In this document: piece by piece, positions 1 to 64,000 of the stretch | Numbering within the stretch: the first letter of the stretch is position 1 | Layout: each line of letters begins with the position of its first letter | Source of the DNA: Candidatus Nitrosotalea sinensis | Lineage (GTDB): Archaea > Thermoproteota > Nitrososphaeria > Nitrososphaerales > Nitrosopumilaceae | DNA length: 64,000 bases | Assembly: GCF_900143675.1 (NCBI RefSeq) | Contig: NZ_FRFC01000005.1 | Location: 62,001-126,000, forward strand | Reading direction: 5' to 3' | Notes under the pieces: model-generated | The model's database searches: none | Told to the model about the DNA's origin: nothing | The model's input: the letters and a program-made list of their open reading frames with translations, nothing else | Translations under genes and position numbers: made by a program

Positions 1-93
1 GCAAAGCGATCAGCTCCAAAGAGAAGGTCTGCTCCAAAAAGAAGACCATCCGCAAGAAAAGCTAAGAGAACAGCTTCAAAAAGACGAAGATAA
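1..93 (+). CDS. C-terminal tail of a very basic Lys/Arg/Ala/Pro-rich protein (partial)
   Basis: Frame 1 is open from the window edge to a TAA at 91-93 and encodes 30 residues made almost only of Ala, Lys, Arg, Ser and Pro, with a repeated SAPKRR-type unit. Such tails bind nucleic acid, as in histone H1-like or HU-extended proteins; the family cannot be fixed because the upstream part is missing. It converges on the next gene across a strong hairpin. A chance open frame is unlikely given the periodic composition, but the identity of the protein is unknown. Confidence 0.6.
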   Translation, partial: AKRSAPKRRSAPKRRPSARKAKRTASKRRR

Positions 94-102
94 AATTTTA
101 AA

Positions 103-134
103 CAGATTATCGCTTCACGGTAAGCGATAATTTG
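103..134. terminator. Hairpin between convergent genes, possible bidirectional terminator
   Basis: Positions 103-115 and 122-134 form a 13-bp stem (one G-U pair) around a 6-nt loop. The core arms are attatcgctt and aagcgataat. It sits 9 nt after one stop codon and 7 nt before the stop codon of the convergent gene, where a shared terminator or RNA 3'-end stabiliser would be expected. There is only a weak T-rich run on either side. Confidence 0.5.
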
Positions 135-141
135 TAATATT

Positions 142-426
142 TTAGCTGAACATCTGTCCAGGAGGAGATGATGATTTTCCTTTTACAGAGTCAGGCTCTA
201 CGAAAAATTTTCTTTCATTAGGAATTATAGACAATTTTAGTGACGCATTTACTGCATAATGTGGCGTTCCATCTGGATTTTTGTAATTGGTAGCAATTCC
301 AACTCTGTCTAGATCAACTTTGACTTTCACCATAGTACCATCTTCGAGTTTGAAAATAACATGTTCTCCTCCAACACGCTGATGGTCCAACATTTTGAAT
401 TCTATTTTATTTTTAGATGCACTCAT
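142..426 (-). CDS. Conserved small hypothetical protein
   Basis: The product has 94 residues and starts at ATG 426. It is predicted to be a small beta-rich soluble protein: the middle reads like antiparallel strands (HVIFKLEDGTMVKVKVDL), followed by a TPHYAV segment and a disordered Ser/Pro-rich end. No signal peptide, membrane segment or metal motif is visible. I do not recognise a named family; it looks like a thaumarchaeal orphan. It lies just downstream of the collagen-like gene on the opposite side of that gene's 3' end, same strand, so co-transcription is possible (38-nt gap). Confidence 0.7.
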   Translation of the reverse strand: MSASKNKIEFKMLDHQRVGGEHVIFKLEDGTMVKVKVDLDRVGIATNYKNPDGTPHYAVNASLKLSIIPNERKFFVEPDSVKGKSSSPPGQMFS

Positions 427-463
427 GTTAGTGAAAAATCATAAAGCATTATTTGAATACTTT

Positions 464-2101
464 CTAGTATAGAAAGCTCATCAATTTTATTTGTTGTTCA
501 GTCGTAATGACATTTTTTGATGATAGTATCTCAAGTAGTTGCGTGATGAGAGCTCTTTCTTGTTCAGAAAATCCAGTTGGACCTTTGTCACCTGGAGGAC
601 CTGGAGGACCTCGTGGACCTTGATCACCCGGAGTACCTTGAGGACCTTGAGGGCCTTGTTGACCCTTGTCACCGGCTGGACCCTGAGGACCAGTTAATCC
701 TTTATCACCTTGCGGACCTTGTACACCTTGAGGACCTTTTTCTCCGGGAGGGCCTTGTGGGCCAAGCGGACCTACTGGACCAGGAAGCCCTTGTATTCCG
801 GGCGGACCCTTGTCACCCGGAGTACCTTGTGGACCAGTTGTACCTTTTTCTCCTTGTGGACCTTGAATTCCTTGTGGACCTGGAGGACCAACAGGACCAG
901 GAGTACCACGCGGACCTTGGTCACCACTTGGACCTGGAAGACCTCGTGGACCTTTGTCACCTTGGGGACCTGGAATTCCTGTTAGGCCTTTTTCTCCTGG
1001 AGGGCCTTGTGGGCCTTGAGGACCTTTTTCTCCAGGAGGGCCTTGCGGACCAGTTAATCCTTTATCACCTTGTGGACCTTGTGGACCAGGCAATCCTTTG
1101 TCGCCAGGAGGACCTGGCGGACCTTTAGGACCTTGATCACCCGGAGGACCAATGATGCCCTTATCACCTTGTGGACCAGGAGGACCAGTAGGACCTTTTT
1201 CTCCAATAGGCCCAACTTCCCCAGTTAATCCTTTGTCGCCTTTGTCACCTTTGTCACCTTTATCGCCACGTTCTCCTTTTTCTCCTTCATCACCACGTGG
1301 ACCTTTGTCACCTTGTGGACCTTTATCACCTGTAATTCCTTTATCTCCAATTGGTCCCTTGTCTCCCCTGTCACCTTTGTCACCTATTGTTCCATGTGGA
1401 CCTTTGTCACCTGGAGGACCTGGAGGACCTGGAGGACCTTTGTCACCTGTAATTCCTTTATCTCCAATTGGTCCCTTGTCTCCCCTGTCACCTTTGTCGC
1501 CAGGAGGACCTGGAGGACCTTTGTCACCTTTGTCGCCAGGAGGACCTGGAGGACCTTTGTCACCTTGTACACCCATCGGACCTGGAGGACCTTGTACTCC
1601 CGGTGGACCCATAGGTCCTGGTTGTCCCATAGGACCCGGTGGACCCATAGGTCCTGAAGGTCCTCTTGATCCTCTTTCACCATAATGCACCATCACAGGT
1701 TTTTGCTTTTGAATAGATTCAGAATCAGATTTAGTAAAATGAGGTACAACATCTGATTCATTTACAGTACTTGCTACATGTTCCAAATTAGTTCGTGGAA
1801 CATCAATCTGGAAACTAGTATGAATAGACGAAAACTGGTCAATCACCACAACCCAAACAGTTCCTCTCTGAAATACAGAGTCAGGCAATGGGTTTCTTGT
1901 AGATCCAAGAATTTGAGAAAATTGTTTATCTTTTACTCTCAAGTGAAAACTGTCTTTCCACAAAGAATGGAAACTTCTTCTTTTTATCTCGTCAGATGAA
2001 GGAGGAGTGTCACATAATGCAATTTGAACCTCAAACACACCAGAGGAGAGTTTGAAGGGTGATTCTCCCGTGATTTCAATAGTATTACCTTTTGACGACA
2101 T
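464..2101 (-). CDS. Collagen-like triple-helix repeat protein
   Basis: The product has 545 residues. Residues 1-140 form a non-collagenous, beta-rich N-terminal region. Residues 141-510 are about 123 uninterrupted Gly-X-Y triplets, rich in GPP, GPQ and especially GDKG. A 35-residue helical tail ending in MSFLY may serve as a trimerisation or capping segment. Uninterrupted G-X-Y is diagnostic of the collagen fold. Charged DKG/EKG triplets are the usual stabilising substitute where prolyl hydroxylation is absent, as in bacterial collagens. No signal peptide or membrane segment is visible, so the location is uncertain: cytosolic, or exported by an unknown route. The start ATG at 2101 lies about 20 nt after the start site expected from a TATA box at 2140-2149. 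Open frames on the opposite strand here are mirror images of the repeat. Confidence 0.9.
1326..1498. repeat. Exact internal duplication in the collagen region (two 56-bp copies)
   Basis: Positions 1326-1381 and 1443-1498 are identical over 56 nt and lie 117 nt apart (13 Gly-X-Y triplets). They encode the same series of DKG, GPI and GIT triplets. Nucleotide-level identity in a region where synonymous sites elsewhere vary suggests a recent in-frame duplication, by slippage or unequal crossing over, so the length may differ between strains. Confidence 0.85.
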
Positions 2102-2139
2102 ATGCTACGTGTAATTCCTAAGTATTTTTGTATTTTCAA

Positions 2140-2149
2140 TACGATATAA
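2140..2149 (-). promoter_or_regulatory. TATA-like promoter of the collagen-like gene
   Basis: The minus strand reads CTTTATATCG, an archaeal TATA-like box. Transcription about 25 nt downstream would begin near 2119, giving a short leader of roughly 18 nt before ATG 2101. No Shine-Dalgarno sequence is obvious. Confidence 0.4.
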
Positions 2150-2250
2150 AGCCCATTTGTGAATTTTTAGATACTTGGGAATTGGTTTTCTGCCTATAGC
2201 CTGCCTAATTTTCAAACTAATGTATTTATCTACGGCAAAACCATATTTTG

Positions 2251-3402
2251 ATGACCGTGAAGAAATTATTTGGAGATAAAAAGGAAGAAGAACCCAAGAT
2301 AAGCAAGAAGACAGACATCAAGATTCCAGAAGAATCTACAAACACTAAACTAACAGATCCAAATTACAACAGAACCAAGCATTACAAGAAAGGAGTGTCT
2401 TTAATGGCAGATGAAAGAATGGAAGATGCCGCGCGCGCCTTTGAAGATGCACTACGTATAGATCCAGGACATGTAGATTCTCTACTCAAGTTAGGATACA
2501 CACGTTTTCACATGAATGATCTAGCAGGAGCATTAGAGCAATATAACAAAGTACATGAAATTGATGTCACAAATGCAGAAGCTTGGAATTTAAAAGGTTT
2601 GATTTACTACAGGCAAAAAAATTATGACAAAGCATTAGATTGCGTAGAAAAAGCAATAGATTCAAACCCAACAGATGGAATGTCTTGGTACAACAAGGCA
2701 TGTTATCATTCTTTGTTAAATCACATTCCAGAATCAATAGAAGCACTAAAGCGTTCAATTGAAATTGATGTGAAGAATGCAAAGAAAGCAGTAAAGGACA
2801 AAGATTTCGATAACATCAAGACAGATGAAGGATATAGAAGAATTGTAGAAGTAGTAGTTTTAGAATCAGTCAGGCAAGGCTATCACAAAGTAGGACAGAT
2901 AGTATGGACTACGATGATAGGTAAGCTTGAGGTTGAAGATGCTGCAAGAAAATTAGTAGAGAAAGGATTACTTATCAAGGCAGAGAAAAACTTAGGCCTA
3001 CAAAAAGTAGAAGAGTATGAAATAGTTCCAGAGCTTGCAGAAAAGATAGGTGTTGAGAAAAAGGGCTTTTTTGGAACAGCAAAAAAATCACAGCCAATTG
3101 TAATACAGAACCTCAAGGAGATAAACGAAGCAGTTCACGCAGTCAAGATAGCAATAGAAAATGGAGATACCAAAGAAATCATTTCAAAATTAGATGTTTT
3201 CATTGAACCGTCAAAAAAAGGCGGGCAGATGATAGAGTATTTTTTTGAAGAACACCGAGATATACGACTCTTCAAAGTGAGGCTTACAGACAAAGGATCA
3301 GAGTATCTTCAGACAAACAAACAGAAAATGATGGATCTTTTCAACAATATTGAAATGATGATCACAAAGAAGCTTAGAAACGAAGCGGCCCAGAATTCAT
3401 AA
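2251..3402 (+). CDS. TPR-repeat protein with winged-helix-like C-terminal half
   Basis: ATG 2251 is preferred over the TTG immediately before it; this gives 383 residues. A charged, disordered N-terminus (about 1-40) is followed by three to four tetratricopeptide repeats (about 45-180, with GLIYYRQKNYDKALDCVEKA a typical unit). The C-terminal half (about 190-380) contains segments resembling winged helices, including a run VEDAARKLVEKGLLIKAEK. TPR arrays bind partner proteins; the C-terminal half may bind nucleic acid or further protein. No catalytic motif is seen. The function is unknown. It is convergent with the rhodanese gene (2-nt gap). Confidence 0.8.
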   Translation: MTVKKLFGDKKEEEPKISKKTDIKIPEESTNTKLTDPNYNRTKHYKKGVSLMADERMEDAARAFEDALRIDPGHVDSLLKLGYTRFHMNDLAGALEQYNKVHEIDVTNAEAWNLKGLIYYRQKNYDKALDCVEKAIDSNPTDGMSWYNKACYHSLLNHIPESIEALKRSIEIDVKNAKKAVKDKDFDNIKTDEGYRRIVEVVVLESVRQGYHKVGQIVWTTMIGKLEVEDAARKLVEKGLLIKAEKNLGLQKVEEYEIVPELAEKIGVEKKGFFGTAKKSQPIVIQNLKEINEAVHAVKIAIENGDTKEIISKLDVFIEPSKKGGQMIEYFFEEHRDIRLFKVRLTDKGSEYLQTNKQKMMDLFNNIEMMITKKLRNEAAQNS

Positions 3403-3404
3403 AG

Positions 3405-4214
3405 TTATTCGGCAGACAGGTCCCAATAGTTAGCATCTTTTTGTTTCTCAATTGGCTTGTCAAGAGATTTCCACTCTTTAAACGAGCGTACGTACAATTT
3501 TACATTATTCATGCCAAGTGACTTTAGTGCGTAATAGCCTAGGCCAGAAAGAGTTCCCACACTTCCACAGTATGTGATTATTTCAGAGTCGTGTCTGATA
3601 TTCCTGTTTTCAAATAATCTCTTCAGATCATCTTTCGGTCTTAATACATTTTGTCCAGATGCAAGCATTCTGTAAGGAATGTTGATTGCTCCCGGTATAT
3701 GTTGTTCAAGGAAATTGAGTCTTTCCCTATTATCTATCAATATAGCGCCCTTTTCTTTGGCCGGTACTAGATAGTCAGAAGTAGCAAGAATTTGAGGTTG
3801 TAGTTTCAAAGAATGATCACTTTTGTTAAATGATGGAATATCAGAATTTGTTTCCAAACCAAGTTTCTTCCAGGTACTGTATGTAATATCAAGAAGTGAC
3901 ACATTCTCATGTCCTATATACTCTAGAGTCCAAGCAACACGAGAAGCAAGAGCTCCAAAAGTATCATCATACACTACAACAGGTGTTTCATCACCAATTC
4001 CAAAAGATTTGGCATATTGTAGAACCTTTTCAGGACTGTCATCTGCAAGTAGACTTGCAAGGGGCAAATTTATTGCACCTGGAATATGTCCCTGTTTGTA
4101 ATCATCTTCTTTTCTAATATCTAAGACTTTGACACTTTTGTCTCGTATTTCAGAACGCAATCTGTCAGAATCAATTGTCACTGACACAGATTTTTCACGA
4201 CTCAAGCTGCACAT
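3405..4214 (-). CDS. Thiosulfate/3-mercaptopyruvate-type sulfurtransferase (tandem rhodanese)
   Basis: The product has 269 residues with two rhodanese domains. The N-terminal one (about 15-125) lacks the catalytic Cys and has VYDDTFG in that loop. The C-terminal one (about 145-255) carries the active Cys216 in YCGSVGTL. This inactive-active arrangement is typical of the family, which passes sulfane sulfur through a Cys persulfide. The CGS loop resembles mercaptopyruvate sulfurtransferases more than CRKGVT thiosulfate enzymes, so the donor is uncertain. The ATG at 4214 overlaps the end of the siroheme reductase gene by 13 nt, indicating co-translation. The pair probably handles reduced sulfur made by the upstream enzyme. 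Confidence 0.9.
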   Translation of the reverse strand: MCSLSREKSVSVTIDSDRLRSEIRDKSVKVLDIRKEDDYKQGHIPGAINLPLASLLADDSPEKVLQYAKSFGIGDETPVVVYDDTFGALASRVAWTLEYIGHENVSLLDITYSTWKKLGLETNSDIPSFNKSDHSLKLQPQILATSDYLVPAKEKGAILIDNRERLNFLEQHIPGAINIPYRMLASGQNVLRPKDDLKRLFENRNIRHDSEIITYCGSVGTLSGLGYYALKSLGMNNVKLYVRSFKEWKSLDKPIEKQKDANYWDLSAE

Positions 4215-6004
4215 TCGCCTCTTCCTGTTTTTGTGTGATAGCTCCCATCACTTCCATAGTCTGCGTAAAAGTCTTCATCGGTATCCTTTGTAGGAACCAT
4301 CACAACAGGTTTGAGCAATTCTTTTACATCGTCAAGAGACTTTACATTTTTACCTCCGTCTCCTTCGATAATTCTTTTTATCCAAATGTCCAATGTTTCT
4401 CCTGATCTTTTTTCAGATTTGAATATCTCTATTATTTTTAATATTGTTGGAATTACACGTTTTGCTGGAACCTTTGTACATGTATGACCAAGAGTAGTAT
4501 CTTCATCAGATCTTCCTCCAAGGGACATTGTGTATAATGGATACATGTCTTTACCAAGTCTTCCTCCACCACCGTAAAATCCTATGGTTGCAATCTCATG
4601 TTGGCCACAAGAGTTAGGACATCCACTTATCTTTATGGTAGAATTTCTAAGGTCGTCATCTTCATCAATCTTTAATTCAAGGAATTTTCGCTGCACTTCT
4701 TTTGCAAGCCTGTGAGAATTTGTCAAAGCCAAGTTACACGAAGTAGTTCCAGAACAACCAACAACAGATGCCATTGTGAGAGCACCGGGATTTGCCAAAC
4801 CTACTTCTAATAGCTTGGAATACAATCTAGGAAGATCCTCATCTCTAACCCATCGGAATACAATATCTTGTGTAAAACCATTTCGTATTTGACCATCGGC
4901 TGCAAATTCTCTTGCAATGTCTGCAATCACTCTAAGTTGGTTTGATGTGATGTCTCCTGACTCTAGTGTTAGAAATACCGCATTGAATCCAGATTGTTTT
5001 TGTTTCATAGTATTAGATTTTACCCATCTTGAATAACCTTGTGGGACAGAAGGCATTTCAGAACTAATTGATATTTTTCTCAACATGTCAGGAGTCTTGT
5101 CAACATCTAATTTTACCACTACCGATAGAAGCATCTTCACCATTGCTCTTTCTTTGAGTACAAGATTCTGGAATTTTTCCCAACCCATGTCATTTACAAG
5201 ATAACGCATTCTTGCTCTTGCCATGTTTTCCCTATTTCCTAATCTGTCAAATATTCTGATTACAGATACAATAGTGTACAATAATTCTTCTTCAGGAGTA
5301 AATAGTTCAAGTTGGTGTCCTGCAAAAGATTGTGCTCCCAGTCCACCTCCGAGGAATATCTTAAATCCCCTTTGCGGTACTCCGTTTTCTTCTACTTGCT
5401 GCGGAATTAGGCCAATGTCAACCATTCTTGCCATGCCGTGCTTTTCACAACAAGTAAAGTTAATCTTGAATTTTCTTGGAAGTGCTTGAGATAATGGATT
5501 TCTTAAGAGAAACTTGGTAGCAGCTCGGGCATAAGGAGTAGGATCGAATACCTCGTCAGGACATACACCTGCAAGAGGACTACACATTATACTTCTTACT
5601 GAATTTCCACATGCTTCTCTGGTTGTCATTCCAGATTCTGCTAGACCTCTTAATACTTCTGATACATCTTCTAGAGCAACCCAATGAAGTTGAAAGTTTT
5701 GTCGTGTAGAAACGTGTGCACTGCCTATTGAGAATTGTTCACTCAGATCTGCAATTTTTTCAAGTTGTTCAGGATAGACTTCACCTGCGGGAAGTTTTAG
5801 TCTAATCATGCTGTAGTCATCAGTCATTCTACTACCGTATGCACCATGTTGTAACCTAAATCGTCTAAAATCGTCACGGTTGATTTTTCCTTGCCTATAC
5901 AGTTTTACCATATCAGCAAATCGTTCTGCTTCTTCTAATCTTCCCCAATTGATTTTGTGTTTTGGAGCATCTGATTTTGATTGGCTTATGCTAGCATTAC
6001 TCAA
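4202..6004 (-). CDS. Siroheme-[4Fe-4S] ferredoxin-dependent nitrite/sulfite reductase
   Basis: The product has 600 residues with the duplicated NIR/SIR fold. Cys417 and Cys423 (CSGTTSC) and Cys462 and Cys466 (GCPNSCGQ) form the C-X5-C and C-X3-C ligand set for the cluster and siroheme. The enzyme carries out a six-electron reduction of nitrite to ammonia or of sulfite to sulfide. GCPNSCGQ is typical of nitrite reductases, but the operon partner is a sulfurtransferase and cysteine-synthesis genes lie nearby, so sulfite is at least as likely; sequence alone does not settle it. The C-terminus has an extra segment of about 60 residues. The gene is divergent from the inositol-phosphate synthase across 168 bp. 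Confidence 0.92.
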   Translation of the reverse strand: MSNASISQSKSDAPKHKINWGRLEEAERFADMVKLYRQGKINRDDFRRFRLQHGAYGSRMTDDYSMIRLKLPAGEVYPEQLEKIADLSEQFSIGSAHVSTRQNFQLHWVALEDVSEVLRGLAESGMTTREACGNSVRSIMCSPLAGVCPDEVFDPTPYARAATKFLLRNPLSQALPRKFKINFTCCEKHGMARMVDIGLIPQQVEENGVPQRGFKIFLGGGLGAQSFAGHQLELFTPEEELLYTIVSVIRIFDRLGNRENMARARMRYLVNDMGWEKFQNLVLKERAMVKMLLSVVVKLDVDKTPDMLRKISISSEMPSVPQGYSRWVKSNTMKQKQSGFNAVFLTLESGDITSNQLRVIADIAREFAADGQIRNGFTQDIVFRWVRDEDLPRLYSKLLEVGLANPGALTMASVVGCSGTTSCNLALTNSHRLAKEVQRKFLELKIDEDDDLRNSTIKISGCPNSCGQHEIATIGFYGGGGRLGKDMYPLYTMSLGGRSDEDTTLGHTCTKVPAKRVIPTILKIIEIFKSEKRSGETLDIWIKRIIEGDGGKNVKSLDDVKELLKPVVMVPTKDTDEDFYADYGSDGSYHTKTGRGECAA

Positions 6005-6172
6005 TTATTGATAGCTACCCTTCAGAACGCATATAAATTTTGTATTATGGGAATTTTAGCTAAATCTATCACATTCATGGCAAAAGTTGCATATTTTACA
6101 TCAATACATGAAAGACATAACAAGTAAAGAACCAGAAAAGAGTTAAATGATGACTGACAAGAAAAAACAAAC

Positions 6173-7192
6173 GTGTCGGATAAAATTAGCCTTGCCATAG
6201 TAGGTATGGGCAATGTTTCAACTACACTTGTGAAAGGTTTCGAATTCTACAAAAATTCAATTCAAGGACTATGGCATCCCAAGATAGGAGGCCTCACATT
6301 AAATGATTTTACAATATCTGCAATATATGACGTTGATGCATCAAAGGTAGGCAAAAACATAAGCAATCTTGTAAAAGAATCCAAATCAGAATATGGCAAT
6401 CTGGTGATTCAACCAGGAATATTAGAAGATGCTATCCCACCTCACATATCTCAGAAAGGGCAAGCAAGATCATCAAGTTATGACGAGTTTGTAAATTCAT
6501 TGAAAAAAATAAAACCAGATTTTCTTGTTAATTTGATTTCATCAGGAATGGAGAAAAGTAGTGAGAAATATGCAAAAGCGGCACTAGATGCAGGTTGTTC
6601 TTTTTTCAACGCAACTGCAGCAAAGACGGCCACAGATCAAACAAGAAAGGCATTCGAGTCAAAAGGAATCATGATACTGGGTGATGATCTTATGAGCCAA
6701 TTTGGAGGAACTGCATTTCACAGAGGAATGATAGACTTCATGGCAAGCAGAGGTATTTTGCTACACAAAGCATATCAATTGGATGTAGGGGGAAATCAAG
6801 ATACACAAAATACAATGGCAGAAGAGATCAGAGAGAGGAAAAGACAGATAAAAACAGAATCAATTGCGATAGAATCTCCCGTTCCATTCATGTCAACAGC
6901 AGGTACAACAGAATATGCAGAACAATTAGGAGATTCCAGAGTTAGTTACTATTGGATGGAAGCTAGAGGTTTTCTTGGCTCACCCGTAGAATTAGATCTT
7001 TCCCTTAGAACAAACGACAGCACTAATGGATGCAATGTAATAGTTGACGCAATTCGGGCTGCTAAAAAAGCAATATCCAACAAAGACTTTACAAAATCTG
7101 AAATAATCTCAGCATACGCGTTCAAAAACCCTCCAAAGAAGATGCACATAAGAGAATGTATCAAAGCATTTGAAGACACCTTTGCAAACTGA
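6173..7192 (+). CDS. ino1: myo-Inositol-1-phosphate synthase
   Basis: The product has 339 residues with a GTG start at 6173; nearby upstream ATGs are out of frame. The N-terminus has the Rossmann motif AIVGMGNVSTTLVKGFEFY, and the body contains the NAD-dependent isomerase signatures, including an LGDDLMSQFGGTAFHRG-type catalytic region and a QLDVGGNQDTQN segment. It converts glucose-6-phosphate to inositol-1-phosphate for archaeal inositol phospholipids, and in some archaea for the solute di-inositol phosphate. It precedes thi4 by 37 nt on the same strand, so the two may share a transcript. Confidence 0.92.
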   Translation: MSDKISLAIVGMGNVSTTLVKGFEFYKNSIQGLWHPKIGGLTLNDFTISAIYDVDASKVGKNISNLVKESKSEYGNLVIQPGILEDAIPPHISQKGQARSSSYDEFVNSLKKIKPDFLVNLISSGMEKSSEKYAKAALDAGCSFFNATAAKTATDQTRKAFESKGIMILGDDLMSQFGGTAFHRGMIDFMASRGILLHKAYQLDVGGNQDTQNTMAEEIRERKRQIKTESIAIESPVPFMSTAGTTEYAEQLGDSRVSYYWMEARGFLGSPVELDLSLRTNDSTNGCNVIVDAIRAAKKAISNKDFTKSEIISAYAFKNPPKKMHIRECIKAFEDTFAN

Positions 7193-7229
7193 GCAAACTA
7201 TTAATGTACTAGACAAAGAATGATTTTCC

Positions 7230-8051
7230 ATGCAAAAAGCAACTCTGAGAGAGGACGAAGCACCAAAGATTTTTGCAGATTCAAGAGAAGTTGATATTAC
7301 AAGAGCTATTGCCAATGAATTTCATTCAGTATTAATAGACAGATCAGATTGTGATGTCATAGTAATAGGAGCAGGTCCTGCAGGTCTTACTGCCAGCAGA
7401 GAGCTTTCACTAATGGGATTCAAGGTACTTGTGATAGAACAGAACAACTACCTTGGAGGAGGATATTGGTTAGGGGGATACATGATGAATCCAGTGACAG
7501 TAAGAGCACCGGCCCAAAAAGTTTGGGATGAACTAGGAATTCCATATAAACAAATTTCAGAAGGCCTATTTTTGACACCTGGTCCACATGCAGTATCAAA
7601 ACTGATAGCAGCGGCATGTGATGCAGGAGTCAAGTTTCTGCAGTTGACTAAATTTGATGATCTAGTTTTGAAAAACGGTCGTGTTTCTGGCATCGTTGTG
7701 AACTGGATGCCAGTATCAGCACTTCCAAGAAATATCACATGTGTAGATCCAGTAGCGTTAGAATCCAAGATGGTCATTGATGCATCAGGTCATGATTCTG
7801 TTGCAGTAAAGAGACTCGTTGATAGAAAACTTGTAGAATGGAAAGGCATGGATCCTATGTGGGTAGATGATGGCGAAAACAGAGTAGTATACAAGACAGG
7901 TGAGGTATATCCAGGATTAGTCATTTCAGGAATGTCTGTCACTGAAACATATGGGCTTGCAAGAATGGGTCCAACATATGGTTCCATGTTATTGTCAGGT
8001 AAAAAAGCAGCAGAAGTAACAGCCGCAAAATTAAAAGAATTAAGAAGATAA
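7230..8051 (+). CDS. thi4: Thiamine thiazole synthase (Thi4 family)
   Basis: The product has 273 residues. The dinucleotide-binding motif VIVIGAGPAGLTASREL lies at 43-59, followed by the NAD/glycine-binding GGGYWLGGYMMNP and a C-terminal GPTYGSMLLSGKKAAE. The family builds ADP-thiazole from NAD, glycine and sulfur for thiamine. Cys171 in ITCVDP aligns with the sulfur-donating Cys of the yeast single-turnover enzyme, whereas methanogen Thi4 has His there and uses free sulfide. This enzyme is therefore probably a suicide enzyme. It lies between inositol-phosphate synthase and an orphan gene, all on the same strand with short gaps. Confidence 0.92.
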   Translation: MQKATLREDEAPKIFADSREVDITRAIANEFHSVLIDRSDCDVIVIGAGPAGLTASRELSLMGFKVLVIEQNNYLGGGYWLGGYMMNPVTVRAPAQKVWDELGIPYKQISEGLFLTPGPHAVSKLIAAACDAGVKFLQLTKFDDLVLKNGRVSGIVVNWMPVSALPRNITCVDPVALESKMVIDASGHDSVAVKRLVDRKLVEWKGMDPMWVDDGENRVVYKTGEVYPGLVISGMSVTETYGLARMGPTYGSMLLSGKKAAEVTAAKLKELRR

Positions 8052-8061
8052 AACATACCAT

Positions 8062-8847
8062 TTGCAGAAAATATCAAAAATTTTTCTCTATGATGAACCA
8101 TCAGTTCCAGAGATAGAAATAGAACAGCTTGCTATTTTTCTTAGAGATATTCTACATATAGAAATAGAGATCCGTAAAAATTTCTTTAAACATTTCATAC
8201 AGGACAAAACAGTTTCGTACAAATTAGCAGCATCGAGAATTTATAACATACATACACCATTTGAAAAACATAAACCAACAGAAGAAGAGATTCAGATTGA
8301 AGAATTTAACATAGAGAACAAACCTTCAGACAACATAATTCTTTACGATGGTTTTGAAATTCAGAATGTTCTGTTAGACTGTATTCCAGATGAGGAGTTA
8401 AGAAGTGACATATTTCATTTAATTATCACTACTAAACTTGGATGTACTTACGATTATGATGATTATAGATATCATGGAAGAGCAGTAATTTGCTCAAACC
8501 CAGCAATCATATCAACTACAGGAATCATTGAAGCGCCAGCAAAACCTCGCGAGTATTATTTGTACATGCAACAAAAATTTGCATTAGGTTTGAACTTGGA
8601 TGCTTTAAAGGAACAATTCAGGGGCAGGTTTCTTGAGTACCATGACAAAAGACTAGGCATAATCATCAGAGGATATGCGTTACAAGCCATTTTTTATTAT
8701 ATCACGCTTGATCCATTTTGTCATTCCAAAGAATGCATTTTACATAATGCCCATTGGCAAGAAGATCTAATATACACACAGACAAAATCAGGTAAGCTTT
8801 GTGACCAACACAAAAAAATTCTAGAATTAATCAAAAATCATGAATAA
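8062..8847 (+). CDS. Archaeal orphan with C-terminal Cys/His zinc-site-like module (possible DUF6775)
   Basis: The product has 261 residues and starts at a TTG 10 nt after thi4. The C-terminus holds CHSKECILHN and then CDQHK about 20 residues later, a Cys/His arrangement recalling the structural zinc site of archaemetzincin-like peptidases. No HEXXH catalytic motif is visible, so peptidase activity is not supported. I believe it belongs to the archaeal DUF6775 putative metallopeptidase group, but this is from memory and only moderately sure. It is probably co-transcribed with thi4. Confidence 0.7.
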   Translation: MQKISKIFLYDEPSVPEIEIEQLAIFLRDILHIEIEIRKNFFKHFIQDKTVSYKLAASRIYNIHTPFEKHKPTEEEIQIEEFNIENKPSDNIILYDGFEIQNVLLDCIPDEELRSDIFHLIITTKLGCTYDYDDYRYHGRAVICSNPAIISTTGIIEAPAKPREYYLYMQQKFALGLNLDALKEQFRGRFLEYHDKRLGIIIRGYALQAIFYYITLDPFCHSKECILHNAHWQEDLIYTQTKSGKLCDQHKKILELIKNHE

Positions 8848-8855
8848 TTTAAATA
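8848..8855 (+). promoter_or_regulatory. TATA box of thioredoxin reductase gene
   Basis: The sequence tttaaata is centred about 26 nt upstream of the GTG start at 8878, the spacing expected for a leaderless archaeal transcript. It overlaps the stop region of the preceding gene, so trxB has its own promoter despite the 30-nt gap. Confidence 0.5.
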
Positions 8856-8877
8856 TGAATTTGAATGAGTTTGAACT

Positions 8878-9843
8878 GTGCAAGCAGAAATTAGGACAGA
8901 AGATAAAAAACCGGAAACTAGGAAAAAGTTTGACGTAATAATCATAGGAGCAGGGCCTGCAGGATATACCGCTGCAATATACACTTCACGTGCAAAACAT
9001 GAGACATTGATAATATCAGGAATTCTACCAGGAGGACAACTGATGCTCACAACAGAGGTAGAAAATTTTCCAGGATTTGCAAATGGGATAATGGGACCTG
9101 AATTAATGACAACAATGCGACAACAAGCAGAAAGAATGGGTACTACCATAATCGATGATGAGGTTGTCAATGTAGATTTCAGACATAAACCGTTTAAGAT
9201 ACTTACTTATTCTGAAGAATATGAAGCAGATGCAGTAATTATTGCAACAGGTGCATCACCAAGGAAGATAGGTGTCAAAGGTGAACAAGAGTACAGCGCA
9301 CGAGGAGTGTCATATTGTGCAACATGTGATGGACCATTCTTTAGAAATCAAGACATAGTAGTAGTTGGAGGAGGTGACTCTGCAATGGAAGAGGCCATAT
9401 TTCTTACAAAATTTGCAAACAAGGTTCATGTAATACATAGAAGTGACAAGCTTAGAGCAAGCAAAGTGATGCAAGATAGAGCATTTGAAAATAAGAAAAT
9501 CCAATTTCATTGGAATGCAGTCATAGAGGAGATAAAAGGCAATCAAAAGGTGACCCAAGCAGTAATAAAAGATGTAACAAACAACGGTGCTAAAACATTA
9601 GACATAGGAGGGCTATTTGTTGCAATAGGACATGAACCAAATACAAAGCTATTCCAGGGACAGATTGAATTTGACTCACAAGGATATATTGTGTTAAAGA
9701 ATCATACTCAGACTAATATCGAAGGAGTTTTTGCTGCAGGCGATGTTCATGATCACAGGTACAGACAAGCAATCACAGCAGCCGCATTTGGATGCATGGC
9801 AGCTATTGATGTGGACAGATATCTTTCAGAGCACAAAAAATAA
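8878..9843 (+). CDS. trxB: Thioredoxin reductase (NADPH, FAD)
   Basis: The product has 321 residues with a GTG start. The FAD-binding IIIGAGPAGYTAA lies at about 21-33, the redox-active CATC (Cys147/Cys150) sits in SYCATCDGPFF, the NADPH-binding VVGGGDSAMEEA is central, and the C-terminal FAD motif GVFAAGDVHD is present. Length and domain order are those of the low-molecular-weight bacterial/archaeal enzyme. It keeps thioredoxin reduced in the cytosol and would supply electrons to peroxiredoxins, ribonucleotide reductase and methionine sulfoxide reductases. Its stop codon directly abuts that of the convergent cysteine synthase gene. Confidence 0.96.
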   Translation: MQAEIRTEDKKPETRKKFDVIIIGAGPAGYTAAIYTSRAKHETLIISGILPGGQLMLTTEVENFPGFANGIMGPELMTTMRQQAERMGTTIIDDEVVNVDFRHKPFKILTYSEEYEADAVIIATGASPRKIGVKGEQEYSARGVSYCATCDGPFFRNQDIVVVGGGDSAMEEAIFLTKFANKVHVIHRSDKLRASKVMQDRAFENKKIQFHWNAVIEEIKGNQKVTQAVIKDVTNNGAKTLDIGGLFVAIGHEPNTKLFQGQIEFDSQGYIVLKNHTQTNIEGVFAAGDVHDHRYRQAITAAAFGCMAAIDVDRYLSEHKK

Positions 9844-10839
9844 TCAGACAGTCTGTACTTTGGAAATATATTTGGAATCCTTTAATGCAGATTCAAACTC
9901 TTCTTCTGAAAATATTTTTTGCTGAGTATACAAACTCTTGAATTTTCTACCATCATCTGCAAATATTCCAACTGCACAACCACTCTCTATATCATATTTT
10001 TTCATAGCAGTATACACAGTAGCAGAGGAAGGACTTACAAGCATCTTTTCTTTTACAAAAATATCTTTTACAGAAACAAATGCCTCTTGATTGGTTATTG
10101 TTATCCAATCATCAACAACTTTTTCTCGTTTGATAAACAAGTCAGGTTTGGCAGACTCTTCAAAGTTGCGTAGTCCTTGAATGAGATGATTTTGTTGTGG
10201 TTGTACTGCAATGACTTTGATGCTTGGATTTTTTTCTTTCAAATATGCTCCTATTCCTGTAATGGTTCCCCCAGTTCCCACACCAGTGAAAAAGTGTGTT
10301 ACCTTGCCCTGTGTTTGTTCCCATATTTCAGGCCCAGTTCCTTTGTAATGACCCATAAAATTTGCCTCATTGGCATATTGATTTGGAGAATAATACTTGT
10401 CAGGCCTAGCAGATGCAATAGAACGCGCAAGTGCAATACTTTGATCCGTTCCTGCCCCAACTTTGGGACATAGATCATCACTTGTTTGATATAATGTGGC
10501 TCCAAGCGATTCAATAATTTTTTTAGTTTCTTCGCTTGCTTTTTCAGGTATTACAATTTCAACTTTATATCCCAAAAGCTTGGCAATTCCAGCAAGTGCA
10601 ATACCAGTATTTCCAGAGGTTGGTTCGATGATGATAGTATGTCCTCTTTTTATCAGACCGTTCTCTTCTGCCATCTTTACCATCCAGTATGCTGCGCGAT
10701 CTTTCACAGAACCAAATGGATTGTAAAATTCAAGTTTTGCATAAAAGTCAGTTTTAACATTTGATAATGATTCTAATTTTACAATCGGTGTTCCACCAAT
10801 TTTTATCGGCATGTTAGAGCCAACTAGTGTTTCAGCCAA
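9844..10839 (-). CDS. cysK: Cysteine synthase family (PLP-dependent)
   Basis: The product has 331 residues. The PLP lysine is Lys46 in NPFGSVKDRAA, the substrate loop EPTSGNTGIALA follows, and the phosphate-binding GTGGTITGIGAYLKE is present. The family joins sulfide, or thiocarboxylate-borne sulfur, to O-acetylserine or O-phosphoserine. Which acceptor applies in this organism cannot be read from sequence. A C-terminal extension of about 35 residues (after DDGRKF) is longer than in bacterial CysK. The gene begins 7 nt downstream of the TusA-like frame, so the two form an operon in which sulfur handed over by TusA could feed cysteine synthesis. Confidence 0.93.
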   Translation of the reverse strand: MAETLVGSNMPIKIGGTPIVKLESLSNVKTDFYAKLEFYNPFGSVKDRAAYWMVKMAEENGLIKRGHTIIIEPTSGNTGIALAGIAKLLGYKVEIVIPEKASEETKKIIESLGATLYQTSDDLCPKVGAGTDQSIALARSIASARPDKYYSPNQYANEANFMGHYKGTGPEIWEQTQGKVTHFFTGVGTGGTITGIGAYLKEKNPSIKVIAVQPQQNHLIQGLRNFEESAKPDLFIKREKVVDDWITITNQEAFVSVKDIFVKEKMLVSPSSATVYTAMKKYDIESGCAVGIFADDGRKFKSLYTQQKIFSEEEFESALKDSKYISKVQTV

Positions 10840-10846
10840 GATTAGA

Positions 10847-11044
10847 TTATTTCACCTTTTTAATAGTAAATTCTAGATCCTTGTCTGTTTTTTTGATACC
10901 AAGTAATTGATGACCATTTCTATTTACCCATCTGGTGATATCTTCTTCTGATGCAGGATCATCTGCTGTAATTTTCAGAATATTTCCTACTGCCATTCTT
11001 TCCATTTCTATCTTTGTTCTAAAGACAGGCTCTGGACAGAACAT
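10847..11044 (-). CDS. TusA-family sulfur carrier protein
   Basis: From ATG 11044 the product is 65 residues with the TusA signature MFCPEPV, whose Cys carries sulfur as a persulfide. Residues typical of the first TusA strand (KTIDVRG) are encoded in frame immediately upstream of this ATG, back to a TGA at 11093-11095, but that stretch has no ATG, GTG or TTG. The real start is therefore either ATT 11086, another rare codon, or hidden by a frameshift. Starting at 11044 would remove the first beta strand. It is the first gene of a tusA-cysK operon and probably delivers sulfur from the rhodanese. Confidence 0.85.
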   Translation of the reverse strand: MFCPEPVFRTKIEMERMAVGNILKITADDPASEEDITRWVNRNGHQLLGIKKTDKDLEFTIKKVK

Positions 11045-11156
11045 GCCTCTTACATCAATAGTTTTTGTCGGAGTAGATTCTGAAATATCTAATCACCTAA
11101 CTAAAAAATCACTTGTGCAATATTAAAATCTATTCATAGATATTTGAGACATTCCA

Positions 11157-12077
11157 TCATTTTAGAATCATCGGTAATATCGCTCTGAGATTTCTTTCAT
11201 ACAAAACAGTATGATCCTGGTCTTTGAAATTTATCTTGTTTGAAAGTTTTGTAATCAAGCGTACCGCAATCTTGTATGCAGTTGTCCACACTATACTGTT
11301 AGGATTTGATTCAAATGCATTAATCAAAAATCTACACAACCCAGTCATATGAGGATGATTTTGTTCAAAATACAATAAAATATCTTCTTTCGAGTTTTCA
11401 ATTTTGTATAATGCGTGTTCTATCATTTCACGACTTGTAATATATCCAGTGTTTTCAATTGTTATCTTTCCATGTTTCATGGCATACAAGATATCATCTA
11501 GTTTATTTTCAGAGTCTATCATATTGGTACATCGTCCAAGTGTTGAAACAACATGTGAATCACTTCCAGATACCTCAATCAAGTTATTTGTCTTGGCAAA
11601 GTTATACGCTCTGATATTAGAATACCTATCCACATTATTACTGTTAAAGACCTCAATTAGATCACACAGAATTGCTTTTTCTCTCAGGCCATTACTCAAA
11701 CCAAAAGGATGTGGGGCACAAGATACGGCATCTTGTGATTTGATTTGGTCAAGAATTTCTTCTAGTTCCTGTCCTGCTTTGATGGTTTGGTGCAGTCCAA
11801 ATGCAAGAACATGAATACCAGTATCTGTTGTAACTTCTTCTCCAGGGTATACCTTGATATTTTTGTATTTGACATGATTTTCTTGATATTCCAAAATAGA
11901 ACGATAACCATTCAAAGTGTTATGATTTGTTATAAAAAAAGCATCAAGACTTGTCTCATATGCCTTGTCTAATTGTTCTGGTATAGATACCCCACAATCA
12001 TATGGTGTTTCTTTCGGCCCAAGCTGGAAATTTGAAAACTCATTATGGCAGTGTAATTCAACTTTTAGTCCAGTCAA
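11157..12077 (-). CDS. PHP-domain metal-dependent phosphoesterase
   Basis: The product has 306 residues. PHP motifs appear in order: ELHCHNEFS (HxH) near residue 7, TNHNTLNG, PGEEVTTDTGIHVLAFG, CAPHPFG and VSGSDSH. These supply the His/Asp/Glu ligands of a trinuclear metal site. The family includes nucleoside 3',5'-bisphosphate phosphatases and histidinol-phosphate phosphatases; substrate is not identifiable. The last 80 residues are helical and lack motifs. It has its own short upstream region (11 nt of leader at most is unclear) and is not obviously in an operon with tusA, which is 60 nt downstream. Confidence 0.85.
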   Translation of the reverse strand: MTGLKVELHCHNEFSNFQLGPKETPYDCGVSIPEQLDKAYETSLDAFFITNHNTLNGYRSILEYQENHVKYKNIKVYPGEEVTTDTGIHVLAFGLHQTIKAGQELEEILDQIKSQDAVSCAPHPFGLSNGLREKAILCDLIEVFNSNNVDRYSNIRAYNFAKTNNLIEVSGSDSHVVSTLGRCTNMIDSENKLDDILYAMKHGKITIENTGYITSREMIEHALYKIENSKEDILLYFEQNHPHMTGLCRFLINAFESNPNSIVWTTAYKIAVRLITKLSNKINFKDQDHTVLYERNLRAILPMILK

Positions 12078-12130
12078 TGCTTATCGAATCTTATGATCAA
12101 TGCATATATTCTTTATTTCATAGTTTTTAC

Positions 12131-12871
12131 CTATCTAAATAGGTCAAGCGACTTGTTTCGCAATAGATCGTCAAGGCTACCATTTTTTTTATCGAAATTA
12201 TAGTTTCTAACAATTGCAATAGGTGTGCCAGACATTTTCCCACGTACTAGCTCACTTGCAGAACATATTTCATCTGCAATTGCAATCTCTGTAACTCGAA
12301 GTATGCGCTTGAATGTATCGTGTTTTCCTTTATAGTCAACAATAGGAGAGATTCCAGACATTCCTATTGCCACATCTGTTTGTCCCTCTCTAAATGGTCT
12401 GCCAAATGTATCAGATATCAACACAGCAATGTCTTTGCCGGTCTTTGCCTTTATTTTGCGCCTTATTTTTTGTGCAGATTTATCAGAGTCTTTTGGCAAC
12501 AATGTTGCAAATCCTTTTTCTACATTGCTTTCATCAACACCAGCATTTGCACATACAAGCCCTTGAGGTGTTTGAGATATGATTATACCATTTTTCATGC
12601 GTACAATTCTTTTTGTCTCATCAAGTATGAGTTGTACTATTCTAGGGTCCTTTTCATAAGCACCTGCAATTCCAATAGCCAAAAGTGAAGGATTAATCTC
12701 AGAGAGGTTGATTTTTCTGCCTTCTTGTTTTGATATAATTTTTTGTGTAAATATCAAAATGTCGCCATCTTTTATAGAGCGACCCACTTTGGTCTTTAAC
12801 AGTACATCAACCAAGTCATCCCCAAAGGAAATATCTTCTAAAATAGATACGGGAATTATTTGTAAAGACAT
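12131..12871 (-). CDS. cofE: Coenzyme F420-0:L-glutamate ligase
   Basis: The product has 246 residues, the length of single-domain archaeal CofE. Recognisable motifs are DGDILIFTQKIISKQEGR near the N-terminus, SQTPQGLVCANAGVDESNV in the middle, and SDTFGRPFREGQTDVAIG, which lines the GTP and metal site. The enzyme adds gamma-linked glutamates to F420-0. There is no FMN-reductase-like C-terminal domain as in actinobacterial FbiB. CofC and CofD are encoded 47 kb away in this window, so the pathway is split. It is downstream of a HAD phosphatase gene on the same strand (35-nt gap). Confidence 0.95.
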   Translation of the reverse strand: MSLQIIPVSILEDISFGDDLVDVLLKTKVGRSIKDGDILIFTQKIISKQEGRKINLSEINPSLLAIGIAGAYEKDPRIVQLILDETKRIVRMKNGIIISQTPQGLVCANAGVDESNVEKGFATLLPKDSDKSAQKIRRKIKAKTGKDIAVLISDTFGRPFREGQTDVAIGMSGISPIVDYKGKHDTFKRILRVTEIAIADEICSASELVRGKMSGTPIAIVRNYNFDKKNGSLDDLLRNKSLDLFR

Positions 12872-12906
12872 AACTCGTATCTGTCGGTGTCAGTTAAAAA
12901 TCCTGT

Positions 12907-13557
12907 TTAAGCGATTGTTTGTAACGGTATTTTTAATCCATAATGTTTGTTTATCAATCCAATAAGTTTGGAAAGATCTTTTTCTTCAAGTGTTACAGTT
13001 GCCAATTCTTTCACCATATCTTGTGCCCTAAATGCAACTCCAAAACCACATATGTTAAATAATTTAATGTCATTTGCACCATCTACAACTACAACAATAT
13101 TTTCTTTCTTTTCACCCCATTCTTTTATTTTTATCATAGCAGACTTGGCTTTGTCCGAGTCAACATCTATTACCACTCCATCAAGTTTACCATCTTTGAA
13201 GATCAGTTCATTAGAAAATACATGATCAAGATCTAGTTCATCTTTTAGCCTATCAGTCATCATAGTAAATCCACCTGACACTGCCATTATTTTCCATCCA
13301 GCTGCCTTTAATGCCCTGCATGCCTCTTTAGCACCAGTCATTATCTTTAGAGAATCAGAAACTTCCTTACATGTTTGAAAATCTATTCCACGAAGCAATT
13401 CAATTCTCTTCTTTAACCCCTCCTCCCAATTGATCTTACCTTCAATGCCCAGTCTTGTTATAGCCCATATCTCATCTTGTTTGTTAATTTTTTCGGCAAG
13501 TATTGGGAGAAATTCTGCATCAAGTAATACACCTTCAACATCAAAGATTGCTAACAT
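12907..13557 (-). CDS. HAD-superfamily phosphatase, phosphoserine-phosphatase-like
   Basis: The product has 216 residues. Motif I is IFDVEGVLLDAEF at the N-terminus: the nucleophile Asp is kept but the second acidic residue, normally Asp (DxD), is Glu. Motif II is MAVSGGF, and motif III/IV reads VVVDGANDIKLF, as in SerB (GDGANDL). The helical cap between motifs I and II is of SerB type. Dephosphorylation of phosphoserine in serine synthesis is the best guess. The D-to-E change in motif I could slow or alter turnover. It is divergent from a small Cys-containing protein gene. Confidence 0.82.
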   Translation of the reverse strand: MLAIFDVEGVLLDAEFLPILAEKINKQDEIWAITRLGIEGKINWEEGLKKRIELLRGIDFQTCKEVSDSLKIMTGAKEACRALKAAGWKIMAVSGGFTMMTDRLKDELDLDHVFSNELIFKDGKLDGVVIDVDSDKAKSAMIKIKEWGEKKENIVVVVDGANDIKLFNICGFGVAFRAQDMVKELATVTLEEKDLSKLIGLINKHYGLKIPLQTIA

Positions 13558-13659
13558 CAGTTTCTTCTTTCAAACCGCAAATCAGATTATATTAATCTTG
13601 AGCGATCTTCAGATTCATCCACCACTAGTAATATATTCAAGCTTTGCAAGCTGAAAAAC

Positions 13660-13959
13660 ATGGCTGAACTTCCACATAAATACGAAGTACCAGTAAAAGT
13701 TGCTGCAAAGGCCATCAAGCTAACAGATGAAACAAAGAGTGAGCTAAAATCATCAGGCATGATGGATGAAAAAGGAAAACTAAAGCTAAAAGGAGTAAGT
13801 CCAAAGATGCTCAAACGCATGAAAGAAGAGTCAGTCGATTGCCCTGTTTTGAAAAATGAGATCGCGTTCATACAATGCTTTGTCTGTCCCAATTTTCAAA
13901 GCAGAGTATCAGGTCAGGTACTTTGCAAAGGCGACACATTAAATCAGAAAGCTCATTAG
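13660..13959 (+). CDS. Small conserved hypothetical with four cysteines
   Basis: The product has 99 residues: a Lys-rich N-terminal two-thirds (LTDETKSELKSSGMMDEKGK) and a C-terminus with CPVL, QCFVCPNF and VLCKGD. The four Cys (one, then CxxC, then one) could bind zinc or an iron-sulfur cluster. No named family is recognised. It lies 23 nt upstream of proS on the same strand, so it is likely co-transcribed with it. A role linked to translation is only an inference from this position. Confidence 0.75.
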   Translation: MAELPHKYEVPVKVAAKAIKLTDETKSELKSSGMMDEKGKLKLKGVSPKMLKRMKEESVDCPVLKNEIAFIQCFVCPNFQSRVSGQVLCKGDTLNQKAH

Positions 13960-13982
13960 TATAACAATAAGAAAGATTGTAA

Positions 13983-15425
13983 TTGAGTAAAGAAATAGGA
14001 ATTACATCTAAAAAAAATGAAGATTTTAGTGAATGGTATACCCAAGTAGTATTGAAAGCACACCTTGCCGATTATGCTCCGGTAAAAGGTTTGATTGTTT
14101 TAAGACCATATGGATATTCAATATGGGAATCACTCAAGTTATCACTTGATCAAAAATTAAAAGCAACAGGTCATGAAAACGGATTTCTTCCAGTTCTGAT
14201 ACCAGAATCATTACTTAGTAAAGAATCAGATCATTTTGCAGGTTTTACTCCAGAAGTATTCTGGGTTACTCATTCTGGAGAAACAGAGATAGGAGACAGA
14301 CTAGCTTTGAGACCAACTTCAGAAGCATTAGCATATTCCATGTATTCAAAATGGATAAAGAGTTGGAGAGATCTTCCAGTTAAGATCAATTTTTGGAATA
14401 CCGCATTAAGAGCAGAGATCAAGGCCACCAAGCCATTTTTACGAACATCAGAATTTTTATGGCAAGAAGGACATACAGTCCATACAACCAGAGAAGAAGC
14501 CGAAAAGGAGGTTATAGAAATACTTGAAATGTACAAAAAAACAGTTGAAGAAGAATTAGCCATCCCAGTAATTACAGGCAGGAAGAGTGACAAGGAGAAA
14601 TTTGTAGGAGCTGTATATACTACAACAATGGAATCCATAATGCCAGATGGTAAGGCATTACAAATGGGAACATCTCATTTCTTGGGGCAGAACTTTTCAA
14701 AACCATTTGATGTGAAGTTTTTAGATAAACAGAATGTAGAGACATTTGCTTGGCAAACATCATGGGGTGTCTCATGGAGACTAATAGGAGCACTAATTAT
14801 GATTCATGGTGATGACAAAGGACTAGTGCTACCACCACGAGTTGCCCCAATACAAACAGTGATTGTTCCGATATACTATTCGCCATCAGATATGAAATTA
14901 GTGTTGGACAAAGCAACTGAGATAAAAGAAATCCTCGCAAAACACAATCTTCGTGTTCACATAGACTCACGAGACGAGGTAACTCCAGGATACAAATTCC
15001 ACGATTGGGAAATGAAAGGAGTTCCTTTGAGAATAGAAATAGGACCAAAAGATATTGCAAAAGGAAAAATGGTTCTTGTCAGACGAGACAGTCTTAAAAA
15101 AAGTGATTTACCATTTGTTGATACAGAAAACGGAATAATCAACATGCTAAATGACATCCAACAAACTCTTTTTGAAAATGCAAAATCCCTACTCAGAGAA
15201 AAAACAAAACATGTGACAGACTTTGAGATCTTCAAAACAGAAATGGAGAAAGGAGCTTTTCTTCATTCGCCGTGGTGCGGAAAACAAGAATGTGAGGAGA
15301 CCATAAAAGAAACTACAGGTGCAGATATCAGAGTCATTCCATTTGATGCCAAAAATAGCGATTCAAAATGCATTATTTGTAACAATGCAAGTACAACAAC
15401 TGCAATTTTTGCGAGAAGTTACTAG
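13983..15425 (+). CDS. proS: Prolyl-tRNA synthetase, archaeal/eukaryotic type
   Basis: The product has 480 residues with a TTG start (MSKEIGITSKK). It has class II aminoacyl-tRNA synthetase architecture: motif 2 around FLRTSEFLWQEGHTVH, motif 3 region VSWRLIGALIMIHGDDKG, an anticodon-binding domain (about 290-390), and the extra C-terminal zinc-binding domain typical of archaeal/eukaryotic ProRS, with CGKQECEETI and SKCIICNN. It charges tRNA-Pro in the cytosol. The length matches archaeal ProRS. A short hypothetical gene precedes it and a winged-helix gene follows. Confidence 0.97.
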   Translation: MSKEIGITSKKNEDFSEWYTQVVLKAHLADYAPVKGLIVLRPYGYSIWESLKLSLDQKLKATGHENGFLPVLIPESLLSKESDHFAGFTPEVFWVTHSGETEIGDRLALRPTSEALAYSMYSKWIKSWRDLPVKINFWNTALRAEIKATKPFLRTSEFLWQEGHTVHTTREEAEKEVIEILEMYKKTVEEELAIPVITGRKSDKEKFVGAVYTTTMESIMPDGKALQMGTSHFLGQNFSKPFDVKFLDKQNVETFAWQTSWGVSWRLIGALIMIHGDDKGLVLPPRVAPIQTVIVPIYYSPSDMKLVLDKATEIKEILAKHNLRVHIDSRDEVTPGYKFHDWEMKGVPLRIEIGPKDIAKGKMVLVRRDSLKKSDLPFVDTENGIINMLNDIQQTLFENAKSLLREKTKHVTDFEIFKTEMEKGAFLHSPWCGKQECEETIKETTGADIRVIPFDAKNSDSKCIICNNASTTTAIFARSY

Positions 15426-15496
15426 AAATGATCATATGCCTGCACAACATGGCAATTACATATTACAATTACAACATCAGGGCGGTGGCATAGCAA

Positions 15497-15805
15497 GTGT
15501 CTGGAACGAGCTCATACAGAGATAGAATTTACATAATAAAGGACATTATAATTACTCTAGTCCAATATGGAGAACTAAATCAAACTGCATTGGTAAGTTT
15601 TTGCGGATTAAACTTGAAAAAACACAAATCCATACTTGATGAATTAGAATCAAATAATCTTATTCAAAGTGAAGAAAGACGTTTGGGTAAACGCATCATT
15701 ACAATATACAAACCTACAGCAAGAGGAGTCGAATTTTGTAGAACAATATTAGAACCCTACGAAACATTATTTCCGAGAAAGAAACAAGATCAGAAAGAAA
15801 TCTAA
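15497..15805 (+). CDS. Winged-helix DNA-binding protein
   Basis: The product has 102 residues from GTG 15497. The fold is a single winged helix: helices around DIIITLVQYGELNQTALVSF, a recognition helix LKKHKSILDELESNN, and a wing RRLGKRIITIYKPT, then a C-terminal helix. Size and pattern fit archaeal transcriptional regulators of the ArsR/MarR-like type; no ligand residues stand out. The target is unknown. Its TAA overlaps the stop codon of the convergent membrane protein gene by 4 nt. Confidence 0.75.
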   Translation: MSGTSSYRDRIYIIKDIIITLVQYGELNQTALVSFCGLNLKKHKSILDELESNNLIQSEERRLGKRIITIYKPTARGVEFCRTILEPYETLFPRKKQDQKEI

Positions 15806-16200
15806 TCTTGATCTAGACCATATTGTGATGCAATTTTTTTATCTAGTTCATCTTTTTGTTGTAGGTATTCACGATATTTTTTATTCCATGATTTCAATGC
15901 AACATATTGTCGTATGCCTGTAATCATCCAAATAGAAGATAACGATATAATCACACCCAACAAGATGCCAAGTGCTATGCCAAACTCATATTCGCGTTCA
16001 AGCACTATGAAAAAATGTGGGTGTGTAATAAGAAATATCGACAATCCTATTGCAAAAGGAGCTAGAATAAAACCGGAAAGTGAAACACCGAGAAGTATTT
16101 TTCGAATTTCAAGTATTTTACTGATAAAGTTATCCATTAGATCAAGTACATCACGACGAGAAGACTGTGTATCATCACTCATTTTGACATAGCCTTCCAT
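15802..16200 (-). CDS. Two-TM membrane protein with terminal helices
   Basis: The product has 132 residues from ATG 16200, or 126 if the second Met (16182, MSDD) is used. Two membrane segments lie at about 37-60 (ILLGVSLSGFILAPFAIGLSIFL) and 73-95, followed by a charged coiled-coil-like C-terminus (NKKYREYLQQKDELDKKIAS). No family is recognised. It may be co-expressed with the cupredoxin-like gene upstream (41-nt gap). Confidence 0.7.
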   Translation of the reverse strand: MEGYVKMSDDTQSSRRDVLDLMDNFISKILEIRKILLGVSLSGFILAPFAIGLSIFLITHPHFFIVLEREYEFGIALGILLGVIISLSSIWMITGIRQYVALKSWNKKYREYLQQKDELDKKIASQYGLDQD

Positions 16201-16241
16201 CAGAGGTTACAAACTTTGTGAAAAATACTTTGTAAATCAAT

Positions 16242-16736
16242 TTATGGATCAACTGTAAGCGTACCTTTCATTTCAGGATGAATTGTGGAATAATATGAAT
16301 AGGTGCCCTCTTTATCGGCAAGGAAATTGATTGTTTGTGCTTCAAAGTATTTCAAATGTCTTGTATGAACATTAAAGGCATCAATGTTCAGATCCTGATC
16401 AGAGCCCGTATCTTTGTCTTCATTTATCACATGTAATGAGACCAATGTTCCTTTTGGAATATGGATTGAAGGATCAATATTGACACCCGATATAGCCTTC
16501 TTTCCGGTCTTAGTAGATTGTTCATCATATGCATATCCTTGATCATTATGTATTGCCAAGATGTAGACATTAGTAGCGGTTGCAAATACAGGATGATCCA
16601 CATTAACAGGTGTTGCAGACTCCCACAGATAGTAGACGCCTCCTGCCACAGCAACTGCGATAACTGCAATAGTTATTACTAGACCTTTAGAAACTGGACT
16701 AGAACTTCCTTTCTTCTGTTTCTTAGTCAACAACAA
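16242..16736 (-). CDS. Membrane-anchored cupredoxin-like protein lacking the Cys ligand
   Basis: The product has 164 residues. A single N-terminal membrane anchor (about 18-38) leaves an extracytoplasmic domain with the cupredoxin pattern: an early FNVHTRHLKYF and the C-terminal loop GTYSYYSTIHPEMKGTLTV. In type 1 copper proteins this loop reads C-x2-H-x2-M; here the Cys is Ser (TCC instead of TGC or TGT). His and Met remain, so a blue copper centre is not expected. The site could bind copper differently or be structural. Ammonia-oxidising archaea rely heavily on copper proteins of this fold. It is divergent from the HtrA gene. Confidence 0.8.
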   Translation of the reverse strand: MLLTKKQKKGSSSPVSKGLVITIAVIAVAVAGGVYYLWESATPVNVDHPVFATATNVYILAIHNDQGYAYDEQSTKTGKKAISGVNIDPSIHIPKGTLVSLHVINEDKDTGSDQDLNIDAFNVHTRHLKYFEAQTINFLADKEGTYSYYSTIHPEMKGTLTVDP

Positions 16737-16891
16737 AGTCAGTGATAGGTGTGTATATTTATGTAATGATTACCCAAGTTTAGTAAAAGATATTACTAAA
16801 AAGTTCATTTTCACGAGATGATAATTTTGAAGGAACAATTGATAGTAAAATATAATATTTTGAACAACAGAATTTTCCCTGAGGTTTTAAC

Positions 16892-18106
16892 ATGAAACGA
16901 TTAGAAACAATACTCTTGGGAGTCATAATTGTACTTGCTGCCACAGTAGTGTTGCAATACAGTAACAACAGAATATTAGGAGACACATCACAGGCAACTG
17001 TTCAAGGACCGCCTGGTCCACAGGGCCCACCAGGACCTCCCGGCCCACCAGGACCGCCTGGAACAGGAGACACATCTAGCCCCATCGTGATGGACTCTAC
17101 TCTTACACATATCTTCAAAAAGACTGAAAATTCTGTTGTTCAAATAACAAGTAGAGTATCTTCAGTTGATGACAGTGTCATAATCAACGGTCAGCCATTA
17201 GAAAGCCAATCTACAAGATTAGGCTCAGGTTTCATCTATGACAAAGATGGGAGAATAATTACCAATAATCACGTAGTTGATGGTTCAAAGACAGTCAACG
17301 TTTCATTTATAGATGGTAATACATATACTGCAAAAGTCATAGGCACTGACCCAGGAAATGACATTGCAGTAATACAGATAATGGATAACTTTTCAGATGA
17401 GACACTTGTTCCTTTAACTCTGGGCAATTCATCAAACCTAGATGTAGGCCAACAAGTCATAGCAATTGGCAATCCCTTTGGACTAAGTGACACCATGACA
17501 ACAGGAATAATTAGTCAAATAGGTAGATTACTTCCAAATGAAAATGCGGCTGGATTTTCAATACCTGATGTTATACAAGTCGATGCAGCCATAAATCCAG
17601 GAAATTCAGGAGGACCACTACTAGACTTGAATGGTCAAGTAGTAGGAATGAATACCGCAATAAGGACAAACACTGGTGATTTTGCAGGCATTGGATTTGC
17701 AGTACCATCAAATACCATCAGCAGAATAGTTCCAGTATTAATTAAAAATGGAAATTATTCACATCCATATCTAGGGATATCAGGAAGAAGTCTTGATCCA
17801 GATGTATCCCTTGCAAATGGACTTGCTAGAAACTTCAAAGGAGTAATTGTAGAAAGTATAGTAAAAGGAGGACCTGCAGACAAGGCAGGAATTACGCCAG
17901 CAACTCCAGATCAAAATAACATACTACATGGAGGAGACATTATCACGGCAATAGATGGTCATCAAGTAAGAACAATTTATGATGTCATTGCATACCTAGA
18001 TGAACAGAAGAACGTAGGAGACAAGGTGGTGTTGACAGTATTCAGGGAAGGAAAATCAGTTGATCTAACAGCCACACTCGGTGCAAGACCCACACCATCA
18101 TCATAG
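16892..18106 (+). CDS. HtrA/DegP-like serine protease with collagen-like stalk and PDZ domain
   Basis: The product has 404 residues. A membrane anchor or signal segment lies at 5-24. Residues 39-59 form seven consecutive Gly-X-Y triplets (mostly GPP). A trypsin-like domain follows, with the triad His127 (NNHVVDG), Asp157 (GNDIAV) and Ser239 (GNSGGP), and a C-terminal PDZ domain begins at about 300. HtrA proteases are trimers that degrade or refold misfolded envelope proteins. A collagen-like stalk, which also trimerises, between membrane and protease fits that symmetry. A GAGGT-like sequence lies just upstream of the ATG. The 3' end overlaps the convergent glycosylase gene by 6 nt. Confidence 0.94.
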   Translation: MKRLETILLGVIIVLAATVVLQYSNNRILGDTSQATVQGPPGPQGPPGPPGPPGPPGTGDTSSPIVMDSTLTHIFKKTENSVVQITSRVSSVDDSVIINGQPLESQSTRLGSGFIYDKDGRIITNNHVVDGSKTVNVSFIDGNTYTAKVIGTDPGNDIAVIQIMDNFSDETLVPLTLGNSSNLDVGQQVIAIGNPFGLSDTMTTGIISQIGRLLPNENAAGFSIPDVIQVDAAINPGNSGGPLLDLNGQVVGMNTAIRTNTGDFAGIGFAVPSNTISRIVPVLIKNGNYSHPYLGISGRSLDPDVSLANGLARNFKGVIVESIVKGGPADKAGITPATPDQNNILHGGDIITAIDGHQVRTIYDVIAYLDEQKNVGDKVVLTVFREGKSVDLTATLGARPTPSS

Positions 18107-18682
18107 TTTTGAAAGAACATCCGTTCTGAGTTTGAAATTCCACATTTTGTCAGTCGCTTTTTTTATCCCAATTCTAGGTCCAGACACAATATCAGATTTT
18201 TTAATTTTCAGTCCCTCAATAATGTACAATCCAGATTGTTTGGTCAGATCTTCTCCATACTCATGTATTGTGACATTCAAAGCCTGAGTCAATTTTGCAG
18301 GCCCATTAGTAAGATTAGAAATATCAGATGTGCTACGCTGTCGCATCATAAAATCAATCCCTTGTTGAGGCACAAGAGAGCGCAGTAATACCGCACCTGC
18401 TTCATAATCAGGGCTTCGTGCAACAGCGTTTACACAATAATGCATCCCATACGTAAAATAGACATAGGCTTTTCCTACTTGACCAAACATGGCCCTATTT
18501 CTCTTAGTCATCCCACGATAAGTATGACTGGCTTCATCATCTTTGTATCGATACGCTTCAGTTTCAACAATAATCCCGGATATCATCTCACCATTTATTT
18601 GCCTGACTAGAATTTTACCAAGCAATTTTTTTGCAACATCAACTGTGTCACAGCCATAAAACGAGCGTGGTATTACAGTCAT
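18101..18682 (-). CDS. 3-Methyladenine DNA glycosylase (AAG/MPG family)
   Basis: The product has 193 residues, the normal length for this family. Motifs include ARSFYG-like VIPRSFYG at the N-terminus, the catalytic IIVETEAYRYKDDEASHTY with the active Glu, FTYGMHYCVNAV, and the C-terminal SGPRIGIKKATD. It removes alkylated and deaminated purines. ATGA overlap (18679-18682) with the end of the uracil-DNA glycosylase gene indicates translational coupling and a small base-excision-repair operon. Confidence 0.94.
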   Translation of the reverse strand: MTVIPRSFYGCDTVDVAKKLLGKILVRQINGEMISGIIVETEAYRYKDDEASHTYRGMTKRNRAMFGQVGKAYVYFTYGMHYCVNAVARSPDYEAGAVLLRSLVPQQGIDFMMRQRSTSDISNLTNGPAKLTQALNVTIHEYGEDLTKQSGLYIIEGLKIKKSDIVSGPRIGIKKATDKMWNFKLRTDVLSKL

Positions 18683-19257
18683 TTAGAATATTCTACATTG
18701 ATGCCCTTTCTTAGTTTATCCAAGATACCTGCAAGAGAAACAAAATCATCTTTTAACACTTGCCTTAGAGAAGGATTGTATATCACAGCGGCTGGATGAA
18801 CTGTCACAAAATACAACTTGTCTTTATTTTTTATAACCTTACCACGATTTTTAGTTATAGCGCTACCATCAAGTAACGAATTATAGGCAGTATTTCCCAA
18901 GATGCATATTATTTTTGGGTTTATTATTTCTAGTTCTTTTGAGAGATATGGTTTACAGGATGATCTTTCTTCTGCCTGTGGTTGTCTGTTGTTTGGCGGT
19001 CTGCATTTTACAACATTTGTGATATAAACTTCATCGCGTGAAAATCCCGCATATTCAAGAGCCTCTGAAAGAATTTGTCCTGCAGTTCCCACAAACGGTT
19101 TTCCTTGAAGATCTTCATTTCTACCTGGTGCTTCTCCAACAAAAATAACATCCGATTCTTCGTTTCCAATTCCAGGTACAGCATTGGTCCTTGATTTACA
19201 GAGATCACAATTAGTACAAGAAATAACCATGTTTCGCACATTAGTTAATTCAGACAA
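18679..19257 (-). CDS. Family 4 uracil-DNA glycosylase (4Fe-4S)
   Basis: The product has 192 residues. Cys14, Cys17, Cys85 and Cys101 match the four cluster ligands of family 4 enzymes, including the 16-residue spacing of the last pair. Active-site motif GEAPGRNEDLQGKPFVG and the C-terminal VHPAAVI are present. It excises uracil from DNA, important where cytosine deaminates. The downstream alkyladenine glycosylase overlaps it by 4 nt; upstream lies tldD with a 1-nt gap, so the three probably form one transcript. Confidence 0.95.
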   Translation of the reverse strand: MSELTNVRNMVISCTNCDLCKSRTNAVPGIGNEESDVIFVGEAPGRNEDLQGKPFVGTAGQILSEALEYAGFSRDEVYITNVVKCRPPNNRQPQAEERSSCKPYLSKELEIINPKIICILGNTAYNSLLDGSAITKNRGKVIKNKDKLYFVTVHPAAVIYNPSLRQVLKDDFVSLAGILDKLRKGINVEYSK

Positions 19258-19258
19258 T

Positions 19259-20686
19259 TCAAATCATCACACTCTTTACAGTTGATTTTCCACGTAGGTG
19301 TGGTCCACCATTACCCATTCTCATTATTTGCATTGGGTCTCCTTTTCCACAATTGTCGATGGGCCTTGTTTTGAAATCAGTTCCACATGCATCAATAGAT
19401 TGAAAGAATTCCGGAGAGTTACCCATTACAACAACATCTCTCAACAGTTGGCCCAGTTCGCCATTTTTGATTTTAATAGCATATTGACACGAAATACTCC
19501 AATTGTATCTCAACATGTCTATTGACGGGATCTTCATGTTACAAATCAAAAATCCATCTTTTACATCTTTTATCATCTCATCCGGACTCCAAGTACCAGG
19601 AGAAATACACGTACAAGCCATTCTTATGAGAGGCATAAATGAATAATTAGTTGCTCTCATAGAAGAATTTGGAGCAGTATCAAATAATGCAGCAGTTTCT
19701 CTACTATGCATATGATTACACAGTATGCCTTCCTCAACAAGTGTTTTTTTATTAGCAGGAACTCCTTCATCATCATATTTGTACCAACCAAGATTTGATG
19801 GCAAAGTAGGATCATCAAACACATTGAGTTCTTTTGGACCTATCTCGGTACCAAGTTTTCCCGTCCACCAAGCACCTCCAGCCCAAGCCATTTCTTTTCC
19901 CAGTACTCTGTCAGCTTCTGAAGGATGACCAAGTATTTCATGAGTAAGTAATGCCACAAAATCAGGATTCATAACTACTGTTGCTTTTTCCTCTTTGACT
20001 GTCTTAGCATCAAGCAGAGCAACTGCTTTTTCAGATATAGAGTTAGCATCATCACAAATATCATTTTTACCAGTTATCATTTCCATTCCACCTCTACCAC
20101 CCTCAGTGGTATTTACCGATTCTGTGAGTCCACCATAATGTGCAGTTGCAGACATATTTACAAGCACATCATCAAAAACATGTGTTATCTTGGAACCATC
20201 TGTGTTTACAAAATATTTTTGAAATTTATCGTGTCGCATCGATACAGTGGATTTAACTATATTTTTTCTGGTCCGAATTATATTATCTGCATCAATTCCA
20301 ATTTTCATCATCTCTTCAATGCTAGGCTCAACCTGCAGAGGAGATTTCACATAATCAGTAAATGATTTGACTTCAGCAAGTTTTACTTTATGTTTTTTAT
20401 TTTCAGAATAGTGCTTTGCAGTTTTTACAATTTTTACTATGTTTTCTTTCACCATATCAAACGAAGTGGGTTGAGACATGGAGTAAAATCCCCATGCACC
20501 GTCAACCAACACTCTAATCCCAAGACCAGAATCATTTGAAGATGTGAAACTTTCTACTATTCCGTTTTCAATTATAAAACCGGTTGTTTGTATAAACTCA
20601 GATCTTATATCACAGTATTCTGAACCTGCATCAAGTGCTATTGTGATTGCTTTATCAGCATAGTCTTCTAGAGATGTTTTAGTCAA
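19259..20686 (-). CDS. TldD/PmbA family metalloprotease
   Basis: The product has 475 residues. The metal-binding HEILGHPSE matches the HExxxH motif that marks the catalytic TldD-type subunit. The N-terminal substrate-binding region and the glycine-rich C-terminus (GNGGPHLRGKSTV) fit the family. TldD normally pairs with a PmbA/TldE subunit to degrade unfolded peptides; no partner is in this window. It heads the presumed operon with two DNA glycosylases. Function in archaea is not well defined. Confidence 0.93.
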   Translation of the reverse strand: MTKTSLEDYADKAITIALDAGSEYCDIRSEFIQTTGFIIENGIVESFTSSNDSGLGIRVLVDGAWGFYSMSQPTSFDMVKENIVKIVKTAKHYSENKKHKVKLAEVKSFTDYVKSPLQVEPSIEEMMKIGIDADNIIRTRKNIVKSTVSMRHDKFQKYFVNTDGSKITHVFDDVLVNMSATAHYGGLTESVNTTEGGRGGMEMITGKNDICDDANSISEKAVALLDAKTVKEEKATVVMNPDFVALLTHEILGHPSEADRVLGKEMAWAGGAWWTGKLGTEIGPKELNVFDDPTLPSNLGWYKYDDEGVPANKKTLVEEGILCNHMHSRETAALFDTAPNSSMRATNYSFMPLIRMACTCISPGTWSPDEMIKDVKDGFLICNMKIPSIDMLRYNWSISCQYAIKIKNGELGQLLRDVVVMGNSPEFFQSIDACGTDFKTRPIDNCGKGDPMQIMRMGNGGPHLRGKSTVKSVMI

Positions 20687-20701
20687 AGATCAGACATCAT
20701 C

Positions 20702-22573
20702 TCATACAGGAGTTTTATGTATCAAAGTTTTCGGAATAGTAAATGAGAAGGTAGTTCCAGGAGTATCATTTTTCATCCATATACTGCCTCCATGTGCCTC
20801 AACAATTCCTTTGCAAATTGATAATCCAAGACCACTACCTCCCTTTTCCCTGGTACTTGTGGTATCAACCTGATAGAATTTTTTAAAGATGTTATCTCTT
20901 GCTTCAGCAGGGATTCCTCTCCCATTATCTTTAACAGAGACTACAACTTCATTTTCTTTATCTTCTAAAATTACTTTAATTTTACCGGTTTTTGGATTTG
21001 TTGCTTTAAGACTATTTTTAATAAGGTTAGTAAGTACTTGTTTTATTCTTTCTTCATCATAAAATGCAGACACATCCTTCTTTGGTTCATATGAAAGAGA
21101 AATTTCATCAGACAATGCTTGAGGTTGCATTCCTACTATTGCCTTTTCCACAGTATCTTTCAGGTTATGTACTTCTTTTTTAATTCTAAGTTGTCCTAGT
21201 TCTAGTTTTTGTGCATCGAGAAGATCAGATATGAGTTGTAATAGAGTGGAAGCACTAGAACTAATTATTTTCAATCGTTCTTTTTGAATTGGATTTAGAG
21301 CACCAAGATGTTCTCCAAGCAATATGTCAGAATACCCTTGGATTGGAACTAGAGGAGTTTTCAATTCATGAGTTACCATTGCAAGAAACTCATCTTTTGC
21401 AGTCTCAATTTTTTTTGCATCATCTTCTTTTTTCTGTATTGTTAGAGACATTGCATTAAACGTATTAGCAAGTTCTCCAATCTCATCTTTTGCAGTATAA
21501 GCTATTTTTTCTCCATAGAATCCTTCTCGAACACGAGATATTGCTTTGATCAACATATCAAGTGGTAAGAGAGATTTTCTAATGGATAATACAACTATTA
21601 TGAATATGACAATGTCTGCTATAATGAATATCTGCACAATTATCACCTTATCATGAAGTTGTGAGTCAATCATACCGTTCCATTGATTTACAAAATCAGA
21701 GGTAGAATTGAGTAATACGTTTCGTTGTGAATTCAACTTATCAAGTGCTGCTCCAAAATCTTTTGACAGTAAAGAATTAGATTCCACATATATTATTTTT
21801 ACACGAACGGATTGCCAGAGAGGATCAAGTTGTCGTATGGAATCAGAGTTTTGTCGTGGAATTTCGGCCAAATTTTCAGGTACTATACCATAGCTTGCAA
21901 ATTCAGGATCATCTAATGGAAACCCCTCCAATTTTTTCAGATCAGCATCAAAGAATACTCTATCTTGTTTCAAAGTAGAAGAAACATTGCCTCCCTCGCC
22001 AATAGAATATAACAATGTTTTCTCACCAATGTCCTTAGCAAGATTCACCATATCAAGTGCAATCAGTTTGTGTTTGTTATAATTTCGATCCAAAGGAGTA
22101 AGATCGTTTACAACGTTATTTGTAAGAGATATCAATTCACCATTTTTACTTAGAATGTACGTCAAATCATCCCTAGCTCTGGAATCGAATATGTTTTCTT
22201 TTTTTATCTTTTCTGCATCCTCTTTATACGGAGCCCAAGCGTTACCAACGCTTTCATATGCAGGTATCAGTGAAGGAGGAACTGAAACAATATTTAGCCC
22301 TCCGATATTTCCTCCAGTTCCAAGTGTTTGGTATGTCAAGTCAAAATCAGATATTTGACTTTCGAGAACTGGCCTATCGTTTTCATTCCCACTTGCAATA
22401 GAATTAGCTGTTCCTCCTATTCTTTCAACAATTACTTTGAGATCACTTGCATAACTAATAGAATGAAGAATATCTTGATTTTGTTGTGATGAGAAAATTA
22501 AGAGGTAAAAGTTTATAGCTGAAACCCCAATTATTATACCAAGTAAAAGATAGGTCTTTTGAGTTAGATTCAC
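20702..22573 (-). CDS. Membrane sensor histidine kinase (HAMP-HisKA-HATPase)
   Basis: From GTG 22573 the product is 623 residues; an ATG 54 nt upstream is also in frame, but a TATA box at 22597-22603 suggests a leaderless start at the GTG. Domains in order: TM1 (about 8-30), an extracytoplasmic helical sensor of about 300 residues, TM2, HAMP (IRKSLLPLDML onwards), HisKA with the phosphoacceptor His in MVTHELKTPL, and an ATPase with NLIKNSLKA (N box), DNGRGIP (G1) and GGSGLGLSICK (G2). No receiver is fused, so phosphate must pass to another protein; the free HPt and CheY next door are candidates. Confidence 0.94.
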   Translation of the reverse strand: MNLTQKTYLLLGIIIGVSAINFYLLIFSSQQNQDILHSISYASDLKVIVERIGGTANSIASGNENDRPVLESQISDFDLTYQTLGTGGNIGGLNIVSVPPSLIPAYESVGNAWAPYKEDAEKIKKENIFDSRARDDLTYILSKNGELISLTNNVVNDLTPLDRNYNKHKLIALDMVNLAKDIGEKTLLYSIGEGGNVSSTLKQDRVFFDADLKKLEGFPLDDPEFASYGIVPENLAEIPRQNSDSIRQLDPLWQSVRVKIIYVESNSLLSKDFGAALDKLNSQRNVLLNSTSDFVNQWNGMIDSQLHDKVIIVQIFIIADIVIFIIVVLSIRKSLLPLDMLIKAISRVREGFYGEKIAYTAKDEIGELANTFNAMSLTIQKKEDDAKKIETAKDEFLAMVTHELKTPLVPIQGYSDILLGEHLGALNPIQKERLKIISSSASTLLQLISDLLDAQKLELGQLRIKKEVHNLKDTVEKAIVGMQPQALSDEISLSYEPKKDVSAFYDEERIKQVLTNLIKNSLKATNPKTGKIKVILEDKENEVVVSVKDNGRGIPAEARDNIFKKFYQVDTTSTREKGGSGLGLSICKGIVEAHGGSIWMKNDTPGTTFSFTIPKTLIHKTPV

Positions 22574-22596
22574 AGAAAAAGCATACAAGAAACGCG

Positions 22597-22603
22597 TATA
22601 AAA
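22597..22603 (-). promoter_or_regulatory. TATA box for the histidine kinase
   Basis: On the minus strand this reads TTTTATA, centred about 27 nt upstream of GTG 22573. It lies inside the longer reading frame that begins at ATG 22627, which argues for the shorter start. Confidence 0.4.
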
Positions 22604-22608
22604 GTTAG

Positions 22609-22615
22609 TATAAAA
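22609..22615 (+). promoter_or_regulatory. TATA box for the HPt protein gene
   Basis: The sequence tataaaa is centred 24 nt upstream of ATG 22636, as for a leaderless transcript. It is only 5 nt from the presumed kinase TATA box, so binding of TBP at one may exclude the other. Confidence 0.45.
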
Positions 22616-22635
22616 GATATGTAACATTTAGTTAA

Positions 22636-23007
22636 ATGTCTGATAGATTTCTCAAGATAGCAAGACAGGAAATTGAATCTGAGTTAAATAGCCTTCAGGA
22701 AATATTTCGTGCATGCACAACTGATCAGCAATTTTATGAAAGAATGAAAGACATTGAAAAACACCTACACAAGATAAAGGGATTGGCACCCATGATGGGC
22801 GAAGAAAAGATTGGCAAATTAGCGAAAATAAGCGACTCTATCACAAAACAGGTAATAAAACAAGGTATGACAGATGGTGCTTATGACATAATTTCAGATT
22901 CAGTATACAGGATGCACGAGTTTTTCAACGGCAGATTAGACAGAGAAATCGAAGATTTTGAAAGAAAAGTAAGAAAAGCATTCCCAAAGATTCTTGACAA
23001 TCAGTAG
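22636..23007 (+). CDS. Free histidine phosphotransfer (HPt) protein
   Basis: The product has 123 residues, all helical. HLHKIKGLAPMMGEEKI matches the HPt signature HxxKGxAxxxG seen in CheA P1 domains, with the phosphorylatable His near residue 41. There is no kinase domain. It would shuttle phosphate between the histidine kinase and receivers. It is divergent from the kinase and upstream of a CheY-type receiver on the same strand (36-nt gap). Confidence 0.85.
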   Translation: MSDRFLKIARQEIESELNSLQEIFRACTTDQQFYERMKDIEKHLHKIKGLAPMMGEEKIGKLAKISDSITKQVIKQGMTDGAYDIISDSVYRMHEFFNGRLDREIEDFERKVRKAFPKILDNQ

Positions 23008-23043
23008 CTCTTGATTATATAGACGGACTCAATATATCACATC

Positions 23044-23409
23044 ATGGTCAAGGTCATGATAGTTGATGATTCCGATGCAATACGCATGGTCTTAAGGGAC
23101 ATCCTAACAATAGGACAACATCACATGGTTGCAGATTTATCAAGTGGGATTCAGATTTTGGAAGAATACAAGAGAGCAAAACCAAACATAGTTTTGCTAG
23201 ACATGGCAATGCCAAAAAAAGACGGTCTCATGGCACTAAAAGAGATAATGGAGCACGATCCACATGCAAAAGTCATTATGATTTCAGCTAGTGACAATCA
23301 GGAAACAATAAAGGACTGTTTGAAAGTAGGAGCACGTGCATATATTCTAAAGCCATTTAACTTTCAAGATGTGCTAGACACTATCAATAAAGTATCCACA
23401 TCTAACTAA
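23044..23409 (+). CDS. CheY-like single-domain response regulator
   Basis: The product has 121 residues, a stand-alone receiver. It has the acidic pair in VDDSD, the phosphorylated Asp in VLLDMAMPKKDG, the conserved Ser in MISAS and the Lys in LKPF. There is no output domain, so it must act by protein contact. No chemotaxis or archaellum genes are nearby; position suggests the neighbouring HPt and kinase as partners. Its TAA overlaps the stop of the convergent gene. Confidence 0.93.
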   Translation: MVKVMIVDDSDAIRMVLRDILTIGQHHMVADLSSGIQILEEYKRAKPNIVLLDMAMPKKDGLMALKEIMEHDPHAKVIMISASDNQETIKDCLKVGARAYILKPFNFQDVLDTINKVSTSN

Positions 23410-24329
23410 ATTATCTTATATCCAGTACTAGTTATCCAATGAGCATTTTCTAATTGAAATATGTTACCACATTTGGCACAGACATAATTTTGAGATGGTT
23501 CTGAGAATTTATTATTGCAATCATTACAGATATAATAATTATCCATTGTTTTGTAATCTACTCCTAAGATTTTAATTTCTTTTTTACATTTAGGACATTT
23601 ATTTTCTTTGTAAGAGTTTTCTGTAGACACATTTCCACATTTGAAATGTTCAATCAACTTACCTTGGCCGAAGTTATAATTTCCACAGGAGGGACAAAAG
23701 AAATGCAGGGATATTCGAACCGAGTTACATTTTATGCAAGATATTTCTTTTACATCATAAGTTTTTATTATCTTTTTTTCATTTTCCAATTGTAACAAAT
23801 ATTTTTCTATCAGATTGGATTCCACACCAATAGATTCAGCAAGTCGCGCAAGACTTGCATTTTTCAGCGAGTTCATGTGTGATAATATTACACTTGTATT
23901 ATCAGATGGTTTTTCCTCAAGTATTGATTTTTCTTGTTCAAGGGTTTCAAAAATATTTTTTAAATTTTCATATCTAATTGGTTTTTCAATATACAAATAA
24001 GCCCCACTTCGAAGAGCATTCTTTATGGGTTCATCAGATTTGGAATCAGCAGTCTCAAGTATGATTTTTGCATCAGGTTTTATGTTAAAGATTTGTGTCA
24101 TGACCTCATTGGCATCCATATCAGGTAGATGAAAGTCAAGTAAGACTATTGGATTTTTTCCAGCACGTTCTAGTTCAGAAAATAAATTGATTCCAGTTTT
24201 TCCGCTATTACAAGTCTCTACATTTTCATATCCTAATTTTTTTAAAAAATCCCTTAGCAAGAGAGTAGTAGCCAGACTATCTTCAATAACCAGTACGTCA
24301 TTTTTATTCGAGATTAGAGACATTAACAT
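23406..24329 (-). CDS. Receiver domain fused to multiple zinc ribbons (TackOD1-like output)
   Basis: About 307 residues from ATG 24329; GTG 24338 is also possible. A receiver (about 10-130) has the phosphorylation site VLLDFHLPDMDA and the Lys in EKPI. A helical linker with a possible winged-helix segment follows (LKNASLARLAESIGVESN). The last 120 residues carry five CxxC pairs (CIKC, CPSC, CPKC, CNDC, CAKC). This resembles the thaumarchaeal output domain TackOD1, which I recall as a predicted zinc-binding output module; assignment is tentative. The start lies about 24 nt after a TATA box shared with the divergent PIN-ATPase gene. Confidence 0.88.
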   Translation of the reverse strand: MLMSLISNKNDVLVIEDSLATTLLLRDFLKKLGYENVETCNSGKTGINLFSELERAGKNPIVLLDFHLPDMDANEVMTQIFNIKPDAKIILETADSKSDEPIKNALRSGAYLYIEKPIRYENLKNIFETLEQEKSILEEKPSDNTSVILSHMNSLKNASLARLAESIGVESNLIEKYLLQLENEKKIIKTYDVKEISCIKCNSVRISLHFFCPSCGNYNFGQGKLIEHFKCGNVSTENSYKENKCPKCKKEIKILGVDYKTMDNYYICNDCNNKFSEPSQNYVCAKCGNIFQLENAHWITSTGYKII

Positions 24330-24349
24330 GGATATCACATCATGTCATT

Positions 24350-24357
24350 TTTAAATA
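24350..24357. promoter_or_regulatory. Symmetric TATA element shared by divergent genes
   Basis: The sequence tttaaata lies about 24 nt from ATG 24329 on the left and about 20 nt from GTG 24374 on the right. No second AT-rich box exists in the 44-nt gap, so a single TBP site may fire in both directions. Confidence 0.4.
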
Positions 24358-24373
24358 CAGTTATGATTAATAG

Positions 24374-26203
24374 GTGTCAGAAACGAGTACAAATGTGGAA
24401 AAATTCGTAGTTGACACAAGTATCATAATAGATGGAGAAATTACAAAACTTATTGAGTCTGGCACTCTTGTAAATTGCGAGATCATAATACCAGTAGCAG
24501 TATTAGATGAACTACAATCACAAGCATCCCAACACAAGGATTATGGATTTGTAGGACTGGAAGAAATAAAGAAAATTCGTGAACTTGCAGACAAGAACAA
24601 CATAACATTACGATTTGAAGGCGAGAGACCAAGTATGGACGACATCAAGCTTGCTAGGCATGGCAGAATTGATGCCATAATAAAGGACATCGCGAAAAAA
24701 AATGGAGCGACTTTTTATACTGCAGATTATGTTCAAGCTTTAGTTGCACAAGCAGAAGGAGTAAAGACTAGCTATTCAAAACCCCAAGTGAAAATTTCAG
24801 ATTTAGAATTTGAGAAATATTTCGATGAACAGACTATGAGTATTCATCTTAAGGAGGGTACACTTCCGCTTGCAAAACGTGGAAAGCCAGGCATGTTTTC
24901 ACTTGTAACAGTGGGAGAGACATTATTGACTAAAGAATACTTAGAAGGCATCACAAGCGAGATTTTAGAAGCATCCCGTGCCACGCAGTTAGGAATGATA
25001 GAAATTTCAAAATCAGGAACACTTGTTATTCAGTATAAGGATTTCAGAATAGTTGTCACTCATTCGCCATTTTCAAATAGTTATGAAATTACAATCACTC
25101 ATCCAATAGTACGAATGACATTAGAACAATACAAAATTTCTGAAAAATTGATGCAACGACTGTCAGAAAAGGCAGAAGGAATACTAATTTCAGGATCTCC
25201 TGGATCTGGAAAAAGTACACTTGCATCGAGTCTTGCAGATTACTACGCCACAAAGGGAAAGATAGTGAAAACATTCGAGTCTCCAAGAGATTTACAGGTA
25301 GGTAAACAAGTTACACAGTACACACAGTTAGAAGGAAGTTTTGAAAATGCTGCGGATATACTTTTGCTTGTACGACCAGACTATACAATATTTGATGAAG
25401 TCAGAAGATATCATGACTTTAGAGTATTTTCAGATCTTAGACTTGCAGGAGTTGGCATGGTGGGAGTAGTTCACGCACATGCACCACTGGATGCAATTCA
25501 GAGATTCATAGGAAAAGTAGAACTCGGGATGATTCCGCACATTTTGGACACGGTCGTGTTTATCAAAGCAGGACAGATCTCTAAAGTATACGAATTAGAA
25601 TTCAAAGTAAAGGTTCCCACAGGCATGACAGAACAAGATTTGGCAAGACCAGTAATAGAGGTCAGAAACTTTGAGGATCATAATTTAGAATATGAAATTT
25701 ACACATATGGTGAAGAGAACATAGTAATTCCAATATCAAAAGAAAATAAGAGTGGAGGTATTGAGAAGCTAGCAGAATCAAAAATTAAAGACACAATACG
25801 CAGATTTGATCCTGATGCTGAAATAGAGATTTTGTCAAACAGCAGTATTAGAGTACGTGTTAGCAAAGAATCAATTCCCGTAATAATAGGACGAGGTGGA
25901 TCGACCGTGAATGAGTTAGAAAGAACACTAGGTGTACATATTGATGTAGAGCCAAAAGATGGAGGATCTTCCAGAGGAGGAGAATGGTTTGAAATGTCAG
26001 AGTCGGGGAACAATTTCATTTTAGAAGTAGACATATCAAAATCAGGCATGGATGCAGAGATTTATGTTAATGACAAAAACATAGCATCCACCAGAGTTGG
26101 AAAGAACGGTAGAATAATAATTGCAAAAAAATCTGTCGCAGGAAAACGATTAATCAACGCAGTGATGTCTAAAGAAGACATACGAATAACTGTACATGAT
26201 TAG
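24374..26203 (+). CDS. PIN-domain / PilT-type ATPase / KH-domain protein
   Basis: The product has 609 residues with a GTG start. An N-terminal PIN nuclease domain (1-135) keeps acidic residues Asp14 (VVDTSIIID), Glu46, Asp100 and Asp118. A PilT/VirB11-like ATPase follows, with Walker A SGSPGSGKST at 273-282 and a Walker B-like TIFDEVRRY. A KH domain with the GRGG loop (VIIGRGGSTVNE) lies at about 490-530. This three-domain archaeal family is conserved but not functionally defined; the combination suggests ATP-driven RNA cleavage. It is not a pilus motor in the usual sense because no pilin genes are near. Confidence 0.94.
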   Translation: MSETSTNVEKFVVDTSIIIDGEITKLIESGTLVNCEIIIPVAVLDELQSQASQHKDYGFVGLEEIKKIRELADKNNITLRFEGERPSMDDIKLARHGRIDAIIKDIAKKNGATFYTADYVQALVAQAEGVKTSYSKPQVKISDLEFEKYFDEQTMSIHLKEGTLPLAKRGKPGMFSLVTVGETLLTKEYLEGITSEILEASRATQLGMIEISKSGTLVIQYKDFRIVVTHSPFSNSYEITITHPIVRMTLEQYKISEKLMQRLSEKAEGILISGSPGSGKSTLASSLADYYATKGKIVKTFESPRDLQVGKQVTQYTQLEGSFENAADILLLVRPDYTIFDEVRRYHDFRVFSDLRLAGVGMVGVVHAHAPLDAIQRFIGKVELGMIPHILDTVVFIKAGQISKVYELEFKVKVPTGMTEQDLARPVIEVRNFEDHNLEYEIYTYGEENIVIPISKENKSGGIEKLAESKIKDTIRRFDPDAEIEILSNSSIRVRVSKESIPVIIGRGGSTVNELERTLGVHIDVEPKDGGSSRGGEWFEMSESGNNFILEVDISKSGMDAEIYVNDKNIASTRVGKNGRIIIAKKSVAGKRLINAVMSKEDIRITVHD

Positions 26204-26659
26204 CTATTCAAAATTTTCAAGAATTTTAGGATTTGATTTTAAGAACGCAATAAACTTGCGTAGCTGTTTGATAGTTTGAGGATTTAGATGATGTTCTATG
26301 CCTTCTACATCTTGATTTGCAATTTCATGATTTATTCCCAGCATTTTAAAGAATTCCAATAGAATGCCATGCTTTTGTCTCACCGCATCTGCCAATGAAG
26401 AGCCTTTCGGAGTTAGACTTATTCCTCTATATTTTTCATATTCTAGATATCCACCTTCAGCAAGTTTTTGAAGCATTTTTGTAACAGAAGGAGCACTCAC
26501 AGTCAAGTATCTGGAAATATCAATAGTATTAGCATACCCCTTCAATTCAACAAGTTCTGATATGACCTCAAGGTAATCCTCAATACGAGAAGAGTCAGTT
26601 TTTGTAGATTTATGCGCCTCTTTAATAGATTCTAGTCTTTCAGCATGTTTTTCTTTCAT
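26204..26659 (-). CDS. DtxR/MntR-family metal-dependent repressor
   Basis: ATG 26659 is chosen; a longer frame exists upstream but adds 59 residues unlike the family. The product has 151 residues. An N-terminal winged helix (IEDYLEVISELVELKGYANT, then SAPSVTKMLQKLAEGGYLEYEKYRGISLTPKG) is followed by a dimerisation domain with EFFKMLGI and EGIEHHLNPQT, where Glu and His residues can bind Fe(II) or Mn(II). There is no SH3-like third domain. Probably it controls metal uptake genes elsewhere; nothing nearby is an obvious target. Confidence 0.9.
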   Translation of the reverse strand: MKEKHAERLESIKEAHKSTKTDSSRIEDYLEVISELVELKGYANTIDISRYLTVSAPSVTKMLQKLAEGGYLEYEKYRGISLTPKGSSLADAVRQKHGILLEFFKMLGINHEIANQDVEGIEHHLNPQTIKQLRKFIAFLKSNPKILENFE

Positions 26660-26776
26660 ATTTTTTATAATTATACATGAAATCATATAACCTAATCTCT
26701 TGATCAGAAATGTTAACCCAGTTGTGATTGATCTTTTGCATGGAATCTTAACTATTCTTTCTAAAATGATGGCTAC

Positions 26777-27121
26777 ATGGATGAGGGAATACGAGAGGGT
26801 ATTGATAAAATAAAGAGAGTCAGAGATTCTCTTCATAGAAGAGCAAAAATTTACTCAGAACTTGGCAAGATAGATGACAGAGGTACTGCGAGGGCACTCG
26901 GTGCGCTTCAACGAGCACCAGCACCTGGAAAGAAGATCACAAAGATTGGATTTATCTTCCTATTATCACCAGATCCCATAACTACACCCATTGGAATTCC
27001 AATGATAATTGCAGGAAAATATCTTGAAAAAGTATACAATGGAGCAACCATTAAAGACATAGGTACTGAAACAAAAGGCTTTTTTTCAGATTATACACAC
27101 TTGAAAGATCACATACGTTAA
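26777..27121 (+). CDS. Conserved hypothetical protein with hydrophobic centre
   Basis: The product has 114 residues. An N-terminal charged helix (EGIDKIKRVRDSLHRRAKIYSE) is followed by APAPGKKITKIGFIFLLSPDPITTPIGIPMII, a hydrophobic Pro-rich stretch that might insert in a membrane, and a polar tail. No family is recognised. The last 35 nt of a divergent gap of 117 bp separate it from the DtxR gene. It is followed by the DUF192 gene on the same strand (49-nt gap). Confidence 0.7.
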   Translation: MDEGIREGIDKIKRVRDSLHRRAKIYSELGKIDDRGTARALGALQRAPAPGKKITKIGFIFLLSPDPITTPIGIPMIIAGKYLEKVYNGATIKDIGTETKGFFSDYTHLKDHIR

Positions 27122-27170
27122 TGAATAAAATTTCAATCTGCATTGGTTTTTAACTAGACTAGGCCACATA

Positions 27171-27671
27171 ATGAATGTGGCAACAAGAGCCCAAGTTTTA
27201 ATCCCTATTGCAATTGCAGCAGTGATAATTGGAATAGTTGGAATTATCACCATACCAGCAGATTCAAAGCTTGCAGAAGTCAAATTTCCCAGAGGCACCA
27301 TAAAATTAGATGGCAAGATACTAGATGTACAAATTGCCGAAACAGATGCACAAAAAGTACGTGGTCTTATGTTTCAGAACCAACTACCAGATGATCAAGG
27401 AATGATATTTGTTTTCAATCAAGAGCAAATTGTTCCCATATGGATGTTAAATATGCAATTTCCGTTGGACATAATATGGTTTGATACAAATGGAAATGTG
27501 GTGCATATAGAAAAAAATGTGCTACCATGTAAATCAGCTCTAGAAACTGCAACGTGTACAGTCCAGAATGCAGATGGTAAAAAAGCAAAATATGTTTTAG
27601 AAGTAACTGGAGGTTTCACTGACAAGTTCCACATAACAGAGGGTTCAAAAATGCAAATAATTTCAATATAA
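27171..27671 (+). CDS. DUF192 family protein, membrane-anchored
   Basis: The product has 166 residues. One N-terminal membrane segment (about 8-28) precedes a DUF192 domain recognised by VRGLMFQNQLPDDQGMIFVF and the WMLNMQFPLDIIWFD segment, with VLPC following. The domain faces outside the cell. The biochemical function of DUF192 is not known. It converges with the acetyl-CoA synthetase gene with a 2-nt gap. Confidence 0.9.
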   Translation: MNVATRAQVLIPIAIAAVIIGIVGIITIPADSKLAEVKFPRGTIKLDGKILDVQIAETDAQKVRGLMFQNQLPDDQGMIFVFNQEQIVPIWMLNMQFPLDIIWFDTNGNVVHIEKNVLPCKSALETATCTVQNADGKKAKYVLEVTGGFTDKFHITEGSKMQIISI

Positions 27672-27673
27672 TC

Positions 27674-29581
27674 TCAAGATTTCAATGTTTGACTTAGTTC
27701 TGCAATTGCTTTTTTTATTTCATCAATAGATGCTTCATCCTCTATTGTGCTCACATCACCTGTTATTTCATTTTGAGTAATTGCTTTTAGTAGTCGTCTC
27801 ATTATCTTTCCGCTTCTGGTTTTTGGCAATTTTTCTACAAAATATAGTTTATCTGGAGTTGCAATAGGACCTATAGTTTTTCGGATATGTTGAATGAGAT
27901 CTTCTTTTAGCTGCGCATCAGACAAGAGTCCACTTTTGAGAACAACAAACGCAATTATTGATTCTCCTTTTACTTCATGAGGCACGCCACATACTGCAGC
28001 TTCTGCAACTGATTTGTGGGATACAAGAGTGCTCTCTAATTCAATAGTTCCAAGTCTATGACCTGCTACTTTTAGTACATCATCAGCTCTTCCAAGCAGC
28101 CACATATAACCATCTGTATCCATCATGGCATAATCTCCCGCATAATACTTGTTTTTATATTTGGACCAATAAACCGCCTTGTATTTTTCATCATCACCCC
28201 ACAATGTAAGCAACATACCAGGCCACTGATTTTCTATGACAAGATATCCCTTAGAATCAGATTTTACTTTATTCCCGTTATCATCAACTACAGAAAGATG
28301 TATTCCTGGCACAGGTTTTGCAGCAGAACCAGGTTTTAGAGGAATGGTTTCCAATCCAGGCACAGTTGAGATTATTGCCCCTCCTGTTTCTGTTTGCCAC
28401 CAAGTATCAACAATTGGACACCGTTTTTTTCCAATTGTTTCAAAATACCATTTCCATACTTTAGGATTTATCGGCTCACCTACAGTACCCAATAATCGTA
28501 AGCTAGAAAGATTATTTGAATTTGGAATATCATCACCATTTTTCATAAACATTCTTAGTGCAGTAGGAGTAGTGTACAAAATTGTAATGCCGTATTTTGA
28601 TACTAGATTCCATATTCTTGCTGGTGTGGGATAATCTAGAGATCCTTCATAGATAACCTGTGTGGCCCCATGCATCAGGGGACCATATACTACATAGCTA
28701 TGACCTGTGACCCAGCCAATATCAGCAGTACAAAAATAAACATCTGAATCCTTTATATCAAAAATCCATTTGAATGTGCTAAAAACATGTGTGAGATAAC
28801 CTCCAGTTCCGTGCAAAACTCCCTTTGGTTTTCCAGTAGTTCCAGAAGTATACAGAATATACAGAGGATGTGTGCTATCAAGCATTTCAGATTCACAACA
28901 AACATCCATGGGGCCAACAAGTTCATCCCATCGTTTGTCTTTGTTTGTAAATTTAACATCATTATGAGTGTGTTCTAAGATTATTACATGTTCAACAAAG
29001 TCAAGATTTTTTATTGCATCGTCAACAATATCTTTTAATTTAATGACAGTACCACGCCTTCTTCCCCCATCCGCTGTTATCACAATTTTTGATTTAGAGT
29101 CGTCAATTCGGTCTCTAATAGATTTAGCACTAAATCCAGAAAATATTACGGTATGAATTGCTCCAATCCTGGCACACGCAAGAAGTGAGATTATCAATTC
29201 TGGCACCATTGGAAGATATATTGTAACTCTATCACCTTTTTTTACACCTAATTTTTTTAGTGCATTTGCAAGTTTTGATACTTCCTGCAAAAGATCAGCA
29301 TATGTAAGAATTCTTTCTTCCCCATTCTCACCCTCCCAAATTATTGCTTTTTTATCAGGTTTTTTTTGCGTAATCACATCCAATGCATTATAGGCCGCAT
29401 TTGTTTTTCCACCTACAAACCACCTTGCAAAGGGAGGATTCCATTCCAACGCAGTATGCCATTTTTCAAACCAATGAATGTTATGGGCTTGTGATTCCCA
29501 GAATTTTATGCTGTCCTTATTTGCCACATTACGTATTATCGAATCATAATTTCCAAGACCTACATCATAAGAGCTGTCCAT
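27674..29581 (-). CDS. acs: Acetyl-CoA synthetase (AMP-forming)
   Basis: ATG 29581 is chosen (a TTG lies two codons upstream), giving 635 residues. Signature elements: ATP-binding YTSGTTGKPKGVLHGTGGYL, acyl-pocket DTWWQTETGG (the second Trp limits the pocket to acetate or propionate), hinge GRADDVLKVAGHRLG, and the C-terminal catalytic and acetylatable Lys in KTRSGKIMRR. It activates acetate to acetyl-CoA. Closely related AMP-forming enzymes act on propionate or 3-hydroxypropionate; the Trp favours acetate. A hairpin terminator separates it from cdvA upstream. Confidence 0.94.
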   Translation of the reverse strand: MDSSYDVGLGNYDSIIRNVANKDSIKFWESQAHNIHWFEKWHTALEWNPPFARWFVGGKTNAAYNALDVITQKKPDKKAIIWEGENGEERILTYADLLQEVSKLANALKKLGVKKGDRVTIYLPMVPELIISLLACARIGAIHTVIFSGFSAKSIRDRIDDSKSKIVITADGGRRRGTVIKLKDIVDDAIKNLDFVEHVIILEHTHNDVKFTNKDKRWDELVGPMDVCCESEMLDSTHPLYILYTSGTTGKPKGVLHGTGGYLTHVFSTFKWIFDIKDSDVYFCTADIGWVTGHSYVVYGPLMHGATQVIYEGSLDYPTPARIWNLVSKYGITILYTTPTALRMFMKNGDDIPNSNNLSSLRLLGTVGEPINPKVWKWYFETIGKKRCPIVDTWWQTETGGAIISTVPGLETIPLKPGSAAKPVPGIHLSVVDDNGNKVKSDSKGYLVIENQWPGMLLTLWGDDEKYKAVYWSKYKNKYYAGDYAMMDTDGYMWLLGRADDVLKVAGHRLGTIELESTLVSHKSVAEAAVCGVPHEVKGESIIAFVVLKSGLLSDAQLKEDLIQHIRKTIGPIATPDKLYFVEKLPKTRSGKIMRRLLKAITQNEITGDVSTIEDEASIDEIKKAIAELSQTLKS

Positions 29582-29604
29582 ACACAATGGATTAAAATCA
29601 TGTC

Positions 29605-29643
29605 AAAAAAAAGGTTCGCTCAAATGGAGTTAGGAGCGAGTCC
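29605..29643 (-). terminator. Intrinsic-type terminator after cdvA
   Basis: On the minus strand a stem formed by 29643-29634 and 29621-29613 (GGACTCGCTC and GAGCGAACC, one bulge or mismatch region) closes a 12-nt loop and is followed directly by eight T residues at 29612-29605. It lies about 20 nt downstream of the cdvA stop. This is a bacterial-looking rho-independent structure; archaeal RNA polymerase terminates on T runs even without a stem. Confidence 0.65.
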
Positions 29644-29662
29644 TTTATACCATCAGATCGGA

Positions 29663-30481
29663 TTATGATGAGATTCTTCTAAGCCAATCTGAATCTTGAG
29701 GTTCCTCATCACCATCGGCTCCAATTGCCACAGGTTTTGGTGTTGTTGCAGTGGGAATACTGGCACCAACCCCTACCCCAGTAGGAATAGGAGTCGTTGG
29801 TTGTGAAGGAGAAGGACTTTCTACCTTTCCAAGATATGAAATGGCGGCTGAATGTACATCCTGTTTTGGATTTTCTACACGCTCTCCACTCTCAACTGAA
29901 AGATCGTTGATGCGACGTTGAATGTTTGCTATCTCTGCTTTTTCATGTTCGATGTGTTCTATGATTTCGACCGTATGAGTCTTGACTAGGTCATACTTGG
30001 CATCAGATATCTCATTGCTTTTATTTTGCAACTTGGCATCAAATCGTAGCATCCTGATTGATTTTAGCTGATTATCAAGTTCTCCAAGTCTTTTCTCAAG
30101 TTTCTCTTTGATTTGCCTTTCGGTCTCATCAAGAGTTAGCAACTTCATCTTGTATTTCTCTCGGATCAATTCAGCATCCTCTTTCATGTCATCGTTTTCA
30201 GATACGATATCCATCAGAGCTCGTATTCGGCGCATGGTTAGACCCTTTTCTCTCAATAGTCGTTGAGCATCCAATCTCCATCTAGGAATGAAGATTACAA
30301 ATTGCCCCTGAATGACCAATTGTTCGAATGCTATCTGCTTAAGTCCTTCAGAACCACAATCAGCACCAACGGTTTGTACACTTCCGTCGATATCAGTGAT
30401 GGTTCCAATTACTTTGCCGATATGGGTTCCGTACATGTCCTTAACTTGCTTGCCGATAAATTCGATCTCTTCCTTGCTCAT
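29663..30481 (-). CDS. cdvA: Cell division protein CdvA
   Basis: The product has 272 residues. An N-terminal PRC-barrel-like domain (about 1-75; MYGTHIGKVIGTITDIDGSV) is followed by a long coiled coil (about 85-205), a Pro/Thr-rich linker, and a C-terminal motif EEPQDSDWLRRISS that fits the ESCRT-III-binding tail. CdvA binds DNA and membrane and recruits CdvB in the Cdv division system. CdvB and CdvC are not adjacent, as is usual in Nitrososphaerota. Transcription probably ends at the hairpin just downstream. Confidence 0.9.
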   Translation of the reverse strand: MSKEEIEFIGKQVKDMYGTHIGKVIGTITDIDGSVQTVGADCGSEGLKQIAFEQLVIQGQFVIFIPRWRLDAQRLLREKGLTMRRIRALMDIVSENDDMKEDAELIREKYKMKLLTLDETERQIKEKLEKRLGELDNQLKSIRMLRFDAKLQNKSNEISDAKYDLVKTHTVEIIEHIEHEKAEIANIQRRINDLSVESGERVENPKQDVHSAAISYLGKVESPSPSQPTTPIPTGVGVGASIPTATTPKPVAIGADGDEEPQDSDWLRRISS

Positions 30482-30619
30482 TGCGTAGGTGTTTTAATTT
30501 TCATATAACCAACAAAGTGTTAACAAGCTTTCCAGTTTTAGTAAGATCATTTTAACTAATAATTATGCCAAAATATGAAAAATGCGTAATTTTATAATTA
30601 GATTAATAGTAATGGTCCA

Positions 30620-30907
30620 ATGATGATTACAAAGGAAGAACTGGATCAGATATTACACTTTGTCTCCAAACGATGGATAGACATGAGCAGAGACGAAAAA
30701 CACAAAGCGTTTGAAAACATGCCAACAGATTTTTGGATGAATTCCATGGGTGGCTCGGCAGGCACTGGAAGATGGGTCACAACTTTGATGTATACAGAAG
30801 ATGCTCAGGAAGCAGAATCATTCAAAGAAGTATTACTTAGATGGCAAGCAAAACACAATGGTCCAAAATTTGGACCATCAGATCTGATCCAAATTGGAAA
30901 GAAGTAG
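30620..30907 (+). CDS. Small conserved hypothetical protein
   Basis: The product has 95 residues. It is a soluble, mixed alpha/beta protein: a helical start (ITKEELDQILHFVSKRWIDM), an aromatic Gly-rich centre (FWMNSMGGSAGTGRWVTTLMY), and a helical end. No Cys and no recognised motif. It is divergent from cdvA and 31 nt upstream of the ThyX-like gene, with which it may be co-transcribed. Function unknown. Confidence 0.72.
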   Translation: MMITKEELDQILHFVSKRWIDMSRDEKHKAFENMPTDFWMNSMGGSAGTGRWVTTLMYTEDAQEAESFKEVLLRWQAKHNGPKFGPSDLIQIGKK

Positions 30908-30938
30908 TTAATTATCAGCGATTAGGTGAATTACAACA

Positions 30939-32564
30939 TTGTCATCCGGTGAATTTTCAGATTCGGAGCGGAATATGCTGTTAAAACATTTTTCAAATTT
31001 GGATGATATAGTATTTGCAATAATTAGTCCAAGACAAGTTGACAGAGGTGCCCTGATGTCAAGATATAGTAGAACTGATAAGAGTATGAGAAGAATTTTT
31101 GTTGACGAATTTTTACAGAATGAAAATCGCGGAGAAGAATTTTACAATAAAGTGTTATTAGAATACGGTGATGATTCAGTCGCAGAACTTGGAGAAGCTC
31201 AAATTGCAATTGAAGGGTTATCAAATATAGCTGTAAAAAAAATAGAAGATCGTAGGATTGGACTGTCATATCTTGAAAAGTCATCGAGATATGTAGCATG
31301 GGACAAAAAGATTAACGGAGAATACAAGTTTTACAAGGAACCTGACATAATGAGTTCCAGGTACGCAGACAAATATTTAGAGGCATGTAATTTCTATTTT
31401 GAGATCTATTCGAAGAATATACAGCCTACAATAAAATACATGCAAGAAATTGAACCTATTGAAAAACAAAAATTCAAGAACTCTGAAGGTAATGATATTT
31501 TATTTTCAAAAATAACAGAAGAAGACGATATAAAATCAGCAACACGAATTTACAATGCCACAATTCGTGCAAAAGCTCTTGACATTCTTAGAGGAATATT
31601 ACCAGCATCTACTCTCACTAATGTTGGAATAACAGGAAATGGAAGAGCTTTTGAATATTTACTTACAATACTGTATTCGTCAAATCTTCAAGAAGAAAGA
31701 ATTCTTGCAAACAAGATAGAGAGAGAGCTTAATACTACAATAAGGTCATTTGTGAGAAGAGCCAACGATAACCATGGAAAAGCGTTACAGAGCTACCTCA
31801 AAGACATCAAGACTAGATCACAGGTATTCAGCAAAATGTATCTAAAAACAAAAAAGAAAACAAGTCATACTGTAGACCTAATAGATTATGAATCTGAGAG
31901 AAGAGCAGAAGAGAAGATAATTTCAGCAATATTATATGAATCATCAAACGGTCAATCATACAAAGACATACTCAACCAAGTAAGAAAGATGAAAAAAACA
32001 GATAGGAAAAAAATTATTAATTTATTTTCTAGAATAAGAAACAATAGAAGGCAAAGACCTCCACGTTCATTTGAGATGACAGAATACACTTTCGATTTTA
32101 TGACAAATTTTGGAATGTTTCGAGACTTTCATAGACATAGAGTTCTCACACTTCAAAGACAACTGCTTGGAACAAACCATGGTTACTTTATGCCAAGAGA
32201 AATAAAAGAACTAGGAATCAAAAAAGATTTTGAAGATTGTATGTACAAGTCAAAAGAGGTTTTTGATTTGCTTAATCCGAGAATGCCCGAGCAAGCACAA
32301 TATGTAGTAAACTTTGCATATAATTATCAGTATTTCATGAAACTGAATCTACGAGAGGCAACACATTTGATAGAACTTAGAACAGTTCCTCAGGGACATC
32401 AGGATTATAGAATAGTCGCACAAAAAATGTTCTCATTGATTAAAAAAGTACATCCAGACTTGGCAAGAATAATAAAATTTGCAGACATGAGATCATACAG
32501 TCTTGAGAGACTAGAAGCAGAAAAAAGAATTGAAGCAAAACGAAAAATACTTGAAAAGAAATAA
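30939..32564 (+). CDS. Double-length ThyX-like protein (FAD-dependent thymidylate synthase superfamily)
   Basis: The product has 541 residues with a TTG start. Two ThyX-like halves are visible. The first has [18 protein letters not shown], resembling the RHRxxSxxExSxRYV motif with His replaced; the second has [16 protein letters not shown], which keeps RHR but has Thr for Ser. Typical ThyX is about 220-250 residues and works as a tetramer with sites between subunits, so a fused pair could be a pseudo-tetramer. Because each half is degenerate, thymidylate synthesis is not assured; nucleotide or RNA modification is possible. Confidence 0.85.
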
Positions 32565-32639
32565 TGTAAATCCAGAGATCATGTTACTGATAATTCATCA
32601 TACTCAATCTTTGTGACACGTCAAATTTGTTAAAACATA

Positions 32640-33056
32640 TTAATGTACAAATCGTGGCAATTTTTTCAATACATGTGAAATAGATATTCGGCCCGGACCA
32701 AGTACTAGAAGTGTTAAAAGAACTACAAATGCAAGCAATTCTAGCTCAAGCCCATTTTTACCAGAAAAAGATTGTAATTTTTTAATAGACACCATGACAA
32801 ATAGCATTTCTATTGCAAGAAGACTAGCAGAAATCCGTGTTATAATGCCCACAACAAGCAATACACCTCCAATAAATTCAAGCAGTCCAATCAATGGTGC
32901 CATCTCAGACGGAAGACCTATGCTTGAAAAGAATCCTCCCATATTACTATCGAATTTACTCAAACTGTGAACTATGAACATGAATCCCACGGAGGCCCTC
33001 AGTCCTAAATGACTAAGATCATGGAATTTTCCAGTTGCAAGCGTGGCGCCTACCAT
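32640..33056 (-). CDS. DoxX-family membrane protein
   Basis: The product has 138 residues with four predicted membrane helices: about 13-33, 50-72, 75-95 and 105-125. The N-terminal LGLRASVGFMFIVHSLSKF and PLIGLLEFIGGVLLVVGIITR are typical of DoxX proteins. Members include a thiosulfate:quinone oxidoreductase subunit, but most are of unknown function, and no partner gene is present. It converges with the ThyX-like gene. Confidence 0.9.
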   Translation of the reverse strand: MVGATLATGKFHDLSHLGLRASVGFMFIVHSLSKFDSNMGGFFSSIGLPSEMAPLIGLLEFIGGVLLVVGIITRISASLLAIEMLFVMVSIKKLQSFSGKNGLELELLAFVVLLTLLVLGPGRISISHVLKKLPRFVH

Positions 33057-33183
33057 ATTGATGACATGATTTCATACACCATATTGCATATACAGGTTGC
33101 TAAGCTATCTAGTTGAAATTTAAGCTTGTATAGACACATGTAGTTTATCATGACATATCCATAACTTTCTGTCAGGTGTTAAA

Positions 33184-33327
33184 TTATTTTTCAGTTTTTC
33201 GGTATTTTTTTCCCGTATTTTTATCAAAATACATGAAGGTACAATCAGAATTTGGGCAGTGATATATTCCAGAACCTGGATCAAACTCTACCAAGGCAGA
33301 ATCGCAATCAGGACAATTTAAAACCAT
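33184..33327 (-). CDS. Small zinc-ribbon protein
   Basis: ATG 33327 gives 47 residues; an upstream in-frame ATG would add 18 residues unlike a zinc ribbon. CPDCDSALVEFDPGSGIYHC and CTFMYFDKNTG give the Cys pairs of a rubredoxin-like ribbon (CxxC and CxxxxC). Such tiny ribbons are common in Nitrososphaerota; the partner is unknown. Spacing of 127 nt to DoxX suggests a separate transcript. Confidence 0.75.
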   Translation of the reverse strand: MVLNCPDCDSALVEFDPGSGIYHCPNSDCTFMYFDKNTGKKYRKTEK

Positions 33328-33459
33328 GAAGATAGTCCGGTACTGTAATTTAAAAAAGTATCCATTATTCACATAAAACATCAGTACAGAAATAGACTTG
33401 AAAAACTAACCTGGTTAAATCATGTTGATGATCTGACTCTGCTATACATTCAGATCAAT

Positions 33460-34506
33460 TTACAGTTCCAATGATTTGAGGTCTATGACAAATCTGTAGC
33501 GTACATCACTATTTAAAATTCGCTTATATGCTTCATTTACTTGCTGGATTTGGATTACCTCAATCTCACTGGTTATGTTATTTTTACCACAAAAATCTAA
33601 CATCTCTTGTGTTTCCTTTATCCCCCCAATCAGAGATCCAGCTATGCTTCTGCGTCCTGCTACAAGAGAAAAAGAACCAACAGGTATTTGTTTTTCAGGA
33701 ATTCCCACAACAACCATAGAGCCATCCAATGTTAGGAGTTCAAGATATTGATTCCAGTCAATTTCGGCAGAAACAGTATTGATAATTAGATCAAAGTATC
33801 CTTTTAATTTTTTAAAGGTTTCAGGATCAGATGTGGCATAGAAGTGGTCTGCACCAAGTTTTCTTCCATCCTCTTGTTTTTTTAGAGAGTGACTCAAAAC
33901 AGTCACTTCGGCACCAAGCGCATGAGCAAGTTTTACCCCCATGTGGCCAATTCCTCCCAGTCCGACGATTGCAATTTTTTTTCCAGGACCTGCATTCCAA
34001 TGCATAAGTGGTGAATACAATGTGATTCCAGCACAAAGTAATGGTGCTGCTCTATCAAGTGATAACATATCAGGTATACGAAGTACATAATTTTCATCCA
34101 CTACAATTTGATTAGAATAACCTCCTTGCGTAGGAATTCCATCCTTTCCCACACCATTATACGTAGTAACCATTCCAGCAGTACAATATTGTTCTAAGTT
34201 TTTCATACATGCAGTACATGTTCTACAAGAATCAACAAAGCATCCAACCCCAACTTTGTCACCTTTGTTGTATCGTGTAACTTTAGGACCTATTTGAGAT
34301 ACTATTCCAGTAATCTCGTGTCCTGGGACCATCGGAAATGTAGAACCTCCCCATTCGTCAGAAACCTGATGTATATCAGTATGACATATTCCACAATATT
34401 TTATATCAATTACAACATCATTATCTCCAGGTTCACGTCTTTCAAACGAATATGGTACAAGAGAGGCTTTTGCATTTTTTGCTGCATAGCCTTTGACATG
34501 AATCAT
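33460..34506 (-). CDS. Zinc-dependent alcohol dehydrogenase (MDR, cinnamyl-alcohol-dehydrogenase-like)
   Basis: The product has 348 residues. Catalytic zinc ligands lie in CGICHTDIH and GHEITG, the structural zinc site in [15 protein letters not shown], and the nucleotide-binding [16 protein letters not shown] in the Rossmann domain. NADPH-dependent aldehyde reduction is usual for this subgroup (YahK-like); the physiological substrate is not identifiable. It stands alone, upstream of a 78-nt gap. Confidence 0.92.
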
Positions 34507-34609
34507 TTCAAATTAAATTGCAATACAACGTATTTAATTATTAAGAGACATCAAAGTAGTTATTTTCAGATGCACATTCACATCAAGATATTCCCAACAT
34601 ATCATTTCA

Positions 34610-35635
34610 TCATCCAAACCATTGGTCAAGATTCTGACTCTTTTTTTCAAGTGATTTTTTCAATCTATTTAAGGAAGTTTCTACACGATCTAGTGAAAAA
34701 CTTCGTTCTCTTGTAAGATAGTTCACAATTCCTCCATAGTCCACGTTGTCAAATTTTATTTCGGGAACATTTGCAACAGATGGTTTTAGGAATAACTCAC
34801 GTATTTGTTCATAGTCAATTTCATTTAATTTATCTTGGATTTGTAGTATATTTTCTAATTTTTCATTTTCTTTTATGAGTTTAAGAGCTGTTTTAGGACC
34901 TATTCTTTCAAAACCATCAGGATTAAAATCAGTACCAATCAGTATTCCAACATCAACAAGTTGTTCTCGTGTAATTCCTAGGGATGATAGGGTTTTATCA
35001 AGAGTTATAATTTCAGGTTCAATCTCAATGGTTGTATTTCTATTTGGAAGTTTTCTTTTACCACTGTTGGTAAAATTTCTTACTAGTCTTTTTGCACCAA
35101 AAAGCAAAGAATCAAAATCTTGGCTTGCAGATGCATGAGCTTGTCCAGTATTTGTCAAATGAGCAGCTGTTGCTTCCCCTTCAGAGGGAGCCTGAATGAA
35201 TGGTATTCCAAATAATTGAAGAAGTATTTTAGATTCTTCGACCATATCATCTCGTAGAACAGAAGTCTGTTGTGCAAATTTTTTTGCTTCTGCATAGTTG
35301 CCTTCACTTATTGCTTTTTCATATTTTATTGTGGCGTCTTTTTTTACTTGTTTTCTTCTTTGAATTTCTGCGGATTTTAATGATGGAGGTTTACCATCAA
35401 ATACGTATAATGGTTTTATGCCCAATGATAGAAAATTGATGTTCCTATAGAACAAACCACTTAGATGACTGGTTATTTTTCCGTTATAATCTGTCAGAGG
35501 AAGACCATCAGGACCACGAATTATTGATAAAAATTGATATATTGCATTATAGGCATCAATTGCAACAATTTTTGAAGTAAAAGATTCAAGATTTGTTCGT
35601 TCTCTAACGCATAGTTGTTTTAGATCTAATCCCAT
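34610..35635 (-). CDS. fen: Flap endonuclease 1
   Basis: The product has 341 residues, normal for archaeal FEN-1. Metal-binding acidic residues are in [42 protein letters not shown] and GTDFNPDG. The C-terminus SQNLDQWFG is a PCNA-interacting box with Ser in place of the first Gln. It removes 5' flaps during Okazaki-fragment maturation and repair. No other replication gene is adjacent. Confidence 0.96.
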
Positions 35636-35671
35636 CGATATCGGTCCAATTGATCACAGATTTTTGTCTTC

Positions 35672-35857
35672 TTATTTCTTTTTTTGAAAAGATTTTTCCC
35701 AGCCTTTCTCTATAATTTCTTCATAGATGTTTGAAAGTTTTGGAATAGACTCTCCTTTTTCTGCAGCAATCTTGATTTTTTCACGATAATACAACTCTAT
35801 TGCCTTTGCAATTTTATCATCAATTGTTATAGAGACTCTAGTTTTTGCCAACCACAT
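35672..35857 (-). CDS. Small ribbon-helix-helix-like protein
   Basis: ATG 35857 is chosen (a TTG precedes it), giving 61 residues. The N-terminal KTRVSITIDDKIAKAIELYY is like the beta strand and first helix of RHH regulators, and a second helix follows (KLSNIYEEIIEKGWEKS). It could be an antitoxin-like or general DNA-binding protein; no toxin gene neighbours it. It overlaps nothing and is 36 nt upstream of fen, so may be co-transcribed. Confidence 0.65.
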   Translation of the reverse strand: MWLAKTRVSITIDDKIAKAIELYYREKIKIAAEKGESIPKLSNIYEEIIEKGWEKSFQKKK

Positions 35858-35888
35858 CAATAATGGTATAATATCAATAATAAACTAT

Positions 35889-36074
35889 CTATTGTAGATT
35901 TTTAACAATATTAGGTATTAGTAAAAAGCCTTCTTTTGTAGCAATCATTTTCACTGGCGTTTCTTCAGACAAGCCCAGCATGACTAGAAACGTTCCCAAA
36001 GTAATATCATTTGGTAGCACGTGTTTTTTCCCTTCAAATTCTATCAATGTTGTTTTTTTAGTTACGGTTTCCAT
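35889..36074 (-). CDS. Small hypothetical protein
   Basis: The product has 61 residues: a short beta-rich start (KKTTLIEFEGKKHVLPND), then ITLGTFLVMLGLSEETPVKM and a hydrophobic end. The general shape recalls a small ubiquitin-like or MoaD-like fold, but there is no C-terminal GG. No family is recognised. It lies 31 nt upstream of the RHH-like gene on the same strand. Confidence 0.5.
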   Translation of the reverse strand: METVTKKTTLIEFEGKKHVLPNDITLGTFLVMLGLSEETPVKMIATKEGFLLIPNIVKNLQ

Positions 36075-36179
36075 TATGAAATAATAAATTATCTACTTTA
36101 TATCTTTTATTATATATTTGATCTACTGATCAGTATTCTCATTGTATTTATTAACCAAAAACAAAATCCTTGACAAGAT

Positions 36180-36275
36180 GCCAGGTTAGCCAAGCGGTAC
36201 GGCGACCGCCTCGAGATCAAAACAAGGTAGCGGTTGTGCTTTCAGCACTCAGGGGTTCAAATCCCTTACCTGGCG
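36180..36275 (+). tRNA. tRNA-Ser (anticodon CGA) with a 13-nt intron
   Basis: The acceptor arms GCCAGGT (36180-36186) and ACCTGGC (36268-36274) pair fully, with G36275 as discriminator, typical of tRNA-Ser. The anticodon stem is 36205-36209 with 36230-36234, and the anticodon CGA lies at 36212-36214. Inserting 36216-36228 after position 37 (canonical 37/38 intron site) restores a normal 7-nt loop. A long variable arm (GTGCT and AGCAC) gives the type II tRNA expected for serine. A T-rich tract after 36276 can terminate transcription. No CCA is encoded. Confidence 0.93.
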
Positions 36276-36291
36276 CTTTTTATTTTTCATT
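36265..36291 (+). repeat. Direct repeat copy 1: 3' end of tRNA-Ser plus downstream tract
   Basis: These 27 nt are identical to 39514-39540. They cover the last 11 nt of the tRNA gene and the T-rich sequence after it. Weaker similarity continues for about 80 nt in both copies, including a shared agagattcgaa. The layout matches an attachment site made of a tRNA 3' end. Confidence 0.85.
36277..36287 (+). terminator. T-rich terminator after tRNA-Ser
   Basis: The tract tttttattttt directly follows the tRNA, as expected for archaeal termination on runs of T. Confidence 0.5.
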
Positions 36292-36455
36292 TAAAATTTG
36301 TTAAAATTCGTTCGTAATTTTGGTTGAAAATCAGAGATTCGAATAAATGTTTAGAACTCAGATATGGCGTAGAACTAATTTTCAAAATCTAGTGTGTCCT
36401 GAACTAGAATCAAGATACCCATCAAAGATGTCAATATGTATACAAAATAAAAAAA

Positions 36456-36611
36456 TTATTGTGTAACACAAAATGGAATCTGTTCATGATGGTGAATTGA
36501 TTCTTTGATGTTTCTACATCTTGTACATTTCCATTTTAGTGCTTCACTACAATATACACATATTTCCAAAATTGAAAACACATTACCACATTTTCTACAA
36601 ATTGTTTCCAA
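36456..36611 (-). CDS. Small zinc-ribbon protein (51 residues, TTG start)
   Basis: A frame from TTG 36611 to TAA 36456 encodes 51 residues. CRKCG, CVYC and CTRC provide three CxxC pairs, and HHHEQIPFC adds His and Cys near the end, enough for two zinc sites. A GGAGG Shine-Dalgarno sequence lies at 36625-36621, 9 nt before the TTG, which decides the start. Function unknown. It lies in the segment between the two tRNA-derived repeats. Confidence 0.6.
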   Translation of the reverse strand: METICRKCGNVFSILEICVYCSEALKWKCTRCRNIKESIHHHEQIPFCVTQ

Positions 36612-36739
36612 GATTGAAAACCTCCGAGTATCAAATATGTTACAAAATCAAATTTAAATTTTTGGTAGAAATTTTCAAACAAAAATTTGTAGACAAATGA
36701 TCCATAAAAAATAAATTTCAAAAAATAGAATTTATTTAA

Positions 36740-36795
36740 GTTCGATCCACGATTCACAATTACTCCTACTTCCTGCAAATTTTTTTGGATCGAAC
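36740..36795. repeat. Inverted repeat upstream of the thermosome gene
   Basis: GTTCGATCCA (36740-36749) and TGGATCGAAC (36786-36795) are perfect inverted copies separated by 36 nt. Each arm resembles a tRNA T-arm. It lies 77 nt before the thermosome ATG in AT-rich DNA, so it could be an operator, an RNA hairpin or a recombination scar. The rest of 36612-36872 holds no supported gene. Confidence 0.55.
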
Positions 36796-36872
36796 CAATT
36801 TTGATTTCCAAAACATAATCGTCGTAAAATTAAAATATCTCTTACACACAATATGTGACCAAGTGATACAGT

Positions 36873-38522
36873 ATGTCTGTACCAACACAACAAACTCCAA
36901 TCATCCTTCTAAAGGAAGGATCAACTCAAACAAAGGGAAATGATGCCCAAAGAAACAATATCCAAGCAGCAAAGCTAGTTGCAGAGCTAGTTCGAACTAG
37001 TCTTGGTCCAAGAGGTATGGACAAGATGTTAGTAGATACTTTAGGGGATGTAACCATTACAAATGATGGCGCTACAATCCTAAAGGAGATCGACGTGCAG
37101 CACCCTGCAGCCAAGATGATAGTAGAGATAAGCAAGGCTACCGACAATGAGGTAGGCGATGGGACTACATCAACTGTGGTTCTTGCAGGTTCCTTACTTG
37201 AAAAAGCAGAGGAGCTTGTAACCAAAAATGTTCATCCAACAGTTGTTGTTGACGGCTTTAAGAAAGCATCAGAAAAGGCAATTGAGGTGCTAAGACAAGT
37301 TGCTACAGCAATTGATCCAACAGATAAAAAGTACCTAAAGAAGATTGCCACGACAACATTGGCATCAAAGCTTGTTTCAACAAATTCTTCAGAACTGGCG
37401 GATGTAGTAGTAGATTCCGTCTTGGCAGTTGCAGAAAAAGCTGGTGACAAATACCGTGTAGACATTGACAACATTAAAGTGGAGAAGAAAAGCGGTGGCA
37501 CGATTAAAGACACCAAGCTAATTCACGGAATAATTCTTGACAAAGAGATTGTGCATGGCGGAATGCCAAAAAGAATAGAGAATGCAAAGATTGCATTACT
37601 CAATGCGCCATTAGAAATAGAAAAGACAGAATTTGATGCAAAGATCAACATCAATTCTCCAGAACAGATGCAACTGTTCATTGATGAGGAAAATAAGATG
37701 TTAAAGAAAATGTCTGACAAAATAACACAGGCTGGTGCAAATGTAGTATTGTGTCAAAAAGGAGTAGACGACATGGCTCAACACTATTTGCAAAAGGCAG
37801 GGATCTTGGCAGTACGAAGAATAAAAGAAAGTGATATGACCAAGATTGCAAAAGCAACAGGAGCAAGAATAGTCTCAAATATTAGCGAGATGACTTCAAA
37901 TGATTTGGGATCTGCCAATCTTGTTGAAGAAAGACTTGTAGAGACAGACAGATGGGTCTTTGTAGAAGGATGTAAGAATCCAAAAGCTGTAAGCATCCTT
38001 GTCAGAGGAGGGTCTCAAAGAATTGCAGACGAAGCCGAGAGATCAGTCCATGATGCACTCATGGCAGTCAAAGATGCTGTTGTCTATCCCAAGGTAGTTG
38101 TCGGAGGAGGTGCTCCAGAAGCTCATGTTGCCCACAAGATAAGGGAATGGGCAAATACTCTAGAAGGAAGAGCACAACTAGCTGCACAAAAGTTTGCGGA
38201 CGGAATTGAAACAATTCCACTTGTGCTTGCTGAAAATACTGGAATGGATCCACTTGATACTCAAGTAGACTTGCGTTCCAAGAGTGCATCAGGCAAGGCA
38301 ACTTATGGAATTGATGTAAATGCTGCAAAGATAGGTGATCTATCTGCTAAAGACATCTACGAACCACTTGCTGTAAAGGAGCAGGTCATAAATGCGGCTA
38401 CAGAAGCGGCTTGTATGATCCTTAGAATAGATGATGTGATAGCGGCATCAAAATCCAGAGAAATGCCAAAACCTGGAGGTTACGGAGGACCAGGCGGGGA
38501 CATGTCCGGAATGGATATGTAA
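36873..38522 (+). CDS. thsA: Thermosome (group II chaperonin) subunit
   Basis: The product has 549 residues. ATP-binding and hydrolysis motifs are [41 protein letters not shown] and a C-terminal [12 protein letters not shown] region. The Gly/Met-rich tail ([15 protein letters not shown]) is typical of chaperonins. It forms 8- or 9-membered double rings that fold proteins in the cytosol. Other thermosome paralogues probably exist elsewhere. A winged-helix regulator gene follows after 21 nt, suggesting feedback control. The AT-rich region upstream contains aaattaaaatat near 36835 as a possible TATA box. Confidence 0.96.
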
Positions 38523-38543
38523 TTCCCTTTCCTTTTTATTGGC

Positions 38544-39224
38544 ATGAAAAATAAAATTGATTCAATCTTTCACATATTAGGAAATAAAACCAGAAGAGAT
38601 ATTCTTTTTGCGCTGTCAGATGAACCAATGTACTTCAATCAAGTATCAAAGAAGATAGGAATTGGACAACAAGCCATGTTGCGCCACATGCAAGCATTGG
38701 TAGACACCGGCTTTGTCAGAACTTATGGAGAAAAAAGTGATTTTGGCGCACCTGATAGAAAATACTATCGCTTAGAATCATCATTTAATCTATCAATATC
38801 ACTTTCAGAAGATGAATTTACAATAGATTACAATGAAGAGAAAATACCAAGTGACAAAATTGAAATATTATCCAATAAAAAATTCAAACAAATTTCGGAT
38901 GATCCCAGTAATGCATTAGGAACACTAAGAAAATATCTTACAGAGATAGATAATGATATTCAAAACCTTCAATCTGAAATCAATAATTTAAAAGCAATAA
39001 GACAAATGCTTTTACAAAAAGTTCATCAAATTGGGCAAGACAATTTTATTCATCTTGAAAGAAAGATAATATACAAAATGATGAAAGAAAATCCCACATC
39101 TGTAACAGAATTGTCCCACATGATAAGCGAGAACAAATTCGAAGTACTAAATGCATTAAGAGGTTTACATGATAAGATGGACAAAGGAACAATGAAAACT
39201 CTAGTAGATGAACTGACAACCTAG
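38544..39224 (+). CDS. ArsR-like winged-helix regulator with C-terminal coiled coil
   Basis: The product has 226 residues. An N-terminal winged helix (HILGNKTRRDILFALSDEP, then recognition helix QQAMLRHMQALVDTGFV and wing FGAPDRKYYRL) is followed by a coiled coil (about 135-170) and a second helical HTH-like segment (SVTELSHMISENKFEVLNAL). The arrangement recalls archaeal heat-shock regulators such as Phr. Its location 21 nt behind the thermosome gene supports control of chaperonin expression. No metal-binding Cys are present. Confidence 0.87.
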   Translation: MKNKIDSIFHILGNKTRRDILFALSDEPMYFNQVSKKIGIGQQAMLRHMQALVDTGFVRTYGEKSDFGAPDRKYYRLESSFNLSISLSEDEFTIDYNEEKIPSDKIEILSNKKFKQISDDPSNALGTLRKYLTEIDNDIQNLQSEINNLKAIRQMLLQKVHQIGQDNFIHLERKIIYKMMKENPTSVTELSHMISENKFEVLNALRGLHDKMDKGTMKTLVDELTT

Positions 39225-39225
39225 C

Positions 39226-39233
39226 GAGGAGGT
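39226..39233 (+). promoter_or_regulatory. Strong Shine-Dalgarno sequence
   Basis: GAGGAGGT lies 10 nt before ATG 39244. Such a strong site is unusual in this window and fits an internal cistron of a polycistronic mRNA. Confidence 0.7.
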
Positions 39234-39243
39234 AAGATACGAA

Positions 39244-39474
39244 ATGGATGTTGTTTACATAGAATTCAAACGATGTGAGTTAAGTGGCATGTGGGATTCT
39301 TCAGAATCAGACATAAAGACATACTATGAGGCAAAAGGCGAGCCTGCGGTATTGGATTTATGGACAGATGCAGGTAAAAAAGAGAGTTACAAATTCAAAA
39401 AAGGTGCAATGATAAGAATTACTTCCAATATAGTCAGATTTAACAGGGAAGATACGAAACAGCCGGTGATTTAG
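39244..39474 (+). CDS. Small hypothetical protein, third gene of the thermosome operon
   Basis: The product has 76 residues, all soluble, with strand-rich content (VVYIEFKRCEL, then YKFKKGAMIRITSNIVRF) resembling a small beta barrel. No family is recognised. The strong Shine-Dalgarno sequence and 19-nt gap behind the regulator argue that it is translated from the thermosome transcript. The downstream tRNA-like repeat begins within 40 nt of its stop. Confidence 0.72.
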   Translation: MDVVYIEFKRCELSGMWDSSESDIKTYYEAKGEPAVLDLWTDAGKKESYKFKKGAMIRITSNIVRFNREDTKQPVI

Positions 39475-39513
39475 CCTAACACATGAGGGGTGTCAAACTC
39501 TTTACACTATTCA

Positions 39514-39540
39514 CTTACCTGGCGCTTTTTATTTTTCATT
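39514..39540 (+). repeat. Direct repeat copy 2 of the tRNA-Ser 3' end
   Basis: Identical over 27 nt to 36265-36291. Here the 5' part of the tRNA is missing, so this copy is the non-functional end of the pair, as for the distal attachment site of an integrated element or a partial duplication. Confidence 0.85.
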
Positions 39541-39739
39541 CAGAAATTGCAGAAATTTGTTTGTATTTTGTATATGAAAGATAGAGATTCGAACTAAATG
39601 TTTGACACCTAGTCATGACATAAAGCTAGAAAAATTCTGTTAGAACAACATAGATGACAAATCCTGTATCATTCAAGCCAGCCATTTACACAGTAATTCA
39701 GGTAGAAAATGTGACATGTTAATCTAAAGTGATGGTAAC

Positions 39740-39766
39740 TAATTGCACAGAAAATGTGTGCAATTA
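39740..39766. repeat. 10-bp inverted repeat (hairpin)
   Basis: taattgcaca (39740-39749, reading with the last base as g excluded) and tgtgcaatta (39757-39766) pair over nine to ten bases around a 7-nt loop. It has no T run after it, so a terminator role is doubtful; an operator for a dimeric regulator is possible. Confidence 0.45.
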
Positions 39767-39896
39767 ATGTACTATGAAGTATGTTTTAGATGTGTCAGGA
39801 GACAAAAAATCTATTGACTGCAAAAAGATCTACATCGCCCATGATCAATTTATTTGATGATACAAAGTTCATACAAATGAAAAATTACAATTTTAT

Positions 39897-40445
39897 CTAT
39901 TCTAAAGGAAATGTAAGTGAAATAGTACTTTCCGTGGTTTTTATCTGAATTTTTTTAACTAACACATCATGTGCAAGTTCAGATACCATCGTCTTGACAT
40001 ACAATGACCATTTGCTTCCAAGGTCGTGTTGTATCGTAAATATGTAAGAGTTCTTTCCTTTTTCTATGTAATGCTGCATGTACGCCACGTTTAGCCAAGA
40101 TCGTAATATTTCAATAAATTCCTCGACACCTTGATCACCCTTTGTGAAAACAAGAATGTTAGTAAAGTCGTCTTTGGCAATCTTCTGTGCTAGATTTACA
40201 ATCTGCTCTTCAGTCATGCGGTCTATGGCATCTTTCACAAATGGCTTTGTCATGGGTAAGAGACCCACTTTTCTTTCATACCTTCCCCACTGCATATGAC
40301 CTGAAAGTACTTTAGAGACAAATGCGTTTAAATTAATCTTTTCAAGATCTGCCTCGTTTTTTAATTCCTCAAGAAGTGATGAGGACAATCTAAAAGTAAC
40401 TGTTTCTGTTTTTTTCTTAGGTTGTTTGTTTTCACCATTTCTCAT
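39897..40445 (-). CDS. Conserved protein with N-terminal ribbon-helix-helix-like segment
   Basis: The product has 182 residues. The N-terminal ETVTFRLSSSLLEELKNEAD resembles an RHH DNA-binding strand and helix, as in CopG-type regulators. The rest (about 65-182) is a separate alpha/beta domain containing YIFTIQHDLGSKWSLYV, of unknown type. It could be a transcriptional regulator with a sensing domain. It is downstream of, and on the same strand as, the MDR oxidoreductase gene (123-nt gap). Confidence 0.75.
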   Translation of the reverse strand: MRNGENKQPKKKTETVTFRLSSSLLEELKNEADLEKINLNAFVSKVLSGHMQWGRYERKVGLLPMTKPFVKDAIDRMTEEQIVNLAQKIAKDDFTNILVFTKGDQGVEEFIEILRSWLNVAYMQHYIEKGKNSYIFTIQHDLGSKWSLYVKTMVSELAHDVLVKKIQIKTTESTISLTFPLE

Positions 40446-40568
40446 CAGAATACCTCCATATCAGACAATTAAAAGGATACCTAGGATGAATTAATCCAAA
40501 TTGATTCATTTCATCGGTATGAAGATTTTCTTTTCTAGTCCTAACCATACTTGCCATGTAGAAAACTT

Positions 40569-41618
40569 TCAAATCTTTTGAGGTGTCAAAAGTATCTTTC
40601 CAAAATGAGTCCCATTTGCCATCATCTCAAGTCCTTTTGCAACTTCACCAAATGGCAAAACAGTATCTATGATAGGTTTTATCTTTCCCTGACTAGTCCA
40701 ATAGATCACTTCATCCAACTCTGCCTTGGTTCCCTGGGTTGAACCCAAAATATTAACACCTTTGAAAAAAAGGTATCGAAGATCTATTGTCGATTCGTAA
40801 CCAGTGGTGGCACCTGTAGATACAAGCGTCCCACCCTTTCGCAATAATCGTACTTCACTTGGAAAATGAGTCTTACCTATATGTTCAATTATTATGTCGA
40901 CTCCGTGTTTTTTAGTAATTTCCCTGACTTTACGTTCCCAGTTTTCCAATCTATGGTTTATGACATGATCCGCCCCCAGTGAATAGCATTTTTCAGATTT
41001 TTCCTTATTGCCTGCGGTTGCAATCACTGTGCAATTGAAGAGTTTGGCAATCTGAATTGATGCGGTTCCAATTCCACTACCACCCCCCATTACAAGAACA
41101 GTCTGCCTTGGTTGAATTTTTGCCCTTGCTACAAGCATGTGCCAGGAAGTCATGCCCACCATTGATATGGCTGCGGCGTCCTTAAACGATAGATTATCAG
41201 GAATTTTCACTAGGTTAGTATCAGGCATATGAGTATACTGTGAAAATCCTCCCCACAAAGGTCCCGTTTGATATCCCCAGACAAGCCTATCATCACAATC
41301 GTATTCTCTTCCAGTATTACACGCATTACAAACTCTACAACTAAGATTTGGATGAATTGCTACCCTCTCGCCTGTCTTGAATTTTGTAACATCTTCACCT
41401 ACCGATACTATAGTACCAGCTGCATCGCTGCCAGATATGTGTGGTAGTGGAACTTTAATCGGATGACCATACATTGCCCACAGATCATCATAATTATATG
41501 CTGAAGACTCTATTCTTACCATGACCTCATTAGGTTTTATTTTTGGCATATCAACATCTTCAATTTTTACAACTCTGGCAGGCTCTCTACCGATCTCTCG
41601 AAATACTGCAGCTTTCAC
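40569..41618 (-). CDS. MDR-family NAD(P)H-dependent oxidoreductase (zinc-binding)
   Basis: The product has 349 residues: a GroES-like domain with structural zinc Cys (CRVCNACNTGREYDC) and a Rossmann domain with VMGGGSGIGTASIQIA. The catalytic-zinc Cys position reads YNYDD, so it is more like quinone or enoyl reductases than alcohol dehydrogenases. Autotrophic Crenarchaeota and Nitrososphaerota need an acryloyl/crotonyl-CoA reductase from this superfamily in the 3-hydroxypropionate/4-hydroxybutyrate cycle; whether this is that enzyme cannot be decided here. Confidence 0.88.
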   Translation of the reverse strand: MKAAVFREIGREPARVVKIEDVDMPKIKPNEVMVRIESSAYNYDDLWAMYGHPIKVPLPHISGSDAAGTIVSVGEDVTKFKTGERVAIHPNLSCRVCNACNTGREYDCDDRLVWGYQTGPLWGGFSQYTHMPDTNLVKIPDNLSFKDAAAISMVGMTSWHMLVARAKIQPRQTVLVMGGGSGIGTASIQIAKLFNCTVIATAGNKEKSEKCYSLGADHVINHRLENWERKVREITKKHGVDIIIEHIGKTHFPSEVRLLRKGGTLVSTGATTGYESTIDLRYLFFKGVNILGSTQGTKAELDEVIYWTSQGKIKPIIDTVLPFGEVAKGLEMMANGTHFGKILLTPQKI

Positions 41619-41719
41619 AATCTTATTTTTTCAATATGGCCTATTTAACCTAAGTTTACTTTGTACCACATTGTATTGCTACTAGTTTAATCATTGTTTC
41701 AATGACATGATTGCCAATA

Positions 41720-42100
41720 ATGATGAAACAATCCGAAGTATTTTGCACATCAATCAGTTGCATGGATGGTAGAATCCAGCTTCCCATAATACATTGGCTA
41801 AAAGAGAATTATGAAGCATCTTTTGTTGATACCATAACAGAGCCAGGCATAGACAATCTGTTCACTAACACAGATAAAATAAAGGAAATCAAATCCAAGA
41901 CATTAATTTCAGTTAACAAGCATGGCTCAAAATTGATTATAGTATCAGGCCATAATGATTGTGCGGGAAATCCAGTTTCTAAATCAGAACACATTGATCA
42001 GATAAAGCATGCAGTTTCTGTAATAGAATCTTGGAAATTACCAATTAAGACAATAGGAGCTTGGGTAAACCATAATTGGGAGTTAGAAATTCTTGAGTGA
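41720..42100 (+). CDS. Minimal beta-carbonic-anhydrase-like protein
   Basis: From ATG 41720 the product has 126 residues. CMDGR (Cys14, Asp16, Arg18) and SGHNDCAG (His78, Cys81) reproduce the zinc ligands and the Asp-Arg dyad of beta-carbonic anhydrases (CxDxR and HxxC). The usual enzyme has 180-230 residues, so parts are missing, mainly the N-terminal helix arm and C-terminal region. It might hydrate CO2, which would serve bicarbonate-fixing archaea, or bind zinc for another task. It sits 74 nt before tfb on the same strand. Confidence 0.72.
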   Translation: MMKQSEVFCTSISCMDGRIQLPIIHWLKENYEASFVDTITEPGIDNLFTNTDKIKEIKSKTLISVNKHGSKLIIVSGHNDCAGNPVSKSEHIDQIKHAVSVIESWKLPIKTIGAWVNHNWELEILE

Positions 42101-42174
42101 TGAACTAGCTAACCTTTTGCAAAATAACCCTTACAATATTTGTAGATTCTTTAGATATGGACACGATATAGCAT

Positions 42175-43122
42175 ATGCTAGATGAATTATTTAACAAATG
42201 CAAACTGGACTTGTGTAGTAGAGGACCCATAGTAACAGATAAGGACACAGGAGAGATTCTGTGTGCCAGTTGTGGTCAGGTCTTGATAGAAAAAATGACC
42301 AGTATCGAACCAGAGACTCGTTCATTTGGTCTTGAACAATTCAGTGAAAAAAGTAGAACAGGAATAAAATCAAGCCTGGCAATTTATGACATGGGTTTAA
42401 CAACAATAATAGGAATTACAAACAAGGACGCATCTGGTAAAAATCTCTCAGGGCACATGAGAAATACATTTGGGAGGCTACGAGTTTGGGATCAACGAAG
42501 CAAAGCCAAGCCTCGTGACAGAAACATGGCATATGCATTTACGCTTCTTAACGGAATGAAGTCAAAACTTACGCTACCAGACTATGTTATTGAAGATACT
42601 GCATATATTTACAGAAAGGCTCTTGCGACTAAAACAATACGGGGAAGAAGCATAGCATCTATGCTATATACTGCATTATATGTGGCTTGCAGAAATAACA
42701 ATATTCCAAGATCATTACGAGACATAGCCGAGGCTGGAAATCTTGGACGTGGTGATCTTGCTATAACATACAGAATTATGATGAGAAAATTAGATCTGAA
42801 GGTTGAACCCTATGACCCCGCAGAATTTGTTCTTAGAATATGTAATATGATTGGTACAAGTGAAAAGACTCGGAGAATTGCTTCAAATCTAATATTGAAA
42901 GCAGAAGACGCCAAGTTTTCAAGTGGAAAGAATCCCATGTGTCTAGTTGCAGCTGCAGTTTACTTGGCATGTAACATCAGCGGAGAAGATAAAACTCAGG
43001 TAGAAATTGCAAAAGTGTGTGGAATAAGTAACGTCTCTGTAAGAAATGTATGTAGACTCTTTAGGCAAAAACTAGATCCTCTAATTCGTCAAGAACAGGT
43101 AAAAACACACCAGATTCGATGA
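42175..43122 (+). CDS. tfb: Transcription initiation factor TFB
   Basis: The product has 315 residues. An N-terminal zinc ribbon uses Cys9, Cys14, Cys30 and Cys33 (CKLDLC has four residues between Cys, rather than two). A B-reader/linker segment and two cyclin-fold repeats follow (about 115-200 and 205-305), the second with a helix-turn-helix (TQVEIAKVCGISNVSVRNVC) that contacts BRE. TFB bridges TBP and RNA polymerase. Nitrososphaerota carry many TFB paralogues; this may be a specialised one. Confidence 0.95.
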   Translation: MLDELFNKCKLDLCSRGPIVTDKDTGEILCASCGQVLIEKMTSIEPETRSFGLEQFSEKSRTGIKSSLAIYDMGLTTIIGITNKDASGKNLSGHMRNTFGRLRVWDQRSKAKPRDRNMAYAFTLLNGMKSKLTLPDYVIEDTAYIYRKALATKTIRGRSIASMLYTALYVACRNNNIPRSLRDIAEAGNLGRGDLAITYRIMMRKLDLKVEPYDPAEFVLRICNMIGTSEKTRRIASNLILKAEDAKFSSGKNPMCLVAAAVYLACNISGEDKTQVEIAKVCGISNVSVRNVCRLFRQKLDPLIRQEQVKTHQIR

Positions 43123-43300
43123 ACATCATCAGCACGTACTGAAAAAGAGACGAATTATACTAGAGTGGTATTTTATGCTTCACATAGAAGACATCACGGT
43201 GCCAAACTTTCTGCACTATCCTCTTGGAGTTTACATTAATTCGTAGACAGATGTAGATTAGAAATTTGAAAATTATGAAGTCCCTTGTTTTTAGAATAGA

Positions 43301-44044
43301 TCAGATATTATTTTTCAAGTTATTTGATTTTGTGAAACATTTCTCAGATTCTTTGTTTTTACCCATTTTGGCAAGTACACGTCCCTTGTTTTGCCAGGCT
43401 GCTGCAAACTCTGGCCGTAGACGTATTGCTTGTTCAAAACATTCTAAGGATTGTACAAAATTTCCCAGAATAAAGCAACAAACTCCTTTGAAATTCCAAG
43501 TAGCCGCATTTTTAGGATCTAATAATATTGCTTCGTCAAATGATCGTAATGCGTCATCATATTTTTGCAATTCAGAAAAACATATGCCTTGTAGATTCCA
43601 GATATCAGAAGATTCAGGATTTATCTGTAATGCTTTTCCATAGCAATACAATGCATCATCGTATTTTTTTAATGCAGACAACGCATTTGCTTTTTTTATC
43701 CAGGCATTTGCATATCTTGGTAGTTTATTCAGCGTTTTGTCAAGAAATAGTATGGCTTCATCATATTTGTGTTGTAGCATCTTTGATTCGGCTTGACGAT
43801 AGTATTCTACAGCATCTTCAGGATAGATATCATCAAATTTTTGTATTGACTTTGATTGTGGGACGCCCTGATCCTTGAGAATCTCATAGGCATTGCATAT
43901 TTTAATAAAATTCTCTTCGGCACCGTCAGAAAAATCCTTATCAGGATGATATCTGAGTGCCAAATTTCTATATGCAGATTTTATCTCATCCATAGATGCA
44001 CCAGGCTTAAGCCCCAACACCTCAAGACTTTGAAGAACATCCAA
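43301..44044 (-). CDS. DnaJ-domain protein with TPR repeats
   Basis: The product has 247 residues. An N-terminal J domain (about 5-65) includes the HPD motif in RYHPDKDF, which stimulates Hsp70 ATPase. It is followed by about four TPRs (about 80-240), with YDDALRSFDEAILLDPKNAATWN a clear unit (quoted here in part). It lacks the zinc-finger and C-terminal domains of DnaJ, so it is a co-chaperone of the J-TPR type that may bring clients to Hsp70. Preceded by a 178-nt gap to tfb with nothing clear in it. Confidence 0.93.
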   Translation of the reverse strand: MDVLQSLEVLGLKPGASMDEIKSAYRNLALRYHPDKDFSDGAEENFIKICNAYEILKDQGVPQSKSIQKFDDIYPEDAVEYYRQAESKMLQHKYDEAILFLDKTLNKLPRYANAWIKKANALSALKKYDDALYCYGKALQINPESSDIWNLQGICFSELQKYDDALRSFDEAILLDPKNAATWNFKGVCCFILGNFVQSLECFEQAIRLRPEFAAAWQNKGRVLAKMGKNKESEKCFTKSNNLKNNI

Positions 44045-44222
44045 CTAAAAATTTAATCATAATGGAATTAACTAAATCTTTCTTAGAGATTCAGATTTTG
44101 TTGAATACTTGCATCAGTATGAAAATCCCAGTTCTCACAGGTATGCGACATGAGAAATTGCAAACTATGTTCTCTCAAATTACAAATGTAGAGATACAAT
44201 ATGTGTAAAATATCACCAGCGG

Positions 44223-44230
44223 TATAAAAA
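44223..44230 (+). promoter_or_regulatory. TATA box of the glycosyltransferase gene
   Basis: The sequence tataaaaa lies about 35 nt before ATG 44262, giving a leader of roughly 10 nt. The remaining intergenic sequence 44045-44222 shows no other feature. Confidence 0.45.
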
Positions 44231-44261
44231 GACCAATTAAGATGAACTGTAGATAAAAAAT

Positions 44262-45710
44262 ATGCAGTATCAAAAAAATGATCCAGTTATGATTACCATC
44301 AGTGTAGCAATATTTTCTCTGCTGATGATCATGGCATACATGGCATTATCGTTTATCAGTATTATTGCAATATTAATTGGAATGGCAGTGATAGTCTATC
44401 AGATAATTACCTTACGCAAGAATTTATCTTCTAAATTTAAACAGGGTGTACATTTTCCTTCTCTGTTGTTTGTTTTTTTTATTGCAACTCCAATAGCTCT
44501 TGGCATCACGGTTGGTTCTGACACATACTTTACCCAGGCATCCATATCAAAAGCAGTTTTGTTATGGGGTCTCACTCTGACATTTTGGAATACACTTTTG
44601 TTCATACCACTTGCATTATACAGTAAACACAGAGAAATGTCCATACCAGAATTAACAGTATTTCCTCGAGTATCAATAATTGTTCCTGCATATAATGAAG
44701 AAAAAGTCATAGAAAAAACAATTCAGGCCCTCATTGAAACAAAATATCCAGACAAGGAAATAATTCTGATAGATGATGGTAGTAAAGATGAAACATTTGC
44801 GATAATGTCTAGATACAAAAAGCAGGCTAAAGTATTACACAAAGAAAATGGAGGAAAGGCCAGCGCGATAAATCTAGGACTCGCATATTCAACAGGAGAG
44901 ATAATAACAATTGTTGATGCTGATACAATAATTGGACGGGAGTCACTGACACATCTAGTCAGAGGATTTTCCACTGACAAAAATGCAGCAGTTGCAGGAA
45001 ATATCAAGGTAAGAAATCGTAAAAATTGGCTTACATGGTGCCAGGCGGCAGAATATGTATCAGGCATTCAAATAGCAAGAAGAGCATTAGATGTATTTGG
45101 GGCAATATCAGTAGTGCCAGGAGCACTAGGAGCATTCAAGAAAAATATTTTAGAAGAGATCGGCAGTTACCACAAGGATACACTTGTTGAAGACTTTGAT
45201 GTTACACTTAAAATTCTTAAAACAAAACTAGTCATATCTGGAAGCACAAACGCTACTGCCTATACTGAAGCACCAGAGTCATTAAGGAATTTATACAAAC
45301 AGAGAAAACGATGGTATCAGGGAAACTTGCAAGTTTTTTCTCGACATTCGGATGCACTAACAAATCCCAGGTTTGGGACATTACAAAGACTTGTTTTTCC
45401 ATACATGGTTTTTTCTAGCTGTGTTATGCCTTTTGTCAGTTTTATAACATTAGGCAGTGCAATATATGCAGGGCTTACTGGTGGCACATGGTTTGTGCTT
45501 GGAATGTTTACCATATTTTCAGTGTTACAAACATTACAGGTTGCACTTGCAGTTAGATTAGATAACGAAGAATCAAGGCTTGTTGCATACGGGATTTTCC
45601 TAGTCATAGGATTCAAACAAATCTTGGACATATTTCTCCTAAGTGCAATATTTGGATACTTGAAAAGTAGAGACGGTACATGGACTAGTGCAGAAAGAGT
45701 TGGAGTGTAA
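44262..45710 (+). CDS. Membrane glycosyltransferase family 2 (poly-N-acetylglucosamine/chitin synthase-like)
   Basis: The product has 482 residues. Two or three N-terminal helices precede a GT2 domain with IIVPAYNEEKVIEKT, LIDDGSKDET, VDADTIIG (DxD), LVEDFDVTLKI (ED, catalytic base) and KQRKRWYQGN (Q/RxxRW). Three C-terminal helices follow. The full set is that of processive synthases such as PgaC, NodC and cellulose synthases, which extrude a polysaccharide as they make it. The next gene encodes a deacetylase-like secreted protein, so the pair resembles a pgaC/pgaB exopolysaccharide module. Confidence 0.93.
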   Translation: MQYQKNDPVMITISVAIFSLLMIMAYMALSFISIIAILIGMAVIVYQIITLRKNLSSKFKQGVHFPSLLFVFFIATPIALGITVGSDTYFTQASISKAVLLWGLTLTFWNTLLFIPLALYSKHREMSIPELTVFPRVSIIVPAYNEEKVIEKTIQALIETKYPDKEIILIDDGSKDETFAIMSRYKKQAKVLHKENGGKASAINLGLAYSTGEIITIVDADTIIGRESLTHLVRGFSTDKNAAVAGNIKVRNRKNWLTWCQAAEYVSGIQIARRALDVFGAISVVPGALGAFKKNILEEIGSYHKDTLVEDFDVTLKILKTKLVISGSTNATAYTEAPESLRNLYKQRKRWYQGNLQVFSRHSDALTNPRFGTLQRLVFPYMVFSSCVMPFVSFITLGSAIYAGLTGGTWFVLGMFTIFSVLQTLQVALAVRLDNEESRLVAYGIFLVIGFKQILDIFLLSAIFGYLKSRDGTWTSAERVGV

Positions 45711-45763
45711 CAACCAGAAAAGTAACAATATTGATTCTTAATAACTAGCAAGAATTAGCAGAA

Positions 45764-47686
45764 ATGAAGCAAAATTTGAACATATTAGGATCAATTCAAA
45801 AAAAGATTTACTTGGCTGTATTTTCAGTTTTCATGCTTTCAATTCCAACAACAGTGTTTGGAGAAATCAATGGATCAGTAGCAGTTACGTTGGTTTATAC
45901 AAATGGAGATACTGCAGATTATTGGCCAGTATCCCTAAAGATCTACCAAGACACTAGTCAAACACCATACAAAGAAATTGAATCAGTGACAGGGAATCCA
46001 TTTAACATCACATCTCTTCCCATTAATCACCAATACAAGATAGTAGCATATGCAGACAGTATGTATTCAAGTGTGTCATATGTTAACCTACAACAAAGTC
46101 ATCAAGATGTAATAATGAAAATACCTCTTCCGGGAGGAATACGAATAAACGCGTTTTACAATGACGGAATTACACCAATTGCAAATGCTACAGTATTCAT
46201 AAAATCAGCCCAAGATAATAAAACATGGGCACATAGCTATACAAACACAGATGGCGAATCATTACGTTTTTGGATACAACCCACAACATATCAAGATGAT
46301 CACTATATTACTGAAATACGCATAGGAAATCATTTGTCGTATTCTGAATCTCCAATATATTTGAGACCTGGAACAGCTCAAGAGGCAAAAATTATAACAA
46401 ATTGGCCTCCAATAGTAAATTCACTCATAACAGTAAAAATATTCAATCAACAATCACACACAGTTGGACTATCAGATGGAAAATTTACAGTGAACTTATT
46501 TGACAGTAATGGAAATGAAATTGCCAATTCTCCTGTAACATCAAGAGGAGAAGCATATTTTTCAAACATTAAGGTAGGCGATTATACATTCAAGGCCATG
46601 AAAACAGATGATGGTTCAGAATGGGCAAATACAACAATAGCTGAGGATGGGTCTATTACTAATGTACATATAATCCCAATCAAAAACAATACAGAGACAC
46701 ACACTCCGTCACCAACTAGCACATCACAAAAATCAAAGACAGATTGTAATTGCATAGTATTTAGGCTTGACAACATACAGGACTATTGGCTTGACGATGT
46801 TCAGATCAAAATAATAGATAGTTTTGTTAGCAAGGACATAGGGATTACAGCAGGAATAATTGGGAATACATTTGGTAATGATACAAAAATTATAAGTTAT
46901 CTAAAATCAGAAACAAATACCGGAAACATAGATGCTGCTATAAATGGATGGAATTTTGAAGACTTTACAACTTTGACAAAAAATCAACAGACAGATTTAC
47001 TACGTGAATCAAGATCAAAGATATCACACATAATCGGCATTAGCCCAATTGTCTTCATACCACCATATGGCAAGGCCAACAATGACACATTATACGCAAT
47101 GGGAGACAATAATGTCACCGTCATTAGCGGTAGTGAACTTCAGATTCCTCAAGATCTTGCTGGAAAAATATCCAGTTATCCGACCAGCGTATTTCCGAAC
47201 ATCGTAACACAAAACAATAATCAAAGCACGGTAAACGACAAAATGCTATCTTCTATAGACAATAGTATTCAAACAAATGGCTATGCCATAATTTCACTTA
47301 ATTTTCAAGATTATGCCATGACTAATGGTACAATCAAAATAGATACACCTGATATGGAAAAGATACAAAATCTTGAAAAAATAATAGACGAGATAAGAAA
47401 TAGAGGATACCAGATAAGTACAATTAAAAAACTATCAAGTTTATCTGAGAATCAAAATTCAACAGTATCAAGTATTTACAAATGGTCTCAAAATGAAACA
47501 TCCGATTCAGAGTTCATTAATTCTTTAAAATCACATATTACTGATATAATTCTAAACAATCACAATTTTACAAAAATTCCAAATTGGGTAAAACATAATG
47601 CAGTTTCGTATGAGAATGGGCAAATATCAGAAAAAGAATTTTTAGACATTATAAGATACTTGATAAGTACGAACATCATAAAGTAA
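45764..47686 (+). CDS. Secreted deacetylase-like protein with Ig-like repeats
   Basis: The product has 640 residues. A signal peptide (about 15-35, ending near VFGE) is followed by three carboxypeptidase-regulatory-like beta-sandwich repeats (about 40-320), a Ser/Thr/Pro linker, and a domain (about 330-560) similar to NodB polysaccharide deacetylases. Motif 1 reads FRLDNIQDYW rather than TFDDG, and the HxxxH metal motif is not evident, but FIPPYGKAN matches the conserved proline-tyrosine motif. It may bind or modify polysaccharide without classical activity. It is 53 nt after the synthase gene. Confidence 0.85.
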   Translation: MKQNLNILGSIQKKIYLAVFSVFMLSIPTTVFGEINGSVAVTLVYTNGDTADYWPVSLKIYQDTSQTPYKEIESVTGNPFNITSLPINHQYKIVAYADSMYSSVSYVNLQQSHQDVIMKIPLPGGIRINAFYNDGITPIANATVFIKSAQDNKTWAHSYTNTDGESLRFWIQPTTYQDDHYITEIRIGNHLSYSESPIYLRPGTAQEAKIITNWPPIVNSLITVKIFNQQSHTVGLSDGKFTVNLFDSNGNEIANSPVTSRGEAYFSNIKVGDYTFKAMKTDDGSEWANTTIAEDGSITNVHIIPIKNNTETHTPSPTSTSQKSKTDCNCIVFRLDNIQDYWLDDVQIKIIDSFVSKDIGITAGIIGNTFGNDTKIISYLKSETNTGNIDAAINGWNFEDFTTLTKNQQTDLLRESRSKISHIIGISPIVFIPPYGKANNDTLYAMGDNNVTVISGSELQIPQDLAGKISSYPTSVFPNIVTQNNNQSTVNDKMLSSIDNSIQTNGYAIISLNFQDYAMTNGTIKIDTPDMEKIQNLEKIIDEIRNRGYQISTIKKLSSLSENQNSTVSSIYKWSQNETSDSEFINSLKSHITDIILNNHNFTKIPNWVKHNAVSYENGQISEKEFLDIIRYLISTNIIK

Positions 47687-47688
47687 CA

Positions 47689-47997
47689 TCATGAATCTTC
47701 AGGGCCAAGCATTTCATTGTCTTTCACATCATGATCCCATTTGCCCCGTATTCCTTTATACATGACAATTCCTCCTACTCCCAACAGAGCAAGAGACATC
47801 AGTAGATACAACATATGATCATAACTCTTATCAGAACATTTCACATGCATTGCAATACCCGACGAATAATCATAGCAATCATCAAAATTTTGTTGCTGTA
47901 TTGCATATTGAGAGTATCCTGAATTTCCAATTCCGCCAACCACAAAGCCTCCAAATATAATAGCAGCTCCTATCATTATGAGTCTTATATCACTCAT
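47689..47997 (-). CDS. Small membrane protein
   Basis: ATG 47997 (MSDIRLIMIGAAIIFGG) is preferred, giving 102 residues, because the longer frame would overlap the divergent coiled-coil gene. Two membrane segments (about 5-25 and 60-80) flank an exterior loop with two Cys (DDCYDYS and VKCSDK) that could form a disulfide. The C-terminus is acidic. No family is recognised. It converges on the deacetylase-like gene with a 2-nt gap. Confidence 0.65.
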   Translation of the reverse strand: MSDIRLIMIGAAIIFGGFVVGGIGNSGYSQYAIQQQNFDDCYDYSSGIAMHVKCSDKSYDHMLYLLMSLALLGVGGIVMYKGIRGKWDHDVKDNEMLGPEDS

Positions 47998-48064
47998 TAT
48001 GCAGAGATAATCATCTGCACAATATTTAATGTTGTTAACATCGTAGGACAATAAGCGAATAAAA

Positions 48065-49345
48065 ATGGTTTTTGGTCTAGGTAAGAAAAAAACAGAACCA
48101 CCCACAGTACCGACACAAATCGAAAAAACAATAAAACTTGACGATATCCATACTATGCTACGTCAGATAGAGACTCCCAGCATTGAAAATGCAATTAACA
48201 TTTCAAAAACATCTAAAGAAGAAATAGAAATACATAGAAAAAAAATTCGAGAGATCATCATTCAATTAGAATCAGATGATCTCAAACTTGACGAAATAGA
48301 CAAGAATCTTGCAACAATAGTGAAGAGAGGCAAAGGCTCGATAGTAGCCACCATTAAAAAAGAAACATCCTCATCTTTGACAAATCCTGTAAAATATGAT
48401 CAGGTAGTTTTACTTAACATGGAAATTGCCCAGATGTTAAAAAGAATTGGAGATGTATTAGGAATGAATTCCAGAATAATACATATTTTTGCAAAAAAAT
48501 ATGCAGATATCCTTAAAGATGAAATTGCAAAAATAGCAAAAAGTCGAAACCAATTACAGGCATCAATAAATTCTGTTGAAAACATCAAAGCACATCAAGA
48601 AAATATTTCAAGCATGATGCAAAAAATTTCAGAATACAAGACAACAATCAAGCAAAAAACAGACAGACTGTTACAGATAGATGTCGAGATGCAATCTTTA
48701 AAACATAGCATAATAGATTTACAGAAACAGATTCAAGAATTAAAGGAAAGTAATGATTATAGAAGATTTTTAGATGTGAAAGAGAAAATAGATTTGACAT
48801 TGTCTGAAAAAACCAGTATCAAAAATATAATTAGTTTACAATTTTCAAAAATTTCAAGACCACTTGGAAGATATACATACATTTCATCATTTGAAAAATC
48901 TGTAAAAAAAATGATGGATGATTTACTTGTAGATCCTTATGAAGTAGTCTCTTCACAAAGTAAAAATTCTATAATTAACATACTTGAGGCAGTTGAAAAA
49001 TCTGTAATTTCAGGCTCTATCTCTGTCAAAGATTCAGAGAAATCACTAGAACAAATACAAGAAACAATATCCAAGTTGGATGAATTTATTGCATTAAAAG
49101 AACTATACATGAAAAAAGTATCAGAACTAGAGAAGGATCTGTCAATATTTAATATCAAAGCATTAGAGTCAAAAGAACAAGATCTAAAAAAAGCAGAAGA
49201 TAATCTAACAAGTACAGAGAATCTCAAAAAGAAATTAGAAGAGGAGGTAAAGAATAACAGGCAGACGCTTTCAGAGAATGTTAAAGAATTAGAAGTAAAT
49301 CTTTCTAAATTGACAAATTCAAAAATATCAATTGAATTTTCTTGA
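48065..49345 (+). CDS. Coiled-coil protein, SMC/Rad50-like in composition
   Basis: The product has 426 residues, mostly heptad-rich helix (about 20-240 and 320-426) around a central segment containing SRPLGRYTYISSFEKSVKKM. There is no Walker motif, so it is not an ATPase. Conserved but undefined coiled-coil proteins of this type occur in Nitrososphaerota. It precedes a JAMM protease gene on the same strand (43-nt gap). Confidence 0.82.
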   Translation: MVFGLGKKKTEPPTVPTQIEKTIKLDDIHTMLRQIETPSIENAINISKTSKEEIEIHRKKIREIIIQLESDDLKLDEIDKNLATIVKRGKGSIVATIKKETSSSLTNPVKYDQVVLLNMEIAQMLKRIGDVLGMNSRIIHIFAKKYADILKDEIAKIAKSRNQLQASINSVENIKAHQENISSMMQKISEYKTTIKQKTDRLLQIDVEMQSLKHSIIDLQKQIQELKESNDYRRFLDVKEKIDLTLSEKTSIKNIISLQFSKISRPLGRYTYISSFEKSVKKMMDDLLVDPYEVVSSQSKNSIINILEAVEKSVISGSISVKDSEKSLEQIQETISKLDEFIALKELYMKKVSELEKDLSIFNIKALESKEQDLKKAEDNLTSTENLKKKLEEEVKNNRQTLSENVKELEVNLSKLTNSKISIEFS

Positions 49346-49388
49346 TACATCTAAGATTAATTAGAACGACATCTAATCATATTCACAA

Positions 49389-49802
49389 TTGATCTTTTCT
49401 AGAAAAGAAAAACGCAAAAAAACAGTCACTATAAAGAAAGATGTCAGAGATGGCATTCTATCATATTGCAAGATGAATCATCCAAACGAATGCATATTGA
49501 TACTCAGGGGTAGATCAAAGCAAGGAAACATCTATGTCGATGGTCTTGTTATACCACCATTTTTTCATACAGGTCCGACATTTGCAGGATTCCCACATTC
49601 ATTTCTACCATTAGATACTAGCTATGTAGGAACGGTGCATTCTCACCCAACAGGGCTTGCCAGGCCATCAGTTACCGATCTGCACAATTTTTTTGGCTTT
49701 GTTTCCATAATAATACAGTCACCTTATGAAGACGGTGACATTTTCTCTTATGATCGTGATGGAAATTTGCTTGAAACTACGGTAAGTTCAGACCAATTCT
49801 GA
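49389..49802 (+). CDS. JAMM/MPN-domain metalloprotease (deubiquitinase-like)
   Basis: The product has 137 residues with a TTG start. The JAMM motif is complete: Glu34 (NECILIL), His84 and His86 (VHSHPTG), Ser94 and Asp97 (PSVTD), giving the zinc-bound catalytic site. Archaeal relatives cleave ubiquitin-like SAMP proteins from targets. The domain is minimal, without fused parts, and its substrate is unknown. It is followed by a zinc-ribbon membrane protein gene (37-nt gap). Confidence 0.92.
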   Translation: MIFSRKEKRKKTVTIKKDVRDGILSYCKMNHPNECILILRGRSKQGNIYVDGLVIPPFFHTGPTFAGFPHSFLPLDTSYVGTVHSHPTGLARPSVTDLHNFFGFVSIIIQSPYEDGDIFSYDRDGNLLETTVSSDQF

Positions 49803-49839
49803 CAAAAATTTATAAGCTTTTTGATGATAAGCAATAACG

Positions 49840-50148
49840 TTGATTAATTACAAGACTTATCTCATATTCCTTTTTGGTTCACTTGCAGTTAGCATAGGAT
49901 TACAAATGTTATTGCCATTCCCATATGGCTTGATTGCAGCGTTGGCCATCTTCATAGTATTCCCACTCTTTCTAAGAAACAGAGCCATGAAGAGAATGGG
50001 TGGAATGGGTTCAGATTCAGGAGTTGGCGGAGGAGGATTCTTTGGCCAAAATCAAGGAGTAAAGTACATTTGTCTTGCTTGCAACAATAGATACAAAGGT
50101 GGAACATGTCCAAGATGTGGCTCCAAAATGAAACGAGCAGATTTTTAG
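49840..50148 (+). CDS. Membrane protein with C-terminal zinc ribbon
   Basis: The product has 102 residues with a TTG start. Two membrane helices (about 5-23 and 28-46) are followed by a Gly-rich flexible linker and a ribbon CLACNNRYKGGTCPRCG with two CxxC pairs. It probably faces the cytosol with its ribbon. No family is recognised. It is placed between the JAMM gene and an orphan, all co-directional with short gaps, so one transcript is likely. Confidence 0.75.
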   Translation: MINYKTYLIFLFGSLAVSIGLQMLLPFPYGLIAALAIFIVFPLFLRNRAMKRMGGMGSDSGVGGGGFFGQNQGVKYICLACNNRYKGGTCPRCGSKMKRADF

Positions 50149-50155
50149 AGTAAAA

Positions 50156-50482
50156 ATGACTCTAGAAGAGCTTAGAAGTAAGGCATTATTCCAAAACACA
50201 ATTGATACATGGATAATGCTATGTGAAGAAAAAAATGCAGAATGGTTTTTACCAGAAAATTACAAGAAATTCATATCCCATCTATTTCAGAATGGTTTGA
50301 AACTACAGAAATTCCCATTATGCATAAAAGAATCAGGCGGGATGTATCAAAGAGGAAGAGATAAAACACAATTTGCAGAAACACTTGCACAATCTACAGA
50401 TCCAAACGCCGCTGCATATACAATCAAACTTTCAGATAGCACGATAAAGATAATTCGTCAATTTAGTTCCGCCGCAGCCTAG
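50156..50482 (+). CDS. Conserved hypothetical protein
   Basis: The product has 108 residues: soluble, helical at the start (LEELRSKALFQNTIDTWIML) with an aromatic centre and a strand-rich end. No motif is recognised. It begins 7 nt after the zinc-ribbon membrane protein gene and its last 20 nt overlap the 3' end of the convergent permease gene, an unusually long convergent overlap. Confidence 0.7.
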   Translation: MTLEELRSKALFQNTIDTWIMLCEEKNAEWFLPENYKKFISHLFQNGLKLQKFPLCIKESGGMYQRGRDKTQFAETLAQSTDPNAAAYTIKLSDSTIKIIRQFSSAAA

Positions 50483-51827
50483 GGTTTACAATAGCATCCA
50501 TTGCTTGACCCATAAAGACAAATGCTAAACCGGTCACTGCAATCATTATTCCAGGAGGCAATATCCACCACCACATTCCTCTTGCTGCAGCATTGTATGT
50601 GCTTGCATCATGCAATATTTGTCCCCATGTGGGAAAGGTTGGATCACCCAGACCAAGAAAACTCAGGCCCGCCTCAGTTGTGATTGCAGACGGTACAGAT
50701 ATGGCAATACTTGCAAAAGCATAAGGAAGAAGTTGAGGTAGAACATGTTTGAAAATTATTTTATAGTCTTTTTGACCCATTAATTTTGAAGCCTCAACAT
50801 ATTGAAGCGTTTTAATCTGCAGAGCCATGCTTCGAGAGACTTTGGCCACTCCCACCCAACCAAATATTACAAGAAATCCAACCATCAAAAATATACTATT
50901 GCCAATCGTTACAGCCAGAATTATCAATAGTGGAAGTGCAGGCATTGCATATATGATATCGTTGAAACGCATCAATGCCTCATCTGTTAAATTACCTTTG
51001 TAACCAGCATAGACGCCATAGACAAGTCCTAAGATCACAGATCCAATAGAAACAGTAATTCCAACAAAAAGAGCTAGCGGAGTTCCCCAAAGAAGCCCAA
51101 TAGATAGGTCTCGCCTTAGTTCATCAGTGCCCATCATGCCATACACTTTGCCACCCAGGATAAAGTGAGATTGTTCAATAGACGACTTTGCAGATATATC
51201 ATACAGATTTGCTTTGAAAATATAATGACCTTTTAGAATTTTATTTATCGACAATTGTGAAAAAATGATTTTTTCAGAAGAAAGTCCGTCTAGAGAAAAA
51301 GTATATTCGTTTTGTAGGTTTCCGATATTTTTTGCAATCGTATTCTGTGTGGAAAATATCATACCATGATATTCTGTACTGCCATTTGAGAACGGTAGAG
51401 CAGCGGAAATTAACATGACCTCTACCCCATCAGGCCTTAAAACAGATAATTTCAACAGTGGGGAGCCTTGATATTTTGCAGTGTATTGATAGATAAAATC
51501 GCTCGGGAATCCATCATATTGATAGTCTACAGCAAAGGAATTGGTTGAAACATGTATCGAATCAATTTGTTGCGATGAAGTAGTAGGTGACAATATCAAA
51601 TGTTCTGGAATTTTTTCAGATTCAAAATAATTTATCCATGATGGAAGAGCCGATTTTGGATAAGATAGCCAGTTTGTAGGATCATTCCAGGTTTTAAATT
51701 GATCAAAAGGCACAGTAACAAATGCCAAAACAGACATGAAAAAAAGAATCCCCAGTATAGAGATTCCAACCAGTCCAATTCTACTTTTAGAAAATTCAGT
51801 CCAGATTTCTTTACTAGAAATACTCAT
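50463..51827 (-). CDS. ABC transporter permease, DppC/OppC type, with large exterior domain
   Basis: The product has 454 residues. TM1 (about 15-37) is followed by an unusually large exterior region (about 40-230), then five helices of a BPD_transp_1 permease with the ATPase-contact loop EASKLMGQKDYKIIFKHVLP. Ordinary DppC proteins are about 300 residues; the added beta-rich insert may dock the binding protein. It overlaps the DppB-type gene by 4 nt (ATGA). Confidence 0.93.
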   Translation of the reverse strand: MSISSKEIWTEFSKSRIGLVGISILGILFFMSVLAFVTVPFDQFKTWNDPTNWLSYPKSALPSWINYFESEKIPEHLILSPTTSSQQIDSIHVSTNSFAVDYQYDGFPSDFIYQYTAKYQGSPLLKLSVLRPDGVEVMLISAALPFSNGSTEYHGMIFSTQNTIAKNIGNLQNEYTFSLDGLSSEKIIFSQLSINKILKGHYIFKANLYDISAKSSIEQSHFILGGKVYGMMGTDELRRDLSIGLLWGTPLALFVGITVSIGSVILGLVYGVYAGYKGNLTDEALMRFNDIIYAMPALPLLIILAVTIGNSIFLMVGFLVIFGWVGVAKVSRSMALQIKTLQYVEASKLMGQKDYKIIFKHVLPQLLPYAFASIAISVPSAITTEAGLSFLGLGDPTFPTWGQILHDASTYNAAARGMWWWILPPGIMIAVTGLAFVFMGQAMDAIVNPRLRRN

Positions 51828-52876
51828 TTGTGTCTCACCCGTGGATCGAAATAACCATACAATATATCAGATATGAACACACTTGCAAGAAAGAGTACAG
51901 TTAACACATAGGTTTCACCGATAATCACAGGTAAATCAAGAACACTTATTGCTTCAAAATATAATCTTCCCATGCCAGGCCAGTCAAATACAGCTTCTGT
52001 TATTATTGCACCTCCGAGAGAACCTGACAGACTAAGAGCCAGAATGGTCACTATGGGAGGAGCTGCATTCTTTAATGCATGTGAGTAAAGAATATCTTTT
52101 TCATTTATGCCCACAGATCTTTTTGCAGATATGAAATCTTCCTGCAATATTCCTATCAAGAAATTTCTGACAAGATAGGCCCATGAACCAAATCCAATAA
52201 TCACAAGAGTAATCATAGGAAGAATCATGTGGTACAATAGAGACCCCAAATAACCAGGATCAGTTACTGGTACATCAGGAGTTGCTCTTGCGGGAAATAC
52301 TGGATAGAGAAATGCAAATACAAATATCATTAAGACACCTACCCACCACACTGGGAAGCTACTAGAAATTATAGCAAAACCAGAGGTAATTTTATCAAGC
52401 ATCGAGTTTACTTTACTTGCAACAATCATTCCCAAAAATATACCAAGTACAGAAACAATTACGGTTGCGGTCGTGAAAAGCAGTATTGTCCTAGGTAATT
52501 TTTCCAATATTATGTCTTTTACATCAGATGAACCGCTATCACTTGTGAGAAATTTAGCATGACCAAAATCCAGAGTAAGTATTTTGTACATAGATAATCC
52601 TATTCTTTGTGGGGAATACCACGGTTGATCAAGTCCAAGTGCAGTAATTCTTTGTTTTATTTGATCTGAAACATACGTATCAAGCTGTTCACTAGTTTTG
52701 AAGCTTGACAGTAGATTCTTGTTCGCAGTCACTTGTTGACGTATCTCTAGTGCAACACTTTGTTTTGATATAGAATCCATGTTGGAACCTACAAGTGATA
52801 CAGTAACCAGAAGTGTAGCCATTAGAACTCCAAACATGGTAATTGCACGTTTAACAAGAAATCGCTTAAACCCCAT
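51824..52876 (-). CDS. ABC transporter permease, DppB/OppB type
   Basis: The product has 350 residues with six predicted helices. A typical loop GINEKDILYSHALKNAAPP contacts the ATPase, and the C-terminal FDWPGMGRLYFEAI segment is diagnostic of DppB. Together with the next gene it forms the pore of a peptide/nickel-type importer. It overlaps the binding-protein gene by 11 nt and the DppC gene by 4 nt, so the three are co-translated. No ATPase gene is in the cluster. Confidence 0.94.
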   Translation of the reverse strand: MGFKRFLVKRAITMFGVLMATLLVTVSLVGSNMDSISKQSVALEIRQQVTANKNLLSSFKTSEQLDTYVSDQIKQRITALGLDQPWYSPQRIGLSMYKILTLDFGHAKFLTSDSGSSDVKDIILEKLPRTILLFTTATVIVSVLGIFLGMIVASKVNSMLDKITSGFAIISSSFPVWWVGVLMIFVFAFLYPVFPARATPDVPVTDPGYLGSLLYHMILPMITLVIIGFGSWAYLVRNFLIGILQEDFISAKRSVGINEKDILYSHALKNAAPPIVTILALSLSGSLGGAIITEAVFDWPGMGRLYFEAISVLDLPVIIGETYVLTVLFLASVFISDILYGYFDPRVRHK

Positions 52877-55319
52877 TTTTCAATCTCCTTGCTAAATAGA
52901 TAGCTAAAATGGCCGTGATTACAACTATAAAAATAACATATAGAGAGCTGAGACCAGTTTCAACATTAACAGTACTTTGTACTATTGTTTCATTCAAAGG
53001 TGGAGCAGTACCATTTATGGCAAGAAAACTTGTATGATACATGTCAGGCTTGTATGCTTTGTCTGACACTACAAACAGCTGAAACCCATTAGCATTAGGA
53101 TCAAGATGTAGTGAATCCTTTGGTGGTAGAACTATTTCCATAGAACCAGTTTCCGAGGTTTGGTTACCATGTGAAATTATTTTTCCTTGAGAGTTTGTAA
53201 AATAATAATACACAGTAGAATTTGGTGTTACAGATATAGGAATCGCAAGTTTTGAACCAAGAGATACAATAGAAGGCACTTCAATACTTTCTATTTTTGG
53301 TACAGATACATTCTCAAATTTTCTCCAATGATCAGCAGAAAAAGGATATGTAGAATCTGCAAATGATTTAAGAACCATTTTACGTGCATCCGGATAATAT
53401 GCATCTAGATAATACGGGCCATTACTAATTACGGCATGACCATGTTTGGAAATCCAAGATGCAGAAGAATTGTACCTTTCAGCAAAATAGTTAGAATCGT
53501 TCACAAATGCGAGTGCTGGAGGTACTGCCTTTTCAGTTTCAAAATCTTGCAGATTAGCCATCAAAATATGTGCGTCATCTGGTACCACTAAGGACATCCA
53601 GTCAACATTTTTACTTACAGAATCAGATCGTGAAAATGCAAGTTTTCCATCCGTTACTGCTTTTTCCATGGAATAAAGCATCTCCCATGGCATTGCAGGC
53701 CAAACCTGTGCAGAATCTGCAATCTCACCAGAATCAAAGTGCCAATAATTTTGATACACTTCAATAGTTTCATTATCAAGTATTCGTATACCGACCAATG
53801 TCTTTGCAGCCTGATTTGCCTTTGGAGAGTATTCAGAATCAAATGTTTTTGTGCCGTTTACATCATCAGTGCCCCATTGATACATGAAATATATCCCATA
53901 CAATACATCATTCATATCCATAGGCATTTTGTTATGCCAATTTCCAAATTTCAGATGGAATGTCACTTCACTTGTAGCTTTGATTCCAGATCCGACATGT
54001 ACCCATTTTTGTGTAGCAACATCCCACCGGATTGCATCGGATGGCACACCCACTTTGTCCAAAGGTCCCATGGTATGGACTTTCCAATCAGAGCGTACCG
54101 GAATAGTGTACCCAGTATATGGATCCTTAAAGGAACCAGGATCACTTATTACTCCCCATATCTGTTGACTGGAGGAATCTACAAAACCTGCTATGGGATT
54201 CCACGCACCTTGGTAGATCTTTTTTACTCCTATTGTTAGCGTGTCAGAATCTGATCTTGCATTTATTGGTGTAAATCTCGTTGTTATTCCAGCACCAAAA
54301 TCATTTATTGTGCCATTGATTTTTTTGTTTGTTATAAATTCATCAGTCTTACATGCGAGAAATATTCTAACTGAATCTGTGATTCCTCGATCTACTGCTT
54401 GATTTATCAAATTAGAGCGTTGTTCGGGGGATGTAAAATTTCCAAAAAATATCTTTTTTGATAAATCATCCATCTCAGGATCTTGAAAATTCCAATACGA
54501 TGGATTGTTAAATCCTGGCATATTAGAATACCAAGAAGAATACATTTGTGCAGTAATCACAGAATCATACCTTACAAAACCACCGGTTACCCACCCTTCT
54601 GTATACACATTCCACTTTAGATCAGAGGGATTTGACCCATACACTACAGAAAAGGCCTTTGTTAAATCACCATAATCTTTGACTACTGTAAAACCCACGT
54701 TTTGTAGTTGGGTTGCAAGTATTTCCCCAATGGATTTTCTTACAGGATCATCATTTCTAATAAAAATTGTAATCTGAATTGGTTTTGATTTGTAATACCA
54801 TGTTGTGCCTACTTTTTGTGCTCCTTCTTGCTCAAGCGCACTTGATATCATCTGATTTGCAAGTGCAGGATTGTATTTGAAATCAAAAGATTGTACTGTT
54901 CCAAGCACTGACAAATAATCAGGATCATACGGCTTGTATGCAGATACCATAGAAGTTCCATAACCACTTAGAATTTCATCCACAATAAGATCTCTGTCCA
55001 CCAAATAGTTTAATGCAAAACGCACTTGTTGAATAGAAAATGGGTTAAATTGTTCAGAAGTAGCAGGGTTTAACAAAATACTATAGCTTGTACCAGTTGA
55101 AGGATATATTTTCAGATAATTTTTTGAAGAATCATCCAATCTGTCAACAGGCACAGGCGAATAATAGATATCAAGATGCCCATTCTTTACTTCATCAATT
55201 GCCGTATTATCATCAGAGTATTGAACAAATTCTATTTTGTTAAAACTAGTGTTTTTTTCTCCAAACACAATTACGAAAGGCACTGCAAAAAGTACCACAA
55301 CCAAAAACAAAAGTTTCAT
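52866..55319 (-). CDS. Peptide-type extracellular solute-binding protein (family 5), membrane-anchored
   Basis: ATG 55319 is preferred (MKLLFLVVVLFAVPFVIVFG signal sequence), lying about 25 nt after a TATA box; this gives 817 residues. A binding domain of SBP family 5 spans most of the protein, with FTPINARSDSDTL and GNWHNKMPMDMNDVLYGIYF segments. A C-terminal membrane helix (about 785-810) anchors it to the cell surface, as in many archaeal binding proteins. Usual family members are about 550 residues, so there is an extra C-terminal domain of about 150 residues. Confidence 0.93.
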   Translation of the reverse strand: MKLLFLVVVLFAVPFVIVFGEKNTSFNKIEFVQYSDDNTAIDEVKNGHLDIYYSPVPVDRLDDSSKNYLKIYPSTGTSYSILLNPATSEQFNPFSIQQVRFALNYLVDRDLIVDEILSGYGTSMVSAYKPYDPDYLSVLGTVQSFDFKYNPALANQMISSALEQEGAQKVGTTWYYKSKPIQITIFIRNDDPVRKSIGEILATQLQNVGFTVVKDYGDLTKAFSVVYGSNPSDLKWNVYTEGWVTGGFVRYDSVITAQMYSSWYSNMPGFNNPSYWNFQDPEMDDLSKKIFFGNFTSPEQRSNLINQAVDRGITDSVRIFLACKTDEFITNKKINGTINDFGAGITTRFTPINARSDSDTLTIGVKKIYQGAWNPIAGFVDSSSQQIWGVISDPGSFKDPYTGYTIPVRSDWKVHTMGPLDKVGVPSDAIRWDVATQKWVHVGSGIKATSEVTFHLKFGNWHNKMPMDMNDVLYGIYFMYQWGTDDVNGTKTFDSEYSPKANQAAKTLVGIRILDNETIEVYQNYWHFDSGEIADSAQVWPAMPWEMLYSMEKAVTDGKLAFSRSDSVSKNVDWMSLVVPDDAHILMANLQDFETEKAVPPALAFVNDSNYFAERYNSSASWISKHGHAVISNGPYYLDAYYPDARKMVLKSFADSTYPFSADHWRKFENVSVPKIESIEVPSIVSLGSKLAIPISVTPNSTVYYYFTNSQGKIISHGNQTSETGSMEIVLPPKDSLHLDPNANGFQLFVVSDKAYKPDMYHTSFLAINGTAPPLNETIVQSTVNVETGLSSLYVIFIVVITAILAIYLARRLKNGV

Positions 55320-55340
55320 GACATGCCTTTCCAAGAATCA

Positions 55341-55348
55341 TATTTAAT
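55341..55348 (-). promoter_or_regulatory. TATA box of the transporter operon
   Basis: On the minus strand ATTAAATA lies 25 nt from ATG 55319, which indicates a leaderless transcript and supports that start. Confidence 0.5.
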
Positions 55349-55406
55349 CATGGTCACATCAGGTCATATTTCAGATATAATATGCATTAGATTATCTGAA
55401 TAGTAT

Positions 55407-55414
55407 TTTATAAA
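55407..55414 (+). promoter_or_regulatory. TATA box of the nuclease gene
   Basis: The sequence tttataaa lies about 22-25 nt from the ATG pair at 55432 and 55435, consistent with a leaderless start at one of them. Confidence 0.5.
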
Positions 55415-55431
55415 AGAAAAATAATGTATAC

Positions 55432-56061
55432 ATGATGAATCTTTCGACATTGGTAAAAGGAATTCCAGGAATCATCCCAGGAGGATTGTCTATCAAGGAT
55501 TTCAGCATGGCAACCCAAACTAGTGAAGATATGACAAAAATCATACTAGATAATCTGATGCAAAACGGAATAGGAGAATACAGAGAGGAACAAATTCATT
55601 TTAAAGATTCAGACAAATTAAAAACATGCATTATTGCAATAAGCATGGGCTCACCAATAGAAGAAATATCCCGCATGCTAGAGTGGCAAGACTTTGAATC
55701 ACTTGCAGCCGAGGTGCTAGAGAAACGAGAATTTGATACTACGAAAAATGTCATCCTAACCAAGCCCAGGATGCAGATAGATGTAGTAGGTATCAAATCA
55801 GGTGTTGCAATACTTGTTGACTGCAAACATTGGAACAACATGACGCATTCTGCACTTCAGGAAGCAGTAAAAAAACAAATTATCAGAACCAAACACTTTG
55901 TTTCAAAGACAAAAGTCAGAGGAGCAATACCAGCAATTGTTACTCTTTATCAACATGATTTGCAATTCATTGACAAAGTACCAATCATTCCAATTCATCA
56001 GTTAGACTCATTTTGTGATGAATTTTATGGAAATATAGAAGAGATTCAAAGTAGTGTATAG
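55432..56061 (+). CDS. PD-(D/E)XK nuclease-like protein (Mrr/RecB type)
   Basis: The product has 209 residues (208 from the second ATG). An N-terminal winged-helix-like part (about 1-75) is followed by an Mrr-type core: Glu in WQDFESLAAEVLE, then QIDVVG and VDCKHW, which form the D...D-x-K site. Such proteins include type IV restriction enzymes and repair nucleases; which applies is not known. No methylase or partner is adjacent. Its 3' end overlaps the convergent DUF2070 gene by 16 nt. Confidence 0.83.
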   Translation: MMNLSTLVKGIPGIIPGGLSIKDFSMATQTSEDMTKIILDNLMQNGIGEYREEQIHFKDSDKLKTCIIAISMGSPIEEISRMLEWQDFESLAAEVLEKREFDTTKNVILTKPRMQIDVVGIKSGVAILVDCKHWNNMTHSALQEAVKKQIIRTKHFVSKTKVRGAIPAIVTLYQHDLQFIDKVPIIPIHQLDSFCDEFYGNIEEIQSSV

Positions 56062-57785
56062 ATGAAGAATCCCGTAGTTATCAAAAGAAATGCTTGTGTA
56101 ATCCTCATTGCAGTGTCAAGCGATTTTGAATAAATTTCTAATTGATTCCCTCCCATCACCTTGACATTTGTTTCACTTTTAAGAAGTTCATATGATGATA
56201 CAGGAGAAGTTTGTTCTGCTTTTTTTGCCAATTCCATAAACCATGAAATAACATCATTAGCCTTTGAAAGGCTTCCAAACTCGAAATATCCATGTTTATT
56301 TTTGGCTGTACGTGCTTTGTAATGCGTATCAGAGGTACATATTTCAAGAAAGTTATATCCATTTTTTGAAAAATGATTTGCGATTTCTTCTCGTAGACCA
56401 TTTAGCATATTATTTGCATCAGCCCATGCAAGAAAGAATTTTTCATCCCCAATCTTAAAACACATTATTGCAACTTTTCCAGGACCTAAATCATCTGCAC
56501 TGAAACTAAGACTTTCAGAATTTGCATATCCGATTTCCATTGGAAGTGTCTCTTTTGTAATTAATGTATCGAGTGTAGATTTGGCAGCATTTAGTAGATC
56601 ATCAGCATCAAGCTTTTCGATTTCTTTACCCATTGCATTATGACTATCTACAATCAAGACCCGTTCATATCCACGATTCTTACCATATTGTTCAAGTTCA
56701 GATTTTATATAATATGGAATATCCTCCATCCCGTAGGGAGATAATGAAAGAATCAGTATAGCAGTTTTATCAAATAACAGACCAGTAGTTCGCGCTTTGT
56801 TGACTTGAATTGTGACAGGTTTGGTGCTCTTTGAACCTTGTTGAATTGTAGAATTTGTTTTGAGGCTTGTGATATAAAGTTCAACTTGAGATTTAGATGG
56901 TAGATTGAGTGAGTGATCAGATATACTATGCATCACCATTGCAGATGAATCAAGATTTTTGTAAATCAGGTACGGGATATTGCTTCCACCTATAGGATGA
57001 AAAGGACCAGGATGGAGATCCGGTATGACAAGTCTACAGTTATGATTTTTTGTTTTGAATAAAACTTGAAAAGTTGAGACTTTGGATGATTCAGAACGTT
57101 TTTCCATCAAATATTCCATAGGTTCTGGATTATTATTTGTCCATGCGGCAAGATATGCTTGTAGAAATGCATGTGTGCTTGAGAGCTTTCCTCTACCTGC
57201 AATTCTATCACTAAGTAAGGTCCAGAGGCTTCCCAGTATACAGAATATAACACCATATTCGATTGCACGTGGATCAGTTAGCATTGAAATCCACATTGTA
57301 GAAGGAACAAATGCAAGAAACATAGAAAGCGGTTGAAGTAGACAAATTATCCAGGCAGTACGTAATTTAGCACCAAGTACTGATGTAAATATAGCAATAC
57401 GAAAACTAGCATATAGTAACATGCCTTCTGTGATGTAAATAGGCAACAACTGTGGTTTGGAGAACACGTATGAAGAAAGAATCCCGCATAGTATAGTTAC
57501 AAGCCACAAAAGATTTCCAAATGCAGACATGTGGATAGATTTAGAATATTCAGTACGCAGTATTTTTGGATCTAAAAACTGTGTTCCCACTAGCGCACCA
57601 ATAGTTATTGGGATTGCCAGTGTAAGATTATCAGTAGATTTGAAATAATCAATGTACGATACAGCTACTATAACACAGGCTACTGCAATAGAGATTGCAA
57701 GAGATACATAATGAGAAGTAGGAGTAAAAGTGGTTAGAGTATAACGCTTATGAATGCGAGATACATCATCTGAGCTTTCCGTCAT
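56046..57785 (-). CDS. DUF2070 family membrane protein
   Basis: ATG 57785 is chosen because it overlaps the Sec61-beta stop codon (ATGA); the earlier in-frame start would lie inside that gene. The product has 579 residues. Six or seven N-terminal helices (about 25-220) are followed by a large soluble domain with DLHPGPFHPIGGSN and VDSHNAM, conserved His/Asp/Gly clusters that suggest a metal-dependent hydrolase, and a C-terminal helix. DUF2070 is archaeal and uncharacterised. Coupling to sec61-beta suggests a role near the translocon or membrane. Confidence 0.9.
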   Translation of the reverse strand: MTESSDDVSRIHKRYTLTTFTPTSHYVSLAISIAVACVIVAVSYIDYFKSTDNLTLAIPITIGALVGTQFLDPKILRTEYSKSIHMSAFGNLLWLVTILCGILSSYVFSKPQLLPIYITEGMLLYASFRIAIFTSVLGAKLRTAWIICLLQPLSMFLAFVPSTMWISMLTDPRAIEYGVIFCILGSLWTLLSDRIAGRGKLSSTHAFLQAYLAAWTNNNPEPMEYLMEKRSESSKVSTFQVLFKTKNHNCRLVIPDLHPGPFHPIGGSNIPYLIYKNLDSSAMVMHSISDHSLNLPSKSQVELYITSLKTNSTIQQGSKSTKPVTIQVNKARTTGLLFDKTAILILSLSPYGMEDIPYYIKSELEQYGKNRGYERVLIVDSHNAMGKEIEKLDADDLLNAAKSTLDTLITKETLPMEIGYANSESLSFSADDLGPGKVAIMCFKIGDEKFFLAWADANNMLNGLREEIANHFSKNGYNFLEICTSDTHYKARTAKNKHGYFEFGSLSKANDVISWFMELAKKAEQTSPVSSYELLKSETNVKVMGGNQLEIYSKSLDTAMRITQAFLLITTGFFIYTLL

Positions 57786-57946
57786 GACGAGAAGAAGATT
57801 TTCAGAATCCACGAAATTCCAATCAAAGAAGCAGGTATTGCTACTACTATCTCTGGTTTTAACTTGTAACCCTTGGTTTCATCCTCAAAGAATCTCAGCA
57901 AACCTGCGCTAGAGGCAGGAAGTGGTGCAGATTTTTTGCTGCTCAT
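57782..57946 (-). CDS. Preprotein translocase subunit Sec61-beta
   Basis: A 54-residue frame from ATG 57946 to TGA 57782 encodes MSSKKSAPLPASSAGLLRFF, then a charged KGYKLKPE, one membrane helix (about 32-50) and a short tail. This is the typical architecture of archaeal Sec61-beta/SecG: Ala/Ser-rich cytosolic start, conserved PEIV before a single tail anchor. It joins SecY and SecE in the translocon. It is easily missed because of its length. The downstream DUF2070 gene overlaps it by 4 nt. Confidence 0.9.
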   Translation of the reverse strand: MSSKKSAPLPASSAGLLRFFEDETKGYKLKPEIVVAIPASLIGISWILKIFFSS

Positions 57947-57990
57947 GTTATTTTTGCATCAAGGATCTTTAAATAAATACCTTTTTGTGC

Positions 57991-58323
57991 CTAATGGCTT
58001 CCAAGTTTACCCTTGATGGCCATTATTTCATTGATATTATGCAAGATCTGTTTTTGTTTTTCAAAGTCTTTCTCTTTTTGTAGGAGAGTGGTAAGATCTA
58101 ATAGTTTTTGATCCAAGTTATCAGATAGAGTATCTTCGGTAGTATTTTTTTGTGCGATGACTTGTTCAGTTTTTTCATCCTTTGCTTCTCTTCCGCAGCT
58201 TACACATAATGCACTTCCATTTTTCATAACTCGTACACCTTTACAATATGGACATGGATCACTGACAAGAGTAGCACCGCCCAATAACAATTCAACTGCT
58301 TTCTTTGTAAGATCTTTTGACAT
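57991..58323 (-). CDS. SSSCA1 (autoantigen p27)-like zinc-ribbon protein
   Basis: ATG 58323 is chosen (an upstream ATG would add 11 residues unlike the family), giving 110 residues. The start KKAVELLLGGATLVSDPCPYCKGVRVMK and CVSCG, with two CxxC pairs, match the Sjogren's/scleroderma autoantigen 1 family (quoted in part). The rest is a coiled coil (about 75-105). Its function is unknown in archaea; the human protein associates with mitosis. It lies 44 nt upstream of the sec61-beta gene. Confidence 0.88.
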   Translation of the reverse strand: MSKDLTKKAVELLLGGATLVSDPCPYCKGVRVMKNGSALCVSCGREAKDEKTEQVIAQKNTTEDTLSDNLDQKLLDLTTLLQKEKDFEKQKQILHNINEIMAIKGKLGSH

Positions 58324-58404
58324 GACATAATGTACTTTATTCAAATAAAAAAACATAGAGGGATAAACAAGGCTTAATAGTAGGATCTCGACCTTTTATT
58401 TCGA

Positions 58405-58713
58405 ATGGCGGTAATCTGCAACACTTGCGGACTTCCTAATGATTTATGCGCCTGTGGTGAACTTGAAAAAGATCAAACACAGATTGTTGTAAGACTTGAA
58501 GAAAGACGTTTCAAAAAGAAAGGAACTATGATTGAAGGAATAAATCCGAAAATGAATGATCTTGGTAAAGTTGTAAAAGAATTAAAGGCTCGTTATGCTT
58601 GTGGTGGCACTGTAAAAGAAGGTTACATCTTTTTGCAAGGAGATCACAGAGATACAATAAAGACAACTCTTGTCAAACTTGGATTTCCAGAAGCCAGTAT
58701 TGAAGTCCATTGA
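58405..58713 (+). CDS. Translation initiation factor aIF1 (SUI1)
   Basis: The product has 102 residues. An N-terminal zinc-binding CNTCGLPNDLCACGE is followed by the SUI1 fold with the basic RLEERRFKKKGTMIEGI and the conserved LKARYACGGTVKEGYIFLQG. aIF1 secures correct start-codon selection on the small ribosomal subunit. The length is normal for archaea. Its stop overlaps the TTG start of the CPBP protease gene, so the two are co-transcribed. Confidence 0.96.
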   Translation: MAVICNTCGLPNDLCACGELEKDQTQIVVRLEERRFKKKGTMIEGINPKMNDLGKVVKELKARYACGGTVKEGYIFLQGDHRDTIKTTLVKLGFPEASIEVH

Positions 58714-59717
58714 AATCAAGTTTGCAAACAATAAATAAAATTACAAAAATTCTATCCATTCCGTACTCAGGATTTTTATCCGTGATATTTGGGATGATGA
58801 TTCTATCATTTCCAGTCGGCCTTTATGTGACATTCAATTCAGAGATTGGAAAGGACATCAATTACCAATATCCAATAAACGGACTTGATTTATTCATAGG
58901 GGGCATAAGTTACAAAATTCCCATTTCATTTGAAATAGGAGATGCGTTTATCATTGCATGGTCTATTTTTATAATATTATTTTCAATATCATATCTAGGG
59001 CCTGAAGATTCTTTTCTAAAAACACTCTCAAACATGATGTCAAGAGGATCAAACACCATAAGAAACAACGGACTGACCAATATGATTACGTGGTTTTCAA
59101 TTTTGATTGTATCATCAGTGGTAATTGAAACCATACAACAGATGTTTGGAATTAAGATAGAAGCTCCCTTGCCAGACAATGACCTCATTCGTTTCTTTCA
59201 GATTGGCATAGCACCTCTAACTGAGGAAACAGGGTTCAGAGTACTTTTAATCGGGGTGCCACTATTTTTGATGTATTCTCACAGTGCATCATTGAAGATA
59301 TTTTTCAAATCATTATGGAGGCCTTCCAGGTATTTGACTATAAACAACTATAGAAAACCAATGATGCTAATCATAACCATCGGTTTACTTTTTGGTGTGT
59401 CACATATAATTTCAGGTACGCCATGGAGTCCCGGAAAAGTCACTCAGGCCACAATCGCAGGCATAATAATTGGGTGGGTATATGTCAGATACGGATTTGC
59501 CCCGGCCATACTAGTACATTGGGCTACAAATTACTTTTTGTCATCATATTTGTTTTTTATTTCAGATCTGAGTCAAAATCCTGCAATAAATGATTCATCA
59601 AATCCATTCTCAGATACACTTGAAATGATCCTGATCATGACAGGCTCAATTGCAATTGCAATTAAAGTACTAGCATACATAGAATCAAGAAATACTTCTG
59701 TAAAACAGATTTTGTAG
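58710..59717 (+). CDS. CPBP-family intramembrane protease (CaaX/Abi)
   Basis: The product has 335 residues with a TTG start overlapping the aIF1 stop (TTGA). Seven or eight membrane helices are predicted. Glu172-Glu173 with Arg177 in TEETGFRVLL is the EExxxR motif, and His residues lie in GVSHIISG and VHWATNYF, giving the glutamate/histidine site of CPBP metalloproteases. Substrates are unknown; eukaryotic Rce1 cuts prenylated proteins and bacterial members act in defence or signalling. The region between helices 2 and 4 is longer than in minimal members. Confidence 0.9.
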   Translation: MKSSLQTINKITKILSIPYSGFLSVIFGMMILSFPVGLYVTFNSEIGKDINYQYPINGLDLFIGGISYKIPISFEIGDAFIIAWSIFIILFSISYLGPEDSFLKTLSNMMSRGSNTIRNNGLTNMITWFSILIVSSVVIETIQQMFGIKIEAPLPDNDLIRFFQIGIAPLTEETGFRVLLIGVPLFLMYSHSASLKIFFKSLWRPSRYLTINNYRKPMMLIITIGLLFGVSHIISGTPWSPGKVTQATIAGIIIGWVYVRYGFAPAILVHWATNYFLSSYLFFISDLSQNPAINDSSNPFSDTLEMILIMTGSIAIAIKVLAYIESRNTSVKQIL

Positions 59718-59727
59718 ATAGAAAAAA

Positions 59728-60369
59728 TTAACAATCAAGAATTTTTTTGAGATTTGTAGTAACATCATTTTCAGAGAGTGACAATATAAAACGTAGATCA
59801 GATTGGTCATCTATATCCAACATAATTCTTCGTATCAATACAAGTGCTGAACTCGTATTTCTTTTTTCTGCGGTATCAAGATGAATTTTATAGCTATCTT
59901 CATCATAATGTGTCTCCATGGCTTTTGGAGGCATTCGGAAAAGAGCATTTGTTCCATCAAATTTTCGTGATGGAACAACTAAAACACACCTATCAGAGGT
60001 TTTCATTTCGTACAAGGAACGAATATCATCAGGCGTAATTAGAGGAATATCCTGTGGAAAGACGATTGTTCCTTCAAATCCCTCATCTGTAAAATAATTA
60101 TCAGCTAGCAAAACAGCGCTATTTACCCCTTGTTCAGATTCATCGTATATTTCAACAGCTCCAAATTTTTTGCCAATATTTAGAGCAGTTTCATCTTTGC
60201 TCACAAGTATTGTTTTAGAAATAACATCAGAATTAGATATTGTTTTTAGAACAGATTCCAACATTAACTGGCATATTTGTTCTGTTTTTTCAGGAGACAT
60301 GCCAAGACGCGTTTTAGCTCTTGAAAAAGTCTTGACAGGAATTATTGCGCCTATGCGCGAATTAGACAT
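59728..60369 (-). CDS. cofC: 2-Phospho-L-lactate guanylyltransferase
   Basis: The product has 213 residues. AIIPVKTFSRAKTRLG with the nucleotide-binding Arg and Lys, VFPQDIPLITPDDI with Asp residues for metal, and a C-terminal DIDDQSDL match CofC. It activates 2-phospholactate (or phosphoenolpyruvate in some organisms) with GTP for F420 synthesis. Its start overlaps the end of cofD by 8 nt, and cofE is elsewhere in this window. Confidence 0.94.
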   Translation of the reverse strand: MSNSRIGAIIPVKTFSRAKTRLGMSPEKTEQICQLMLESVLKTISNSDVISKTILVSKDETALNIGKKFGAVEIYDESEQGVNSAVLLADNYFTDEGFEGTIVFPQDIPLITPDDIRSLYEMKTSDRCVLVVPSRKFDGTNALFRMPPKAMETHYDEDSYKIHLDTAEKRNTSSALVLIRRIMLDIDDQSDLRFILSLSENDVTTNLKKILDC

Positions 60370-61282
60370 GTACTTGTTTTAAAATAAAGGATGCAAGTGC
60401 TTCCTCGTCTTTCTTGTCTTTCATCCTTATCTTAGTTTCATAGACTTTCATATCGAGGTTTTCTATTTTTCTAGTTAGCAATCTATCTGCAGTATCGATT
60501 ACCATATGAGATGCAACTTCAGAATACATTTTTGCAAGTCCATAGACTGATACTTCCATGCCTGCTGCTTCCATGTATTTTGTAGCAGGACCACTAATTG
60601 CAGTATTACCTATAAGAGGACTAACAACAACAACTTTTTTCTTTGACTTTGATAATTCTTTTCTAATTCCTTTAATGGATAAAATTGGACCTATGCTAGT
60701 CAATGGATTGCCAGGAGCAATTATTACCAATTTTGCATCATGAATTGCATTAACTGCGGCAGGATTTGCACGAGCCTTGTCAGCACCAATATATTTTATC
60801 CCTTCAACTTTATCCTGACCTTTGTATTTGACCCAATATTCTTGTAGATGTAGATCACCTTTGTTTGTAACAATTCTTGTTTCTACACTATTATCAGTAA
60901 CTGGTATTATCTTGGTGTCAATTGCAAATTTTTGACACATCCATTCAGTTATGTCAGAGAGATTTTTCCCATTTTTGAGCATGTTAGTTCTCAGCAAGTG
61001 AATTGCGGCATCTCTGTCACCAATGTTAAACCAAGTCTCTTCCCCAAGCATTTCCATTTGACGCAAAAATCCATAGGTATCCTTCTTTATTCCCCAACCT
61101 TTTTCAGTATCTAAAACATCTGCAAGACCATACAAAATAGTGTCAATATCAGGACAGACATACAATCCATACAACCAATAATTGTCTCCAACATTTGATA
61201 TCACAGAGATATCTCTGGTTTGAGTTGCAATACCTCTTACAAGTTTTACAGAACCTGTTCCACCTGCGAGAATTGTAATCAT
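60362..61282 (-). CDS. cofD: 2-Phospho-L-lactate transferase (F420-0 synthesis)
   Basis: The product has 306 residues. The N-terminal LAGGTGSVKLVRGIA, NVGDNYWLYGLYVCPDID and the central APGNPLTSIGPILSIKGIR are characteristic of CofD. It transfers the phospholactyl group to 7,8-didemethyl-8-hydroxy-5-deazariboflavin. Length is standard. It is upstream of, and translationally coupled to, cofC. Confidence 0.96.
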   Translation of the reverse strand: MITILAGGTGSVKLVRGIATQTRDISVISNVGDNYWLYGLYVCPDIDTILYGLADVLDTEKGWGIKKDTYGFLRQMEMLGEETWFNIGDRDAAIHLLRTNMLKNGKNLSDITEWMCQKFAIDTKIIPVTDNSVETRIVTNKGDLHLQEYWVKYKGQDKVEGIKYIGADKARANPAAVNAIHDAKLVIIAPGNPLTSIGPILSIKGIRKELSKSKKKVVVVSPLIGNTAISGPATKYMEAAGMEVSVYGLAKMYSEVASHMVIDTADRLLTRKIENLDMKVYETKIRMKDKKDEEALASFILKQVHV

Positions 61283-61414
61283 TTTCTTATTTGCACCGTG
61301 AAGTTAGTAACCTGTACCAACTAAATATTACTCTTGCCAATAGATCTACAAGAAATTCATAATCAAGAAAATTAATGCTAAGATTTATTACTATCCTGAA
61401 GAAGAAAAGCTGTC

Positions 61415-62566
61415 GTGACTAAGAGATTTCTTTTAGCATCAGCCATTTTTAGTTTAATAGTTATAGGAACTGTTTCTCCGATTTTTGCAACTGTGGATTT
61501 CAACGCATATCTACCAATCGAGGGAACACCGATCAATCCAGAATTCAAATTTACAAAGAACATATCCATAGATTACTCCAACGGAGGTAAATTGAAAGAT
61601 CTTTTACAAGGTAAGAACATGACAATTGCTTTCACTGATACATCTGCAAATAACACCAGCATAAAATCACTCATGGAATCAATGAATACAGAGTTTGCAA
61701 CAGACAGAAAGACATTGGCAACAGCGACCGATTTGAAGTTAGATTATCAAGTCCAGATAAACGGTGATGACAAACAAGCTACATTTGATTATCGTATAAC
61801 ACTGATTCCAACCATGACAGGATACACACTAACTAAAGGCAGTGGAGACACACCTACAGTTTTAGATATATCATGGATTGGGTTTGTCATGAACACCCCA
61901 ATAACCATAACAACTGCAAAATACGGAGACCTTGAGATAAATTCACCATTAGGAGTAGTTCAAAGTCAACTACCTGATGTTTACAACGCATTAAAAGGAA
62001 CACCAGCAGAACAAGCTCTAAGTGATAAAATAATAGATGCAAGTCCACTCGTGGCATATCCAATAGACAAGTGGAATACTCTTTTCGATCCAGCCTATAC
62101 TCTCAGTGAAACAGCAGGTTATGGATATTCAGGACAGAAAGTAGCAGTAACAGGATTTGCATATGGTCAAAGCGATTTATACCAAGGATCTTTAAAGACA
62201 CAGAATAAAGAATTGGACTTTACAACAGATGCAAAATATCATTTATCAGTAATTGACAGAGCAAGTTCAGGCACAATAGATGCAGCAGGTCATGCTAACG
62301 GGTACATGGTACAAGGAGACCCAGCAATTTCAACGACTGCTCAAACATCAACAACAACCGGGGTTGCTACAGCACAAGGACTTTCAACTATGACAATATA
62401 TGCAATGGCAGGATTTGCAGCAGTTATCGCAGCAGGCATTTTCTGGTGGAGCAACAGAAAGATGAAAGAGTCCCTAAAGAGAGGAAAAGATACAAGTCCA
62501 CCACCGACATTCCAGTACGAAGAAAGAAAACACTGGGCTGACAAATTCGACGAAGATAAAAAATAG
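61415..62566 (+). CDS. Surface-anchored protein with C-terminal transmembrane helix
   Basis: The product has 383 residues with a GTG start. A signal peptide (about 5-25, FLLASAIFSLIVIGTVSPIFA) is followed by an exterior domain of about 300 residues, mostly beta, without Cys. A Thr-rich stretch precedes a membrane helix (about 329-349), then a basic cytosolic tail (NRKMKESLKRGKD). The architecture is like that of archaeal surface proteins. Family is not recognised. Its TAG overlaps the last 2 nt of the RNase P RNA gene, which converges. Confidence 0.85.
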   Translation: MTKRFLLASAIFSLIVIGTVSPIFATVDFNAYLPIEGTPINPEFKFTKNISIDYSNGGKLKDLLQGKNMTIAFTDTSANNTSIKSLMESMNTEFATDRKTLATATDLKLDYQVQINGDDKQATFDYRITLIPTMTGYTLTKGSGDTPTVLDISWIGFVMNTPITITTAKYGDLEINSPLGVVQSQLPDVYNALKGTPAEQALSDKIIDASPLVAYPIDKWNTLFDPAYTLSETAGYGYSGQKVAVTGFAYGQSDLYQGSLKTQNKELDFTTDAKYHLSVIDRASSGTIDAAGHANGYMVQGDPAISTTAQTSTTTGVATAQGLSTMTIYAMAGFAAVIAAGIFWWSNRKMKESLKRGKDTSPPPTFQYEERKHWADKFDEDKK

Positions 62567-62847
62567 TGCGTTCTGGCCGTAACCCTCCTTCTGTTTTCAC
62601 GACATTTCGCTATGCGGCCTACCTAAACAAAGTGCAGCTCTTATTGTTTGATTTGGCCTTTCTCCGCATGGGATGGATTTTTCATTCACATCCTGGAAAT
62701 CTCAGGTTTTACCATCATAGTGCTCCAGTTATGATTTTTTTCTGTGCCATTGCCAGTCATCTCTGACTATCCGTCTCCAGATCACGCTTGCTGCAAGGAG
62801 GGAGGAGTTTCCTCTGCCGTAGCAGTAATCGTTCACCAGCTCGCACT
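62565..62847 (-). ncRNA. rnpB: RNase P RNA
   Basis: The minus strand from 62847 begins AGTGCG and ends CGCACT at 62565; these ends pair to form helix P1, continued by CTGG with CCAG. Conserved elements of archaeal type A RNase P RNA appear in order: GGCAGAGGAAAC near the 5' end, GGCACAGAAA, GGTAAAACC, and the 3' GTCGTGAAAACAGAAGG before GGGTTACGGCC. It is about 283 nt long, usual for archaea. It is followed by a T-rich tract (ATTTTTTATC). It cleaves pre-tRNA 5' leaders. No protein gene fits this stretch. Confidence 0.9.
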
Positions 62848-62865
62848 GGTCTAGTCTCAATATCA

Positions 62866-62873
62866 ATATTTTA
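62866..62873 (-). promoter_or_regulatory. TATA box of the RNase P RNA gene
   Basis: On the minus strand AAAATATT lies about 22 nt upstream of the inferred 5' end at 62847. The spacing supports the start deduced from the P1 helix. Confidence 0.55.
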
Positions 62874-62952
62874 GCCTTTGAACACACATGCCCATACGAG
62901 TAAATAGTTACAAGTAGAGATTTATTCGACCATTCAGCCCTCACGGATAGAT

Positions 62953-64000
62953 ATGGAGCATGACTCACATGCAGGGCTTGTTCGTAGCCTTTCATTACTT
63001 GACATAACTATGATAGGAATTGCTGCCATGATAGGAGGAGCAATTTTCAATTTGGTAGGACCTGCAATGTATGAAGGAGGACCATCGCTTCTCATAGTAT
63101 TTCTTGCAAGTGGAATCATCAGTTTCTTTACAGCATTAACATATGCAGAATTAGGTTCTGCATTTCCAGAAGCAGGTGGAGGATATAGATGGGTCAAAGA
63201 GGGACTTCCAAGACCAAATGCATTCATCAGCGGTTGGATTGCATGGTTTGCACACATGATAGCAGGAAGTCTGTATGCAGTATCAATTGGTGATTTTTTT
63301 GGAAGTATGCTCACAAGCATAGGTGTAGCGTCACAATTTGGCGGGATTCCCCTTGACAAGATAATTGCAATATTATCAATAGTTCTCTTCACTTATGTAA
63401 ATTACAGAGGAGTCTCTCTAACAGGAAAAATTGGCAATGGTCTTACTTTTATGCAGATAATCATAATCATAGTTCTTATCGCATCAGGAATTTATGCAAT
63501 GAGTTTTGTCAATCATAACTGGGCAGTAAACTTTCAGCATTTTGTTCCAAAAGGCATAACAGGATTCATCTTAGCAATGGGAATCACGTTTATTGCATTT
63601 GAAGGCTATGAGATAATAGTACAAGCAGGCGAGGAAGTAAAAAATCCAAAAAGAAACATACCAAAAGCAATTTTCATTACATTAGGCATAGTCACAGTCC
63701 TTTACATTGCATTTACTTTTGTCTTCTTAGGGGGAATTGATGCTACAAAAGTTGGCAAAGAAGTATGGCAATACATAGGCGATAACCAAGATGTAGGAAT
63801 TGCAAAAGCTGCAGAATATCTTATCCCGTATGGAACGACATTAGTATTCGTAGGAGGATTGGTTTCAAGTGTTGCCGCTCTTAGTGCAACTACTTTTTCT
63901 TCAAGCAGAGTTTCTTTTGCGATGGGAAGACAGTACAATTTACCATACATATTTAGTTCCATACATTCCAAGCATCATACTCCTCATTTTGCCATAATTG
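62953..64000 (+). CDS. APC-superfamily amino acid permease (truncated by window end)
   Basis: A continuous frame from ATG 62953 runs off the window, giving 349 residues so far. The N-terminal LSLLDITMIGIAAMIGGAIF and YAELGSAFPEAGGGYRWVKE match the APC family helix 1 substrate loop and helix 3 region. At least eight helices are visible, and FEGYEIIVQAGEEVKNP matches the conserved helix 6 segment. It takes up amino acids or polyamines across the membrane by proton or sodium coupling; substrate not defined. It begins 79 nt from the TATA box of the divergent RNase P RNA gene. Confidence 0.92.
   Translation, partial: MEHDSHAGLVRSLSLLDITMIGIAAMIGGAIFNLVGPAMYEGGPSLLIVFLASGIISFFTALTYAELGSAFPEAGGGYRWVKEGLPRPNAFISGWIAWFAHMIAGSLYAVSIGDFFGSMLTSIGVASQFGGIPLDKIIAILSIVLFTYVNYRGVSLTGKIGNGLTFMQIIIIIVLIASGIYAMSFVNHNWAVNFQHFVPKGITGFILAMGITFIAFEGYEIIVQAGEEVKNPKRNIPKAIFITLGIVTVLYIAFTFVFLGGIDATKVGKEVWQYIGDNQDVGIAKAAEYLIPYGTTLVFVGGLVSSVAALSATTFSSSRVSFAMGRQYNLPYIFSSIHSKHHTPHFAII

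Follow-up and report, generated by a model that had tools for sequence, protein, structure and literature searches.

A collagen-like protein with a perfectly periodic Gly-X-Y rod is encoded by almost every genome of the archaeal family Nitrosopumilaceae, forming a real and conserved family that is not described in the literature searched and is a new protein family among prokaryotic collagens. The family stands out by its near-universal presence in the lineage, its perfect periodicity, a length that is stable within clades and an apparent lack of secretion. The member analysed here lies in a stretch of 64,000 nucleotides of Candidatus Nitrosotalea sinensis (the window), taken from an assembly of 1.6 Mb in 10 contigs. 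The favoured reading, to which we assign a probability of about one half, is that the protein would form a homotrimeric, C-terminally nucleated rod of ~106 nm, acting as a spacer or scaffold inside the cell.

The gene occupies positions 464-2101 of the minus strand and, according to the open reading frame call and its translation, encodes 545 amino acids from an ATG start. A Pfam scan of the whole protein returned Collagen (PF01391) as its sole match (E 1.5e-62; score 207.7 bits, cut-off 27.2), and the rod is flanked by an N-terminal part of 140 residues and a C-terminal tail of 33 residues, bearing out the first-pass annotation in its view of a collagen-like protein with separate modules at both ends. 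The rod (aa 141-512; positions 566-1681, minus strand) consists of 124 Gly-X-Y triplets out of 124 in a single unbroken run; the array is uninterrupted, as had been proposed, and the earlier count of 123 left out the final triplet, GFS. Similarly, the 140 N-terminal residues are distinct, as annotated, although they comprise about 105 folded residues and a variable linker of about 35 rather than one domain. The folded part (aa 1-104; positions 1790-2101, minus strand), delimited by a 47-member alignment and AlphaFold2, has no Pfam match. The linker (aa 105-140; positions 1682-1789, minus strand) varies in length and sequence and is predicted to be disordered, with weak conservation past alignment column 100 and pLDDT below 60 from about residue 101. 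The end of the protein (aa 513-545; positions 467-565, minus strand) is helical in the AlphaFold2 prediction, in keeping with the annotated helical end, whose length is corrected from 35 to 33 residues.

Proline fills 59 X positions and 29 Y positions of the window rod, lysine fills 32 Y positions, and 41 positively charged residues are matched by 41 negatively charged ones. If triple-helical, the 372 residues would extend over ~106 nm at 0.286 nm per residue. The G+C content of the rod is 54%, against 36% for the window, because the codons needed for glycine and proline impose it. Tandem repeats in the rod DNA have periods of 9-117 and mostly match at 66-90%, indicating that the array is old and diverged.

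With the N-terminal 140 residues as the query, 154 of the 167 Nitrosopumilaceae genomes that are at least 85% complete proved to carry the gene, nearly always in one copy and in 20 of 20 genera. The sample includes Nitrosotalea, Nitrosopumilus, Nitrosarchaeum, Nitrosotenuis and Nitrosopelagicus, which are taken together as Nitrosopumilaceae. At the level of the order, a profile built from 47 N-terminal domains matched 133 of 250 genomes, every one from Nitrosopumilaceae, with no match in the 108 genomes of the other families. A phylum-level search for the same domain gave matches in 48 of 299 genomes, again all from Nitrosopumilaceae, and in none of the 250 genomes outside the family. True absence from all 13 gene-negative family genomes was rejected, as a contig end interrupts the locus in nine of them (G001, G080, G025, G069, G095, G147, G168, G173 and G184): two retain the C-terminal module at the contig edge, and in the other seven the contig stops on the collagen side of the neighbouring TPR-repeat gene, either cutting that gene or ending no more than about 210 bp from it. 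Another negative genome (G081) carries a different gene at the locus, a real rearrangement or loss, while neither the collagen gene nor the TPR gene was found in the remaining three (G118, G120 and G144). Pfam Collagen contained 14 archaeal sequences as of 2015 (PMC4565658), and the first-pass annotation had called such repeats rare in archaea; this fails for Nitrosopumilaceae, because the gene is near-universal, single-copy and syntenic there. A literature search on collagen in ammonia-oxidising archaea, with subscription journals largely outside its coverage, returned no description of the family.

Among 107 distinct full-length orthologs containing N-terminal domain, rod and C-terminal module, 12,023 triplets were counted; none of the rods is interrupted, and none of the proteins has a second rod segment. 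In 103 of the 107, the tail after the rod measures 33 or 34 residues. Rod size ranges from 68 to 185 triplets (median 120, with peaks at 101-103 and 122-125), the Nitrosotalea rods having mostly 123-124 or 101-103. When the window gene was compared with eight Nitrosotalea orthologs of 123-124 triplets, rod dN/dS was 0.04-0.07 at a dS of ~0.8-1.2, and 40-59 of the 123-124 glycine codons (32-48%) differed synonymously while the protein was kept. The Nitrosotalea rod is under strong purifying selection. Identity at X and Y positions among Nitrosotalea rods of 123-124 triplets is 84-89% in register against ~23% when shifted, and orthologs with 124 triplets give 88-89% in register against 23% out of register. 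In most other genera it amounts to 34-43% at the best shift against ~20-24%, with a few genera reaching only ~30%. Ortholog pairs whose N-terminal domains are at least 70% identical show a median difference of 0-1 triplets. The register-specific identity and these small differences in triplet number show that, within clades, individual positions of the rod are conserved and its length nearly so; between clades, rod lengths differ. Short-read repeat collapse could affect single triplet counts, but the closed genomes G035 and G006 agree with the drafts. The rod is neither a product of chance nor an assembly artefact, the latter having been raised as a way for the annotation to fail and being refuted by other assemblies, complete single-contig genomes included, that carry the same rod.

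Several individual members deserve separate description. The largest (L055:7835-10696, plus strand) has 953 amino acids and 185 triplets, and its frame continues 5' of the N-terminal domain in a long stretch rich in Pro and Ala. In the G090 ortholog (L199:6895-7611, plus strand), the Gly-X-Y frame is lost after ~20 triplets (GREEREDLLEIKDLQ), which looks like a frameshift, arising from sequencing error or decay. In a genus with genomes of ~0.8 Mb, the protein (L198:7653-8750, minus strand) has a shorter rod, some of which is masked as N; its C-terminal module has diverged, and it may represent an early or reduced version of the family protein.

The perfect glycine periodicity argues for a real triple helix. 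X positions hold 43% proline and Y positions 27% lysine, 20% glutamine and 16% proline, a composition compatible with an unhydroxylated, bacterial-type triple helix. An alternative would be a flexible low-complexity chain that forms no triple helix and works as an entropic spacer or hydration polymer. It draws on a net-neutral polyampholyte composition (the net charge of rods in the family is +2.4 +/- 3.0), on a search of the genome for the prolyl hydroxylase family PF13640, which found none and means that rod stability at growth temperature is not assured, and on the KG[DE] pairs. Such pairs stabilise triple helices, and their enrichment was considered as an argument for stability and rejected, as the rod contains 7 against 10.1 +/- 2.4 in triplet-shuffled rods, fewer than expected. 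Nevertheless, glycine is invariant at all 12,023 positions though X and Y vary, and disorder requires neither perfect glycine periodicity nor register-specific conservation of X and Y, making the flexible chain improbable.

The N-terminal domain has 13 invariant columns in the 47-member alignment: G12, P15, G21, E24, W48, H53, L54, F61, G66, P71, P73, D88 and S91. AlphaFold2, run with the 47-row alignment, predicts an Ig-like beta-sandwich with a mean pLDDT of 85, rising to 90-96 over residues 11-100. Comparison with the PDB gave a best E of 0.86 by sequence and, with Foldseek, a best E of 0.018 at a TM-score of 0.44, with no match at E of 0.001 or lower. The best VIA-align match of the model is the ligand-binding region of SgrA from Enterococcus faecium (Z 7.2 over 88 residues, rmsd 3.2), which lies in the range of common Ig-like arrangements. 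No sequence relatives of the domain outside the family were found in Pfam, NCBIfam, PHROGs, phages, plasmids or viral contigs. Kinship with a bacterial pre-tail-fibre domain, suggested by an NPLP motif, was likewise unsupported, as tblastn of phages and plasmids and searches of viral contigs, Pfam, NCBIfam and PHROGs were negative.

The C-terminal module is as conserved as the N-terminal domain in the alignment. It is predicted by AlphaFold2 to fold into a helical hairpin (pLDDT 95.5; helices 2-16 and 22-32) and is a candidate trimerisation domain. Its sequence was found nowhere else in the genomes above chance. Assignment to SHOCT or another Pfam domain was rejected for want of a consistent match, the best being CARD at E 0.001 in one of 37 members.

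A collagen-like shaft is also a feature of phage tail fibres, raising the question of whether the gene is a domesticated viral tail fibre or encodes the fibre of a phage-tail-like particle made by the cell. Matches to PHROG tail-fibre families (PHROG 6320 and others) are strong but run through the collagen repeat, and a search of BFVD with the N-terminal domain yielded one viral protein at E 1.5e-4 but a TM-score of 0.33, a weak fold match. No homologs of the end domains were found in the phages, viral contigs and PHROGs searched. Furthermore, no phage genes occur near the locus in the window or in the regions of conserved synteny, and the locus is vertically conserved among metabolic and TPR neighbours. 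A viral or tail-like origin is therefore very improbable.

The divergent neighbour of the gene is a TPR-repeat protein (positions 2260-3402, plus strand; identified with Pfam TPR) that, in 38 of 40 loci, is no more than 565 bp away. Beyond it there are usually genes for rhodanese-like, sulfite/nitrite reductase-like and Thi4-like proteins, names that come from reading the sequences, the TPR protein alone having been scanned with Pfam. On the 3' side, a 94-amino-acid protein (positions 142-426, minus strand) is a frequent neighbour, adjacent in many genera. It was rejected as an obligate partner, being present in collagen-free families and missing from many collagen-bearing genomes, and its evolution is independent of the collagen gene. 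The conserved neighbours suggest no shared pathway. Elsewhere in the window, an HtrA/DegP-like protease (positions 16892-18103, plus strand; Trypsin_2 and PDZ) has an N-terminal membrane helix and a short collagen-like stretch before the protease domain, several triplets of which are kept in most Nitrosotalea orthologs and absent in two. HtrA proteases are trimers, so a triple-helical stalk is plausible in this protein.

The cellular location of the collagen-like protein was approached through its N-terminus. An in-frame TAG (positions 2105-2107, minus strand) stands two codons 5' of the ATG, and nearly all Nitrosotalea orthologs have the same arrangement, excluding an N-terminal signal peptide in this genus and strengthening the earlier statement that none is present. 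A candidate TATA-like element, ACAAAAATACTT (positions 2120-2131, minus strand), picked out by eye, lies ~18-29 nt 5' of the ATG, and an in-frame stretch of the 'IQKYL' type, compatible with an AT-rich element, occupies the same upstream place in orthologs from other genera. In 78 loci, some of which share a genome, the frame stays open 5' of the conserved domain for a median of 7 codons and for no more than 25 in 67 of them, and no strongly hydrophobic N-terminal or transmembrane segment was seen in the orthologs examined. The maximum of N-terminal hydrophobicity is at most 1.61 across the family; four secreted collagen-like proteins from related archaea reach 1.88-3.22. An LPXTG motif occurs in none of 107 orthologs. 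Judged from these sequence features, a cytoplasmic location is the simplest reading.

The secreted collagen-like proteins of ammonia-oxidising archaea (for example L191 of Nitrosotenuis chungbukensis MY2, L194/L195 and L197) share Gly-X-Y repeats with the family and differ from it in their hydrophobic, Sec-type N-termini, their other domains and their patchy occurrence. One of them (L197:2922-6959, plus strand) has 1345 amino acids and repeats a near-identical collagen-like unit, GLTGATGAQGPQGEQRLQ, many times before apparent Calx-beta and FG-GAP-like repeats, a recent identical array in contrast to the core family, whose rod is old and diverged. In MY2, contig ends carry a cut collagen-like protein, or proteins, with a signal peptide (L191:1-1263 and L190:2012-3853, both minus strand); this strain thus encodes the family protein (L130) together with pieces of at least one other collagen bearing a signal peptide.

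These proteins bear on the main rival, in which the family protein is a surface or extracellular adhesin or matrix protein, exported without a Sec/Tat-cleavable signal, possibly through a C-terminal sorting signal, and associated with the S-layer. To our knowledge, all well-studied prokaryotic collagens are surface proteins. The best-known of them, Scl1/2, Lcl and BclA, are located there (PMC8968730), an 'LPXTG-anchored collagen-like adhesin' tied to the envelope is reported in the MY2 proteome (PMC13037477), and the SgrA adhesin region is among the best structural neighbours of the N-terminal domain. However, no ortholog examined has a signal peptide, and the hydrophobic N-termini of the other collagens in these archaea indicate that these archaea possess the usual export route and employ it for those proteins, not for the family protein. 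The signal-peptide protein of MY2 may itself be the adhesin of PMC13037477. Applied to the family protein in ammonia-oxidising archaea, the label is doubtful, because the NCBIfam scores fall below their cut-offs and LPXTG is missing. A surface location is rather unlikely.

Comparison with known systems shows what is distinctive about the archaeal protein. It resembles Scl1/Scl2 (SclA/SclB, NF038330/NF038329) in its long unbroken rod without expected hydroxyproline, its N-terminal globular domain and a comparable composition of the repeat (E 2e-63 for the repeat region), but it lacks a signal peptide and an LPXTG anchor, has other end domains, is single-copy and is conserved in length within clades. 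The two NCBIfam models scored 214.7 bits against a cut-off of 325 and 199.6 against 400, and orthologs also stay below. Legionella Lcl (NF046116; 204.7 bits against a cut-off of 500) likewise places a collagen-like rod beside a globular end domain; it is extracellular (PMC11162425), whereas the archaeal protein lacks an export signal and is predicted to form a helical hairpin at its C-terminus. The Bucl proteins of Burkholderia are further prokaryotic collagen-like rods with distinct end domains, and their rod length varies among strains (PMC4565658), unlike the archaeal rod, which is nearly constant among related species.

We therefore return to the reading of an intracellular rod. The protein would remain in the cell as a homotrimer, its three chains joining through the C-terminal helical hairpin, which would set the register. 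Established collagens, in which chains associate at the C-terminus and then zip towards the N-terminus, provide the analogy. The 124 triplets would zip in the same direction into a charge-neutral triple helix, leaving three beta-sandwich heads tethered by flexible linkers at the N-terminal end. Such a molecule could serve as a rigid spacer or scaffold of near-fixed length, whose heads and C-terminal module would bind partners or membrane-associated structures, with the rod keeping them at a set distance. Rod length hardly changes within a clade, which argues for a spacer role, while the range of 68-185 triplets between clades weakens the idea of a strict ruler.

The cell radius of Nitrosopumilaceae is ~0.1 micrometre, close to the length of a 106 nm rod. 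Ammonia-oxidising Nitrosopumilaceae are rod-shaped and those of the sister group Nitrososphaeraceae coccoid (PMC13037477); the distribution of the gene follows this split, which is a single evolutionary contrast and only suggestive. It is a speculative proposal, and on balance unlikely, that a cytoplasmic collagen strut is a core cytoskeletal or scaffold component of Nitrosopumilaceae, perhaps linked to their thin rod shape.

In ocean and soil, Nitrosopumilaceae rank with the most abundant archaea, and nearly all of them carry this core collagen gene without an export signal. Prokaryotic collagens are usually pictured as surface adhesins that occur patchily and vary between strains, and the archaeal gene contrasts with this picture. 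The 33 conserved residues at its C-terminus may also offer recombinant collagen work a new trimerisation domain of small size. A collagen that probably functions inside the cell has thus been largely overlooked in very abundant archaea; should the protein prove cytoplasmic, it would count as an intracellular collagen and as a candidate structural element of these cells.

Follow-up and report, generated by a model that had tools for sequence, protein, structure and literature searches.

A 126-residue archaeal protein of the Pro_CA_2 family with a predicted beta-carbonic anhydrase fold is a candidate CO2/bicarbonate enzyme

The window analyzed here, a stretch of 64,000 nucleotides from Candidatus Nitrosotalea sinensis, carries at positions 41720-42100 (+) a gene for a 126-residue protein of the Pfam family Pro_CA_2 (PF20393) whose predicted fold is that of beta-carbonic anhydrases (beta-CAs). 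We propose, with a probability of roughly 0.6, that this protein acts in the cytoplasm as a zinc enzyme of the beta-CA superfamily and interconverts CO2 and bicarbonate, a reading based on sequence conservation and a structural model. The gene is real and ordinary in kind, and its product, which belongs to an already named family, may be an overlooked CO2/bicarbonate enzyme.

The open reading frame starts with ATG, its codons occupy positions 41720-42097, and the stop codon extends to 42100. An upstream TTG is an alternative start that would yield a protein of 129 residues. Inspection of the N-terminus of the protein revealed no hydrophobic signal stretch. In a Pfam search, the protein matched PF20393, described as "Putative carbonic anhydrase", with an E-value of 1.9e-47 and 161 bits across profile positions 3-123 of 125. 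This is the only family that exceeds its cut-off (30 bits for PF20393), and the match runs along the whole model, although the function given in the family's label is itself putative. The canonical family, PF00484 (Pro_CA), matches residues 11-105 to profile positions 3-87 of 156 with 21 bits, below its cut-off of 25.7 bits, and the protein is thus not assigned to it. An NCBIfam search with the protein returned no match.

Two motifs contain the residues expected of a beta-CA active site. CMDGR (41759-41773, +) includes C14 (41759-41761), a putative zinc ligand, and the Asp-Arg dyad of D16 (41765-41767) and R18 (41771-41773), and HNDC (41951-41962, +) includes two further putative ligands, H78 (41951-41953) and C81 (41960-41962). 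A sequence search of solved structures found no member of PF20393 (best E-value 0.89; in a second search 0.2, to an unrelated nucleotidyltransferase). In weak alignments to the solved structures 3las and 1ddz, the catalytic residues coincide: CMDGR aligns with CMDSR of 3las, and HNDC with HTDC of 3las and HYGC of 1ddz. Both motifs are invariant in all 30 rows of alignment A1, which comprises the window protein and 29 relatives that are 38-71% identical to it, and in all rows of a 50-row set that excludes near-duplicates as well as the bacterial outliers L065 and L066. The preliminary description of a 126-residue reading frame with all zinc ligands and an Asp-Arg dyad is therefore borne out.

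The structure predicted by AlphaFold2 from alignment A1, a monomer model, has a mean pLDDT of 95.2 and a pTM of 0.88. It contains strands at residues 8-13, 35-40, 70-78, 110-116 and 122-125, and helices at residues 17-31, 44-49, 51-68 and 88-103. The 50 matches that Foldseek listed from the PDB are beta-CAs (best E-value 4.8e-05). With VIA-align, the top match was the archaeal enzyme Cab (1g5c; Z 13.3, rmsd 3.1, 113 aligned residues, 18% identity), and others were a beta-CA of S. mutans (3las; Z 13.0), a CS2 hydrolase (3ten; Z 12.9) and a COS hydrolase (3vrk; Z 11.4). All matches listed by the two programs are beta-CAs or their CS2/COS-hydrolase cousins. Resemblance to beta-CAs, as first noticed in the sequence, is thus supported by the Pfam family, the predicted fold and the invariant catalytic residues.

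The protein was also said to be far shorter than known enzymes. This is correct relative to the solved enzymes that were listed, whose chains have 155-229 residues, but the short length is common to the whole of PF20393. Since it matches the length of the Pfam model, it is a trait of a family that already has a name, and not an oddity of one gene. Canonical beta-CAs have an N-terminal helical arm, and a helical segment between the helix that follows the HxxC motif and the last strands. In the model, the first strand starts at residue 8, so that the arm is missing, and the last strands come directly after the post-HxxC helix, so that the segment filling the rest of the canonical domain is missing also. 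The absence of these two parts explains the small size of the protein, and the end of the PF00484 match at position 87 of 156 agrees with loss of the helical segment.

Such a short gene could in principle be a chance reading frame, or the decaying remnant of a longer CA gene, and in-frame stop codons do occur in two relatives (in G219 and G357). Nevertheless, we consider this explanation extremely improbable. The match spans all of the 125-position family model, and members have similar lengths across genera and in bacteria. Purifying selection on Pro_CA_2 genes is apparent from dN/dS ratios that range from 0.021 to 0.226 among 11 pairs of close relatives; the ratio is 0.100 for the window gene and its relative in locus L006, and dS is saturated in two further pairs that include the window gene. 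Conservation rules this explanation out.

Conservation within the family extends beyond the two motifs. The pattern CxDxR...HxxC is kept in 55 of the 56 distinct PF20393 loci read, where the extraction of loci had itself searched for this pattern, and 30 of the 71 matches in the sample of the window's archaeal family, mostly lower-scoring ones, lie outside these motif counts. The lone locus that lacks the motif pair, L023, scores 21 bits and thus falls short of the PF20393 cut-off. A naive calculation of the chance that the five named columns would all be invariant gave 4.8e-5, and was set aside because it ignores the more frequent conservation of Cys and His columns. In the 50-row set, the invariant residues are F8, T10, C14, D16, G17, R18, D37, T40, G43, S64, S70, H78, C81 and W115, and H68 is retained in 49 rows. 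Residue H68 lies opposite Leu in both canonical alignments (3las and 1ddz), and therefore the pocket or core is partly specific to the family. The family-specific invariant or nearly invariant residues D37, T40, S64, H68, S70 and W115 suggest a pocket unlike that of canonical CAs.

Some relatives depart from this pattern. Genome G144 has, at 1498-1866 of locus L024, a second, divergent Pro_CA_2 paralogue, in which the positions of H68 and P85 are altered and the zinc ligands are intact. The bacterial proteins of L065 and L066 have 134-147 residues and the sequence CMDFR...HxDCGAY, are weakly over the PF20393 cut-off (57 and 45 bits) and seem to form a distinct group of short CA-like proteins, with the ligands in a different sequence context.

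By analogy with canonical beta-CAs, from which the residue roles are taken, C14, H78 and C81 would hold the zinc ion. R18 would orient D16, and D16 would in turn be the hydrogen-bond acceptor for a zinc-bound water molecule or hydroxide, which would attack CO2 to form bicarbonate, or take part in the reverse reaction. The enzyme is probably a dimer or larger, as are its relatives, and would serve bicarbonate-using carboxylases. Hydration of CO2 is the reaction of most characterized enzymes with the beta-CA fold, and the preservation of the dyad as well as the three ligands points to catalysis over a mere zinc site. Moreover, carboxylation in this cell is expected to draw on bicarbonate, and the genome encodes a biotin-type carboxyltransferase (PF01039).

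Two other functions must be weighed against the proposed CA activity. One is that the protein is a hydrolase of another small substrate, such as COS or CS2, with little ability to hydrate CO2. We regard this as unlikely, although CS2 and COS hydrolases match the fold almost as well as CAs do (Z 12.9 and 11.4), which counts against the CA reading. The hydrolase reading is also favored by invariant residues that are specific to the family and lie outside the zinc site, and by the lack of a consistent carbon-fixation neighborhood. However, the fold match does not discriminate between the two activities, the COS and CS2 hydrolases are much longer, and no genes for sulfur compounds were recognized adjoining Pro_CA_2 in the loci whose reading frames were read. 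Similarly improbable, in our assessment, is a noncatalytic zinc- or bicarbonate-binding protein derived from a beta-CA, such as a sensor or a protein for metal handling. The parts lost from the window protein, the N-terminal arm and the helical segment, contribute to oligomer formation in canonical enzymes, and in genera g7 and g3 the gene is flanked by a DNA glycosylase gene on one side and, on the other, by a gene for an unassigned membrane protein and then a ferritin gene. Against this stands the Asp-Arg dyad, which serves catalysis rather than zinc binding: it is invariant in the 50 rows, and a structural zinc site would not need it.

We compared gene neighborhoods in 20 fetched regions, minus two (L076 and L081) in which an ATG-only gene call had missed the CA gene. 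Among the regions compared, no partner gene is common to all archaeal loci, and the archaeal loci have no conserved carbon-metabolism neighbors, which weighs against the CA reading, as do the family-specific residues. A tfb (TFIIB-like) gene (42175-43122, +) is indeed a neighbor, as the preliminary description pointed out, and begins 75 bp downstream of the CA stop codon, but this proximity carries no meaning. A TFB-like gene is near one of 54 other loci (L028, with 43% identity), and linkage to tfb is thus ruled out as a functional clue.

On the other side of the gene are a divergent zinc-type medium-chain dehydrogenase gene (40569-41618, -), which recurs near the CA gene in two genera (g1 and g2), and a gene for a 182-residue protein (39897-40445, -) with a weak CopG-like N-terminus (25 bits, under the 28-bit cut-off), which recurs in three (g1, g2 and g4). 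In relatives, the CopG-like gene and the dehydrogenase gene of this segment (window positions 39897-41618), the latter 54-57% identical, recur next to Pro_CA_2 in as many as three genera and in changed order. The order is CopG-like gene, dehydrogenase, a second, tandem dehydrogenase and CA in G229; CopG-like gene, CA and then a dehydrogenase on the opposite strand in the g2 genomes G138, G053 and G254; and CopG-like gene and CA in G248 (g4). A different arrangement, in which a 3-methyladenine glycosylase gene is followed by the CA, membrane-protein and ferritin genes, is found in G102 and G150 (g7) and G226 (g3). This arrangement, seen at 6494-9294 of L077 and also in L078 and L086, includes a membrane protein of approximately 430-470 codons. 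A Pfam search with the G102 copy of that protein gave no match; we take it to resemble Nramp-like transporters. Elsewhere in the window, a 545-residue reading frame (464-2101) contains a long collagen-like region of Gly-X-Y repeats.

Members of Pro_CA_2 are patchily distributed. In a sample of the phylum, 22 of 200 genomes match, 21 of them over the cut-off. Within the window's archaeal family, whose gene content agrees with its being one of ammonia-oxidising archaea, matches were found in 69 of 200 genomes, in 61 of 119 genomes of good quality and in 13 of 22 genera. Presence in the family is thus patchy, which counts against the CA reading, and the gene is also found in bacteria. In the window's own genus, exactly three sampled genomes match (its own, G229 and G247), and at least 20 do not. 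Nine of 198 bacterial genomes match, in the phylum of a Desulfohalobiaceae metagenome-assembled genome that was reached from locus L025. In that bacterial locus, the CA gene is upstream of a ferredoxin-like gene, and of genes whose sequences were read as those of a 2-oxoacid:ferredoxin oxidoreductase. No relative was found in IMG/VR (searched with A1 patterns), in phage records or in PLSDB.

The gene tree places the window gene with those of g2 and g4 (support 99/96), and the two other g1 copies elsewhere. By the ProRS marker, the window's genome is 82-88% identical to those two g1 genomes, versus 70-73% to the g2 and g4 genomes. An AU test did not reject a single clade of the three g1 genes (p = 0.065). 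These data are no more than suggestive of horizontal transfer of the window gene, and the recurring CopG-like and dehydrogenase neighbors argue for an old shared locus.

The window's genome has a single Pro_CA_2 gene and no PF00484 match. In three of its reading frames, of 179, 281 and 357 residues, there are hexapeptide matches; those of 179 and 281 residues were judged from their sequences and neighbors to be sugar acyltransferases. Among the 200 genomes of the family, none has a PF00484 match over the cut-off, and three weak matches fall inside Pro_CA_2 genes. Therefore, no beta-CA-like gene other than Pro_CA_2 was found in this sample. According to passages of PMC10880623, CA genes are few in archaea, and parts of PMC5767755 and PMC4836417 describe CA in other ammonia oxidizers, of the gamma class according to the former.

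A link to bicarbonate fixation had been proposed from the sequence. It is plausible, given the carboxyltransferase, but unspecific, because the gene is patchy, also bacterial and often accompanied by SbtA. According to PMC10880623, organisms of this cycle have either SbtA or a cytoplasmic CA, except that Nitrosopelagicus brevis has both. No SbtA was found in the window's genome. Among the 200 genomes of the family, 42 have both Pro_CA_2 and SbtA, 27 Pro_CA_2 alone, 41 SbtA alone and 90 neither. The corresponding numbers for the 119 good genomes are 39, 22, 24 and 34 (odds ratio 2.5, p = 0.017, with no correction for relatedness). Mutual exclusion is thus not seen, and the one-or-the-other pattern in section 12 of PMC10880623 does not extend to the window's family; co-occurrence, as the opposite of that pattern, counts against the CA reading. 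Given this frequent co-occurrence and the occurrence in bacteria, Pro_CA_2 is not tied to one pathway.

We found no paper containing the string PF20393 in the searchable text of an open-access library, where occurrences of "proca2" mostly concern, by their titles, a lanthipeptide precursor. The passages retrieved from PMC7554672, PMC8287830 and PMC10432482 say nothing on PF20393, and the open-access literature searched yielded no assay of any member. The methods passages of a large CA survey of 2026 (PMC13098186) indicate that beta-CAs were collected by using COG0288 and pf00484, not PF20393, which makes the present finding useful; COG0288 may or may not take in some Pro_CA_2 proteins. Should its members prove active, Pro_CA_2 would provide a cytoplasmic CA for genomes without a PF00484 match over the cut-off, and would indicate how small a part of the beta-CA fold suffices for catalysis. 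It is possible, although somewhat short of an even chance, that roughly half of the window's family (taken as Nitrosopumilaceae) has as its cytoplasmic CA a functional enzyme of approximately 125 residues, far below the size of solved beta-type enzymes, which PF00484-based surveys would miss.

In comparison with known systems, the window protein is an ordinary member of Pro_CA_2, which it matches over the full length and from which nothing distinguishes it. With canonical beta-CAs (PF00484; Cab 1g5c, Rv1284 1ylk and S. mutans 3las), it shares the predicted fold (Z 12.9-13.3), the Cys/His/Cys ligands and the Asp-Arg dyad, whereas those enzymes have chains of 163-169 residues and the N-terminal helical arm that its model lacks. 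The CS2 hydrolase 3ten and the COS hydrolase 3vrk/3vqj have the same fold as that predicted here, but chains of 201-213 residues. Gamma-class CAs have a fold unrelated to that of beta-CAs. The extracellular gamma-class CA of some ammonia-oxidising archaea, as described in part of PMC5767755, shares with the window protein a proposed role in inorganic carbon supply, but carries a signal peptide, whereas none is seen in the window protein.
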